Position numbers and translations under genes: made by a program. Of a stretch of DNA of 41,419 nt, positions 1 to 41,419 are shown one piece after another. The DNA is taken from positions 1-41,419 of the forward strand of contig JAJPJE010000125.1 in the NCBI GenBank assembly GCA_021324365.1. The letters are read 5' to 3'. The stretch comes from Terriglobia bacterium (lineage in GTDB: Bacteria > Acidobacteriota > Terriglobia > Terriglobales > Acidobacteriaceae). Position 1 is the first letter of the stretch. Each line of letters opens with the position of its first letter. Below the pieces are notes generated by a model that did no database searches, was not told where the DNA came from, and saw only the letters and a list, made by a program, of their open reading frames with translations.

Positions 1-48
1 GCCCGAGGAGAGCACCATACCTCAGCGCAGAGGCGAAAGGAGTACGTT

Positions 49-252
49 GTGAGAGAAAAGGGTACAGTGAAGTGGTTCAATGGGGCCAAGGGCTATGGCT
101 TCATCCAGCGTTCCACCGGAGAAGACGTTTTCGTCCACTACTCCGCTATCCAGGAGAACGGTTATCGTTCTCTCAATGAGGGCGAGACAGTGGAATTCGA
201 CCTCTTGAAGGGCCCCAAGGGTTATCAGGCTGCAAACGTCAGCCGGGCATAA
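49..252 (+). CDS. Cold-shock protein, CspA family
   Basis: A 67-residue single-domain cold-shock protein that binds single-stranded RNA and DNA and acts as an RNA chaperone in the cytoplasm. Both nucleic-acid binding motifs are visible: RNP1 (KGYGFI, residues 14-19) and RNP2 (VFVHY, residues 27-31), with the family's usual N-terminal GTVKWFN strand. Length is normal for the family. The start is a GTG, chosen because an AAAGGAG ribosome binding site lies just upstream with normal spacing. A GC-rich stem-loop follows the gene. Whether it is truly cold-induced cannot be told from the sequence; the family also has constitutive members. Confidence 0.95.
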
Positions 253-281
253 CCCCTTTTTTTCCAGCTAGAGCGATAGTT

Positions 282-304
282 GACGCGGGCACTCAGCCCG
301 CGTC
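282..304 (+). terminator. Stem-loop after the cold-shock gene, possible terminator
   Basis: A perfect 9-bp stem (GACGCGGGC / GCCCGCGTC) with a 5-nt loop lies between the cold-shock gene and the convergent gene that ends at 319. It is followed by only two T residues and then A residues, so it is a poor classical terminator on either strand, but its position between convergent genes fits transcription termination. Confidence 0.5.
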
Positions 305-318
305 TTAAAATCTGAAGC

Positions 319-2184
319 CTATTTCAATTCCAGCGTCACTAACTCCCCATCTGAGCCCGGACCAGGTTTGTAATTCACCAATACACGTCGGTTCTTCCAG
401 TCGCACGAAAACGTCTCGTCACTGCCGATGACAATCACCTGTTTCGCGTCTGGTGCCTTTAGACGGAGGCGCTTGCCGCCCGCCTCCAGATTTACTGTCG
501 CTGCCGGAGGAACCGAGCAGTCAACGTTTAACAGTTCTGCATACATATACTTGGTGGGCCGGGGTGTTGCCGTCTGTTGCTGGGCGTTCGCGGCAGCGGT
601 CAAATCGTCTAAAGTCTCGACCTTCTCTCCAGGGGCCGCCCGCCATTGTGGTGAAGTCAGATCCTGCTTATATCTCTCGGCGTACAACCCTTCGACATGT
701 TTCTCCTGCAGAGACTGTGATTGCTTCGCCTGCATGGCCTGCAATCTCTGGTTCGCCACGGTCACGATCTGCGGATCGGAACTATTCCGAACGCGGTTCA
801 ACACCGCAATGGCTTTGTCGAACTGGCTCGCGTCTGCATAGTACTGTGCCAAATCCAGCGCGTACTGTTCCTGCCCCGGATGGAGCTGCACCGCCTTCTG
901 CGCGTTCACGATTGCCTGCGGATACCGCTGCTCCAAGGCATAGGCATAGGCGAGCAGGTTGTAGGCGTCCGCATATTGCGGATAGATCGCGATGGCCGTC
1001 TCCAGTTCGCGTTCCATGGGTACGGAACTGGAGGGTTCCTGTCCCTGTGCCACAGCGCGATCGTGCATGTATCGTGCCGCCAGATAGTGTGGCTCAGGAT
1101 CCTTGGGAGCCGAAGCCATTGCACGCCGGATACACTCGGAAGCGTTTTCGAAATCCTTGTTCTGCAGATAGATGTAAGCGAGAGCGCGATTCGCAACCGC
1201 ATTGTCGGGATCGGTTCGCAGGACATCTTTCAGCTCACCCAGCGCCTGCCGCCGGTAGTCACGCGAGTGCGCATGCAGATCTGCTACTTCAGCTGCCGCG
1301 GTGGCCACGTCCACCTTGTTGAAGGGAAACCCAGAGTAATCCAGTACCAGGGGCTGTAGCATTTGTACTGTCAGCGGCGATTTGAAGTAATCGCGAAGTG
1401 CCTTTTCGAACTGATCTTCGCTCATGCCGAAGGCCTGCTCCACGGCCTGTGGCACCGGTACCTGCTGGATTTGGGACAACTGCAGGTAATTGAAGAGTTG
1501 CGGCAGCTGTTGCTTCGACATCAAGTAATGCACCAGCAGCCACGACTCGGCATAGAAGATTGCCCGCCGGCTGCGCCGGTTATAAACGTCGGAATCTGTC
1601 TGCGCCAGCATCAGTTCTTCGACATTCATCCAGGGCATGTTAGTGAGCGCCATCCGGTTCGCATCCGAGATATTGCCAATCTGCAACCCGGTATTGGTGA
1701 TCTTCATGGTGGCGAAATATTCCGCCAGGCCTTCGTCGAACCACGCGGGAACGGGCGGGAAGTTCGCGTGCACCAATGCATGGATGTACTCATGTAACGC
1801 GGTACCCCAATCTTCAGTCGAGAGATCCAGGGCAATGAAATCACGATCCGGCGAGGCTTCGAAAAATCCGGCCATATCAACCGGCTTACCCTGATACAGC
1901 GGCGCATATTGCATCAACTCGCTGCGACTTCGGAAGCCGATGATCTGCAACGGTACCGGCAGGTTCACTGTTGATTTCTGCAGCACCGATCCGAAGACAT
2001 ACCGCATCTGCTCAAAGCGATACACCACCTCTCGGCCATGCTTCGTGTCCGTGTCCGTCAGGACAACGAAATGGTTCGAATGCACCTCCATCCAGTGCTG
2101 CTGCTCGGAGGATGCGAACATTGATTTGCAGAAGAACAGCAGGATTAGCAGGGAGAGAAAGCGAAAGTGCTTTGTGCGACCCAT
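319..2184 (-). CDS. Secreted HExxH metallopeptidase-like protein with TPR repeats
   Basis: A 621-residue exported protein. An N-terminal hydrophobic stretch (about residues 8-24) looks like a signal peptide. A peptidase-MA-like (DUF1570-type) domain follows: HEYIH at 131-135 gives two zinc-ligand histidines and the catalytic Glu, and WFDEGLAEY near 148-156 supplies the likely third ligand Glu151. Residues about 315-470 contain TPR-like helical repeats, and the last 80 residues form a separate beta-rich tail. The start at ATG 2184 was chosen because it places the signal peptide at the very N-terminus; the frame stays open to 2247 without a better ribosome binding site. Substrate is unknown; such proteins are common in Acidobacteriota and may act on cell-envelope proteins. 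Confidence 0.85.
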   Translation of the reverse strand: MGRTKHFRFLSLLILLFFCKSMFASSEQQHWMEVHSNHFVVLTDTDTKHGREVVYRFEQMRYVFGSVLQKSTVNLPVPLQIIGFRSRSELMQYAPLYQGKPVDMAGFFEASPDRDFIALDLSTEDWGTALHEYIHALVHANFPPVPAWFDEGLAEYFATMKITNTGLQIGNISDANRMALTNMPWMNVEELMLAQTDSDVYNRRSRRAIFYAESWLLVHYLMSKQQLPQLFNYLQLSQIQQVPVPQAVEQAFGMSEDQFEKALRDYFKSPLTVQMLQPLVLDYSGFPFNKVDVATAAAEVADLHAHSRDYRRQALGELKDVLRTDPDNAVANRALAYIYLQNKDFENASECIRRAMASAPKDPEPHYLAARYMHDRAVAQGQEPSSSVPMERELETAIAIYPQYADAYNLLAYAYALEQRYPQAIVNAQKAVQLHPGQEQYALDLAQYYADASQFDKAIAVLNRVRNSSDPQIVTVANQRLQAMQAKQSQSLQEKHVEGLYAERYKQDLTSPQWRAAPGEKVETLDDLTAAANAQQQTATPRPTKYMYAELLNVDCSVPPAATVNLEAGGKRLRLKAPDAKQVIVIGSDETFSCDWKNRRVLVNYKPGPGSDGELVTLELK

Positions 2185-2295
2185 GGTATCCGCGCCGGCC
2201 CGGGACTGGCGAATTACAGCTGGCCCTTGATAGGAAGATGCTAGCACGATGGCTGCAGGCTTGCTGCGGCCGCATGCATTGTCAGGCCAAGTGAG

Positions 2296-3105
2296 CTAGT
2301 TAGCCCCTCCGCCGGCCTGAGGTTCAGAGGCCGCCATGAGCGGCTGCAACCTGCCTCGGATCAGGGTTTCCACCTGCGACCAAACTCGCGGATCGCACTC
2401 GATCGAGGTATGTCCTTTGAAAAAAAAACGGTCGTACCACGGATAATCACGGCATTCGGGCGGCGCCTCCCTGTAGTGAAACCGGAAATTACCAAGAATC
2501 TCTGTGTGGGACGGATCCTGTGCCTTGATTCGAGGCAATCCGTGGAGAAGTCCAGCTGTTTGGTAAAAGTTCGCCGCTTCATTGACGTTTGGCGGAATCG
2601 TGGAATCGTCGTTCCCGAGTTTACGGATCGTATCAACCACCACCGTCAGCAGGACCGGGATATTATCGCGTTCGAGTTCGCGTGCCAGCGTCATCGCGGC
2701 CGTTGCACCCCAACTATGGCCGTACAGAATGATCCGCGCTTGCTGCTTTTCCTGCCCGGAAAGACGGCCATCGCGATCCTGGTCAAGCCAGCGAAGGATC
2801 AGCTTGTGAGCCTGCCAGACCTGCCGATTTTGCAGCACTTCAACGTGCGCGTCTGATCCGTATGAAGCTTTCAACCGGTGCGCAAGCTGGACCTCGGAAT
2901 GGCGAAGGTCGTTCTTGTGAACAAAACCACCAACAAAGCCGATCACAATTCCTGGGGAACCCGGGGACCGCTGCGTCGAAAGCTGGGTTTGCGCTTTGGC
3001 AATACTCGGCCGAAAAAGAGCGCTGCAGGTCAATACCAGCAGCAAGACTGCAAGGCCCGTAGCGCTCTTCTCGCAGAGTAGCTTGCTGGAGTTTTCTGTC
3101 CGCAT
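2296..3105 (-). CDS. Secreted alpha/beta-hydrolase-like protein with an EF-hand-like loop
   Basis: A 269-residue protein with an N-terminal hydrophobic export signal (about residues 16-38). The nucleophile elbow is GHSWG, putting the nucleophile at Ser131; Asp158 and His232 are plausible remaining triad members by spacing. Immediately before the nucleophile strand sits a 12-residue loop, residues 108-119, with D108, D110, D112, G113 and E119, which has the pattern of a calcium-binding EF-hand loop. Such a loop is not a standard part of the alpha/beta-hydrolase fold. The substrate cannot be assigned (lipase, esterase or thioesterase are all possible). The ribosome binding site upstream of this ATG is weak, so the start is less certain than the domain call. 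Confidence 0.75.
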   Translation of the reverse strand: MRTENSSKLLCEKSATGLAVLLLVLTCSALFRPSIAKAQTQLSTQRSPGSPGIVIGFVGGFVHKNDLRHSEVQLAHRLKASYGSDAHVEVLQNRQVWQAHKLILRWLDQDRDGRLSGQEKQQARIILYGHSWGATAAMTLARELERDNIPVLLTVVVDTIRKLGNDDSTIPPNVNEAANFYQTAGLLHGLPRIKAQDPSHTEILGNFRFHYREAPPECRDYPWYDRFFFKGHTSIECDPRVWSQVETLIRGRLQPLMAASEPQAGGGAN

Positions 3106-3244
3106 CGCGAAAGCCCTTTATGCGTACCTTCGATGTCAGTTCCATTCGCCGGGAGGCAAATTTGCAAAAAAGCGGTGAATTTTTGCGCCGGACCAGATTG
3201 GCACTTTGCCAAATAATCCAGTAAGAGGCGCCCGCCTGCGTTGA

Positions 3245-4513
3245 TTACGTGCTGTGCGGGTGAGCAAGGTAATGCTGCCGTAGCAGGTCCTTGCCGTAGT
3301 CATTTCCGTTCGGTGTTCGCACCACGCAATGGATATGCTGCTGTGTTGGCTTCATCGGGTCGGCGGCAAATTTCCTGAGATTCGCCGGGCGCTGATGATC
3401 GAACTCAATCAGGATGACCGGGTTCTGCACACGGTAATAGAACACGCTTTCGGGCTGCGTGCCGCCTATCCAGGTAAACCAGGTGTTGTCGAGATGCCGA
3501 TCAACTTCGTCCATTTTCACGCGTGTATGACCGTCGTCCATGTTGCTTACATACAGGTGGACGAGATCTCGGAATCGTTGCCGGGCCTGACCGCTCAGAT
3601 CGTTGACCTGCAAGCCGGTGTAATCGATTACCACGTTGTCTTTGAAGGCTTCCGTGAGATTGTTATTGCCGGTTTTGGAGAAGTTCAGGATCGCGCGCTT
3701 GCGCTGTATGTCCGACAAGGAACTCAGCATGGCTAGCCCATCGTTCTGTTCCTGCTGGAGTATTTCCAGACCCTTATACTTACCGGACGGCGCCTTCACC
3801 GGCTCAGATCCGATAAACAGAGGCGTCATTACCACCTGATCGCCGAGCACGAAGTAGTTGATGATCGCGTGATGTCCTTCCAGCTTCCAGCCCCAAGGTT
3901 CAGTTGCAGAAGGACGGCCGTACACCTGCATGTAATACAGCCACTCTCCCAGGAAAACGTGGTCTTCCGACAGTTCGGCCAGCGTTTCGTTGAGTCGCAT
4001 GATGTTGCGAGTCAGCTCGAATCCCTTTGCACTTAGGGAAGCGCGGATTAAACCGAATGCGGCTTGCCGCTGCGCCTCGGTCATATCTGCGAAGCAAACT
4101 CCCTGGCGCGCGTAAAAGTGCTGATTCATCCACTTTCGCCACTCGACGTCATCGACCGGAAACACGGTTCGCGCCAGTTGCACCGGAGTTAGCGAGGCGA
4201 TGAACTTTTCCGCAGCGTTCCGCACAGGTTCGGCCGAGACGCCACTGGGCTTGATCTCGAAAAGCCCAGGTATGACCTCGCCATTTGTTGTGATTCCCTT
4301 GAACGGTGCGGCCAGGCCTTCTTTCTCGTAATCCTCGGACATAATGCGAAACCGCTCCGCCATCTCCGAGGGACTCTGGCGTTCCGTCTGCCCCAGCGCC
4401 CACGGCGCGAGCACTGCGGCTGAGATGAGGCTGGAAAGAAATTCGCGACGCGTTGGAACTCCGGGATTCGCACGCGAATGCGCATGTCCGTGATGATGAA
4501 GATTGTGTTGCAA
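3245..4513 (-). CDS. Tat-exported DUF3500 family protein
   Basis: A 422-residue protein starting at a TTG codon, chosen because a perfect GGAGG ribosome binding site lies 5 nt upstream. The N-terminus is His-rich and then carries a twin-arginine signal, TRREFLSSL followed by a hydrophobic segment and ALG-Q, indicating Tat export of a folded protein. The rest matches the DUF3500 pattern: GWKLEGHH in the middle, an EFDHQ motif and PTQQHIH near the C-terminus. The reaction is not known. Tat export together with many conserved histidines suggests a metal-binding or cofactor-containing protein, which is inference. The frame stays open a further 221 codons upstream, over queG, but that extension has no supporting start signal. 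Confidence 0.85.
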   Translation of the reverse strand: MQHNLHHHGHAHSRANPGVPTRREFLSSLISAAVLAPWALGQTERQSPSEMAERFRIMSEDYEKEGLAAPFKGITTNGEVIPGLFEIKPSGVSAEPVRNAAEKFIASLTPVQLARTVFPVDDVEWRKWMNQHFYARQGVCFADMTEAQRQAAFGLIRASLSAKGFELTRNIMRLNETLAELSEDHVFLGEWLYYMQVYGRPSATEPWGWKLEGHHAIINYFVLGDQVVMTPLFIGSEPVKAPSGKYKGLEILQQEQNDGLAMLSSLSDIQRKRAILNFSKTGNNNLTEAFKDNVVIDYTGLQVNDLSGQARQRFRDLVHLYVSNMDDGHTRVKMDEVDRHLDNTWFTWIGGTQPESVFYYRVQNPVILIEFDHQRPANLRKFAADPMKPTQQHIHCVVRTPNGNDYGKDLLRQHYLAHPHST

Positions 4514-4608
4514 GCTTGCCTCCGGGAGAGTGGCGGGAACATAACACGAGCGCAGCTCTTCGGCAACACAGATTGGTCTTCCGGTGCAGATTTTCGGAAT
4601 GGCGAGGT

Positions 4609-5685
4609 TTAGTCCGCTACTGCGGAGCTGAAGCGCCGTCGCAGAGCTTCCATTGCCCACCGTGCATGTTCGGCCACCACCGGATCTTTGTCTGCAGCCA
4701 GCCCTTCGAGAACCGGCAGAAACCGCTCTTCCCCCGAGTTCGCCATCGATAACACGGCATTGCGCCGCAGGCCCTGTCGCTTCGCCCGCGTTACCGGCGA
4801 TCCGCGGAAGGTCTGGCGAAACTCTTCTTCCGAGATAGTCGCCAGCCAATCGAGGGCGGGATTGACCAATTCCTGCCGAGTCTGAAATTCGGGCGTGTTG
4901 TTCAGCGGCGCCTTGCGATTCCATGGGCACACGTCCTGACAGATGTCGCAGCCAAAAACCTGGCGTCCCATTCGATCGCGGAATTCCAATGGGACTTCGC
5001 CGCGCTTCTCGATTGTGAGATAGGCAATGCAGCGCGAAGCGTCCATTTGATGAGGGGCCGTGAATGCGTTTGTCGGGCAGGCGTCGAGGCAGCGCGTGCA
5101 GGTGCCGCAGCGGTCTGACGCTGGCAGATCGGGAGCGAGTTCCATCGATGTAAGGATTACTCCAAGGAAAAACCACGATCCGAGTTTCTGGTTGATAAGA
5201 CAGGTGTTCTTACCGATCCAGCCCACGCCGGCGTATTTCGCGTAGATGCGCTCGACGATAGGACCAGTGTCGACGTAGCAACGGCTTCGGATTTCTGGAG
5301 CCGATTCGAGCAACTTGCTTTCGACCCGGCGGAGGCGCTTCATCACGAAATCGTGATAGTCACCGTTAAACCAGGCGTACCGAGAAATCCAGCCTTGGCT
5401 GGGTTCCGCAGGCATGATGGAATACGGCTCCCCAGTGTGATAGTTGAGCGCACAAACAATAACGGAACGCGCCCATGGCGCAACTCGATTGAGCGATGCT
5501 CGTTTCAGTTCGCCACTTTCATCGCGAGATTCGAGATAGCGCATCTCGCCGGCATGACCATTGGCGATCCACTCGGGAAAGTAGTCCAGCTCTCGAAATT
5601 CACGGACCGGCGAGATTCCGGCCAGATCGAATCCGGCATCGGCGGCAGAGCGCTTGACGAGAGCAGACAGGGAAGACTCGGTCAC
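4609..5685 (-). CDS. queG: Epoxyqueuosine reductase QueG
   Basis: A 358-residue cobalamin-dependent iron-sulfur enzyme that reduces epoxyqueuosine to queuosine in the wobble position of tRNAs with GUN anticodons, the last step of queuosine synthesis. The catalytic Asp139 lies in the VDTGP motif. Two ferredoxin-like clusters follow: C193, C196, C199, C203 and C219, C246, C249, C253. The C-terminal 70 residues are helical, matching the HEAT-like tail of QueG. Length and domain order are normal. The start is GTG, with no Shine-Dalgarno sequence but a CATAAT box six nt upstream, so the transcript may be leaderless. No other queuosine gene is adjacent. Confidence 0.95.
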   Translation of the reverse strand: MTESSLSALVKRSAADAGFDLAGISPVREFRELDYFPEWIANGHAGEMRYLESRDESGELKRASLNRVAPWARSVIVCALNYHTGEPYSIMPAEPSQGWISRYAWFNGDYHDFVMKRLRRVESKLLESAPEIRSRCYVDTGPIVERIYAKYAGVGWIGKNTCLINQKLGSWFFLGVILTSMELAPDLPASDRCGTCTRCLDACPTNAFTAPHQMDASRCIAYLTIEKRGEVPLEFRDRMGRQVFGCDICQDVCPWNRKAPLNNTPEFQTRQELVNPALDWLATISEEEFRQTFRGSPVTRAKRQGLRRNAVLSMANSGEERFLPVLEGLAADKDPVVAEHARWAMEALRRRFSSAVAD

Positions 5686-5806
5686 GTATCTATTATGACC
5701 GAAGCGACCGAAGTGATCGCGACTGGGCTTTGGAATCGGGAAATCGGGTAAATGGCAACCGGGTAATCTGAAAACTGAAAGGCACGGAAAGGCCGATAGA
5801 GAGCTT

Positions 5807-7240
5807 TTACCAGCTTCCGGTCGTCAGATATTCATGCACCGACTTCGCCGCCTTGCGGCCCGCTCCCATGGCGAGAATGACCGTCGCACCGCCAGTCACG
5901 ATATCGCCTCCGGCAAACACGCCACGCTTGGAAGTCCGTTGCGTCTCCGGATCGGCTTCGATGTAGCGCCACTTATTAGTTTTCAGATCGGGCGTGCTCG
6001 ACTGGATCATCGGATTCGCGGTGGTTCCAACGGCGATGATGGCCAAAGCTGCTGGCCTGGTGAATTCCGATCCGGCGATTGGCACAGGGCGGCGGCGGCC
6101 CGAAGCATCAGGCTCGCCGAGTTCCATCCTTTGGCAGCGTACCGAGCGGAGCCGGCCATGTTCGTCTCCGAGGAACTCGACCGGGTTGACAAGCATTTGA
6201 AAGTCGACGCCTTCCTGTCTGGCGTGCGCGACTTCTTCTTTGCGGGCGGGCATTTCGGCCTCGCTGCGGCGGTATAGCAATGCCGCCGACTTCGCGCCCA
6301 GTCGCAGCGATGTTCGCACCGCATCCATCGCCGTATTGCCGCCGCCAATCACCACCACATCCTTGTCCTTGCAGTCATAGAGCGGCTCGTCGTATTCGGG
6401 GAAACGATAGCCACGCATGAGATTGACGCGTGTGAGGAACTCATTGGCGGAAAAAACACCAACAAGATGCTCCCCAGGAATGTTCAGAAACACCGGCAAA
6501 CCGGCTCCGGTCGCAATGAACACGGCGTCGTAACGCTCATTCTGCATGAGTTCGTCAATCGTGACAGTCTTGCCGACGACAACATTGGTTTCGAATTCGA
6601 CGCCCATGCGGCGGAGGTTGTGAATTTCCTGGCGTACGATATCGCGGGGCAGGCGGAATTCCGGGATGCCGTAAACGAGCACGCCGCCCAGTTCATGCAG
6701 TGCTTCGAAAACCCGAACTTCATGGCCCTTCTGAATCAGATCACCGGCGCAGGAGAGTCCGGCTGGGCCGCTGCCCACGATTGCGACTTTCTTTCCGGTT
6801 TTCCTTGCGACCGGCGGGAGACCGAGCTTGCCTGTTTTTTGCTCGTAGTCCGCGACGAATCGCTCGAGGTATCCGATGGCCAGCGAATCGCCTTTCTTAT
6901 TCAGGATGCACGCGCCTTCACATTGGTCTTCCTGCGGACACACGCGTCCGGTAATCGCAGGTAACGCATTGTCTTCACGAATCTTTGCAGCGGCCCCCAA
7001 ATAATCTTCAGCGAGAATGAGGTCGAGGAATTCACGTACTTTTACTCCGACAGGGCACTCGATCATGCACGTCGGCTTCGCACACGCGATGCAGCGCAGC
7101 GCCTCCTGCCGCGCTCGTTCTACCGGCAGCCCAAGATTAACTTCTTTGAAGTTATGCGTACGTTGCTGCGCATCCTGTTCGGGCATGTGCTGCCGCTGAA
7201 TTTTCATGCGCTCTTTGTTGGGGAGCGGATTAGGAGGCAT
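5807..7240 (-). CDS. nfnB: NADPH-binding flavoprotein, NfnB / glutamate synthase small-subunit family
   Basis: A 477-residue flavoprotein of the GltD/NfnB family. The N-terminal Cys cluster (CIACAKPTCMIECP and the later CPQEDQCEGAC) binds iron-sulfur clusters; GSGPAGLSCAGDL binds FAD and GGGNTAMDAVR binds NAD(P). No glutamate synthase large subunit is nearby. Instead the gene overlaps the upstream sulfide/dihydroorotate-dehydrogenase-like gene by 11 bp, the arrangement of NfnAB, which couples NADH and reduced ferredoxin to NADPH formation. The ATG at 7240 has GAGG upstream (GAGGTGAATC before ATG). The alternative is a stand-alone GltD-type reductase; the partner gene makes Nfn the better call. 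Confidence 0.85.
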   Translation of the reverse strand: MPPNPLPNKERMKIQRQHMPEQDAQQRTHNFKEVNLGLPVERARQEALRCIACAKPTCMIECPVGVKVREFLDLILAEDYLGAAAKIREDNALPAITGRVCPQEDQCEGACILNKKGDSLAIGYLERFVADYEQKTGKLGLPPVARKTGKKVAIVGSGPAGLSCAGDLIQKGHEVRVFEALHELGGVLVYGIPEFRLPRDIVRQEIHNLRRMGVEFETNVVVGKTVTIDELMQNERYDAVFIATGAGLPVFLNIPGEHLVGVFSANEFLTRVNLMRGYRFPEYDEPLYDCKDKDVVVIGGGNTAMDAVRTSLRLGAKSAALLYRRSEAEMPARKEEVAHARQEGVDFQMLVNPVEFLGDEHGRLRSVRCQRMELGEPDASGRRRPVPIAGSEFTRPAALAIIAVGTTANPMIQSSTPDLKTNKWRYIEADPETQRTSKRGVFAGGDIVTGGATVILAMGAGRKAAKSVHEYLTTGSW

Positions 7241-8150
7241 GATTCACCTCAGAGGTCTCTTCGCCACTTATAGCCTCGACAAAGTGCTTTTTCATTTCCA
7301 TGCGAATGATTTCCAACTCATGCTCAGGATTTGCCAGAAGGTCCTTCAGCGCTTGTTGCTCTTTGTCTCGATACGCGCTGTTCCGTTCCGTGAGTACGTC
7401 GAAGTTAACAGCTTCGGCTTCGAATTCGGGCCCATCGACGCAGGCGAACTGGTTCTTTTTATTGACGAGAACGCGGCAGCCGCCACACATACCCGTCCCA
7501 TCCACCATGATGGAGTTGAGACTGACGATGGTCTTGACGCCGGTAAACTTGGTTTCCTTAGCGACGGCGCGCATCATCGGAACCGGGCCGATGGCGAGAA
7601 TGTAGTCGATCGGATATGGTCCAGAGAGCAGGTCTTTCAATTTGTCTGTGACTAAGCCTTTGCGCCCATAGGTTCCGTCATCAGTGCAGATATGGGTTTC
7701 GTTACTTACCTTGCGAACTTCCTCCTCCAGAATGACAAGGTCGCGTGAGCGCGCGCCGAGAATGGAGATGACATAGTTGCCTGCCTGGCGCAGCGCGCGG
7801 GCCGTCGGCAAAGCGATCGCCGTCCCGACGCCACCGCCGATCACCACCGCAGTCCCGTAGTGCTGAATTTCGGAGGGCTTTCCCAGGGGCCCGACAATGT
7901 CGAGGATTGAATCACCGGCTTCCAGCATGTTCAGCAAACATGTGGTCTTACCGATTCCCTGGACTACCAGCGTGATCGTGCCTTCATGCGGATCGGAGTC
8001 GGCAATGGTCAGCGGGATGCGCTCGCCGTGCTCGTACAGGCGCACGATGACGAATTGTCCCGGTTTTTGTTTGCGGGCGATGCGGGCGGCCTCAATCACG
8101 AACATCTTGACGCCGCGACCAAGCTCACGAGTTTCGAGAATACGGAACAT
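7230..8150 (-). CDS. nfnA: NfnA-like ferredoxin:NADP oxidoreductase subunit (FAD, 2Fe-2S)
   Basis: A 306-residue protein of the sulfide/dihydroorotate dehydrogenase-like FAD/NAD family, about the size of NfnA. The FAD-binding part is at the N-terminus (GERIPLTIAD near 42-51), the NAD-binding site is at GGGVGTAIALP near 105-115, and a 2Fe-2S motif uses C222, C225 and C237 with Asp217 just upstream; Nfn enzymes are known for an Asp as one cluster ligand. The ATG at 8150 was chosen because GGAGG lies 5 nt upstream. It is the first gene of a two-gene operon with the flavoprotein it overlaps. In anaerobes Nfn bifurcates electrons; the direction used in this organism is not shown by sequence. Confidence 0.88.
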   Translation of the reverse strand: MFRILETRELGRGVKMFVIEAARIARKQKPGQFVIVRLYEHGERIPLTIADSDPHEGTITLVVQGIGKTTCLLNMLEAGDSILDIVGPLGKPSEIQHYGTAVVIGGGVGTAIALPTARALRQAGNYVISILGARSRDLVILEEEVRKVSNETHICTDDGTYGRKGLVTDKLKDLLSGPYPIDYILAIGPVPMMRAVAKETKFTGVKTIVSLNSIMVDGTGMCGGCRVLVNKKNQFACVDGPEFEAEAVNFDVLTERNSAYRDKEQQALKDLLANPEHELEIIRMEMKKHFVEAISGEETSEVNHAS

Positions 8151-8365
8151 GGGGACCTCCGGAGAGACGCCTCTACAGCCAATGTTCTGCACTCATGACC
8201 AAATGGTCTGTGATAAAGATCACTTCCGCATGGTTATGCGCACGCAAGGAGGGCAGGGCAACCGTGATATGCGGCGTATGCCGGTTACTTTGGTTCAGGT
8301 CATGACCCGCGGATACTCAGGTTTGCGGAGCTTTCCATCGTATTCTCGATGCTGAGGAACCACTT

Positions 8366-9358
8366 ATGAGGCACCGAGAGATTGTGCTTTTTTGGCTTCT
8401 GGCATTCGCTTCGGCAGCGTGGGCACAGGCTGCAAAGCCGCAGACACCCCGTGAGGCTCTGATCGAGATGATCGCATCGCCAACTCCCGGCACGTTCGAT
8501 GCGCATCTGCTGAACGAAACTCGTGCCAAGCTGAAGCAGCTGAAACAGAGCGCGCAACAGCAGTTTGCTTTGCCATTGATGATGATGAATGCACAGACGC
8601 AATCGAACACGAACCTGAAGTGGAATGCGACCGGTCCGGTGCTCGTAGCCTTTGATACGCCGAAAACCGGCGGGCGCATGGAAGTGCGAGTCGATCGCGA
8701 TGTGATCAAAGGCAACCATGACGAAATGGAGCTGTCCTTCCATGCGATTAAAGATGGTCATGAGGATTCCATGGCGGTGACTCCTCACCTGCAGCTGCAG
8801 ATGAAATCCGAAGAGAACGTATGGAAATTGAGCGAGGTCGGATTCTCCTTGGCGGTCAAGCTCGATGGCGCGCTGATAGACGGCATTCAGAAGCAGATGG
8901 AAACAGCCGCCACGCAGATGCGCACCGCGAATGCCACGCACGGCGATGCTACGTTTTCCATGAGCAGCTCAAGCTCCATGAGCCAGTCGCCGGCAGTGTT
9001 TCGCGCCCCGAGCACGAGTGAAAGCAAAGCGATGTCTGCGGTGAAAAGCATCATTGCCGCAGAAAACAGCTTCAAGTCCGCGAATCCACAGGTGGGATAC
9101 ACCTGCAACATGAGTGATCTTGGCGATGCAGCGCCGGCCCAAGCGCAGGTAACAGATACAGCCTTTGGCGGAGATGTGAGAGGTGGCTATCACTACAGTC
9201 TCTACGGCTGCCGCAGCAATGGGTTCAAAGTGGTCGCAGTGCCGGCAAATGTACGCGAGCACTTGCGCGCCTTCTGCTCCGACGAGAGTGGGATGCTGCG
9301 CTTTGCCGAAGATGGCCATGGCTCAACCTGCTTGAGTGAACATGACCTGGTGAAGTAA
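8366..9358 (+). CDS. Secreted protein with a C-terminal pilin-like domain
   Basis: A 330-residue protein with a classical signal peptide (residues 1-21, ending AWA-Q), not a prepilin leader. Residues about 22-215 are a mixed helical/beta region with no recognised family. A low-complexity Ser/Met stretch (about 197-210) leads into residues about 220-330, which resemble the C-terminal part of acidobacterial type IV pilin-like proteins: a helix, then GYTCNMSDLG, later GYHYSLYGC, VVAVPAN, and FCSDESGMLRF before a final Cys. These paired Cys blocks are seen directly; the family resemblance is from memory. A GAGG ribosome binding site precedes the ATG. Function is unknown. Confidence 0.75.
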   Translation: MRHREIVLFWLLAFASAAWAQAAKPQTPREALIEMIASPTPGTFDAHLLNETRAKLKQLKQSAQQQFALPLMMMNAQTQSNTNLKWNATGPVLVAFDTPKTGGRMEVRVDRDVIKGNHDEMELSFHAIKDGHEDSMAVTPHLQLQMKSEENVWKLSEVGFSLAVKLDGALIDGIQKQMETAATQMRTANATHGDATFSMSSSSSMSQSPAVFRAPSTSESKAMSAVKSIIAAENSFKSANPQVGYTCNMSDLGDAAPAQAQVTDTAFGGDVRGGYHYSLYGCRSNGFKVVAVPANVREHLRAFCSDESGMLRFAEDGHGSTCLSEHDLVK

Positions 9359-9402
9359 ACGCCATTCGGAAGTTCCCGGCCGTTAAGGCTTAGAATGTAC
9401 AC

Positions 9403-9642
9403 ATGGCTCGCGGCTGGGAGAGCAAGTCGGTCGAAGAACAGCAGAGTGAGTTCGCTAAGAGTTCAGAAAATAAAGGTGCGCGTTCTCCCGAAGAAGAAAA
9501 GCGCATGCACTTGCGTAAGGAATTGCAGTTGAAGCGCGCGAGAGTGCTGGAGCAGTTGCAGCGCTCGCAAAATGCGCGCTATACGGAACTGCTGAACCGT
9601 GAACTCCAGGAAGTGGAACGCGATCTGGCTTCCACTGAATAG
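9403..9642 (+). CDS. Small charged coiled-coil protein of unknown function
   Basis: A 79-residue, highly charged protein with no export signal or membrane segment. Residues about 28-78 form a long amphipathic helix rich in Glu, Arg, Leu and Gln, consistent with a coiled coil. No known domain is recognised. A TAGAAT box lies six nt upstream of the ATG with no Shine-Dalgarno sequence, so translation may begin on a leaderless transcript. It ends 15 bp before the convergent M23 peptidase gene. Its role is unknown. Confidence 0.65.
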   Translation: MARGWESKSVEEQQSEFAKSSENKGARSPEEEKRMHLRKELQLKRARVLEQLQRSQNARYTELLNRELQEVERDLASTE

Positions 9643-9657
9643 TTCCGCCAAGCCTGT

Positions 9658-10593
9658 TCAGTCTGAGCTTTTCACGGCTTCATGTTCGCGGTAGTTCGGC
9701 ATGGGAAGCTTAAGCAGTTTCATGGGATCCAGGTACGCCCCCTCCCAGCGGACTGCAAGATGCAGGTGTGGTCCTGTGGCTCGCCCTGTACCGCCGCTCA
9801 ATGCGATTACCTGTCCCTTCTTGACGTGCTCGCCCGGTTTTACTTCGATCTGTGACAGGTGCATGTAGATGGTTTTCAGGCCGTCGCCGTGGTCGATCAT
9901 CACGCAACCGCCTTCGAAGAAGAGCGGTTGCGCCAATACGACCTGGCCGTCATTGGCGGCACGAACGGCAGTTCCAGAGGCGACTCGGAAGTCGGTTCCG
10001 CGATGCACGCTTGCCACTTTGCCGTTGAAGACGCGAGCGGTTCCAAACGAGTCGGAGGCGGGCGCGTCGACGGGCATAGCGAAATCCCCTGACCATTCCG
10101 GGTAGGGCTCGCCTTTCAAAAAGGCTACAGTCTTGATCTGCTTATCTTCTTCGATCCGCTTCACTTCTTCGGGGCCGGGAGCGACGAATCGTTGGGGTAC
10201 GTTGAGCGTTATCTTAGGATAGCTGGTCTTTCCGACGAAGATGGTCTGCTGAAATTCCCAGCGTTCCCCATTCCTTGCCCTCCCAACTAGTTCGAGTTTG
10301 TACCTGCCGGCTGGAGTTCCCACATCAACGCCGCCCATACCGTACCAGGTGTTCTTCTGGGTTCCTGGAAAGAAACGAATTTCGCGCCCTAGGAACGTTC
10401 CGGTCAACGCTTGCAGCGGCTCGCCCGAGGTCGCCGTGAATATGCAGGGAGACCCGTTGGTGATCCGTTGCGGATTCCAACTGACCTGGAACACGTTGTT
10501 GGATGGCGCACCTAGACAGGCTGCGCTAAAGGTAAAGGTGAGGACAACGAAGAGGACAGGCAGGAAGAGACACTTCGAAAATGGTTGCGACAC
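9658..10593 (-). CDS. Secreted M23-family metallopeptidase (LytM domain)
   Basis: A 311-residue exported protein with an N-terminal hydrophobic signal (about residues 8-29). Residues about 30-135 form a beta-rich domain. Residues about 190-300 are an M23 peptidase domain: zinc ligands His197 and Asp201 (HRGTD), His245, and the HLH motif at 276-278 are all present, so it should be an active zinc endopeptidase that cuts peptidoglycan cross-links. The start is GTG with a weak ribosome binding site. It lies 70 bp downstream of another secreted-protein gene on the same strand and may be co-transcribed with it. Confidence 0.9.
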   Translation of the reverse strand: MSQPFSKCLFLPVLFVVLTFTFSAACLGAPSNNVFQVSWNPQRITNGSPCIFTATSGEPLQALTGTFLGREIRFFPGTQKNTWYGMGGVDVGTPAGRYKLELVGRARNGERWEFQQTIFVGKTSYPKITLNVPQRFVAPGPEEVKRIEEDKQIKTVAFLKGEPYPEWSGDFAMPVDAPASDSFGTARVFNGKVASVHRGTDFRVASGTAVRAANDGQVVLAQPLFFEGGCVMIDHGDGLKTIYMHLSQIEVKPGEHVKKGQVIALSGGTGRATGPHLHLAVRWEGAYLDPMKLLKLPMPNYREHEAVKSSD

Positions 10594-10663
10594 TCACAAA
10601 AGCATACAGCGATCGATTGAATTTGGAAAAGAGGAGGCAAGCATCTTGGTCACACCCAGGCGC

Positions 10664-11572
10664 TCATTGTTGCTTCGGCGCGGGGAGAAGGTTGCAGTTG
10701 GCAACACAGCGCGTAACCTGTAATTCGATTTCGGCTTTCTTATGCGAGGCGGTGTTTGCACCTGCTTCCGGCAGAAGCACCAAGGCCTGCGGGCCATCGG
10801 CGACGTTCGCCGTGCAGTCGAAGGTGAGAGTCTGGACCCCTCGTTGCTTACAACTCGAGCCGGACATGATGGACTGCAATGAATCTGGGCTGGAATAGAC
10901 CTGGTCGATGTCCTTGGATGGCACCAGCGTAACCAGCATTGGAATGCCGGCTTTGATCCTGATATTAACGTCCTGCCCGTCATGGTCGGGATTAATGACT
11001 GAATACACCTTTGGAACCGGCGTGATTTCGTATTTTTCTTTTACCAGGCGGAACCACTGGAATTCCGGCTGCAGGCAATTGCTGACGCAATTCCAACGAT
11101 AGTAGGTGATCAGTACATCGTTCGGCGAGATGAATTGCCTTGCTCCGCCCGTTCCTTTTAAGATGGCTCCCACGCTGCGCACGATCGCATTGCTGGGATT
11201 GCGCTCATCACGAATAACCAGCACCATGGGACGGGCTGGCGGCAGAGCGCAGGTATAAGTCGTACTCACGACGTGTTCTCGCAGGCAACGAAAGTTCAGG
11301 TCATGATTGGAGCGCTCATGTTGCATCGCCGAATTCCATTCGTCCGCGGCTACCATAGCTACGGTAACCGGTTGTTTCGCCTGGATATCGACATGCATGT
11401 TGCCGCCGTTCGGACCTGGCCGGTAGACTCTGCCGCCATGAAAATCGGAAGGATCTAGCCGGACAGTTTCGTCGCTGGCGCGAACCCAGTCGAATACCTT
11501 GTCCTGTGCAAAGCACAGCGTCGAGAACACGGCAACGAGCAAAAGTGCGTAAGTGGCGGTCCTTCTCGTCAT
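10664..11572 (-). CDS. Secreted protein of unknown function
   Basis: A 302-residue exported protein not recognised as any named family. The ATG at 11572 puts a clear signal peptide (hydrophobic ALLLVAVF, cleavage after CFA-Q) at the N-terminus; the frame extends 18 codons further upstream without support. The mature part is beta-rich, carries scattered Cys residues that could pair (RCLREH, TYTCAL, WNCVSNC, SSCKQR, FDCTAN, TRCVANC), and has no catalytic motif I can see. It precedes the M23 peptidase on the same strand by 70 bp, which suggests an envelope-related role but does not prove it. Confidence 0.7.
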   Translation of the reverse strand: MTRRTATYALLLVAVFSTLCFAQDKVFDWVRASDETVRLDPSDFHGGRVYRPGPNGGNMHVDIQAKQPVTVAMVAADEWNSAMQHERSNHDLNFRCLREHVVSTTYTCALPPARPMVLVIRDERNPSNAIVRSVGAILKGTGGARQFISPNDVLITYYRWNCVSNCLQPEFQWFRLVKEKYEITPVPKVYSVINPDHDGQDVNIRIKAGIPMLVTLVPSKDIDQVYSSPDSLQSIMSGSSCKQRGVQTLTFDCTANVADGPQALVLLPEAGANTASHKKAEIELQVTRCVANCNLLPAPKQQ

Positions 11573-11744
11573 CCTGCTTACATTTAAGTTCAGCCAGGAA
11601 CGGCGCGACAAAAGCCAACAGGGCATGTCCGGTTACTGCAGTAACAGTCCGGGATAGCCTGCATTACGGGATTCGATACCAGCGAAAGGTGCGCTTGTTC
11701 CTTGATCTTTAGCGCTCAATCATTTAGACAGTTCGCTTACTACT

Positions 11745-13817
11745 GTGGGCGATACGCGCGCGCGGAGTATCAACGTATTTCAGGGGGCGGACTTGGTTGA
11801 ACTTTCGGGTGATAAACGCAGCTGGCTAGTTCCGGTCGGAGTTGCCATTTTACTTCTCATCCTGTTCCTGCAACTCGCGTTCTCGACGCGGCGTAATTCC
11901 ATTACCTGGGATGAAGACGATCACATCTACGCCGGGTACATGATGTGGAAGCATGCAGATTACGGGTTAAACCCCGAGCATCCGCCACTGGTGAAGTTGC
12001 TCGGAGCGCTGCCGCTGCTCAAAATGCCACTCGCGATGCCGCCGGAGCAAAACCGCTTCTTCAAAATCGAAGCTTTTCTGAACGGCAAGGACTTCCTCTT
12101 CAAGAACGACGCGAACGCCATGCTATTCCGGGTGCGACTGGCGGTTTCAATCCTGACGCTACTGCTCGCGTTATTCGTATTCCTCGCAGCACGAGAGATG
12201 TTCGGCACAGCAGCCGGATTTATCGCGCTGAGCTTGCTCGTATTTGATCCCAATATCATCGCGCATGGAGCAGTACTCGGAACGGACATAGGTCTCTCGT
12301 GTTTTATGTTTGCTTCGATTTATACCTTCTATCGGTATGTGAAGGCGCCGTCGATCGGACGGATGCTCCTGGTGGGACTAGTAGCCGGACTGGGGCTTGC
12401 TTCCAAACATACCGCCATCCTGATCGGACCGATGCTGATCATGCTGGCTGCGGTCGAAGTCATTCGCAAGACGAGCCCGAAAGGTGAAAAAAGAACGCGC
12501 CACGCGCTTCAACTCGCAGCCGCAGTGGTCGTGATCACAGTGGTGGCCGTGGCCATCTTGTGGGCATTTTACGGCTTCCGGTACCAGGCGCGACCGGCGG
12601 GAATGCAAATCAATCCGCCACTTGCCGAGTCCATGCATGGGCTTTCGCGTCCACATGAGGTCAGGGGATTGCAGATGGTGGCGAACTGGAGGCTGCTGCC
12701 CGAGTCGTATATCTACGGACTCACCGACGTGCGCATCATGTCAGATTTTTACCAGAGTTTCGTGTTAGGGCGAGTGTACCCGCACGGTGTCTGGTGGTAC
12801 TTCCCGGTGGCGTTTGCCATCAAGTCGACACTTACACTGCTGATCCTACTGGTAGTCGCAGTCGCCGCGATTGCCACCAGGAAGCTGGACTGCTGGCGCG
12901 AAATTCTTTTCCTGACGATCCCACCGGCTTTTTATTTCTTCATCGCGATGATCTCGCGCATGAATATCGGATTAAGACACATACTGCCGATCTATCCCTT
13001 CCTGTGGGTGCTGGTGGCGGGCGCAGTATGGATGTTCATCAAGCGTGACAGGCGGTGGCTATACGCCGTGATCGCGTTGCTCGTGTTTCAGGCTGTATCG
13101 GGTGCGCGAACCTATCCAGCTTATATGGCTTATGCGAACGAGCTTTGGGGCGGCCCCTCGCAAACCTACAAATACTTGAGTGACTCCAACTCCGATTGGG
13201 GACAGCAGCTCAAAGACGTGAAGACGTATCTGGACGCGCACGGCATTAAGGATTGCTGGTTTGTCTACTTCGCTGAGGGCGTGGTCGATACGAAATATTA
13301 CGGAATCCCCTGCAAGCCACTGCCAACAGCGGATTCTCTGTGGGTAAACGCTCCGATAGAAGCTCCGCCCGCGGTTGATGGCCCCGTGCTGATCAGCGCC
13401 GGCGATCTGTCCGGATTTGAATTTGGCCCAGGACCTTTGAATCCGTACGCGCAGTTTCAGAAACTGAAGCCGACCGCGGTGATTGACTACGGAGTTTTTG
13501 TTTTCGACGGGCATTTTGAAATTCCTTTGGCCGCTGCCAAGAGCCATATACAGAAGGCCCGTGATCTGATGCAGCAGAAGCAGTTCGGCGACGCGCTGGT
13601 GGAGGCGCAGGAGGCGGTAAAACTTGCACCGGAAAACGTCGACAGCAATGCCGTTTTGGGTGATGTGCTGGTGGAATTGAAGCGTCCGGAGGAGGCACGC
13701 GCCCTTTATGAGAAGGCTCTCGTTCTGGCGAAGACGGTCGAACCGCAATTCCAGGCCGGTCGTGCAGAGGGCCTCGAGCGAAAGGTCACGGAAAGCCAGG
13801 CAATGATGACTAAGTGA
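11745..13817 (+). CDS. GT39-type membrane glycosyltransferase with a C-terminal TPR domain
   Basis: A 690-residue membrane protein. After a first transmembrane segment (about 28-47) comes TWDEDDH (55-60), the acidic first-loop motif expected for the GT-C glycosyltransferases that use lipid-linked sugars, then NPEHPPLVKLL, typical of the PMT/GT39 group. About ten further hydrophobic segments run to residue 460. A soluble region follows, and residues about 598-690 form TPR-like helices (FGDALVEAQEAVKLAPENVDS and a second copy). The start is GTG and has no obvious ribosome binding site; a later start near the first membrane segment is possible. It probably transfers a sugar to an envelope protein or lipid on the outer face of the membrane. 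Confidence 0.85.
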   Translation: MGDTRARSINVFQGADLVELSGDKRSWLVPVGVAILLLILFLQLAFSTRRNSITWDEDDHIYAGYMMWKHADYGLNPEHPPLVKLLGALPLLKMPLAMPPEQNRFFKIEAFLNGKDFLFKNDANAMLFRVRLAVSILTLLLALFVFLAAREMFGTAAGFIALSLLVFDPNIIAHGAVLGTDIGLSCFMFASIYTFYRYVKAPSIGRMLLVGLVAGLGLASKHTAILIGPMLIMLAAVEVIRKTSPKGEKRTRHALQLAAAVVVITVVAVAILWAFYGFRYQARPAGMQINPPLAESMHGLSRPHEVRGLQMVANWRLLPESYIYGLTDVRIMSDFYQSFVLGRVYPHGVWWYFPVAFAIKSTLTLLILLVVAVAAIATRKLDCWREILFLTIPPAFYFFIAMISRMNIGLRHILPIYPFLWVLVAGAVWMFIKRDRRWLYAVIALLVFQAVSGARTYPAYMAYANELWGGPSQTYKYLSDSNSDWGQQLKDVKTYLDAHGIKDCWFVYFAEGVVDTKYYGIPCKPLPTADSLWVNAPIEAPPAVDGPVLISAGDLSGFEFGPGPLNPYAQFQKLKPTAVIDYGVFVFDGHFEIPLAAAKSHIQKARDLMQQKQFGDALVEAQEAVKLAPENVDSNAVLGDVLVELKRPEEARALYEKALVLAKTVEPQFQAGRAEGLERKVTESQAMMTK

Positions 13818-13863
13818 GGGAGTTGGAGTCTCTTCACGTTAGAATCGTTGCGAGGCTGCCAAC

Positions 13864-14583
13864 ATGGTGAGGTGTTTTCTTTCTGCGGCTCTGTTCCTCG
13901 GAACCATAGCGGCATTTTGTGCGGACAACAGAACCATCACACAAGAAGAGTTGGTACGCAGAACCCAGGCGCTATTCGATGCAGTTGCCGTTGGGAATCA
14001 GTCGCCGTGGAAGGAGTACTTCGCGGATGATGCGATGTACTTCGACGAGAAGGGGCGAGCGATGGACAAGGCGGCTCTGGTGGCGGATGTCACCCCACTG
14101 CCCAAGGGCTTCTCTGGAACGATTACCGTTTTACACCCCCAAAGCCGTTTCGTCGGAGACACCGCGGTGCTGAGTTACGACCTGGATGAAACCGAGACCG
14201 TCTACGATCAAAATCTGAAAGCGCGCTATCACGGAACGGATACGTGGATGTATCGCAATGGCGAATGGCAAATCATTGCGGGCCAGATGTTCCGGTATTA
14301 CGAGGATCCGGCGGTGGGACCGAGCGAAAGCGCTAACTTTAAGGATTATGTCGGGACCTATCAGTTGGCTCCTGGCGTCATGCGTACAGTGACCTCCGAC
14401 GGCAACGAACTGCTCGTGAAACGAGGCGACCGCAAGGCCGAGCGGTTGCTGCCGGAGTCCGGCGACATCTTCTTTCGGCCGGGCGTGGAGGGGCGAATTC
14501 TATTTCACCGGGACCAAAGCGGCCGCGTGATCGCGCTCATTGATCGCCGCAACAATGAAGATATTGTCTGGAAGAAGAAGTAG
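13864..14583 (+). CDS. Secreted NTF2-like (DUF4440-type) protein
   Basis: A 239-residue protein with a short signal peptide (residues 1-19). Residues about 25-145 have the SnoaL/DUF4440 NTF2-like pattern: a helix with TQALFDAVAVGN, DDAMYFDEKGRAMDK, then TAVLSYDLDE and DTWMYRNGEWQIIAGQ. Residues about 155-239 form a second beta-rich domain (YVGTYQLAPGVMRTVTSDGNELLV, with two further strand pairs) of the kind often attached to such proteins. NTF2-like folds serve as enzymes or binding modules, so no reaction is assigned. GAGG lies 8 nt upstream of the ATG, and a TAGAAT box at 13840-13845 is a possible promoter -10. Confidence 0.8.
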   Translation: MVRCFLSAALFLGTIAAFCADNRTITQEELVRRTQALFDAVAVGNQSPWKEYFADDAMYFDEKGRAMDKAALVADVTPLPKGFSGTITVLHPQSRFVGDTAVLSYDLDETETVYDQNLKARYHGTDTWMYRNGEWQIIAGQMFRYYEDPAVGPSESANFKDYVGTYQLAPGVMRTVTSDGNELLVKRGDRKAERLLPESGDIFFRPGVEGRILFHRDQSGRVIALIDRRNNEDIVWKKK

Positions 14584-14594
14584 CGGAGCTTTTG

Positions 14595-17500
14595 CTAGGC
14601 CGCTGTTGACGAGTCCGTTCGCGATTGTGGAACAGTTTTAAGTATTCCATCGAAAGGAAAGAAGAGTTGGAAGGTGCTCCCGCGATGCCGTGTTTGGCTC
14701 GACCGAACCTTAATTTCCCCGCCGTGCTTCTCTATGATTTCTTTGCTGACCCAGAGTCCAAGCCCGGTACCTGTGGTTTCTTTCGTGCTGAAGAAAGGCT
14801 GAAAAAGGTGTTTCAACGTATCGGTGTTCATGCCCTGGCCTGAGTCTGCAATCGTGACGCGAATGCCCTCGCGCCCGCTGCTCCAATCCCTTGAACGCCG
14901 TTCTCGAATACCGATGCGTCCACCTGTACCGATCGCATCCAATGCATTGCCGATCAAGTTGGCAAAGAGCTGACGCAATTCTCCCGCAAAAGCCAGGATA
15001 TGCTCAGTGCTGCGGTAATTGCGCTCGACGACAATCTCAGCATCCCGAAGCCGCCGCTCATACAGCGCAACCACGGACTCGAGCACCTCTTTGAGGCTGG
15101 TACGGGCCGGCTTCGTACTCTGCCGGTAGAAGCGAAGCGTTTGCGTGGCGATGTGAGACACGCGATCGAGTTCTGATTGTGCAGTTGCTAGATACTCTTT
15201 TGTGCCAGGGCTTACGGAAGTGTCTCCCTGGATGAGGAACAGCAGGTTCATCACCGATTCGAGCGGATTGTTGATCTCATGAGAGATGGATGCGGCGAGC
15301 CTTCCTGCGACTGCCAGTTTTTCGTTCTGGCGCAATGCTTGTTCTGCCCTGCGACGCTCGGTTATATCGCGGAAGAAGACTGCGATGCCTTCATCGGTGG
15401 GGTACGCGTGAACATCGAACCACTTGTTAAGAGGATCCGGATAAAATTCTTCGAACTGGACAGGCACTCCTTCGTTCATTGCGCGCTGATATTGTTTCCA
15501 GAATTCGCGTCCAACTGCTTCGGGAAATTCATCCCAGATGTTCTTGTAAAGAAGATCACGACCCGCGGCGATCAGAGATCCAGCATTGGCGTTGAGAAAC
15601 GTAAATCTCCAAGTTTTATCCAGCACGAACACCGAATCGGTGGTTCTCTCCAGAACTTCGCGCCAGCGAGCTTCGCTCGCACGCAGAGCTTTTTCCGAAG
15701 AGGCTCTCAACTCGGCGATTTGCAACGCAGATCCGACTCGAACTACAAGTTCCCTGGCAGAGAATGGTTTCGTGATGTAATCGTCTGCTCCCGCTTCAAA
15801 GCCTTCGATCTCAGCTTCTTCACCTGCACGCGCCGAGAGCATGAGCACAGGGACACTCACCGTATCGGGATTTCCTCGCACGGCAGCAATCAGAGCTCGG
15901 CCATCCATAACCGGCATCATGACGTCGGTAAGCATAAGGTCAGGACGATGTCTTGCGATTGCCGCCAAAGCTTCTTGCCCGTTTGAAACAGCCTCAATCT
16001 CGTAATTGTCCTGCAAAAGCCGGCTGATGTACTCCCGCATATCTGCATTGTCGTCGGCGATCAGGACGCGATGGCGCTTAGGATGACTACGGTGCTCCGG
16101 TTTGCGAAAGGGCTCGGCGCTTTCCACGCGGTCCATTTCTGGCACCCAGCGTAGCGCCTCCGAAACGAATGCTTCTACTCGCGATGAGTTCGCATTCCTT
16201 TTGCCAGAGTACCGGACCCGCTCCGGCGGGAGATGGCTGCTGCCCGTCGGAATGTTCACCAGGAAGCGGCTCCCCACACCTTCCTTGCTTTCTACCGTAA
16301 TCGAACCGCCATGTATGCGGACCAATTCGTGAACCAGCGCGAGACCGATGCCGGTGCCTTCGAAGCTTCTACCGCGCGAACCCTCGATGCGATGAAAACG
16401 CTGGAAAATTTTGGGAAGCTCAGAAGCAGGAATTCCTGTACCACTGTCGATGACGCTCAGTCGAACGGTTCCAGCCTTTTCCGTTAGTTCAACAGTTACC
16501 CCGCCACTCAAAGTGAACTTAAAAGCATTTGAGAGAAGATTGAGAACAATCTTCTCCCACATGTCGGAGTCGACATACACGGGAGCACTGACTTTCGGAA
16601 GGTTCAAATTCAAAGACAAATTTGCCCGGTCGAAAGCAGAACGAAATCCGCTCGCCAATTCATTGGTCAGTTGCGCCAGGTCCACAGGTTCGAAGGTGGC
16701 TTGTACCCGGCCCGCCTCGATTCTCGAAAAATCGAGAAGATCGTTGACCAGACGCTGCAGACGGATGCTGTTGCGGTAAAGAAGTTCCAGACGTTCCCGG
16801 TTCTTGAGATCCAGCGATTGATCAGACCGCATCTCCTCCAGCGGAGCCAGCATCAGGGTCAGGGGAGTTCGGAATTCGTGGCTGACATTGCTGAAGAAGG
16901 CGGTTTTCGCACGATCAATTTCGGCCAGTGCTTCAGCGCGCTTGCGTTCTTGCTCGAATGCCTCGGCGTCCGCAATCGCAGCCGAGATATGACCTGCAAC
17001 AAGGGCCAAGAAAGATTCGTAGCTTTCGTCTAGACGTTTGCGTGGATTCAACCCGGCAACCAGGAATCCTTTTGGCGTTTCGCCTCCGGATTGCGCGATG
17101 GGTATGGTGATGAACTGCTGGACCTCGCGCCCCCAGTGCCCCTTTGGGAGTTCTTCGCCCGGCACAAAGGAACATTCTCGAACGTTAGTTTCGCCCGAGA
17201 GGACGCTTTGAACAGGCGGCCACTGAGAAGTCACGTCTACCAACTGTGGCGCCAGTCGCTCAGAAACGTTGGTGCCAACAGTCGCAATGCATCGTGCAGT
17301 GGTGCCTTTCTGGTCGAACAGGTAGATCGCTGCGAACGGAACGTCAATCGAGTTTGCGGTGAGCACTTCCGCCTGCAGTTTGCAGCCTTCCTCGGCATTT
17401 TTCGCTTTGGAGGTGCGAACCGCCGCCAGTCGACTCAGGGTTCGGATCCGGCGCTCGCCAATTACCCGCTCGGTAGTCTCCTGCACAGGCGTAAAGACAC

Positions 17501-18026
17501 CGCCCACGCCATTCTCGTCGAGAATCGGGCTGTAACTGAACGTGAAGTAGCACTCTTCGGAATAGCCGTTGCGTTCGAGGAAAAGCAGGAGATCGTCCGC
17601 ACGAACCGCCTCGCCTTGATGCATGACGCGGTGAAGCATGGGACCGATGGTGTTCCAGATCTCAGGAAAGATCTCCTTGCCAGGTGCGCCTAGGGCCTTA
17701 GGGTGCTTATTAGAAATGATCTGATGATAAGGATCGTTGTAAAGCATTACCAGTTCCGGTCCCCACCAGATGAGAATGGCAAATGCTGAATTCAGGCAGA
17801 TGCTCACCGAGGTACGCAGGCTTTGGGGCCACGTTTCGACAGGTCCTAAGGGGGTTTTTGACCAGTCGAGCGCGCGCATGGCTGCACCCATCTCGCTTTT
17901 ACCAGCAAAGATGTCGTGTGCAGGACTCGCGGAGTTGGCGTTCCTGTATCGCTGAGTGCCACCGATCATAGCTGGGTCGTAGCCCGAAGAGGTAGGTGCC
18001 AGAAACGGGTTTCCAGAAACGGGCAC
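14595..18026 (-). CDS. Hybrid sensor histidine kinase with two kinase modules
   Basis: A 1143-residue cytoplasmic signalling protein with no membrane segment. Domain order from the GTG at 18026: PAS-like sensor about 50-190, GAF about 200-355, HisKA with phospho-acceptor His383, HATPase with NLLSNAFKF (496-504) and GTGIGLAL, a receiver domain with phospho-acceptor Asp701 and Lys753, a second PAS about 780-890, a second HisKA with His916, and a second HATPase ending in GTGLGLWVSKEI. Both kinase cores and the receiver keep their key residues, so an internal phosphorelay is possible. The start is uncertain: ATG 17969 is an alternative, and three CAGAAACGG repeats sit around the GTG. It follows the VWA gene on the same strand. 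The signal sensed is unknown. Confidence 0.9.
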   Translation of the reverse strand: MPVSGNPFLAPTSSGYDPAMIGGTQRYRNANSASPAHDIFAGKSEMGAAMRALDWSKTPLGPVETWPQSLRTSVSICLNSAFAILIWWGPELVMLYNDPYHQIISNKHPKALGAPGKEIFPEIWNTIGPMLHRVMHQGEAVRADDLLLFLERNGYSEECYFTFSYSPILDENGVGGVFTPVQETTERVIGERRIRTLSRLAAVRTSKAKNAEEGCKLQAEVLTANSIDVPFAAIYLFDQKGTTARCIATVGTNVSERLAPQLVDVTSQWPPVQSVLSGETNVRECSFVPGEELPKGHWGREVQQFITIPIAQSGGETPKGFLVAGLNPRKRLDESYESFLALVAGHISAAIADAEAFEQERKRAEALAEIDRAKTAFFSNVSHEFRTPLTLMLAPLEEMRSDQSLDLKNRERLELLYRNSIRLQRLVNDLLDFSRIEAGRVQATFEPVDLAQLTNELASGFRSAFDRANLSLNLNLPKVSAPVYVDSDMWEKIVLNLLSNAFKFTLSGGVTVELTEKAGTVRLSVIDSGTGIPASELPKIFQRFHRIEGSRGRSFEGTGIGLALVHELVRIHGGSITVESKEGVGSRFLVNIPTGSSHLPPERVRYSGKRNANSSRVEAFVSEALRWVPEMDRVESAEPFRKPEHRSHPKRHRVLIADDNADMREYISRLLQDNYEIEAVSNGQEALAAIARHRPDLMLTDVMMPVMDGRALIAAVRGNPDTVSVPVLMLSARAGEEAEIEGFEAGADDYITKPFSARELVVRVGSALQIAELRASSEKALRASEARWREVLERTTDSVFVLDKTWRFTFLNANAGSLIAAGRDLLYKNIWDEFPEAVGREFWKQYQRAMNEGVPVQFEEFYPDPLNKWFDVHAYPTDEGIAVFFRDITERRRAEQALRQNEKLAVAGRLAASISHEINNPLESVMNLLFLIQGDTSVSPGTKEYLATAQSELDRVSHIATQTLRFYRQSTKPARTSLKEVLESVVALYERRLRDAEIVVERNYRSTEHILAFAGELRQLFANLIGNALDAIGTGGRIGIRERRSRDWSSGREGIRVTIADSGQGMNTDTLKHLFQPFFSTKETTGTGLGLWVSKEIIEKHGGEIKVRSSQTRHRGSTFQLFFPFDGILKTVPQSRTDSSTAA

Positions 18027-18157
18027 AAAAATAGGTCAGAAGCTCAGAAACGGAGAATGGTTGTGAGCAGCAGACGAAAACGTTGCAGCAGCTGCTCTGC
18101 TTTCGATTTTTGCTGGCCCAGCAGCTTTTACTTAGTCATGAATATGCCTCGAGAGCT

Positions 18158-19102
18158 TCAGTCTGAAGTTTTCGGCATCGCGGGTATCCATGCTCGATCA
18201 GCGCTAACCAGCTCGGCGTTCGGTGCTTCTGTCCGAACCCGAACCGGCTGAAGAGAGGCTTTCTTTTGCGCCTTAGGGAAGAAAGCCAACCAATATTGAT
18301 GATCAAGTCTCTGGCCGACATCGTCGAGATAGGGAGCGAGGGAGACCGGTGCTCCATTGAAGCCGATATAGTAGGCATTTCCACCAGTCCGATCGGAAGT
18401 TTGAGACAGATAAATCTGGCCCCACCATGTACGCCAGTAACTGCGATCGACAAATCCGGTACCAGGGAAATAGACCGAATAGACAATCACGCCTGAGCGC
18501 TGCGCATCCGAAATTGCCGCGTCAACGTAAGGATCCTGCTGAACACCTGAATAGTAGCGATCGATACCGTCGGTAATCATGAACACTTCACGCCGATTGA
18601 TGCTCCCGGGCCATTTCTTAATTAGATCGCTAAGCGAGAAATATGGACTGGCATTTACCCCCGGTACTCCCGAAGGCAGGCGCAGGGCCTTGGCGGCCTC
18701 GTTGTGATCGGCAGTCAGCCTTTGAAGAATCTGTGCGCCGCCGTTTCGCATATAGGCGACGCCAATCTGCGTACTCGGAGGCTGCGCCAGAATAAACTTC
18801 CGAATATCTTGCAGCTGCGACCCGAGAGTGGTGCTCGAGGAATCGTCGATGAGAAAGAACAATTCCAGACCAGCGTGATCCCCTTGGGCAGCTTGCCAGT
18901 CTGCAACTTTATCGCGAGTGTTGCCTTCCATCACCAGGACGTCTTCTTTGGGAATGCTGGGCACGGCTGATCCGTGAGTAGCCAACGCCGTGATTACCAT
19001 TCGTGAGACTCCCGTATTGGATTTTGGGAGTTGCGCGAATACCGGAGAAACAAGCAGCACCAGCGCGCTCAGAACCGCGGGAGAAATCGGATTGCCTTTC
19101 AT
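18158..19102 (-). CDS. Secreted VWA-domain protein
   Basis: A 314-residue exported protein of the acidobacterial VWFA-related type. A signal peptide covers residues 1-23. A short beta domain follows, then a von Willebrand factor A domain from about residue 77. The metal-site motif DxSxS is present at Asp86, Ser88 and Ser90, and MITDGID supplies the later metal-site Asp. The ATG at 19102 is preceded by AGGA at normal spacing; a GTG three codons earlier has AGGA almost touching it and is less likely. Family members are thought to act in protein-protein contacts outside the cell; no partner is shown here. Confidence 0.85.
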   Translation of the reverse strand: MKGNPISPAVLSALVLLVSPVFAQLPKSNTGVSRMVITALATHGSAVPSIPKEDVLVMEGNTRDKVADWQAAQGDHAGLELFFLIDDSSSTTLGSQLQDIRKFILAQPPSTQIGVAYMRNGGAQILQRLTADHNEAAKALRLPSGVPGVNASPYFSLSDLIKKWPGSINRREVFMITDGIDRYYSGVQQDPYVDAAISDAQRSGVIVYSVYFPGTGFVDRSYWRTWWGQIYLSQTSDRTGGNAYYIGFNGAPVSLAPYLDDVGQRLDHQYWLAFFPKAQKKASLQPVRVRTEAPNAELVSADRAWIPAMPKTSD

Positions 19103-19209
19103 GAAGCTCACATCCTAATAACCCAGTAATACGGATGAGGTTGCGTTCACCGGTGTTGTGCAGCGACGAAAAGGCTTTCGGAGCTTACGAAGTCGCCAGC
19201 CCGGCCTCC

Positions 19210-19229
19210 AAAAACGGCTTCGGAAGCCG
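19210..19229 (-). terminator. Intrinsic terminator of the aceA-aceB operon
   Basis: Read on the minus strand, a GC-rich stem (CGGCTT / AAGCCG with a 3-nt loop) is followed directly by five T residues. It lies 27 bp after the aceB stop codon, as expected for a Rho-independent terminator. Confidence 0.7.
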
Positions 19230-19255
19230 AGCTGACGAAGTCGTCCGGGAACAAC

Positions 19256-20827
19256 TTAAGGCAAGTACTGATAAGCAACGGTGGTCAGAAACTCTTCGAA
19301 GTTTCCCTCAGACATCTGCTGCAGCAGGTCGGCCGCGAGCTGTAGATCTTTCGGGTTCGCTCCGGTGCGCTGTTGCACGTCAGCTACAACTTCTTTCAGC
19401 ATCTGTTCGAATAGCGGCTGAGTAATCGTTCGGCCGTCCTCGAATTTTGCCGCGTGGTGCAGCCACTGCCAGATCTGGGCGCGGCAGATTTCCGAAGTGG
19501 CGGCATCTTCCATCAGCTCGTAGATGGGAACGCAACCCTGCCCGCCAACCCACGATTGCAAATACTGCAGGGCTACATCGATATTGCGGCGCAGCCCGTT
19601 TTCGGTAATTGGTCCGCGTGGAACTCGCAAAAGATCTTCGGCCGTAACACGTGAATGTGCTTCGGCGGGCGGTTTGATCTGATTCGGTGTTTTCATGTAC
19701 TCGTCAAAAACTGCTTTGGCAACTGATACCAAGCCCGGATGCGCTACCCAGGTTCCATCGTGTCCGGCACGGACTTCGCGCAGCTTATCCTGGCGTACTC
19801 GCTCCATCGCGGCTTCATTCGCCTCCGGATTGCCGCGGATAGGGATTTGTGCTGCCATGCCGCCCATCGCGTGAATTCCACGACGATGACAGGTGTGAAT
19901 CAGCAACTCGACATATGACTTTAGGAAGTGCTGTTCCATCGTGATCAGGCCGCGGTCGGGCAGGACATGGTCCGCATGATTGCGGAATTTTTTGATGAAG
20001 CTGAAGATGTAGTCCCATCGTCCACAGTTCAGGCCGGCCGAATGATCGCGAAGCTCATAGAGAATCTCGTTCATCTCGAAAGCGGCTGTGATCGTCTCGA
20101 TCAGCACGGTTGCGCGAATCGTTCCCTTCGGCAAACCAACGTATTCCTGCGCGAATAGGAATACGTCATTCCACAGGCGCGCTTCGCTATGCGCCTCCAT
20201 CTTGGGAAGATAGAAATACGGCCCGGTACCCTTTGCTACCAGCGCGGTAGCATTGTGAAAGAAGAACAGTCCAAAATCGAAGAGCGATGCTGATATCTGG
20301 GCGCCGTCAACTGTAAAGTGCTTCTCGTTCAGGTGCCATCCACGCGGGCGAACGAAGAGCACTGCCGGATTCTCTTTTATGCGATAGAGCTTGCCTTCCG
20401 GAGACGTGAACTGAATATTGCCGGCGACGGCATCGCGCAGGTTTTGCTGGCCTTCCAAGCAGTTCATCCAGGTGGGCGAATTCGCGTCCTCGAAGTCAGA
20501 CATGTAGACGCTGGCGCCGGAGTTAAGCGCGTTAATCAGCATCTTGCGTTCGGGAGGTCCCGTGATCTCGACACGACGGTCTTGGAGATCGGCAGGAATA
20601 GGTGCTACACGCCATGCCCCTTCGCGGATCTCCCGGGTATCATCGAGGAACTTCGGTTGTTCGCCGCGATCGAATTCTTCCTGACGCTTCCGGCGTGCGG
20701 CTAACGACTGCCGGCGCGTGGGCTCGAAACGACGATGAAGTTCCTGAAGGAACTGAACAGCGGCAGGAGTAAGCACCTGCCGCTCAACGTTCACGGTCGC
20801 TGATGCTGGATTTGTGATTGCGTTCAT
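19256..20827 (-). CDS. aceB: Malate synthase A
   Basis: A 523-residue cytoplasmic enzyme that condenses glyoxylate with acetyl-CoA to malate, the second step of the glyoxylate shunt. Typical malate synthase A signatures are visible: SDFEDANSPTW, FVRPRGWHLNEKH with the catalytic Arg, and MGGMAAQIPI. Length is normal for the A form. The ATG at 20827 has GAGGG a few bases upstream and begins a normal family N-terminus; the frame is open further upstream but runs into aceA. It starts 26 bp after aceA and ends at an intrinsic terminator, so the two genes form an operon. Confidence 0.95.
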   Translation of the reverse strand: MNAITNPASATVNVERQVLTPAAVQFLQELHRRFEPTRRQSLAARRKRQEEFDRGEQPKFLDDTREIREGAWRVAPIPADLQDRRVEITGPPERKMLINALNSGASVYMSDFEDANSPTWMNCLEGQQNLRDAVAGNIQFTSPEGKLYRIKENPAVLFVRPRGWHLNEKHFTVDGAQISASLFDFGLFFFHNATALVAKGTGPYFYLPKMEAHSEARLWNDVFLFAQEYVGLPKGTIRATVLIETITAAFEMNEILYELRDHSAGLNCGRWDYIFSFIKKFRNHADHVLPDRGLITMEQHFLKSYVELLIHTCHRRGIHAMGGMAAQIPIRGNPEANEAAMERVRQDKLREVRAGHDGTWVAHPGLVSVAKAVFDEYMKTPNQIKPPAEAHSRVTAEDLLRVPRGPITENGLRRNIDVALQYLQSWVGGQGCVPIYELMEDAATSEICRAQIWQWLHHAAKFEDGRTITQPLFEQMLKEVVADVQQRTGANPKDLQLAADLLQQMSEGNFEEFLTTVAYQYLP

Positions 20828-20853
20828 CTGGCCACCCTCTGTGCGCGACTGGA

Positions 20854-22248
20854 TCAGTCGCGGGCTTCGCTGGCGGGCGATGATATCGCATTTTCGGTCT
20901 TCGCGAGTGCCATGGCGAGTCTCATGAATTCGTCCTGCTGGCCGTGTCCCATGTCGACTTGGCCAATCTGCCCCAGATTGAACTGTTCTGTTTCGGTAGA
21001 CCCCGCCATGGCACAAGTGGAAGTCTCCCCAGCTGCGATAGTTGTTGCGACTTTGTCGAAATACCCTGTACCCACGAAGCGTTGATGTTTCACCCCTCCG
21101 TAACCATGCTCGGTTAGCGCGAATTCGCGTTGTTGCAGGTGTGTGTAGGCGCTCATGCCGGTGCGAGCATAATCACGCGCAAGCTCGTACATCGATAGAT
21201 TCAAAGCATGGAACCCTGCCAGCGTCACAAACTGAAAACGATACCCTATTTTGCCGAGTTCTCCCTGGAATTGAGCGATTTCATCGTCGCTGAGCTTGGC
21301 TTTCCAGTGGAACGACGGAGAACAGTTGTAAGCCAACATCTTGCCTGGGAACTGGGCATGAACGGCATCGGCGAACCGTCGTGCTTCGGCAATATTCGGT
21401 TCCGAGGTTTCGCACCAGAGCAGATCGGCGAAGGGAGCATACGCCAGTGCCCGCGCGATGGCTGCATCCAGGCCACCCCTCATCCGGTAGAAACCTTCGG
21501 CGGTGCGTTCGCCCGTCAGGAACTCACAATCGCGCGAGTCGCAGTCGCTGGTGATCAGTCCGGCGGAATTGGCATCGGTACGAGCGATCAGAATGGTGGG
21601 TACGCCGAGCACGTCGGCGGCCAGCCGCGCAGCAATAAGCTTCTGTACGGCTTCCTGCGTCGGCACGAGCACCTTGCCGCCGAGATGCCCACATTTTTTG
21701 GCGGAGGAAAGCTGATCTTCGAAATGAACCGCCGCCGCCCCGGCCTCGATCATCGCCTTCATGAGTTCGAAAGCATTCAATGCGCCGCCGAAACCGGCTT
21801 CGGCATCCGCGATGATAGGCAGCATCCAATCAATGGAATCGCGCCCTTCGCTGTGGGCGATCTGATCGGCGCGCAGAAGCGCGTTGTTGATCGCGCGCAC
21901 GACGATGGGAACACTGTTCACCGGATAGAGGCTCTGGTCGGGATACATCTGACCGGCCAAATTGGCATCGGCGGCAACCTGCCAGCCGCTGAGGTAGATC
22001 GCTTTTAGTCCGGCTTGGGCCATCTCCACAGCCTGGTTGCCAGTTAGGGCGCCAAGGGCGGCGACATACGATTCTTCATTAAGCAAGTGCCACAACTTTT
22101 CTGCGCCCTTCCGTGCGAGAGTGTATTCGACGCGCACCGTCCCGCTGAGCTTGGCTACGTCCTCAGGCGTGTAGGTCCGCGTGATTCCGCTCCAACGGTT
22201 CGAGTTCCAGTTGTGGTTGTGATTGCCATTTGCCTGCTGCGTCGTCAT
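20854..22248 (-). CDS. aceA: Isocitrate lyase
   Basis: A 464-residue enzyme that splits isocitrate into succinate and glyoxylate, allowing growth on acetate or fatty acids without loss of carbon. The active-site signature KKCGH is at 184-188 with catalytic Cys186. Length fits the bacterial family. The ATG at 22248 was chosen for the GGAG six nt upstream; a TTG six codons earlier overlaps that site and is unlikely. It is the first gene of aceA-aceB, with a candidate promoter and a palindrome upstream, and is divergent from the TPR-HTH gene that may regulate it. Confidence 0.96.
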
Positions 22249-22275
22249 CTTCTTCTCCGTATTCAAGCTGCGGTG

Positions 22276-22304
22276 ATTAGAAGCCAGAATGCAGACCGAA
22301 GCAA
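22276..22304 (-). promoter_or_regulatory. Candidate sigma70-type promoter of aceA
   Basis: On the minus strand, TTGCTT (22304-22299) and TCTAAT (22281-22276) are separated by 17 bp. This would give a leader of about 20 nt before the aceA ribosome binding site and start. The -10 box is good, the -35 box weak, which fits a promoter that needs an activator. Confidence 0.45.
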
Positions 22305-22311
22305 TACCGGA

Positions 22312-22329
22312 TAGTCCGATTCGGACTAG
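22312..22329. promoter_or_regulatory. Palindromic operator-like site 1, next to the aceA promoter
   Basis: TAGTCCGA-T-TCGGACTA is a perfect inverted repeat of 8-bp arms around one central base, followed by G. It is centred about 50 bp upstream of the predicted aceA transcription start, a typical activator position. A related palindrome lies at 22453-22470 beside the divergent gene. Confidence 0.6.
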
Positions 22330-22452
22330 TGAACGCGAAGGTCGTTTCCGACCATCGCCGTAATCGAGACGACAAATTGTGGTGGAATTCCTACACTACT
22401 ACGGCTTTTGCGACATTGCGAGGCGAAAGGACGATAAGAGATTTTGCCGCTA

Positions 22453-22470
22453 TGGACCAATTTGGACTAG
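22453..22470. promoter_or_regulatory. Palindromic operator-like site 2, next to the TPR-HTH regulator gene
   Basis: TGGACCAATTTGGACTAG matches site 1 at 13 of 18 positions, including the entire GGACTAG half. It overlaps a possible -35 box (TTGGAC, 22462-22467; possible -10 TATCGT, 22484-22489) of the gene starting at 22505, so it could mediate autorepression. Confidence 0.5.
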
Positions 22471-22504
22471 CAGCCTAGAATCTTATCGTACGTCTTAATC
22501 GCCG

Positions 22505-24151
22505 ATGTCTCCGAGAGAACTCACCGACCGACTCAGCAAGGCATTGCTCCAGCGTCGCGTGTCGGAGGGCTTTGCTCTTTTGAATCGGAACGAGAAGCTG
22601 TTGCGCGGCATCGGTTCAAATACAGCGGAATCGGCTGCTCTCGTGCTGTCCCTGGCCCTGTGGGTCGATCTCGGTTATCGCGACGTAGCTGTCGTTGACC
22701 AAGCACTTGTGAACTTTCCGCAGGATCTTCGGCGGCGAATGCCGTTTTACGAGTTCCTTCTACTGCGAATGGCTGAAGCGTTCTGTGCAATGGCACGGGA
22801 GGAGTCGGACAAAACAATCGCGTTGCTCGATTTCGTGTTGAAGGCACAGCCAGAGCTAGGAGAAAAGCGGCTGATTGCGATCGCGCACTTCTGGAAGGGA
22901 CGTTCGCATCGCAAGAAGGGCGAATATGACCTGGCGCTGGCCGACATCATCGCTGCTCGCGAGCTGATGGAAGAGATCGGAGCGCCGAAGCTGGCTGCGG
23001 TCATTCGCATCCAGGAGAGCTGGCTTTGGTTTCAGAAAGGTCGATCGGCGGAAGCGCTCCATATTCTGGATCAGGCGGAACAGCAGCTCTCAAACACGGA
23101 TGACTGGCTGTCACTGGGGAACATCGAATCCGCACGCGGACGAATCGTCCGGCAGATCGGTAAATACACGGAGGCCCTCGACCATTTCGATCGTGCGGTG
23201 AAAACTTACACGAGGCGCGATCCCAATCATCGCAACCTTGCTCGTGCCCTCGTGAATGCAGCCTATGTTCGGCGATTACTTGCACTGCACCTGCGAAAGC
23301 GAATCGATGCGCGCGCGCGGCAGGCGAGCCGAAGGGAAGCCAGTATTCGAGTTGCTGGATTTCAGAAGCGCTTCAATGAAATGTGCCAACTCGCATTGCA
23401 GGACTTGAAACGTGCGGGCGAAATCTACGCCTTACATCAGCATTACGGCGGCACCGGTTCGGTTCTGGTAAATACTGGCTATCTGCATCTGGATGAGGGT
23501 GGCATCGATGTTGCCGCAGGCGAGGCTTTACAAGCGTATAGACTGGCTCGCGACAAGAACGATCATATCCTGATGGCGCGTGCGCGCATTCTGCAGGCAG
23601 CCGCAGAAAATGCGCACGTCGACGAGCAGCTTGGCGAAGATGCCGATGCCGCAGTTCACGCCAATACGGCGCGGCAGTATTCCGATGAAGCGATTTCAGT
23701 TGCACGGCAGACGCAAAATCGCTTGTTAATTGCCGAAGCACACCTGGTGCTCGGCGCAACTGCAGCCAACGAATTTTTCCAGGATTGGGAGGAAGCGAAG
23801 CGTTGCGTTGCTGCTGCCTCAGAACTGCTCAGTGCCGACGACCGCGACCATGTATGGGAAGAACTGCTGCTCTTGAAATCGAGAATCCTGCGAGCGTCAG
23901 GCATTGACGAAACGCTGCGCGCCTGGTCGGAAGGAATGGTCGGGGATAAGACCTTTCAGCAGGTGACAGAGGAATTCGCCGAAATCGTAATTCCGAAAGT
24001 CTGGGTAAGGGAAGGAAAGAAAGTGTCGCGTGTTGCCGAACGACTCTCTGTTTCACCGAAAAAAGTACGGCGTATACTACGCAACGCTGGCCTGATCGAT
24101 CGCAGCCAGGGCGGCAAAACGAGTACAACTGCAAGGCGGGACTATGCGTAG
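22505..24151 (+). CDS. TPR protein with a C-terminal helix-turn-helix, probable regulator of aceAB
   Basis: A 548-residue cytoplasmic protein. Residues about 1-480 are almost wholly helical with TPR-like pairs (for example YDLALADIIAARELM and YTEALDHFDRAVKTY). Residues about 503-532 form a helix-turn-helix: VSRVAERLSVSPKKVRRILRNAG, split by the usual short turn. The architecture is that of a transcription factor whose TPR part senses a ligand or partner. It is transcribed divergently from aceA, with related palindromes next to each promoter. The ATG has only a weak ribosome binding site. Regulation of the glyoxylate shunt is inferred from position, not from known homologues; it does not look like IclR or RamB. 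Confidence 0.8.
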   Translation: MSPRELTDRLSKALLQRRVSEGFALLNRNEKLLRGIGSNTAESAALVLSLALWVDLGYRDVAVVDQALVNFPQDLRRRMPFYEFLLLRMAEAFCAMAREESDKTIALLDFVLKAQPELGEKRLIAIAHFWKGRSHRKKGEYDLALADIIAARELMEEIGAPKLAAVIRIQESWLWFQKGRSAEALHILDQAEQQLSNTDDWLSLGNIESARGRIVRQIGKYTEALDHFDRAVKTYTRRDPNHRNLARALVNAAYVRRLLALHLRKRIDARARQASRREASIRVAGFQKRFNEMCQLALQDLKRAGEIYALHQHYGGTGSVLVNTGYLHLDEGGIDVAAGEALQAYRLARDKNDHILMARARILQAAAENAHVDEQLGEDADAAVHANTARQYSDEAISVARQTQNRLLIAEAHLVLGATAANEFFQDWEEAKRCVAAASELLSADDRDHVWEELLLLKSRILRASGIDETLRAWSEGMVGDKTFQQVTEEFAEIVIPKVWVREGKKVSRVAERLSVSPKKVRRILRNAGLIDRSQGGKTSTTARRDYA

Positions 24152-24611
24152 GCTCGAGGAAGTGGAAGAAGCGCGCAATCTGATGCTTGAGGCAAAAGAC
24201 TGGGGCGTGTGGAAGTGGCTCACTGAAAAGAGTCGAATGAGGGCAGCTGCCGATCGGGCGAACGAGGCGTTAGACAAGCTCGATGAGAGGGTGAAGTCCA
24301 CCTGGAGTGATGAACTACGGCGAGCCTATAGCGACTTGGAAGACGCTGACCAAACCACAGGCAGACGACGGCATCCGAAGGGTAGGGAAGCCGCCCTCAA
24401 CATCTCGGCGGAGACGCGAAGCTTGGCCAAAAAGTTGAAGCAAGCCGACGATGAGGCTTGGCAAGCGCACATTCGAGCTGAGCAGACCTTTGCCGACGCC
24501 GAGGCGAAACTCAGTACGAGCATGGCAAAAGAAGGAACGTTACAGGCGATTGAGTCGTGGGATCTGAAAGAAAAGGCAATCAAGAAAAGTGAAGCGGCAG
24601 CTTCACATTGA
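24144..24611 (+). CDS. Small helical protein coupled to the TPR-HTH gene
   Basis: A 155-residue, charged, helix-rich protein with no signal peptide, membrane segment or recognised domain. Its start codon lies inside the last codons of the TPR-HTH gene (8-bp overlap), indicating translational coupling and probably a shared function. Two long coiled-coil-like stretches (about 1-70 and 90-150) flank a short basic segment rich in Arg and Gly (TTGRRRHPKGRE). It could be a partner or modulator of the regulator, which is inference. Confidence 0.7.
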   Translation: MRRLEEVEEARNLMLEAKDWGVWKWLTEKSRMRAAADRANEALDKLDERVKSTWSDELRRAYSDLEDADQTTGRRRHPKGREAALNISAETRSLAKKLKQADDEAWQAHIRAEQTFADAEAKLSTSMAKEGTLQAIESWDLKEKAIKKSEAAASH

Positions 24612-24620
24612 AAGAAGAAG

Positions 24621-25163
24621 CTATCGCGAAACGATTCCCGCTTTGCCGGTCAGCTTTGTCCCGGCTGCCCGCTTGCGGCTTTCTTCGCGACTCTGGACCG
24701 GATGTTCATCGTGTCCATGAAATAAGGAAAGTAGTTTCTGTCCAGTTGGTACGAATACAATCCATTTATAAGCCACAAAGTTCCATGCCAGGCCTATTGC
24801 GGTCCCTGTAATGGCCGCGATCGATGGCCAGAAGTGGCGCAGTTCCGGGGCTGGTGTGCCGTGCAGCGCAACATACGAAGCGACGGTCACGTTGATGATG
24901 AACCCGACGGCGCTCGATGCAAGAAAGCGAACGACCTCCAGGGGATTGCGTTCATGTTTCGCTTCAAACGTCCAATGTGCATTTAACAGGTAGCTATTCG
25001 CGGCGGCGGCGATGAACGAGATCATCTTGAAGATGGTGAAATAGAATCCGCCGTTGTGGCCGCGTCCGGTCGCGAAGATCAGGGCATTCAGGACCGCAAG
25101 GTCGACAATCGTATTGAGCAGGCCTACGACTGCGAATCGTTTAATTTGTCGAATCTCTCGCAA
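24621..25163 (-). CDS. GtrA-family membrane protein
   Basis: A membrane protein of about 180 residues with four predicted transmembrane segments, matching the GtrA/PF04138 pattern: FAVVGLLNTIVDL in the first segment, a central NSYLLNAHWTF motif, and AWNFVAYKWIVF in the last. GtrA-like proteins are thought to help move lipid-linked sugars across the membrane. The TTG at 25163 was chosen because AGGA lies upstream at normal spacing; a TTG 18 codons earlier is the alternative. The C-terminal 35 residues are basic and probably disordered. A GT39-type glycosyltransferase is in the same window but not adjacent. Confidence 0.88.
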   Translation of the reverse strand: MREIRQIKRFAVVGLLNTIVDLAVLNALIFATGRGHNGGFYFTIFKMISFIAAAANSYLLNAHWTFEAKHERNPLEVVRFLASSAVGFIINVTVASYVALHGTPAPELRHFWPSIAAITGTAIGLAWNFVAYKWIVFVPTGQKLLSLFHGHDEHPVQSREESRKRAAGTKLTGKAGIVSR

Positions 25164-25374
25164 GAAGTTCCTGTTTCTGAATGTGCTTTGCCTTTTACCG
25201 CTGGAGAACCGATCCAAGACAATCTGTCACAACAACGCAACGGCCGGGCGCCTAGGTATTCATTGTACCTGAAACACTCTGGATTTCTCGAATACGAGTG
25301 TTGCTCCCGCTTCCTGGGAGCTTAGTACAAAACCGGCACCTTTTCTGCGACTTATGCGTCCCGGTCCAACTGCG

Positions 25375-25380
25375 TATACT
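25375..25380 (+). promoter_or_regulatory. Candidate -10 box of the GH31 gene
   Basis: TATACT lies about 36 bp upstream of the GH31 start and would give a leader of about 30 nt containing the AAGGAG ribosome binding site. The sequence 17 bp further upstream (TTATGC) is a poor -35 match. Confidence 0.35.
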
Positions 25381-25415
25381 CTCTCCGCGAAATCTGAGAC
25401 GCGTAAGGAGCAGAC

Positions 25416-27470
25416 ATGGTTCCCGGGGCATTCCATCGAACCTGTGCGATGCCGGCTCGGGCGACGGCAGTTATCCTCAGCATGGTGGTCGGAATGGCAA
25501 TTGTTGTAAAGGACGGAGTTGCGCAAGCGCCTAATCCTGGTGCTCTCGAACTGCTTGAGACCAACAATGAGTTGATCGTACGCACTCTGGCTTACCAGGT
25601 CCATATCACCCGCTACGGTTTCGGACTCACCGTGCAGCACGGCGACGAGGTCCTGCTGCAGAGCGCTCAGCCGAAAGACCATCAGTCGAACTTCTCGTTT
25701 CGGGCAAACGGGGCGGTTTACAACCTAAGTAGTCTCAAATCGTTTTATCGGACCGGTAACACTCTGATCCTGCTCTACCGAACCGAACTCAAGGACGCGA
25801 ATGCGAGGGTGGAACTTGAATTCAACGATAACACGATTCATATAAAGACCTGGGCGCTGAATTCCACCGCCGATCTGATCCCGAGCCTGCGGTATCGAAT
25901 TGGTCCTTCCGGTTTGTGGTTTGGTGGTGGTTTTCAAGGATGGCGCGACGCAGAGGTTTTCCCGTTAAACGATGCACACATCAGTAAAAATGCTTTTTTT
26001 GCCGAGGGATCCACACAGGGTACTCCGATCTGGTACAACACCAAGGGAACGGCCATCTGGGTTCGCACCCCTCTGGATTTTCGGTACAGCTTCAACGCCA
26101 TTACCGGGGACAAGCCTGATGGAATGCTCTGGGTCGAGATGTCCGCCACCTCGGAACTGGCCTACGACATTCTTGTCGCCAGCAATATCAAGGCTGTGCT
26201 CGAGCGCATCGTTCGCGAGATCGGATATCCGAAGGTAACTCCGCCGGAAGACTACTTCCGCCAACCAATCTTTACCACCTGGGTCGAATACAAGGCCGAT
26301 GTGTCTCAACCGAAGGTGCTGGAGTTTGCACATGCAATTCGTGACGCAAAGATCCCGGCCGGCTTCATTGAAATCGATGATAAGTGGGAAGGTCATTATG
26401 GCGACATGCAGTTTGATCCAGGGAAGTTCCCCGATCCCAAAGCGATGGTCGAGCAGTTACACGATCTGGGGTTCAAAGTTACGCTCTGGGTCCACCCGTT
26501 CGTGAATGTTGACTCAGACACGTACGCGCAAATGCGACATTCGGGAAATCTGGTTGCGGATCGCTCCGGAGATGCGGGGCTGATCCAATGGTGGAACGGA
26601 ATCGCTGCAGTATGGGACTTCACGAATCCAGCAGCAGCTGAGGCCTACCGAATACGCCTGAGCACATTGCAGAGCAAGTATGGTTTCGACGGGTTCAAGT
26701 TCGACGGCGGCGATGTGAATCTGGTGCCGCGTGATTTGAAAACGGAGGGCGACATTACCGCAGCGCAATATGCCGACGTGTATAACCGGGAAGCTGCGGC
26801 TCACTTCACCTACAACGAAGCGCGGGTAGGCGTGTATTCGCAGTCCCTTGGCATCGTGCAACGGCTTATTGATAAGCAATCTACCTGGGGCAGAGAAAAT
26901 GGTCTCGCCGCCGTAATTCCTGAAGCACTCAACAACTCCTTGCGCGGATTTGCGTATGTCATGCCCGACATGGTTGGCGGCAATCAATATGACAATGACA
27001 AGATAGATAAGGAACTCATGATACGGTGGGCGCAGGCGTCCGCGCTTATGCCGCTGCTCCAATTCTCAGTGGGTCCATGGCACTTTGACGAAGAGACGGT
27101 GAAGCTTTGCCGCGACGCAGCAGAACTGCACGTGAAGTTCTCTCCTTATATTTACCAACTGGCGCAAGAAGCACGCGAGACTGGCGCACCGATCATTCGG
27201 CCCATCTGGTATGCAGTAGCTTCAGATCTCAACACATACTCTGTCACGGACGAATTCATGCTTGGCGATGACGTAGTCGTCGCTCCAGTTCTTGTCAACG
27301 GAGCGGTGTCGCGAGATATCTACCTGCCGGACGGAGATTGGGTCGACTATAACACTGGTGCAAAGCTGAAAGCTGGGTGGCAGCGCGGCTATGCTGCTCC
27401 GCTAAATGTATTGCCGATCTTCTTGCGCGCTGGATCAGGGAAGTGGTTCCGGGCTTCGTCAGCCCAGTGA
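25416..27470 (+). CDS. Secreted GH31-family glycosidase
   Basis: A 684-residue glycoside hydrolase. AAGGAG six nt upstream fixes the ATG. A hydrophobic export signal lies at about 13-37, ending GVAQ-A. An N-terminal beta-sandwich (about 45-255) precedes the barrel. Barrel motifs include FTTWVEYKADV (286-296), FIEIDDKWEG (317-326) and GFKFDGGD (426-433), where Asp430 is the likely nucleophile. The KFDGGD form and the later PDMVGGNQYD resemble the MYORG-like branch of GH31 rather than classical alpha-glucosidases; the acid/base residue is less clear, with Glu494 in WGRENGL one candidate. It should release alpha-linked glucose or galactose from an extracellular glycan; the substrate is unknown. 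Confidence 0.88.
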   Translation: MVPGAFHRTCAMPARATAVILSMVVGMAIVVKDGVAQAPNPGALELLETNNELIVRTLAYQVHITRYGFGLTVQHGDEVLLQSAQPKDHQSNFSFRANGAVYNLSSLKSFYRTGNTLILLYRTELKDANARVELEFNDNTIHIKTWALNSTADLIPSLRYRIGPSGLWFGGGFQGWRDAEVFPLNDAHISKNAFFAEGSTQGTPIWYNTKGTAIWVRTPLDFRYSFNAITGDKPDGMLWVEMSATSELAYDILVASNIKAVLERIVREIGYPKVTPPEDYFRQPIFTTWVEYKADVSQPKVLEFAHAIRDAKIPAGFIEIDDKWEGHYGDMQFDPGKFPDPKAMVEQLHDLGFKVTLWVHPFVNVDSDTYAQMRHSGNLVADRSGDAGLIQWWNGIAAVWDFTNPAAAEAYRIRLSTLQSKYGFDGFKFDGGDVNLVPRDLKTEGDITAAQYADVYNREAAAHFTYNEARVGVYSQSLGIVQRLIDKQSTWGRENGLAAVIPEALNNSLRGFAYVMPDMVGGNQYDNDKIDKELMIRWAQASALMPLLQFSVGPWHFDEETVKLCRDAAELHVKFSPYIYQLAQEARETGAPIIRPIWYAVASDLNTYSVTDEFMLGDDVVVAPVLVNGAVSRDIYLPDGDWVDYNTGAKLKAGWQRGYAAPLNVLPIFLRAGSGKWFRASSAQ

Positions 27471-27689
27471 CATTCCCGTGCCGTTCTTCCTTTGTTGCTG
27501 ACTTCGAAAAACCGGAGTCTCGCCCCGGAGTCTCTGCTGAATTGGCGATGCTAAAGCGCTGCAGCAGCAGAAGAAATAACCAGGCAAATCAAGCATAGAT
27601 ACTGGTATCCAACCTTACTGTGACATCAATTGTGACTAGCTGAACCAGCAAGAAGAGTGTTCAGACGGAAACGAAACGCAGGAGAAACT

Positions 27690-28292
27690 ATGCTGAGAAC
27701 AGCAACCAAACTCGTTCTAGCGCTGGCGCTGGGAGCCACGCCAGTCGTGGTATTACCTACCGCCGCTCATGCGCAGACGGATGCGCAACAGCGCGCCTAT
27801 CAGGCCGGTTATCAGAACGGCATGAATGATCGTAGCCAGGGAAAGTCCCTGAACCTAAAGACCGACAACTGGCATGGTGTAAATCTGAGCGCCTACCAGA
27901 GGGGCTACGAGCAGGGCTATCGGAATGCCGGACGCAACAATCCGTATGCGGGTGCTTACGGCGAGGGTCAATACGGGCAGTATGGCGATCATGACCGTGA
28001 CGATCGCGACCGAAACAACGGTTACTACGGCAACAATGGTGGATACTATGGTAATGGTGGCTACGTTGGCGGTCCATACAGTAACGGCGCGTACGAAAAC
28101 AATGGCGCGTCGCAACGTGCGTACCAGGCTGGATACCAGAACGGGGTCAATGACCGCAGCCGGAATAAACCATTGAACCTGCGCACCGACAACTGGCACG
28201 GCGCCAACCTCAGCGCCTATCAGCAAGGTTATGAGGCCGGGTACAACGGCGGGCGCCGTGGCCATCGCCATGATCGTGACGACGATCGCTAA
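27690..28292 (+). CDS. Secreted protein with two near-identical 44-residue repeats
   Basis: A 200-residue exported protein; ATG 27690 has GGAG five nt upstream. A signal peptide covers residues 1-29. Two repeats, residues 34-77 and 142-185, are identical at 36 of 44 positions; each starts QRAYQAGYQNG and contains TDNWHG and NLSAYQ. They flank a low-complexity linker rich in Gly, Tyr, Asn and Asp, with a charged HDRDDRDRN patch. The tail is rich in His, Arg and Asp. I do not recognise a named family. The repeats may be a wall- or polymer-binding module, which is a guess. Its stop codon directly abuts that of the convergent gene. Confidence 0.8.
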   Translation: MLRTATKLVLALALGATPVVVLPTAAHAQTDAQQRAYQAGYQNGMNDRSQGKSLNLKTDNWHGVNLSAYQRGYEQGYRNAGRNNPYAGAYGEGQYGQYGDHDRDDRDRNNGYYGNNGGYYGNGGYVGGPYSNGAYENNGASQRAYQAGYQNGVNDRSRNKPLNLRTDNWHGANLSAYQQGYEAGYNGGRRGHRHDRDDDR

Positions 28293-28670
28293 CTAAGCAG
28301 TCATTGAGTGGTCGGCAGCAACGAGAAAATCAAGCGCTTCTTCTCGGGTCGCAAAGATGGGAAGGTTGCGGCCCGAGAACGTTTTTATGGATTCGTACAG
28401 CGCCTTGGGAAGGTTGGCGGTGAGTACCCAGGCTGATCGTTTCAAATGCGGGCGATCGAACACCGTTGCAATCTTCAAGCGCTCGACTACTTCGCGGCTG
28501 AATTGCGCTCCCGTAAAATCTGCCAGGAGCAAAAGCGAACCTTTTGGGTGCTCGCGTACATGTTTCGGCACCTCATCGATGACGCGAATCATTTCGGGCG
28601 ACTCGCATCCGGAGACATCCACGAGCAAGATGCTGTGGCCGCCATGCGTGATCAGGCGAATGCGGTTCAC
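28293..28670 (-). CDS. Small STAS/SpoIIAA-like protein
   Basis: A protein of about 125 residues with no export signal. The order of strands and helices (SILLVDVSGCE, then a helix, GSLLLLADFTGAQF, then a helix, SAWVLTANLP, then a helix) fits the SpoIIAA/STAS-like fold seen in small regulatory or lipid-binding proteins. The GTG at 28670 was chosen because GGGAG lies 8 nt upstream; a TTG five codons earlier is possible. Role unknown: possibly part of a signalling switch. Confidence 0.7.
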   Translation of the reverse strand: MNRIRLITHGGHSILLVDVSGCESPEMIRVIDEVPKHVREHPKGSLLLLADFTGAQFSREVVERLKIATVFDRPHLKRSAWVLTANLPKALYESIKTFSGRNLPIFATREEALDFLVAADHSMTA

Positions 28671-28808
28671 TGCGAACGCTCCCAAGATGTTTTATGAAAC
28701 AGGCCCGCAGGACCCAGATCAGATCGGCGCAGTCTACAGCACAGTCAAAGAATTTCCAATGCCATTTCCAAGGGAAGAAAATCTCGACAGAGAGGGCACT
28801 AAGGTCAG

Positions 28809-29024
28809 CTACTGCCGAGGATGCAAAGGGATCAGACCGAATGATACCAGGACAGCGAAGGCGCCCATCGCGAAGATGATTATGGTTGGAATCCAGAAGC
28901 TGAAGGGATCACTTTCGCGATCGTATCCGCCAGGCGGGCATCCCTTATAGTAACCCTTCCCGGTAATCACGCTGTAACCCGCCCACGCGATCGCAACCAG
29001 TCCTATTGGCAGCATTATCTGCAC
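28809..29024 (-). CDS. Small two-pass membrane protein
   Basis: A 71-residue protein with two hydrophobic segments: about 5-20 (LPIGLVAIAWAGYSVI) and about 42-62 (FWIPTIIIFAMGAFAVLVSFG), joined by a loop with CPPGGYDRESDPF. No family is recognised. The GTG at 29024 was chosen because GGGAG lies five nt upstream; a TATAAA box at 29070-29065 would give a leader of about 35 nt. An upstream GTG at 29060 is the alternative. Confidence 0.6.
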   Translation of the reverse strand: MQIMLPIGLVAIAWAGYSVITGKGYYKGCPPGGYDRESDPFSFWIPTIIIFAMGAFAVLVSFGLIPLHPRQ

Positions 29025-29173
29025 GAGTGCTCCCTGAATGTTTCGTCTGAATGAAATCACAGTTTTTATAATTGTGAGATGTCACGTCGGTGCATGGTCC
29101 AGCGGGGCGCAGCGTTTACGACGCATAAGCGATCACTGAAAATCAATCGGCCCACGGCTAAAATACCCTTCCA

Positions 29174-29668
29174 ATGAATGACATCGGGCGTCTCTTCCAG
29201 GCATTTGTTGCACCTGCTATCTTCGTTTCCGCGACGGCCCTACTGATCCTCTCTGTAAATGTGCGCATGATGGGGATCGTCAGTCGCTTACGGCAGTTCG
29301 TTCATGCGAAGTACGACGCCGAAAAAAGCGGACGTGCGCAGGAGGCTAACGCGTACACCGCTCAGATCGACTCCATCGAGCGGCGTGCCGAAACGATTCG
29401 CCAGTGTTTCCTGTGGTCTCTGGTTTCCCTTGGCGGTTCGGTTGCGGCATGCCTGCTGTTCGGCCTTGGCCTGTACGTTCCGCATGCCGCAATGGCGGCT
29501 GCCATTGTGTTTGTCTTCGCATTGCTCTGTCTATTTGTAGCCGTTATCAACTACATTCGCGAAGTGCGGGTTGCGCTAAGTTCGGTGCGCGAAGAGGTGC
29601 GCGACCTGAATTTCATGGACTTGGGATCGTCAACGGAGATCAGCGAGCGTAAGCCGGGCGAGTGGTGA
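29174..29668 (+). CDS. DUF2721 family membrane protein
   Basis: A 164-residue inner-membrane protein with three hydrophobic segments: about 10-30, 78-98 and 104-126. The first segment followed by MMGIVSRLRQFVH and the middle EANAYTAQIDSIERRAETIR helix match DUF2721. Function of this family is not known. No Shine-Dalgarno sequence is visible; a TAAAAT box ends nine nt before the ATG. It converges with the ABC ATPase gene, ending 6 bp from it. Confidence 0.82.
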   Translation: MNDIGRLFQAFVAPAIFVSATALLILSVNVRMMGIVSRLRQFVHAKYDAEKSGRAQEANAYTAQIDSIERRAETIRQCFLWSLVSLGGSVAACLLFGLGLYVPHAAMAAAIVFVFALLCLFVAVINYIREVRVALSSVREEVRDLNFMDLGSSTEISERKPGEW

Positions 29669-29674
29669 GCCGTA

Positions 29675-30442
29675 CTAAGCAGTGAAGCCCACTCCGCGCT
29701 TCTTGGTATTGCGTTCGTCGCGGGAGACTACGCCGTCTTTGATGTGGATGACGCGGTGCGCATACTCGGCGATGTCGTGCTCGTGAGTGACCAGCACGAT
29801 CGTATTACCTTCGCTGTGCAGACGGTCGAAGAGCGCCATAATCTCATTGCCGGTCTGTGAATCGAGATTCCCAGTCGGCTCGTCAGCGAGAATGATGGAC
29901 GGCCGGTTCACTAAAGCTCGGGCAATGGCAACGCGCTGGCGCTGTCCTCCAGAGAGTTCATTCGGCTTGTGATTCATACGCGCTTCCATGCCGACGGCGC
30001 GCAGCGACCCTTTGGCACGCTCAATACGTTCTTCAGTCGGAGTGCCGGCGTAGATCAGCGGCAGCTCGACATTGTGTAGTGCGGTCGCGCGCGGAAGCAA
30101 GTTAAACGTCTGAAAGACGAAGCCGATTTCCTTGTTACGGATGCGCGCCAGTTCGTCGTCGTCGAGCTCACTGACAAGTTGGCCATTGAGCCAGTAGCGC
30201 CCCTCGCTCGGGCTGTCGAGGCAGCCGATCAGGTTCATCAGGGTAGATTTTCCAGACCCGGACGGTCCCATAATAGCAACATATTCATTGCGCTGGATGT
30301 GTAGATTCACACCGCGAAGAGCGTGGACCTGCTGTTCGGAACCCATGTCGTAGGTCTTCCAGAGATTATCCGTGCAAATAATGCACCCTTCTGGAGGAGC
30401 CGTGATTCCGGACTCTTGCAAAGTGGCCACTTCGGTCGCCAT
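29675..30442 (-). CDS. MacB/LolD-like ABC transporter ATP-binding protein
   Basis: A 255-residue ATPase of the MacB/LolD group, which powers export of lipoproteins, peptides or drugs. Walker A is GPSGSGKST (59-67), the signature is LSGGQRQR (163-170) and Walker B is IILADEPTG (183-191). It has an extra 20 or so residues at the N-terminus. ATG 30442 has AAGGAG upstream; a TTG six codons earlier lies inside that site. The adaptor gene precedes it by 124 bp on the same strand, so the two are probably co-transcribed. No permease gene follows. Confidence 0.9.
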
Positions 30443-30566
30443 CCTGATGTTCTCCTTCAACTGCTAGACCCTTCTCTAGTATTTACGCCGGCTGCATCGA
30501 AAAGGTTCCCATTCACCATCTATCCGCTGAATCAACCTTCCTTTGGACGATTCAGGTGCAGGAAGG

Positions 30567-31943
30567 TTATGTCGATTCTTCACTCTTCTGTGGAACGGAA
30601 TTGTCAATTTTGATGCTGGTACCGTTGCGAATCGTCCGCAATACCTTGTAACTTCCGGTAACGATTTCGTCACCTTCCTTCAGGTTGTCCGTAACTTCAA
30701 TGTCAGTGGTTCCGGTAATTCCGGTATCCACCTGGAGAAACTCCGCTTTCTTCCCGCGCACCACGAAGACTCCTTGAAGCTCTTCCTTCGCTTTTGCCAA
30801 ATCCTGTGGAGCTGCCGCCTGGACTGAGCCCTTCTGCGGCTGGCTCTGCAAATCCCCACGCTCGCGAATGGTAAGCGCCTGAATGGGGATCGTCAGGATA
30901 TGTTTCTTCATGTTGGTAGTGATCTTGGCAGTACATGACAGTCCTGGACGGAGATTCGCGGGCGGGTCGTTCACGGTCACAACAACCTTGAAGTCCTTCG
31001 CTTCCTGACTGGCTGCCGTGCTCTGCGATGTGGAGACGCCGGTCGACCGAACGATTGCGTTGTTGCCGATCTCCGTTACGGTTCCGTGGAAAACCTTCTT
31101 GGGCATCGCGTCGATGGTGATTTCCGCAGGCTGACCCGGCTTCACACTGATGATGTCCGTCTCGTCGACCTGAATCTCCGCCGTGATCACGGACATATCA
31201 GCCAGCGTCATAAGGGTGCTCCCGAGCGCATTCTGAATTCCGATGACCACGGACTCGCCTTCGCGTACGGGAAGATTGGTGATGAGACCGTCGTACGGGG
31301 CAACGTAAGTTGTCTTCGCGAGCACATCGCGCGAGCGTTCCAGATTCGCTTGCGCCTGGCTGATCTTGCGCTCGGAGGTCTCTTTCTGGGCTTGGTATTG
31401 AGCAATGCTGGCCTTGAACTGTGCGACGCTTGCGAGAGCGGCATCGTAGGTCGCCTTCTTGGCGTCGAAATCTTGCTTCGAGATGAGCGCGTCTTTGTAG
31501 AGGCCCTGGGCTCGCACATAGTCCAGCTTGGCGTGATCAAGATCGGCCTGAGCCTTCTCCAGTTGGGCTTTGTTGGCGTCGATGGCAGCCTGCTGGGCGA
31601 CGGTATCGGTTCGAGCTGCCTCAAGGCTGGCGCGGTTGGCAGCGACGTCCGCTTCCGGTTGGATATTATCGATCTGGGCCAAAACCTGGCCCTTTTTTAC
31701 CCAATCGCCTTCCTTTACATAAAGGTGCGTGATCTTGCCGTAGGCGTTGGCACCGATGTTGACGAATGTTTTCGGCTTGATCTCCCCTGAGGCGCTCACT
31801 GTGGAGGCAAGGTCCTGGCGTACGACTTTGCCCGTTTGGACAACCACAACGTTGCGGCCGCTCTGATGAACCGTAAACCCGACAATGGCCAGCAGGAGTA
31901 CGACAATCCCAGCTATGATGGCGATCTTCTTGCCTTTTTTCAC
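30567..31943 (-). CDS. MacA-like periplasmic adaptor (membrane fusion protein)
   Basis: A 458-residue membrane fusion protein that links an inner-membrane transporter to an outer-membrane channel. A single N-terminal transmembrane anchor lies at about 7-26. A lipoyl-like half (about 60-95, VKKGQVLAQID) is followed by a long coiled-coil hairpin (about 95-210, Ala/Gln-rich), the second lipoyl half, a beta-barrel domain and a membrane-proximal domain. The start is GTG with GAGG six nt upstream. With the downstream ATPase it forms part of a MacAB-type tripartite pump. Confidence 0.9.
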   Translation of the reverse strand: MKKGKKIAIIAGIVVLLLAIVGFTVHQSGRNVVVVQTGKVVRQDLASTVSASGEIKPKTFVNIGANAYGKITHLYVKEGDWVKKGQVLAQIDNIQPEADVAANRASLEAARTDTVAQQAAIDANKAQLEKAQADLDHAKLDYVRAQGLYKDALISKQDFDAKKATYDAALASVAQFKASIAQYQAQKETSERKISQAQANLERSRDVLAKTTYVAPYDGLITNLPVREGESVVIGIQNALGSTLMTLADMSVITAEIQVDETDIISVKPGQPAEITIDAMPKKVFHGTVTEIGNNAIVRSTGVSTSQSTAASQEAKDFKVVVTVNDPPANLRPGLSCTAKITTNMKKHILTIPIQALTIRERGDLQSQPQKGSVQAAAPQDLAKAKEELQGVFVVRGKKAEFLQVDTGITGTTDIEVTDNLKEGDEIVTGSYKVLRTIRNGTSIKIDNSVPQKSEEST

Positions 31944-32393
31944 ACTTACCTCGGGGTGCGTGATGTGCAGATGGGTGACCGATCTGCTGGCGCGAAATCC
32001 CGCTTGATCTAGCTGTTACTACGAAGGATTGCGGTACAAAGTTCGCGAAAGTTGGCGAATCCGGTAAGGGCTCGCTTCCAGAAGACGGAGTTGCCAGGAG
32101 TTCGATTAACACCCTAACTGCAACAATCCAGACGCTTGCAATTATACCTTCCAGTGGGCCGCCGGGACTGCAAATTCCATTTCGGACTGGAATTCCGTAA
32201 CTCTTGCCGAGAGAGCTCTTTTTGACGTGGCAGCGACAACTTTTGCGTGCCTTGGGGTTAGCAAACCCGTCAACTCTCGAATTCGCCTTCTGCCGGACAA
32301 CTGCCCCTCAATGTAGGCGGTTGCCTTGCTTCGAGAACAGGAAAAAACGTACAATCTAGGACGCTCGTTGTGTCCTCCAGGAGTGCTACGGTG
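31944..32393. other. Long intergenic region between divergent genes
   Basis: About 450 bp without a convincing gene; an open frame of 70 codons on the minus strand has no start signal or recognisable content. It holds the promoter of the GWxTD gene (32326-32355) and presumably that of the adaptor gene. An inverted repeat AATTCCA / TGGAATT with an 8-nt loop lies at 32173-32194; its inner part (ATTTCGGACT) resembles half of the palindromes upstream of aceA. Confidence 0.6.
32326..32355 (+). promoter_or_regulatory. Candidate sigma70-type promoter of the GWxTD gene
   Basis: TTGCTT (32326-32331) and TACAAT (32350-32355) are separated by 18 bp. Transcription would start near 32362, giving a leader of about 30 nt that includes AGGAG at 32379-32383. 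Confidence 0.55.
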
Positions 32394-34151
32394 ATGTCCG
32401 GTCTTCGTCTCTCGAGTGTCGCAGCTGCTTTCTTAATTTTTGCTATCAGCGGTTTCGCCCAAAGTGCGGCGAGTACACCGCAAAGCGGGGATGATTCCGC
32501 GGCTCAATCGGGCTCGTCAGCCAAGGTGACAACAGTCAGTAAAGATACTCAGGCTCCGCAGCAGGAAGATCCTCTCAAGCGTCCGCTCACCGCGAAGCAA
32601 AAGAAAGAAAATCAAAAGGCCCTCAAAGGCGAATTAAGCAAGACATACAAGAAGTGGCTGGACGAGGACGTTCGCTGGATCATTACCGACGAAGAGCGGG
32701 CAGCGTTCAAGAAGCTGACCAATGACGAGGAACGTGACCAGTTTATCGAGCAGTTCTGGCTTCGCCGTGATCCTACGCCCGATACCGTGGAGAACGAGTA
32801 CAAGGAAGAGCACTACCGGCGTATCGCCTACGCCAACGAGCACTTTGCTTCCGGCATTCCAGGATGGCGCACCGATCGCGGGCGCATATACATCCAGTAC
32901 GGGCCGCCGGATGAAATTGATGCGCACCCCAGCGGCGGAACCTACGAGCGCCCAATGGAAGAAGGTGGTGGTGAAACTACGACCTATCCATTCGAGGACT
33001 GGCGCTACCGGTACATCGAAGGCATTGGTCAGGAAGTAGTCATCGAGTTTGTCGATACGTGCGGTTGCAACGATTACCACATGACGCTCGACCGATCCGA
33101 AAAGGACGCGCTGAAAAATATTCCCGGCGCAGGTCTGACCCTTTGGGAAGAAATGGGCATGGCCAGCAAAGTCGATCGTTTTAACGGATCAGGCCTGGAA
33201 CAGCTCGGTGTCGGTCCGGAATCGACGAACCTGCAAGCCAAAGAATTCGATCGCTTGTCCCAATACGCAAAGTTAAATTCGCCCCCACCCATTAAGTTTA
33301 AAGATCTGGATGAGATCGTCACTCACAAGATCAGCATGAACTTGATGCCGTTCGAAGTTCGAATCGATTACATTAAGGTGACATCGGATACTGTGCTGGT
33401 TCCGGTAACGATCCAGATGAATAACAAAGACATCACATACTCCACGAAGGAGGGGGTGTCTAAGGGCGTTGTAAATATCTACGGTCGCGTTACCACTCTA
33501 ACCGGGAAAATCGCACAGACATTCGAAGATACCGTGGCTGAAACTACTCCAGAGGAATTGCTTCCGAAGGAAATGGAAAGGCATTCCCTCTATTGGAAAG
33601 CGCTGCCGTTGAAGCCTGGCATGTATCGTCTGGATGTTGTGCTAAAAGACGTAAATGGCGATCGCAAAGGTACATGGAGCAAGAGCATCCGTGTTCCGGA
33701 GTACAGCGAGGACAAGCTGGCGTCGTCGTCGCTGATAGTTGCCGACCAGATGGAAAAGGTGCCGGCGAAGAGTGTGGGCGCGGGAAGCTTCGTAATCGGC
33801 ACCACGAAAGTGCGTCCGCGCGTGGATCAGGCAGATGGCAAGCCGATCCCGTTTAAGCGAGGAGAACGAGCAAATTTCTGGATGCAGGTGTATAACTTAG
33901 GGATTGATCAGCAGACGAAGAAGCCGTCAGCTACAGTCGAGTACGATGTGGTAAATGCTGCCACCAATAAGCCCGTGGTTCACGCGGTAGAAAACACGAG
34001 CCAGATGGGCAATGTTGGCGAGCAGTTGACGGTGGAAAAGAGCTTACCGCTCAGCAGCTTGGAACCCGGTTTATACCGGATAACGATCAAGGTGGATGAT
34101 CAGGTTTCCAAGCAGGTGATTTCTCCGAGCGCTATGTTTGCGGTGGAATAA
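32394..34151 (+). CDS. GWxTD domain-containing secreted protein
   Basis: A 585-residue exported protein with a signal peptide (residues 1-22, ending GFA-Q). A Ser/Gln-rich linker leads to the GWxTD domain, about 80-245, with GWRTD at 157-161 followed by GRIYIQYGPPDEID. Residues about 290-585 are beta-rich, with several immunoglobulin-like strands. The domain is typical of Acidobacteriota and Bacteroidota; its biochemical role is unknown. ATG 32394 has AGGAG ten nt upstream; a GTG one codon earlier is equally possible. The beta-barrel protein gene follows after about 100 bp. Confidence 0.88.
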   Translation: MSGLRLSSVAAAFLIFAISGFAQSAASTPQSGDDSAAQSGSSAKVTTVSKDTQAPQQEDPLKRPLTAKQKKENQKALKGELSKTYKKWLDEDVRWIITDEERAAFKKLTNDEERDQFIEQFWLRRDPTPDTVENEYKEEHYRRIAYANEHFASGIPGWRTDRGRIYIQYGPPDEIDAHPSGGTYERPMEEGGGETTTYPFEDWRYRYIEGIGQEVVIEFVDTCGCNDYHMTLDRSEKDALKNIPGAGLTLWEEMGMASKVDRFNGSGLEQLGVGPESTNLQAKEFDRLSQYAKLNSPPPIKFKDLDEIVTHKISMNLMPFEVRIDYIKVTSDTVLVPVTIQMNNKDITYSTKEGVSKGVVNIYGRVTTLTGKIAQTFEDTVAETTPEELLPKEMERHSLYWKALPLKPGMYRLDVVLKDVNGDRKGTWSKSIRVPEYSEDKLASSSLIVADQMEKVPAKSVGAGSFVIGTTKVRPRVDQADGKPIPFKRGERANFWMQVYNLGIDQQTKKPSATVEYDVVNAATNKPVVHAVENTSQMGNVGEQLTVEKSLPLSSLEPGLYRITIKVDDQVSKQVISPSAMFAVE

Positions 34152-34185
34152 CCGCAAGCACTCCCAGGTGACCCGAGACATGGAA

Positions 34186-34201
34186 GGCGGCTCCGGCCGC
34201 C
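34186..34201 (+). repeat. GC-rich stem-loop between the GWxTD and barrel genes
   Basis: GGCGGC and GCCGCC form a perfect stem around TCCG. There is no T-tract, so it is not a good terminator; it could adjust relative expression or mRNA stability of the two genes. Confidence 0.4.
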
Positions 34202-34250
34202 TAGCCGTATTTCGACCCAGGGAGTACAACTCTCGATGGGAGTGGAAGCG

Positions 34251-35936
34251 ATGGGCCGAAAGCTCGGATTGATTCTGGCGCTGGCAGCAGTGGCCCTACC
34301 CTTGTGCGCTGCCACTCCGGCTTCAATTTCCGGATTTGTCAGAGATTCCGCCGGCACTCCGCAGATGGGCGCCTCGGTGGCCGTCTTTGCGCGGCGCGGA
34401 TTCCAGGAGTTCACGTCCTATACTGACGCTCGCGGTTACTTCTCCGTTCCGGATCTCGGAGCTGGCCTCTACGACGTAAAAGTCAGTGCACCTTCGTTTC
34501 TCCCGACCCTGCGCGAAGGCGTCGCCCTGCGCGCCGGTGCAAGCATGCTTTTGAACCTGACGCTCAGCACCTTGGGCGATGCCATCAAGCTCATTCCCTC
34601 AAAGCAGAGCACGAGCGTCGATGACGACTGGAAATGGACCTTACGATCGGCCGCAAATCGTCCGATTCTGCGCATCAAGAATGGCGCCCCGGTGGTCATT
34701 GCGAACCCGAACCTGCAGGAACCCACGAAGGCGAGTGTTGCATTCCTGTCCGGATCGGAAGGCGATAACTTTGGTCCATCCGGCGAAATGAGCACGAACT
34801 TTGCCGTACAAAAGAGCTTGTTTGGTTCGGGAACACTGCGCCTGAACGGCGATGTGGGATACGGCCCCGGACCTGCAGCAACAGTGTTGCGCACTTCGTA
34901 TTCGCGCATGATGCCTGACGGATCACGCGCTGAATTTGCCGTCACCGCGCATCACTTCTCCTTCTCGCCCGATCCATCGCTGCGCGATCAGACGATGGAT
35001 GCTCTGACTGCCACTGCAGCCGATACCATCACGCTTGCCGATGTGGTTGAGATGCAGTTTGGAACTGAGTTCCAGACCGTGCAATTTCTCGGCGCTGTTG
35101 ATGAAGTGAAACCATTCGGCAGGGTCGATGTCCACCTCTCTCCGGATACGGTGGTTGAATATCAATATGCGACCTCGGTTCCGAATATGCGCCCAAGCAA
35201 AGGATTCGATTCAGCACCGGCCGATCTGACGGAAACGAATCCGCGTATGTCAATTCTCGGTTCGAATCCGGTGCTGGAGAAGGGACACCACCAGGAGATT
35301 TCCCTGTCGCGCCGCATGGGCGCTACCAACCTGCAGGTCGCAGTTTTCGACGATCAGATACGAAACACCGCGCTAACGGGCGTCGGTGATCAGGGTGGCG
35401 AGTGGGGCAACGTGTTGAGCGACCTGTATTCCGGCACATTTGCGTACACGGGCGCCGACCTTAAGACCGCCGGTGTGCGCCTAGTGGTACAGCGGAAGCT
35501 GCGAAAAGATTTGGCTGCGACCGTGGACTACGCCTACGGCGGTGTCTTGGCCCTGCAGGGCACGCCAACGGACATCGCGTCGGTTCGCGATCTGAGCAGA
35601 AAAGATTATCGTCATGCGGTGGCGGTGAAGTTGGCTGGCGATCTGCCCTCGACAGGCACGCATTGCATCGTTACTTACCGCTGGATCAACGGCAATGCCT
35701 TGACGCCGGTGGACATGTTCAACGTTTCCGCTGGACAGGCAGATCCATATTTCAATATCTTCATTCGCCAGCCGATTCCGTGGGGCACATTCCTTTCCGG
35801 CAGAATGGAAGCGCTGCTGGATATCCGCAACTTGCTGGCACAGGGTTATCTGCCGATGGAGCGCGGAAACGTATCGCCGGTTTACCTGGTGCAGTCGGCG
35901 CGAAGCGTACGGGGGGGAGTCGCGTTCGTCTTCTAG
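34251..35936 (+). CDS. Carboxypeptidase-regulatory-domain protein with a predicted outer-membrane barrel
   Basis: A 561-residue exported protein with a signal peptide (residues 1-18, CAA-T). Residues about 20-95 are a carboxypeptidase regulatory-like domain: SGFVRDSAGTPQMGASVAVF, then TDARGYFSVPDLGAGLYDVKV. The rest is rich in alternating hydrophobic strands and ends GGVAFVF, the C-terminal aromatic signature of outer-membrane beta-barrels. It is shorter than typical acidobacterial TonB-dependent receptors with this domain, and I see no clear TonB plug. ATG 34251 has GGGAG upstream; ATG 34236 is an alternative. Location in the outer membrane is inferred. Confidence 0.8.
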   Translation: MGRKLGLILALAAVALPLCAATPASISGFVRDSAGTPQMGASVAVFARRGFQEFTSYTDARGYFSVPDLGAGLYDVKVSAPSFLPTLREGVALRAGASMLLNLTLSTLGDAIKLIPSKQSTSVDDDWKWTLRSAANRPILRIKNGAPVVIANPNLQEPTKASVAFLSGSEGDNFGPSGEMSTNFAVQKSLFGSGTLRLNGDVGYGPGPAATVLRTSYSRMMPDGSRAEFAVTAHHFSFSPDPSLRDQTMDALTATAADTITLADVVEMQFGTEFQTVQFLGAVDEVKPFGRVDVHLSPDTVVEYQYATSVPNMRPSKGFDSAPADLTETNPRMSILGSNPVLEKGHHQEISLSRRMGATNLQVAVFDDQIRNTALTGVGDQGGEWGNVLSDLYSGTFAYTGADLKTAGVRLVVQRKLRKDLAATVDYAYGGVLALQGTPTDIASVRDLSRKDYRHAVAVKLAGDLPSTGTHCIVTYRWINGNALTPVDMFNVSAGQADPYFNIFIRQPIPWGTFLSGRMEALLDIRNLLAQGYLPMERGNVSPVYLVQSARSVRGGVAFVF

Positions 35937-35967
35937 CGTATCCCTTCGATTGGACTGATCTGCCCAT

Positions 35968-36001
35968 GCTCCGATGTCGTTCGGAGCGTTTCTGTTTTTT
36001 T
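35968..36001 (+). terminator. Intrinsic terminator after the barrel-protein gene
   Basis: A perfect 7-bp stem (GCTCCGA / TCGGAGC, 6-nt loop) is followed by GTTTCTGTTTTTTT. It starts about 30 bp after the stop codon and is the clearest Rho-independent terminator in the window. Confidence 0.85.
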
Positions 36002-36064
36002 CGCAGCTGTTTCCGCAACTGAGCAGACGCCGTCGTCAACTGCTGTAGCTTTTGGTCGATTTCA

Positions 36065-36093
36065 TTGCGCGATTGGATTTCACACATTAGAAT
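36065..36093 (+). promoter_or_regulatory. Candidate promoter of the tRNA-Lys gene
   Basis: TTGCGC (36065-36070) and TAGAAT (36088-36093) are separated by exactly 17 bp, about 170 bp upstream of the tRNA. The -10 box is strong; the -35 box matches only in its first half. Confidence 0.4.
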
Positions 36094-36263
36094 TGAACTG
36101 CGTTTGCTTGTGCCGGTTGGCACGACAAATGATGAACACCGGCAACCCAGCGGTGTTCAATGGTAGATTCGGTGCAGGGCTAAACGCGTTTCCCATAAAA
36201 GCTCCCAACCAACATCTTCCTGAAGGCACGGCGGCTTTACATTGCCGCGATGCTGATCAGACT

Positions 36264-36339
<76 letters not shown>

Positions 36340-36363
36340 ACCCTTTTATTTTCAACACGCCGT

Positions 36364-37719
36364 TCACGCGGTGGCCTCTTTTTGGTAACAACTTGGTAGC
36401 AACTGTTTGACTACGTCAGCAATTGGCCGCTGAAAGTCGTCCACAGTCGCACGGTCGTATACGTCCATCGCGAGGTTCACCTTGGCGTGACCGAGAATGC
36501 CGGAGATCACCTTGGGGTGAACGCCGTTGCGCCGCAGCGTGGTTGTGAGTGTGTGACGGAAATCGTGCCAGCCGCCAAGCGAGATACCCAACTCCTTCGC
36601 GGCAGGCTGCAGATAGCGGCGAAGCGCATTCCCCGGATTGATGGGCGTGCCAGTTCGTGAACGGAAGACCCACTCACCACTCCCAAGCTTCTTCATCCGC
36701 TCCAGCAACGCAGGATCGACTGGCAGCGAGCGTTCCGAGGTCTTCGATTTCACCGCGTCGACTTCGCCGTCGAAAATCCGGCGCTCGACGCGAAGCACGT
36801 TGCCGTTGAAATCCGACCAGCGGAGCGCAACCGCCTCACCGATCCGCAAACCCGACGCCGCAAGAAACAGCACCAGCGTTGCGTATGGTTCTTCCAGTTT
36901 CTCCGCAATCGCCTTCACCTGCTTAGGCGTCATCACCGTACGGACCACCTTCCGTCCGCCAGTGCGCTTGGGCAGCTTAATGCGAGTGCAGGGATTCTTC
37001 GGAAGCCAACCGCAATCGGTCGCCCATCCGAGCGTGAGCGCCAACACCACCCTCATGCTGCGGAGTGAGCTTTCACTGTACTTGCGGGCCTGCTCCGTAA
37101 GGAAATTCTGGATCTCCTCGCGGTTGATGGCCGCGATCTTCCGCTTGCCGAACGTCGCAAGAACGTAAGCACGCAACGTGTGCTGGTAGTGGCTGAGAGT
37201 GGAATTCTTCATCGTCGCGCCCTCCGCCTTTTCCCAGCGCTCGGTTAACTCCTGAAAGCTCATGTCCGCTGTCGTCGATGAGACTCGCAGGTGTTCCAAC
37301 AAGCAGTTTCGTGCCGCGTTCTTCGTAGGCAGTTCAGCCAGAGTGCCGAGGCGCACCTTACGCAGGTGCCTCTCGATCTGGCCGTCCGGCTTGCGGATAT
37401 CTTCGCGGAACATTCCGTACCACACCTTTGCTCGTGTTCCTCGTTGAAACACGTGTCCTCGTTGATACCGAAAAAGCATAGTGGTCCTTTCCGGTTTCAA
37501 CGATTTCCCGCTTTCGATTCTCGCGCGCAGTTGCTCGGAAAGCAACTCCGCATCGAAGCGGATTATTCGACCAACGCGAACGGCGGGAAGCTCATTGATG
37601 TGCCGCCTCACCCAAGAGCCGGATACGCCCAGCAGATCAGCAACATCCGCAACGCTTAACAGAGCACGTGAATTGTCTGCGGATTGCAAGATCAGTACGC
37701 GGCGGTGGGATTTCTTCAC
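36364..37719 (-). CDS. Tyrosine recombinase (integrase) with an N-terminal helix-turn-helix
   Basis: A 451-residue site-specific recombinase that inserts and excises the island. Residues about 19-65 form an excisionase-like helix-turn-helix (LSVADVADLLGVSGSWVRRHI). An arm-binding region (about 85-145) and a core-binding domain (about 153-245) follow. The catalytic set is complete: Arg292, Lys324, His385, Arg388, His411 and nucleophile Tyr421, so it should be active. The start is GTG with AGGGG upstream. The gene reads toward the tRNA, a common layout for tRNA-integrated elements. The N-terminal addition is not part of the usual integrase. Confidence 0.95.
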   Translation of the reverse strand: MKKSHRRVLILQSADNSRALLSVADVADLLGVSGSWVRRHINELPAVRVGRIIRFDAELLSEQLRARIESGKSLKPERTTMLFRYQRGHVFQRGTRAKVWYGMFREDIRKPDGQIERHLRKVRLGTLAELPTKNAARNCLLEHLRVSSTTADMSFQELTERWEKAEGATMKNSTLSHYQHTLRAYVLATFGKRKIAAINREEIQNFLTEQARKYSESSLRSMRVVLALTLGWATDCGWLPKNPCTRIKLPKRTGGRKVVRTVMTPKQVKAIAEKLEEPYATLVLFLAASGLRIGEAVALRWSDFNGNVLRVERRIFDGEVDAVKSKTSERSLPVDPALLERMKKLGSGEWVFRSRTGTPINPGNALRRYLQPAAKELGISLGGWHDFRHTLTTTLRRNGVHPKVISGILGHAKVNLAMDVYDRATVDDFQRPIADVVKQLLPSCYQKEATA

Positions 37720-37830
37720 GGCGACCCCTGCTGTTCCTGGTATTCAGTTGGATCGAAATGGAAGGAAGGGAGAATGGATCAACGGTGAATGGGTTAAGGG
37801 AAGGGACTCCGCCCTGGGTTTGCCGCTGGC

Positions 37831-37849
37831 GGCGGGCCTGCGGCCCGCC
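37831..37849. repeat. GC-rich inverted repeat between integrase and ATPase genes
   Basis: GGCGGGCC-TGC-GGCCCGCC is a perfect 8-bp stem with a 3-nt loop in the 179-bp gap. It lacks a T-tract in either direction, so it could be a recombination or regulatory element rather than a terminator. Confidence 0.45.
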
Positions 37850-37898
37850 TCGCGCCCTGTGGGTCTTGTGGTTTTGTGGTGGCGTTCCGCCGTGTTGC

Positions 37899-39011
37899 TC
37901 ATTCCTGCTGCTGCAGGAATTGTCGAAAGAGCGGGTGATAGAGCTTGTATCGCCCGCGACCTGAGCGAATGAGGAGTCCTCGCTCAGTTAATCGCCTGAA
38001 GTATTCGTATTGGAATTGTTTTACGAACGGATTCGGGCTGACTTCGTGTTCGTCCGCGTGAGCAAGTGCTCGAAGGAGAGCGACATCTTTGTCGGAAAGG
38101 TGGGCCAAGTCCGAGTTGAATTTTTCTCGCTCCAAGTGGGCCGCGATTTCGTGCCACACATCAGATGGAGCGCGATCGGGGAGGGCGAGCAATTCGCGGC
38201 TGATGAACGCGAGGAAATAGGGGTGGCCGATTGTCTTCTCGTACAGCCACTCCGCAATAGTGCTGACGACTCCGTTCTCCCCAAATACCGCCTTTGCGTA
38301 TTCCAGTGTTTCGGCAGGAGTGAATGGCGCGAGCACGAGCTTGCTGTAGAAACGCACGGCAGGTTCGGCGAAGCTGTGAATTCCTGAGAAGTAATGGCTC
38401 TTTGCGGAAAAACACACGCTAAAGTTCATCCCCTCGACTGCCAAGGCTTGAAATTGATCGCGAATCGTTAAGGCGGTGTCGCCCGATGCGACGGAGAGGT
38501 TCTGAAGATCGTCCAGGAAGAACACTGCGCCTGCCAGTCGTGCGGGCCGAATGAACCGATGCCATGCTTCTGTCAGCGTGTGCCTCAGGAGCGCGCTGCC
38601 TGACGTCAGAAATCGACGTTGTGCGTCGCGCTCGACTGTGATCGGGCCTGCCTTAACTTGCTTGAACTTCCAGTTACGCGCTTCGGTACGGAGTCGCGCC
38701 GTCACTGAATCAGAAGCTGCAAGCGCGTCCGCGAGCTTGTCACAGAGGGACTCTGCAAATCTGAGGTAATCGCCGATGTCCTGAGAAACGGCAAGATGGA
38801 CGGGTAGTATTTGCGGTGCGACTTGAAAGCAGCAGTCGGCGAGCCTGAAAAGAAGGCTGCTCTTGCCAATGCCCCAATTGCCGAGAACGGCAAACGACGG
38901 AGTTCGCGTCGTGATGAGCCCTTGCCGTAGTGCTGTTTCGAAAGACTGGATTTCGCGTGTGCGTCCGATGAAATTCGCGGGTCTGGCTGGAAAACTTGGC
39001 TCTGGCAGCAT
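37899..39011 (-). CDS. AAA-type P-loop ATPase with a C-terminal winged-helix-like region
   Basis: A 370-residue ATPase of the Orc1/Cdc6-like or STAND-like type. Residues 1-20 contain FIGRTREI, the box that often opens such ATPase domains. Walker A is GNWGIGKSS (44-52) and Walker B is VFFLDDLQ (163-170). The region after about 275 is helical and ends in a winged-helix-like segment (LTERGLLIRSGRGRYKLYHPLF). ATG 39011 was chosen for GAGGA just upstream; a TTG at 39086 keeps the frame open but would place a 28-bp palindrome inside the coding region. Possible roles are element replication, regulation or defence; none is established. Confidence 0.8.
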   Translation of the reverse strand: MLPEPSFPARPANFIGRTREIQSFETALRQGLITTRTPSFAVLGNWGIGKSSLLFRLADCCFQVAPQILPVHLAVSQDIGDYLRFAESLCDKLADALAASDSVTARLRTEARNWKFKQVKAGPITVERDAQRRFLTSGSALLRHTLTEAWHRFIRPARLAGAVFFLDDLQNLSVASGDTALTIRDQFQALAVEGMNFSVCFSAKSHYFSGIHSFAEPAVRFYSKLVLAPFTPAETLEYAKAVFGENGVVSTIAEWLYEKTIGHPYFLAFISRELLALPDRAPSDVWHEIAAHLEREKFNSDLAHLSDKDVALLRALAHADEHEVSPNPFVKQFQYEYFRRLTERGLLIRSGRGRYKLYHPLFRQFLQQQE

Positions 39012-39026
39012 GACTTCCTCAAGAAA

Positions 39027-39054
39027 CTCAAGGTCCTCAATTGAGGACCTTGAG
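39027..39054. promoter_or_regulatory. Perfect 28-bp palindrome upstream of the AAA ATPase
   Basis: Two 14-bp arms, CTCAAGGTCCTCAA and TTGAGGACCTTGAG, meet with no spacer, 16 bp before the predicted start codon. A palindrome this long is unlikely by chance. It could be an operator for a dimeric protein, a replication or recombination site, or a cruciform. Confidence 0.65.
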
Positions 39055-39152
39055 GATGTTGATTTCTTGGTAGGCGCGAAGGGCAATTTTCACGATTGGC
39101 ACATCGTGTGGTTGTGGATTGTGTTTGAGACTGTGGTTGTGGCGGCTGCCCT

Positions 39153-39434
39153 TCAGGGCCGGACGGGCTGGCAGTCTCCCTGATGGTTACGCGGCAGCCA
39201 GCAATCGGGTGTTATCAGACAATGTTGGCCAATGCTCTTGTTTTGCTCGTGCCACCAATAACGATTTGCTAGGTCTGCGGCAGTGGCTGTATCTGTCCCC
39301 GCCTTGAACTCTCGTTCAAAGTCGAACCGCCAAGGCTTCTGCCACTCGTCCATGGGCATATTGATCGAAGCGAGCGCTGCACGTACCTCACGCAGCCACG
39401 TCGTGTAATCGACGTTTATTTTGAGTTTTTCCAT
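39153..39434 (-). CDS. Small protein with a C-terminal Cys/His cluster
   Basis: A 93-residue protein of unknown function. The N-terminal half is helical and acidic/aromatic (TWLREVRAALASI, EWQKPWRFDFEREF); YWWHEQNK follows. The C-terminus has HCLITPDC and then NHQGDC, a possible zinc site made of Cys and His. AGG lies at suitable spacing from the ATG. It is probably an accessory gene of the mobile element. Confidence 0.6.
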   Translation of the reverse strand: MEKLKINVDYTTWLREVRAALASINMPMDEWQKPWRFDFEREFKAGTDTATAADLANRYWWHEQNKSIGQHCLITPDCWLPRNHQGDCQPVRP

Positions 39435-39559
39435 TTGTAACCTGCCAGAATTATTGGGAGTGCACGATGGGCAGACGGGGGTACACGTCGCCCATCGTGC
39501 GTTGTGGAAGGACTGGAGAAGTGGGCTGCTTGCTCTTTGTGGGTGGGAGTTTGGGAGGG

Positions 39560-39748
39560 TCAGTTGACGACTTTCGGAACCAGACTGCGGTTCTCAACGA
39601 AGGCGTAGTCGTTGAACGGCTTTGAGCTGCCGACTCCGAGTTTCACGAATGCAAGCGAGATCCACTCATTGCATTTCTCGATGATTCGGGCTTCGCCGAG
39701 AATCGTCTCGTTCAAGACAACGTAATGCGTGTAGGCGTCGTTTGGCAT
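39560..39748 (-). CDS. Small protein of unknown function
   Basis: A 62-residue protein with no recognised domain. The start is well supported by TTGGAGGTG seven nt upstream of ATG. Its C-terminal half (LAFVKLGVGSSKPFNDYAFVEN) resembles the end of the truncated protein at the window edge (CLVKLGQGNNGYKIVEE), suggesting a small island-specific family. Confidence 0.55.
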   Translation of the reverse strand: MPNDAYTHYVVLNETILGEARIIEKCNEWISLAFVKLGVGSSKPFNDYAFVENRSLVPKVVN

Positions 39749-39804
39749 GACGCACCTCCAAGGCTTTGTGGTTTTGGGTTTGTGGAATAGGGAAATACGG
39801 CGAG

Positions 39805-40311
39805 TCAGCGCCGTTTCGCGGGCTGGTCTGCGGAGCCGTTGTTCTTCGGGCAGGGTTGGTCGAGCAGGTCCTCGAACACGACGAATCCCTGCGGCTCCGA
39901 ATTGGCTGCCGCCTCGATCAGCGCGGCCGGGACGCCCAGGTCGCGCAACTTCTCGGCCCGAAAGACCAGTCGTGGCTTCGGGCTGCGGTCGTCGGGATCG
40001 AGCATTCGCAGGTCAACCAGCGTTCCGTTCCGTTTGCGGTATGCCGGCCAACTCGTGTTGTTGATGGTCACGACGGCGTCGTGCATCTTCACCTCCAATT
40101 TGTGGGTTCGCACACGGGCGAAGTGTCGCAGAACGCGGACACTGAGCGGGTGCGTGACTGCACGTTCGATTTGTGGTTTGGCTTGGTATTTCAGCAGTTG
40201 CGGATCGGCTTCCAACTCTTTCTCTACTGAATCGCGATCTGATTCAGCCGCAAGGCAGAAAGCCGAGCCACTGCAGGTGGTGACGAGGTATTTCCAGAAG
40301 TTCGGCGTCAT
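39805..40311 (-). CDS. Unknown protein coupled to the HipA-like kinase
   Basis: A 168-residue protein with no recognised domain. Its ATG overlaps the stop codon of the kinase gene as ATGA, so the two are translationally coupled and likely act together. It has no membrane segment; there is a basic central region (ARVRTHKLEVK, AYRKRN) and a Pro/Lys-rich tail. It could be the kinase substrate, an antitoxin or another partner. It does not look like DUF3037, which often accompanies this kinase family. Confidence 0.65.
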   Translation of the reverse strand: MTPNFWKYLVTTCSGSAFCLAAESDRDSVEKELEADPQLLKYQAKPQIERAVTHPLSVRVLRHFARVRTHKLEVKMHDAVVTINNTSWPAYRKRNGTLVDLRMLDPDDRSPKPRLVFRAEKLRDLGVPAALIEAAANSEPQGFVVFEDLLDQPCPKNNGSADQPAKRR

Positions 40312-41117
40312 GGCTGTTCTTGCCTCCACGAGCCGAACGGGTTGTGTGGTGATTTGTGGAGTTCCGCGATCAACTCCCGGACGCGGCTGCGGCGGGAATC
40401 AATGCGCTCAAGCAAATGGAAGAGCGCATCCGATTCCGCCCATTCCCGCGGCACCTCAGCGGCAATCGCTTGCAATGTACTGAACGGAAACGATTCGATC
40501 CGGCTCAGCCACGGCTCAAACGAGTGCCATCCACAGATGCCGCTGTACACGAGCCTGTGCGCGTACAGTCCGCGGAGCGTGCTGTCTGGGAAGCTCCATT
40601 CATCGGCGTTGAAGCAATAGCCGAAGTCGATGAAATGAGCGCGGAAGGTCCGCTTTCGGCAAAATACGGCTTGCCGTCCGTCACTGTTGCACAGCCACTT
40701 ATCGAGGGCGAAGACGCCGGCGAATTCATCCAGGTTTTCGACCTTGTGAAGAGCTGACTCGGGGAGGTAGTCGACAGCTCCAAGGCCGGAAATGATGCGC
40801 GAGCCAAAAGCCGGACCCGGCGAGCATTTCACGGTGGAGTTGGCGAGCCGTATGACCAGCGAAGGATCGCGTTCGACGAACTCTTCCGGAACGGACAGAA
40901 TCGCTGGCTCCGGAATGGTGAGGCCGAGCGCGCGTCCAATCGAGCAGGCAAGCCACTCATTGACAAGCACGCGCGGCGATTGCGGATTGTTCGCAAACTT
41001 GACTACGTAGGCGTTGCCGTCATTCGCGATGAGCATGTGCGATTGCGCTCCTCCCCTCATGGGGCGCACGTAGCAGGTTGCGACTAACTGCGGTGGTGAA
41101 AGCGTTTGTGGGTTCAT
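40308..41117 (-). CDS. HipA-like kinase
   Basis: A 269-residue kinase of the short HipA family (HipA_2 type), without the N-terminal domain of classical HipA. Key features are visible: Lys40 in YVVKF, Glu54 in NEW, a catalytic loop DKWLCNSDGR (Asp139, Asn144, Asp146) and IDFG with metal-binding Asp164. The loop has Gly between Asp146 and Arg148 where NxDR is usual. CGGAG lies upstream of the ATG. HipA proteins phosphorylate translation factors in toxin-antitoxin modules; the role of the short form is not settled. It is followed by a coupled partner gene. Confidence 0.85.
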   Translation of the reverse strand: MNPQTLSPPQLVATCYVRPMRGGAQSHMLIANDGNAYVVKFANNPQSPRVLVNEWLACSIGRALGLTIPEPAILSVPEEFVERDPSLVIRLANSTVKCSPGPAFGSRIISGLGAVDYLPESALHKVENLDEFAGVFALDKWLCNSDGRQAVFCRKRTFRAHFIDFGYCFNADEWSFPDSTLRGLYAHRLVYSGICGWHSFEPWLSRIESFPFSTLQAIAAEVPREWAESDALFHLLERIDSRRSRVRELIAELHKSPHNPFGSWRQEQP

Positions 41118-41213
41118 GTGGTACTCCGAGCGACAAATCGCCCCGCTATCGCGCGAGGCGAATTGCCTTTTTGTGGATTTGTTTTGGGGTTGAACTGAGG
41201 AGGGAGGAAAGAA

Positions 41214-41248
41214 TCCGAGTCAGAGAGTTTGTGTCTCTCTGACTCGGA
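41214..41248 (-). terminator. Long perfect hairpin downstream of the edge gene
   Basis: A perfect 14-bp stem (TCCGAGTCAGAGAG / CTCTCTGACTCGGA) with a 7-nt loop lies 21 bp after the stop codon of the truncated minus-strand gene. Read in that direction it is followed by TTCTTTCC, only partly T-rich, so it could be a terminator or a processing site. Confidence 0.55.
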
Positions 41249-41269
41249 ACAGGTGGGTATTGCAGCCGA

Positions 41270-41419
41270 TCAGGCGGCAGCTTCGGGCAAGAACTCTTCG
41301 ACGATCTTGTACCCGTTGTTGCCCTGACCGAGCTTCACCAGGCAGGGGAGATGGAGTTCCATTCCGGCTTCGATCTCGCTCTCCGGAATGTCGTAACCGC
41401 TCGCTTCCAACCGCTCCGC
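41270..41419 (-). CDS. C-terminal end of a protein cut by the window edge
   Basis: The last 49 codons of a minus-strand gene ending in TGA at 41272-41270. The visible part (LVKLGQGNNGYKIVEEF, then LPEAAA) has no recognised domain. Codon usage looks coding throughout and the frame is open to the edge. It shares a VKLGxG pattern with the 62-residue protein at 39560-39748. The start lies outside the window. Confidence 0.6.
   Translation of the reverse strand, partial: AERLEASGYDIPESEIEAGMELHLPCLVKLGQGNNGYKIVEEFLPEAAA

Follow-up and report, generated by a model that had tools for sequence, protein, structure and literature searches.

A predicted TPR-HTH transcription factor that very probably controls the glyoxylate shunt genes in Terriglobia

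The glyoxylate shunt (aceA, aceB) is the pathway for growth on acetate, and in other bacteria aceA is controlled by central carbon regulators, such as IclR, RccR and GlxR, that belong to different protein families. IclR-family proteins combine an N-terminal winged helix-turn-helix (HTH) with an IclR effector domain, and IclR of Escherichia coli is a repressor that is relieved by a metabolite. The ScfR/RamB family is built of an Xre-type N-terminal HTH and C-terminal ScfR domains. MalT is an activator with a TPR superhelix as sensor and a C-terminal HTH, and MalT-like activators comprise a STAND ATPase, TPR repeats and a LuxR HTH. In RRNPP proteins, an N-terminal HTH is followed by TPR repeats, with the DNA-binding domain of NprR likewise being N-terminal. 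NtrC operators are about 17 bp long. Acidobacteria are abundant in soil and, to our knowledge, little is known about their control of central carbon metabolism. As described in an excerpt of PMC10370305, RamB/ScfR of Paracoccus and corynebacteria is a local regulator of the glyoxylate cycle that binds upstream of the operon, at a motif of two boxes with an 18-bp spacer; RccR appears in an excerpt of PMC5489143 as a regulator of central carbon metabolism. An excerpt of PMC11636273 gives Acidobacterium capsulatum as being without aceA, aceB and glcB. Our search of open-licence papers, which covered the operator core on both strands, found no acidobacterial glyoxylate-shunt regulator and no description of a TPR-HTH regulator of the kind reported here.

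We analyzed a stretch of 41,419 nucleotides from a Terriglobia bacterium (hereafter, the window). On its reverse strand lie aceA, encoding isocitrate lyase (20854-22248; NCBIfam PRK15063, 745.9 bits, cut-off 562), and aceB, encoding malate synthase A (19256-20827; malate_syn_A, 794.9, cut-off 594.5). Read by eye, GGAGAAG, resembling a ribosome-binding site, stands just 5' of the aceA ATG at 22248. Transcribed away from these genes, across a gap confirmed to be 256 bp (22249-22504), is a single-copy gene for a predicted transcription factor of 548 residues (22505-24151, forward strand). A preliminary description had it as a TPR protein ending in an HTH, and this holds: Pfam TPR repeats are found (TPR_12, 2.3e-12), with a TPR superhelix at about residues 1-465 and a predicted HTH at residues 484-527. 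The codons of the motif SPKKVRR (residues 517-523; 24053-24073, forward strand), present at 53 of 54 regulator loci, mark the predicted start of the recognition helix.

As TPR proteins fill the list of structures matched by the whole model, the HTH was folded and searched separately. Its best match is Fis, which is weak (Z 6.0, 52 residues, rmsd 2.8), and the NtrC-type DNA-binding domains of NtrC4/NtrC1 and the effector domain of PrrA are also among the matches listed; a long helix precedes the HTH, and the fold may resemble that of Fis and NtrC-type domains, although no such match exceeds Z 6.0. With Foldseek, the best E value was 0.085 and none reached 0.001. No Pfam family matched the C-terminal HTH above its cut-off, and HTH_8 was absent from the 24 families matched at E up to 1 when the domain alone was searched with seven members, a search in which filters remove most matches above E of about 0.1. 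A Fis/HTH_8 label based on sequence was thus dropped.

Like MalT, the regulator has TPR repeats and then a C-terminal HTH, and it matches domain III of E. coli MalT (1hz4; Z 24.0, 348 residues, rmsd 4.2). Unlike MalT, however, it starts directly in helical repeats without an N-terminal ATPase, no NTPase family was matched and its HTH matches no LuxR-type family. NprR (5dbk; Z 27.3, 334 residues, rmsd 4.0) and Rap (4gyo; Z 26.9, 347 residues, rmsd 4.3) share the TPR fold, but the RRNPP order is reversed here, with TPR first and HTH last. Some TPR similarity to the NsdA family (NCBIfam NF053720) is seen, yet at 19.5 bits this falls far under the cut-off of 75, and the protein was not filed there. 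Pfam and NCBIfam searches of the regulator gave no match of the ScfR/RamB type, nor to the IclR, RccR or GlxR families. As far as the excerpt on RamB/ScfR goes, both regulators are local to the glyoxylate cycle, but the site here is a single palindrome rather than two boxes, and in length it is like the NtrC operators, at about 17 bp.

Two such sites lie in the gap. Operator 1 (22312-22328) is the palindrome TAGTCCGA-T-TCGGACTA, with arms of 8 + 1 + 8, proposed from the sequence and its relatives as an activator site for aceA. It had been described as perfect and as ending at 22329; it is indeed perfect, but is 17 bp long, one base less. Operator 2 (22453-22469), the imperfect palindrome TGGACCAATTTGGACTA, is a proposed autoregulatory site. 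The two are related, as had been claimed, with the exact span and match of the second being 17 bp and 13/17, not 22453-22470 and 13/18. Six of the eight arm pairs in operator 2 are kept, and its standalone score is weak (7.2). In the 4.44-Mb genome, TAGTCCNANTNGGACTA occurs at no more than one mismatch in a single place, operator 1, with a reversed control pattern also giving one match. Further targets in this genome were dropped, as the next two matches to the wider pattern (one mismatch) fall inside open reading frames and, at up to two mismatches, the control is commoner (63 matches against 39).

The promoters give these sites a geometry. For the regulator, TGGACC, 17 bp and TAGAAT (22453-22481, forward strand) form the only promoter-like pair found by consensus scan in 22230-22530, and operator 2 starts on its -35-like hexamer (22453-22458), in agreement with the preliminary description. 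For aceA, we propose TTGCTT (22299-22304), 17 bp and TCTAAT (22276-22281) on the reverse strand, based on the spacing in relatives; this pair is not listed by the scan, which has a threshold of 9/12. At all 17 loci of the comparison, the -35-like hexamer starts 6-7 bp beyond operator 1 without overlapping it, and a -35-like TTG is found at that distance at 16 of them, as compared to 2.9% of random positions. These hexamers are mostly weak (TTGCNN), and weak -35 hexamers are usual at activated promoters. The constant spacing thus supports an activator position for operator 1, with its center near -51, as was suggested earlier from the sequence. A counterpart of operator 2 recurs in the same place at 12 of the 17 loci of the window's clade, which supports its assignment as the regulator's own site. 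As in autoregulated, pathway-specific factors, a conserved operator is present both at the target and at the regulator's own promoter.

Orthologues of the regulator were found in 48 of 399 Terriglobia genomes. The preliminary description had named two points beforehand on which its reading could fail, namely linkage of the regulator to aceA elsewhere and conservation of the palindromes in relatives; the regulator gene is indeed linked to aceA or aceB in other genomes, and the palindrome is conserved. At 30 of the 54 loci read, the regulator adjoins aceA, aceB or another malate synthase: aceA is divergent from it at 16 loci, aceB at one and a second malate synthase type at three, and at 10 loci aceB is co-directional and directly upstream. 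The operator TCGTCCGAWTCGGACGA stands 5' of aceA at 14 of 20 regulator-bearing loci and at none of 24 loci without the regulator, although it should be noted that the site model behind this comparison was trained partly on regulator-bearing loci. Free of such circularity is a model built from 11 sites that lie outside the window's clade. With it, operator 1 scores 27.2, and 14 of the 17 loci of that clade reach about 18 or more, one of them (L085) at the position of the second site. For reference, the maximum that the full model reached over 193,182 background positions was 12.7, and background scores of at least 12 arise at a rate of 5.2e-6 per position. Among the 29 testable loci outside the training set, such a site was found at 10.

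The site also persists away from the usual arrangement. It is kept at an aceB that is not beside the regulator (G407, TAGTCCAAATCGGACCA, score 20.4), in weaker form at an aceA that is not beside it (G365, TGGTCCATTCCGGACTA, 9.8), and at the regulator promoter in genomes without aceA (L103, L112, L119). It was not found at the unlinked aceA of G403 or at G051, where aceB does stand beside the regulator. Genome-wide, the 48 genomes hold 68 matches at up to one mismatch against 57 for the reversed control, so that only sites at regulator or shunt loci stand out; one site, TGGTCCGTTTCGGACGA, common to G177, G220, G333 and G382, was dropped as it is intragenic in all four. The sole exception to SPKKVRR among the 54 loci is G426 (L118), which carries SPQKVRR and whose operator, TGGTACGAACCGTGCTA, has A instead of C as the fifth base in both half-sites, at the homologous place; this joint change should be read as one event on a long branch.

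Our reading builds on what the computation shows: the domain order of the protein, the conservation of the operator and of its distance from the -35-like hexamer, and the joint occurrence of operator and regulator. The TPR-HTH protein very probably controls the glyoxylate shunt and most likely activates it. In the full account, which we consider likely, it would be a one-component factor in which the TPR superhelix senses a signal, presumably tied to acetate or gluconeogenic growth, and the Fis/NtrC-like HTH binds the 17-bp palindrome as a dimer. Occupancy of operator 1, which lies a few base pairs before the aceA -35 hexamer, would activate aceA-aceB, and occupancy of operator 2, over the regulator's own promoter, would limit regulator synthesis; promoter geometry is what suggests both directions of control. 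Against this reading stand the 19 of 29 untrained loci without a score of 12 and the 27 of 48 regulator genomes in which isocitrate lyase was not found (E 1e-40), where the regulator must have another role.

The same operators could instead serve a repressor of both aceA and the regulator gene that is relieved by a metabolite. Repressors, too, are commonly arranged in this way, the autoregulated gene being divergent and the operator close to two promoters, and operator 2 does lie over a -35-like hexamer. Nonetheless, operator 1 ends upstream of its hexamer at every one of the 17 loci, and the weak hexamers are typical of activated promoters, and we thus regard repression as unlikely. Far less probable is that the palindrome belongs to an unlinked regulator, with the TPR-HTH gene being a mere conserved neighbor. 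This would fit the 19 of 29 untrained loci that lack a score of 12, including L115-L117 and five loci of the largest regulator clade. However, the site tracks the TPR-HTH gene and not aceA, being absent from all 24 aceA loci without the regulator, it can remain at the regulator promoter where aceA is missing, and in G426 a change in the helix comes with one in the site. An accidental palindrome or functionless inherited spacer is hardly credible. When the gap was shuffled 5000 times, 63 of the shuffles produced a perfect palindrome whose 8-bp arms were 0-3 bases apart, so that the palindrome alone is just moderately unlikely, and related genomes share sequence by descent. Yet in an alignment anchored on the best match, the site holds 1.70 bits per column and its flanks have decayed to 0.36 and 0.46, and strong sites accompany regulators with down to 41% identity to that of the window, in varying gene arrangements.

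It is also conceivable, if doubtful, that aceA-aceB belong to a broader main regulon that serves gluconeogenesis and C2 assimilation. Candidate further targets would be pyruvate phosphate dikinase and adenylate kinase, joined in some places by PEP carboxykinase. An isocitrate-lyase-like gene plus the dikinase is divergent from the regulator at three loci, and adenylate kinase at six, with two more in which it lies beyond aceB; one example of each enzyme was confirmed by Pfam. Adenylate kinase recycles the AMP formed by acetyl-CoA synthetase and dikinase-type reactions. PEP carboxykinase lies downstream of the regulator at two loci, and in G362 a site is 49 bp from this gene. Against this, of the three dikinase loci, those of G034 and G296 have weak sites (8.9), the other two wider-pattern matches in the window's genome are intragenic, and only one of 30 PEP carboxykinase promoters carries a site (a match was obtained in 32 of the 48 genomes, but in two of these it gave no locus), for which reason PEP carboxykinase was rejected as a general target.

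The 155-residue open reading frame whose ATG overlaps the regulator's stop (24144-24611, forward strand) had been suggested as a cofactor of the regulator. This finds no support: tblastn with E up to 0.01 detected no counterpart at any of the other 53 regulator loci, 52 of which extend for 600 bp or more past the regulator (188 in L016), and no Pfam or NCBIfam family was matched above cut-off. It was thus rejected as a conserved partner and is not counted in the system.

If our reading is right, it would supply the switch to growth on acetate or fatty acids with a protein, its operator and the geometry of the promoter, under a control outside the IclR, RamB/ScfR, RccR and GlxR types, with a TPR domain joined to a C-terminal HTH acting as a metabolic sensor without an ATPase. 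The dikinase and adenylate kinase neighbors suggest a rewired regulon. Ten arginines of the TPR part (R76, R88, R133, R136, R213, R216, R247, R257, R359 and R361) are invariant in 12 aligned orthologues and might point to an anionic ligand. As a tentative extension, the regulators may form a hitherto undescribed family of one-component activators that, within the sampling, is restricted to Terriglobia. Its ATPase-free superhelix would directly sense an anionic C2 or gluconeogenic intermediate (e.g., acyl-CoA, PEP, glyoxylate or AMP) and drive the Fis-like HTH onto TCGTCCGAWTCGGACGA, and the regulon may have been rewired by lineage from aceA-aceB to the dikinase and adenylate kinase without much change in the operator.

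The gap between aceA and the divergent regulator gene holds two candidate operators: site 1 (22312-22328), a perfect palindrome, TAGTCCGA-T-TCGGACTA, and site 2 (22453-22469), an imperfect one. Shuffling the gap 5000 times gave a perfect palindrome with 8-bp arms in 63 cases, so site 1 on its own is just moderately surprising, and both sites carry more weight because relatives have them. Of the first 13 loci examined (12 distinct, since L002 is the same locus as L014), 10 have the operator word in the 420 bp before the regulator and L003, L004 and L006 do not; in L004 (genome G028) it lies beyond aceB. A weight matrix built from 24 sites was scanned over 193,182 background positions, where the highest score was 12.7; the training sites score 18.4-29.5, by construction. 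The 17-member clade of the window was therefore scored with a separate matrix, free of this circularity, that was built from 11 sites of loci outside the clade. With this matrix, the window's site 1 scores 27.2, and about 18 is reached in 14 of the 17 loci (in L085 at the second-site position), the remaining three being L078 and L081 (11.6) and L118 (5.5).

Among the 29 testable regulator loci not used for training, 10 have a site scoring at least 12 and 19 score below 12 (G034, G296, G051, G363, G303, G365, G407, G264, G233, G315, G309, G339, G382, G333, G409, G325, G244, G416 and G426). In three of these genomes, shunt genes located elsewhere have a site: aceA of G365 a weak one (9.8), aceB of G407 one scoring 20.4, and in G233, on a different contig, an exact site separates aceB from aceA. 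Across 16 loci, the site averages 1.70 bits of information per column and the two flanks 0.36 and 0.46; these values are anchored on the best match and hence biased upward. The predicted recognition helix begins with SPKKVRR in 53 of 54 regulator loci and with SPQKVRR in G426 (L118), whose homologously placed site, TGGTACGAACCGTGCTA, carries A in place of C at the fifth position of each half-site. This paired change is a possible natural specificity variant, although the co-variation is suggestive only, as it is a single event on a long branch.

A site scoring at least 12 within 500 bp was found at 14 of the 20 aceA loci scanned in regulator-bearing genomes (a 21st such genome, G233, was outside that scan), as opposed to 0 of 24 in genomes without the regulator, a subset of 76 such genomes, where the best score was 4.6. 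This difference (Fisher p 3.4e-7) should be read considering that kinship is ignored and that positive loci supplied part of the matrix's training sites. Below 12 were G264 (5.2), G426 (the variant, 1.7) and G365 (9.8), as well as G070 and G357, in which aceA stands behind a second malate synthase whose front bears the site; G403 has no site within 500 bp of aceA. With at most one mismatch, TNGTCCGANTCGGACNA has matches in 35 of the 48 regulator genomes, at 68 places; the reversed control has 57, and most of the pattern's matches are therefore background. Exact matches number 13, in 12 of the 48 genomes, and 12 of the 13 lie at regulator or aceA/aceB loci. The operator pattern is matched in 19 of 61 relatives, and an exact match occurs in three genomes without the regulator (G013, G018 and G031); that of G013, the only one inspected, is inside an ORF. 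In G362, an operator-like ATGTCCGATTCGGACGA (L168, position 4040) stands 49 bp ahead of the gene for GTP-dependent PEP carboxykinase; no such site was seen at the 29 other loci of this enzyme that were scanned.

In 17 of 17 loci, a -35-like hexamer begins 6-7 bp past the site, towards aceA (aceB in one locus), and in 15 of these the spacer to a -10-like hexamer is 17-18 bp; the site centre is at -50 to -52 of the predicted start. The search chose the best combination among gaps of 3-11 and spacers of 15-19. For 20% of random positions in the same loci it likewise settled on a gap of 6-7; TTG was at that place in 16 of 17 loci, against 2.9% of random positions. The predicted position is that of an activator adjoining the -35. 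On the other side of the site, TGGACG or TGGACA and then CATAAT, about 18 bp apart, follow directly in many relatives (by eye), where a single site may thus serve the two promoters. Within the clade of the window, 12 of 17 loci (all but L013, L081, L083, L084 and L118) have a second, weaker match (score at least 5) 33-63 bp before the aligned regulator start, with 0.0034 expected per locus. Its distance from site 1 varies from 121 to 156 bp among the 12 loci, and it may be inside the coding region in some relatives, as their start codons are uncertain. In the window, site 2 and the -35-like hexamer of the sole promoter-like pair from a consensus scan begin at the same base, which fits autorepression.

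The regulator ORF (22505-24151, + strand) encodes 548 aa with TPR repeats (Pfam). In the AlphaFold2 model (mean pLDDT 85.3), residues 1-465 form a helical-repeat superhelix, and helices 484-502, 507-514 and 518-527 form an HTH after a long helix. By block, pLDDT is 48 at 481-490 and 66-76 at 491-530, and it falls below 50 at residues 471-487 and 535-548; the C-terminal part modelled alone has a mean of 82.4. The regulator shares with MalT the plan of a TPR sensor followed by an HTH (1hz4, Z 24.0) but lacks the ATPase of MalT. Its TPR part resembles those of NprR and Rap (Z 27.3 and 26.9), although eukaryotic TPR proteins score equally high and repeat proteins often reach a high Z. The HTH matches no Pfam family above cut-off and is weakly similar in fold to Fis and NtrC-type domains. 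By the features tested, the regulator falls outside the IclR, ScfR/RamB and RRNPP families. The nearest functional parallel is RamB of Paracoccus, a glyoxylate-cycle regulator that, according to PMC10370305, binds CoA-ester intermediates of another pathway.

With the single sequence as query, 8 of 61 genomes match the regulator at E 1e-3 (six strongly, including its own, and two weakly, on the repeats); a search with an alignment of 12 finds it in 48 of 399 Terriglobia genomes (E 1e-30), once each. In a phylum-wide sample, 5 of 396 genomes match; four belong to the same family as the window and the fifth match is weak (45.5 bits), so the regulator family looks confined to class Terriglobia within the sampled genomes. 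Those orthologues that come from named records belong to metagenome-assembled genomes labelled Acidobacteriaceae or Acidobacterium. At E 1e-120, 97 of the 399 genomes have isocitrate lyase, and 21 of these 97 also belong to the 48 with the regulator; most aceA genes of the class thus exist without the regulator. Of 14 aceA loci without it, 11 (L060-L069 and L073) have aceA next to a different malate synthase gene with 31-34% identity to aceB, a second arrangement of the glyoxylate shunt within the class.

In the window (genome of 4.44 Mb, 125 contigs), aceA (isocitrate lyase, 20854-22248) and aceB (malate synthase A, 19256-20827) are on the - strand (NCBIfam). Near the right end, a tyrosine-recombinase-like integrase ORF (36364-37719) and an ATPase-like ORF (37899-39086), both read by eye, suggest a mobile element. 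We read 54 regulator loci, namely the window, 47 from genomes (the 46 profile matches that remain once the window and the contig-end fragment G380 are set aside, and G024 from the single-sequence search) and six of eight from named records, dropping L014 (same locus as G033) and L018 (partial, oddly overlapping matches). In L018, isocitrate lyase and regulator matches on opposite strands overlap by about 100 bp, possibly an assembly chimera. By tblastn, aceA is divergent from the regulator in 16 loci (just a 78-residue remnant in L016), aceB is divergent in one and immediately upstream and co-directional in 10, a second malate synthase type is divergent in three, an isocitrate-lyase-like gene with pyruvate phosphate dikinase is present in three, and adenylate kinase is divergent in six. 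None of these neighbours was found in 15, among which L090 stops at the gene and L120 extends just 321 bp upstream of it. For the second malate synthase, lyase-like protein, dikinase, adenylate kinase and PEP carboxykinase, a single example of each was confirmed with Pfam. The arrangements are clustered on a tree of 53 regulators, yet require 13 changes.

Adenylate kinase, divergent from the regulator or from an aceB-regulator unit, was seen in eight loci of one family, f6 (L101, L104, L111, L113, L114, L119, L087 and L092). In L078, L081 and L085, the lyase-like protein and dikinase genes are upstream of the regulator and divergent; this protein (264-271 aa, two measured) lacks the KKCGH motif of the window's AceA and may be a pseudoenzyme. 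L016, with its aceA remnant (3462-3695), and the sister lineage G033 (L074), where aceA was not found, retain aceB, regulator and operator, an apparent case of the shunt eroding while the switch is retained.

We are highly confident that the regulator acts on aceA-aceB through the operator, whether as activator or as repressor. That its effect is activation, as in our full best explanation, is likely, and that operator 2 would serve autorepression, limiting the regulator's own synthesis, is a reading we favour with somewhat more reserve.
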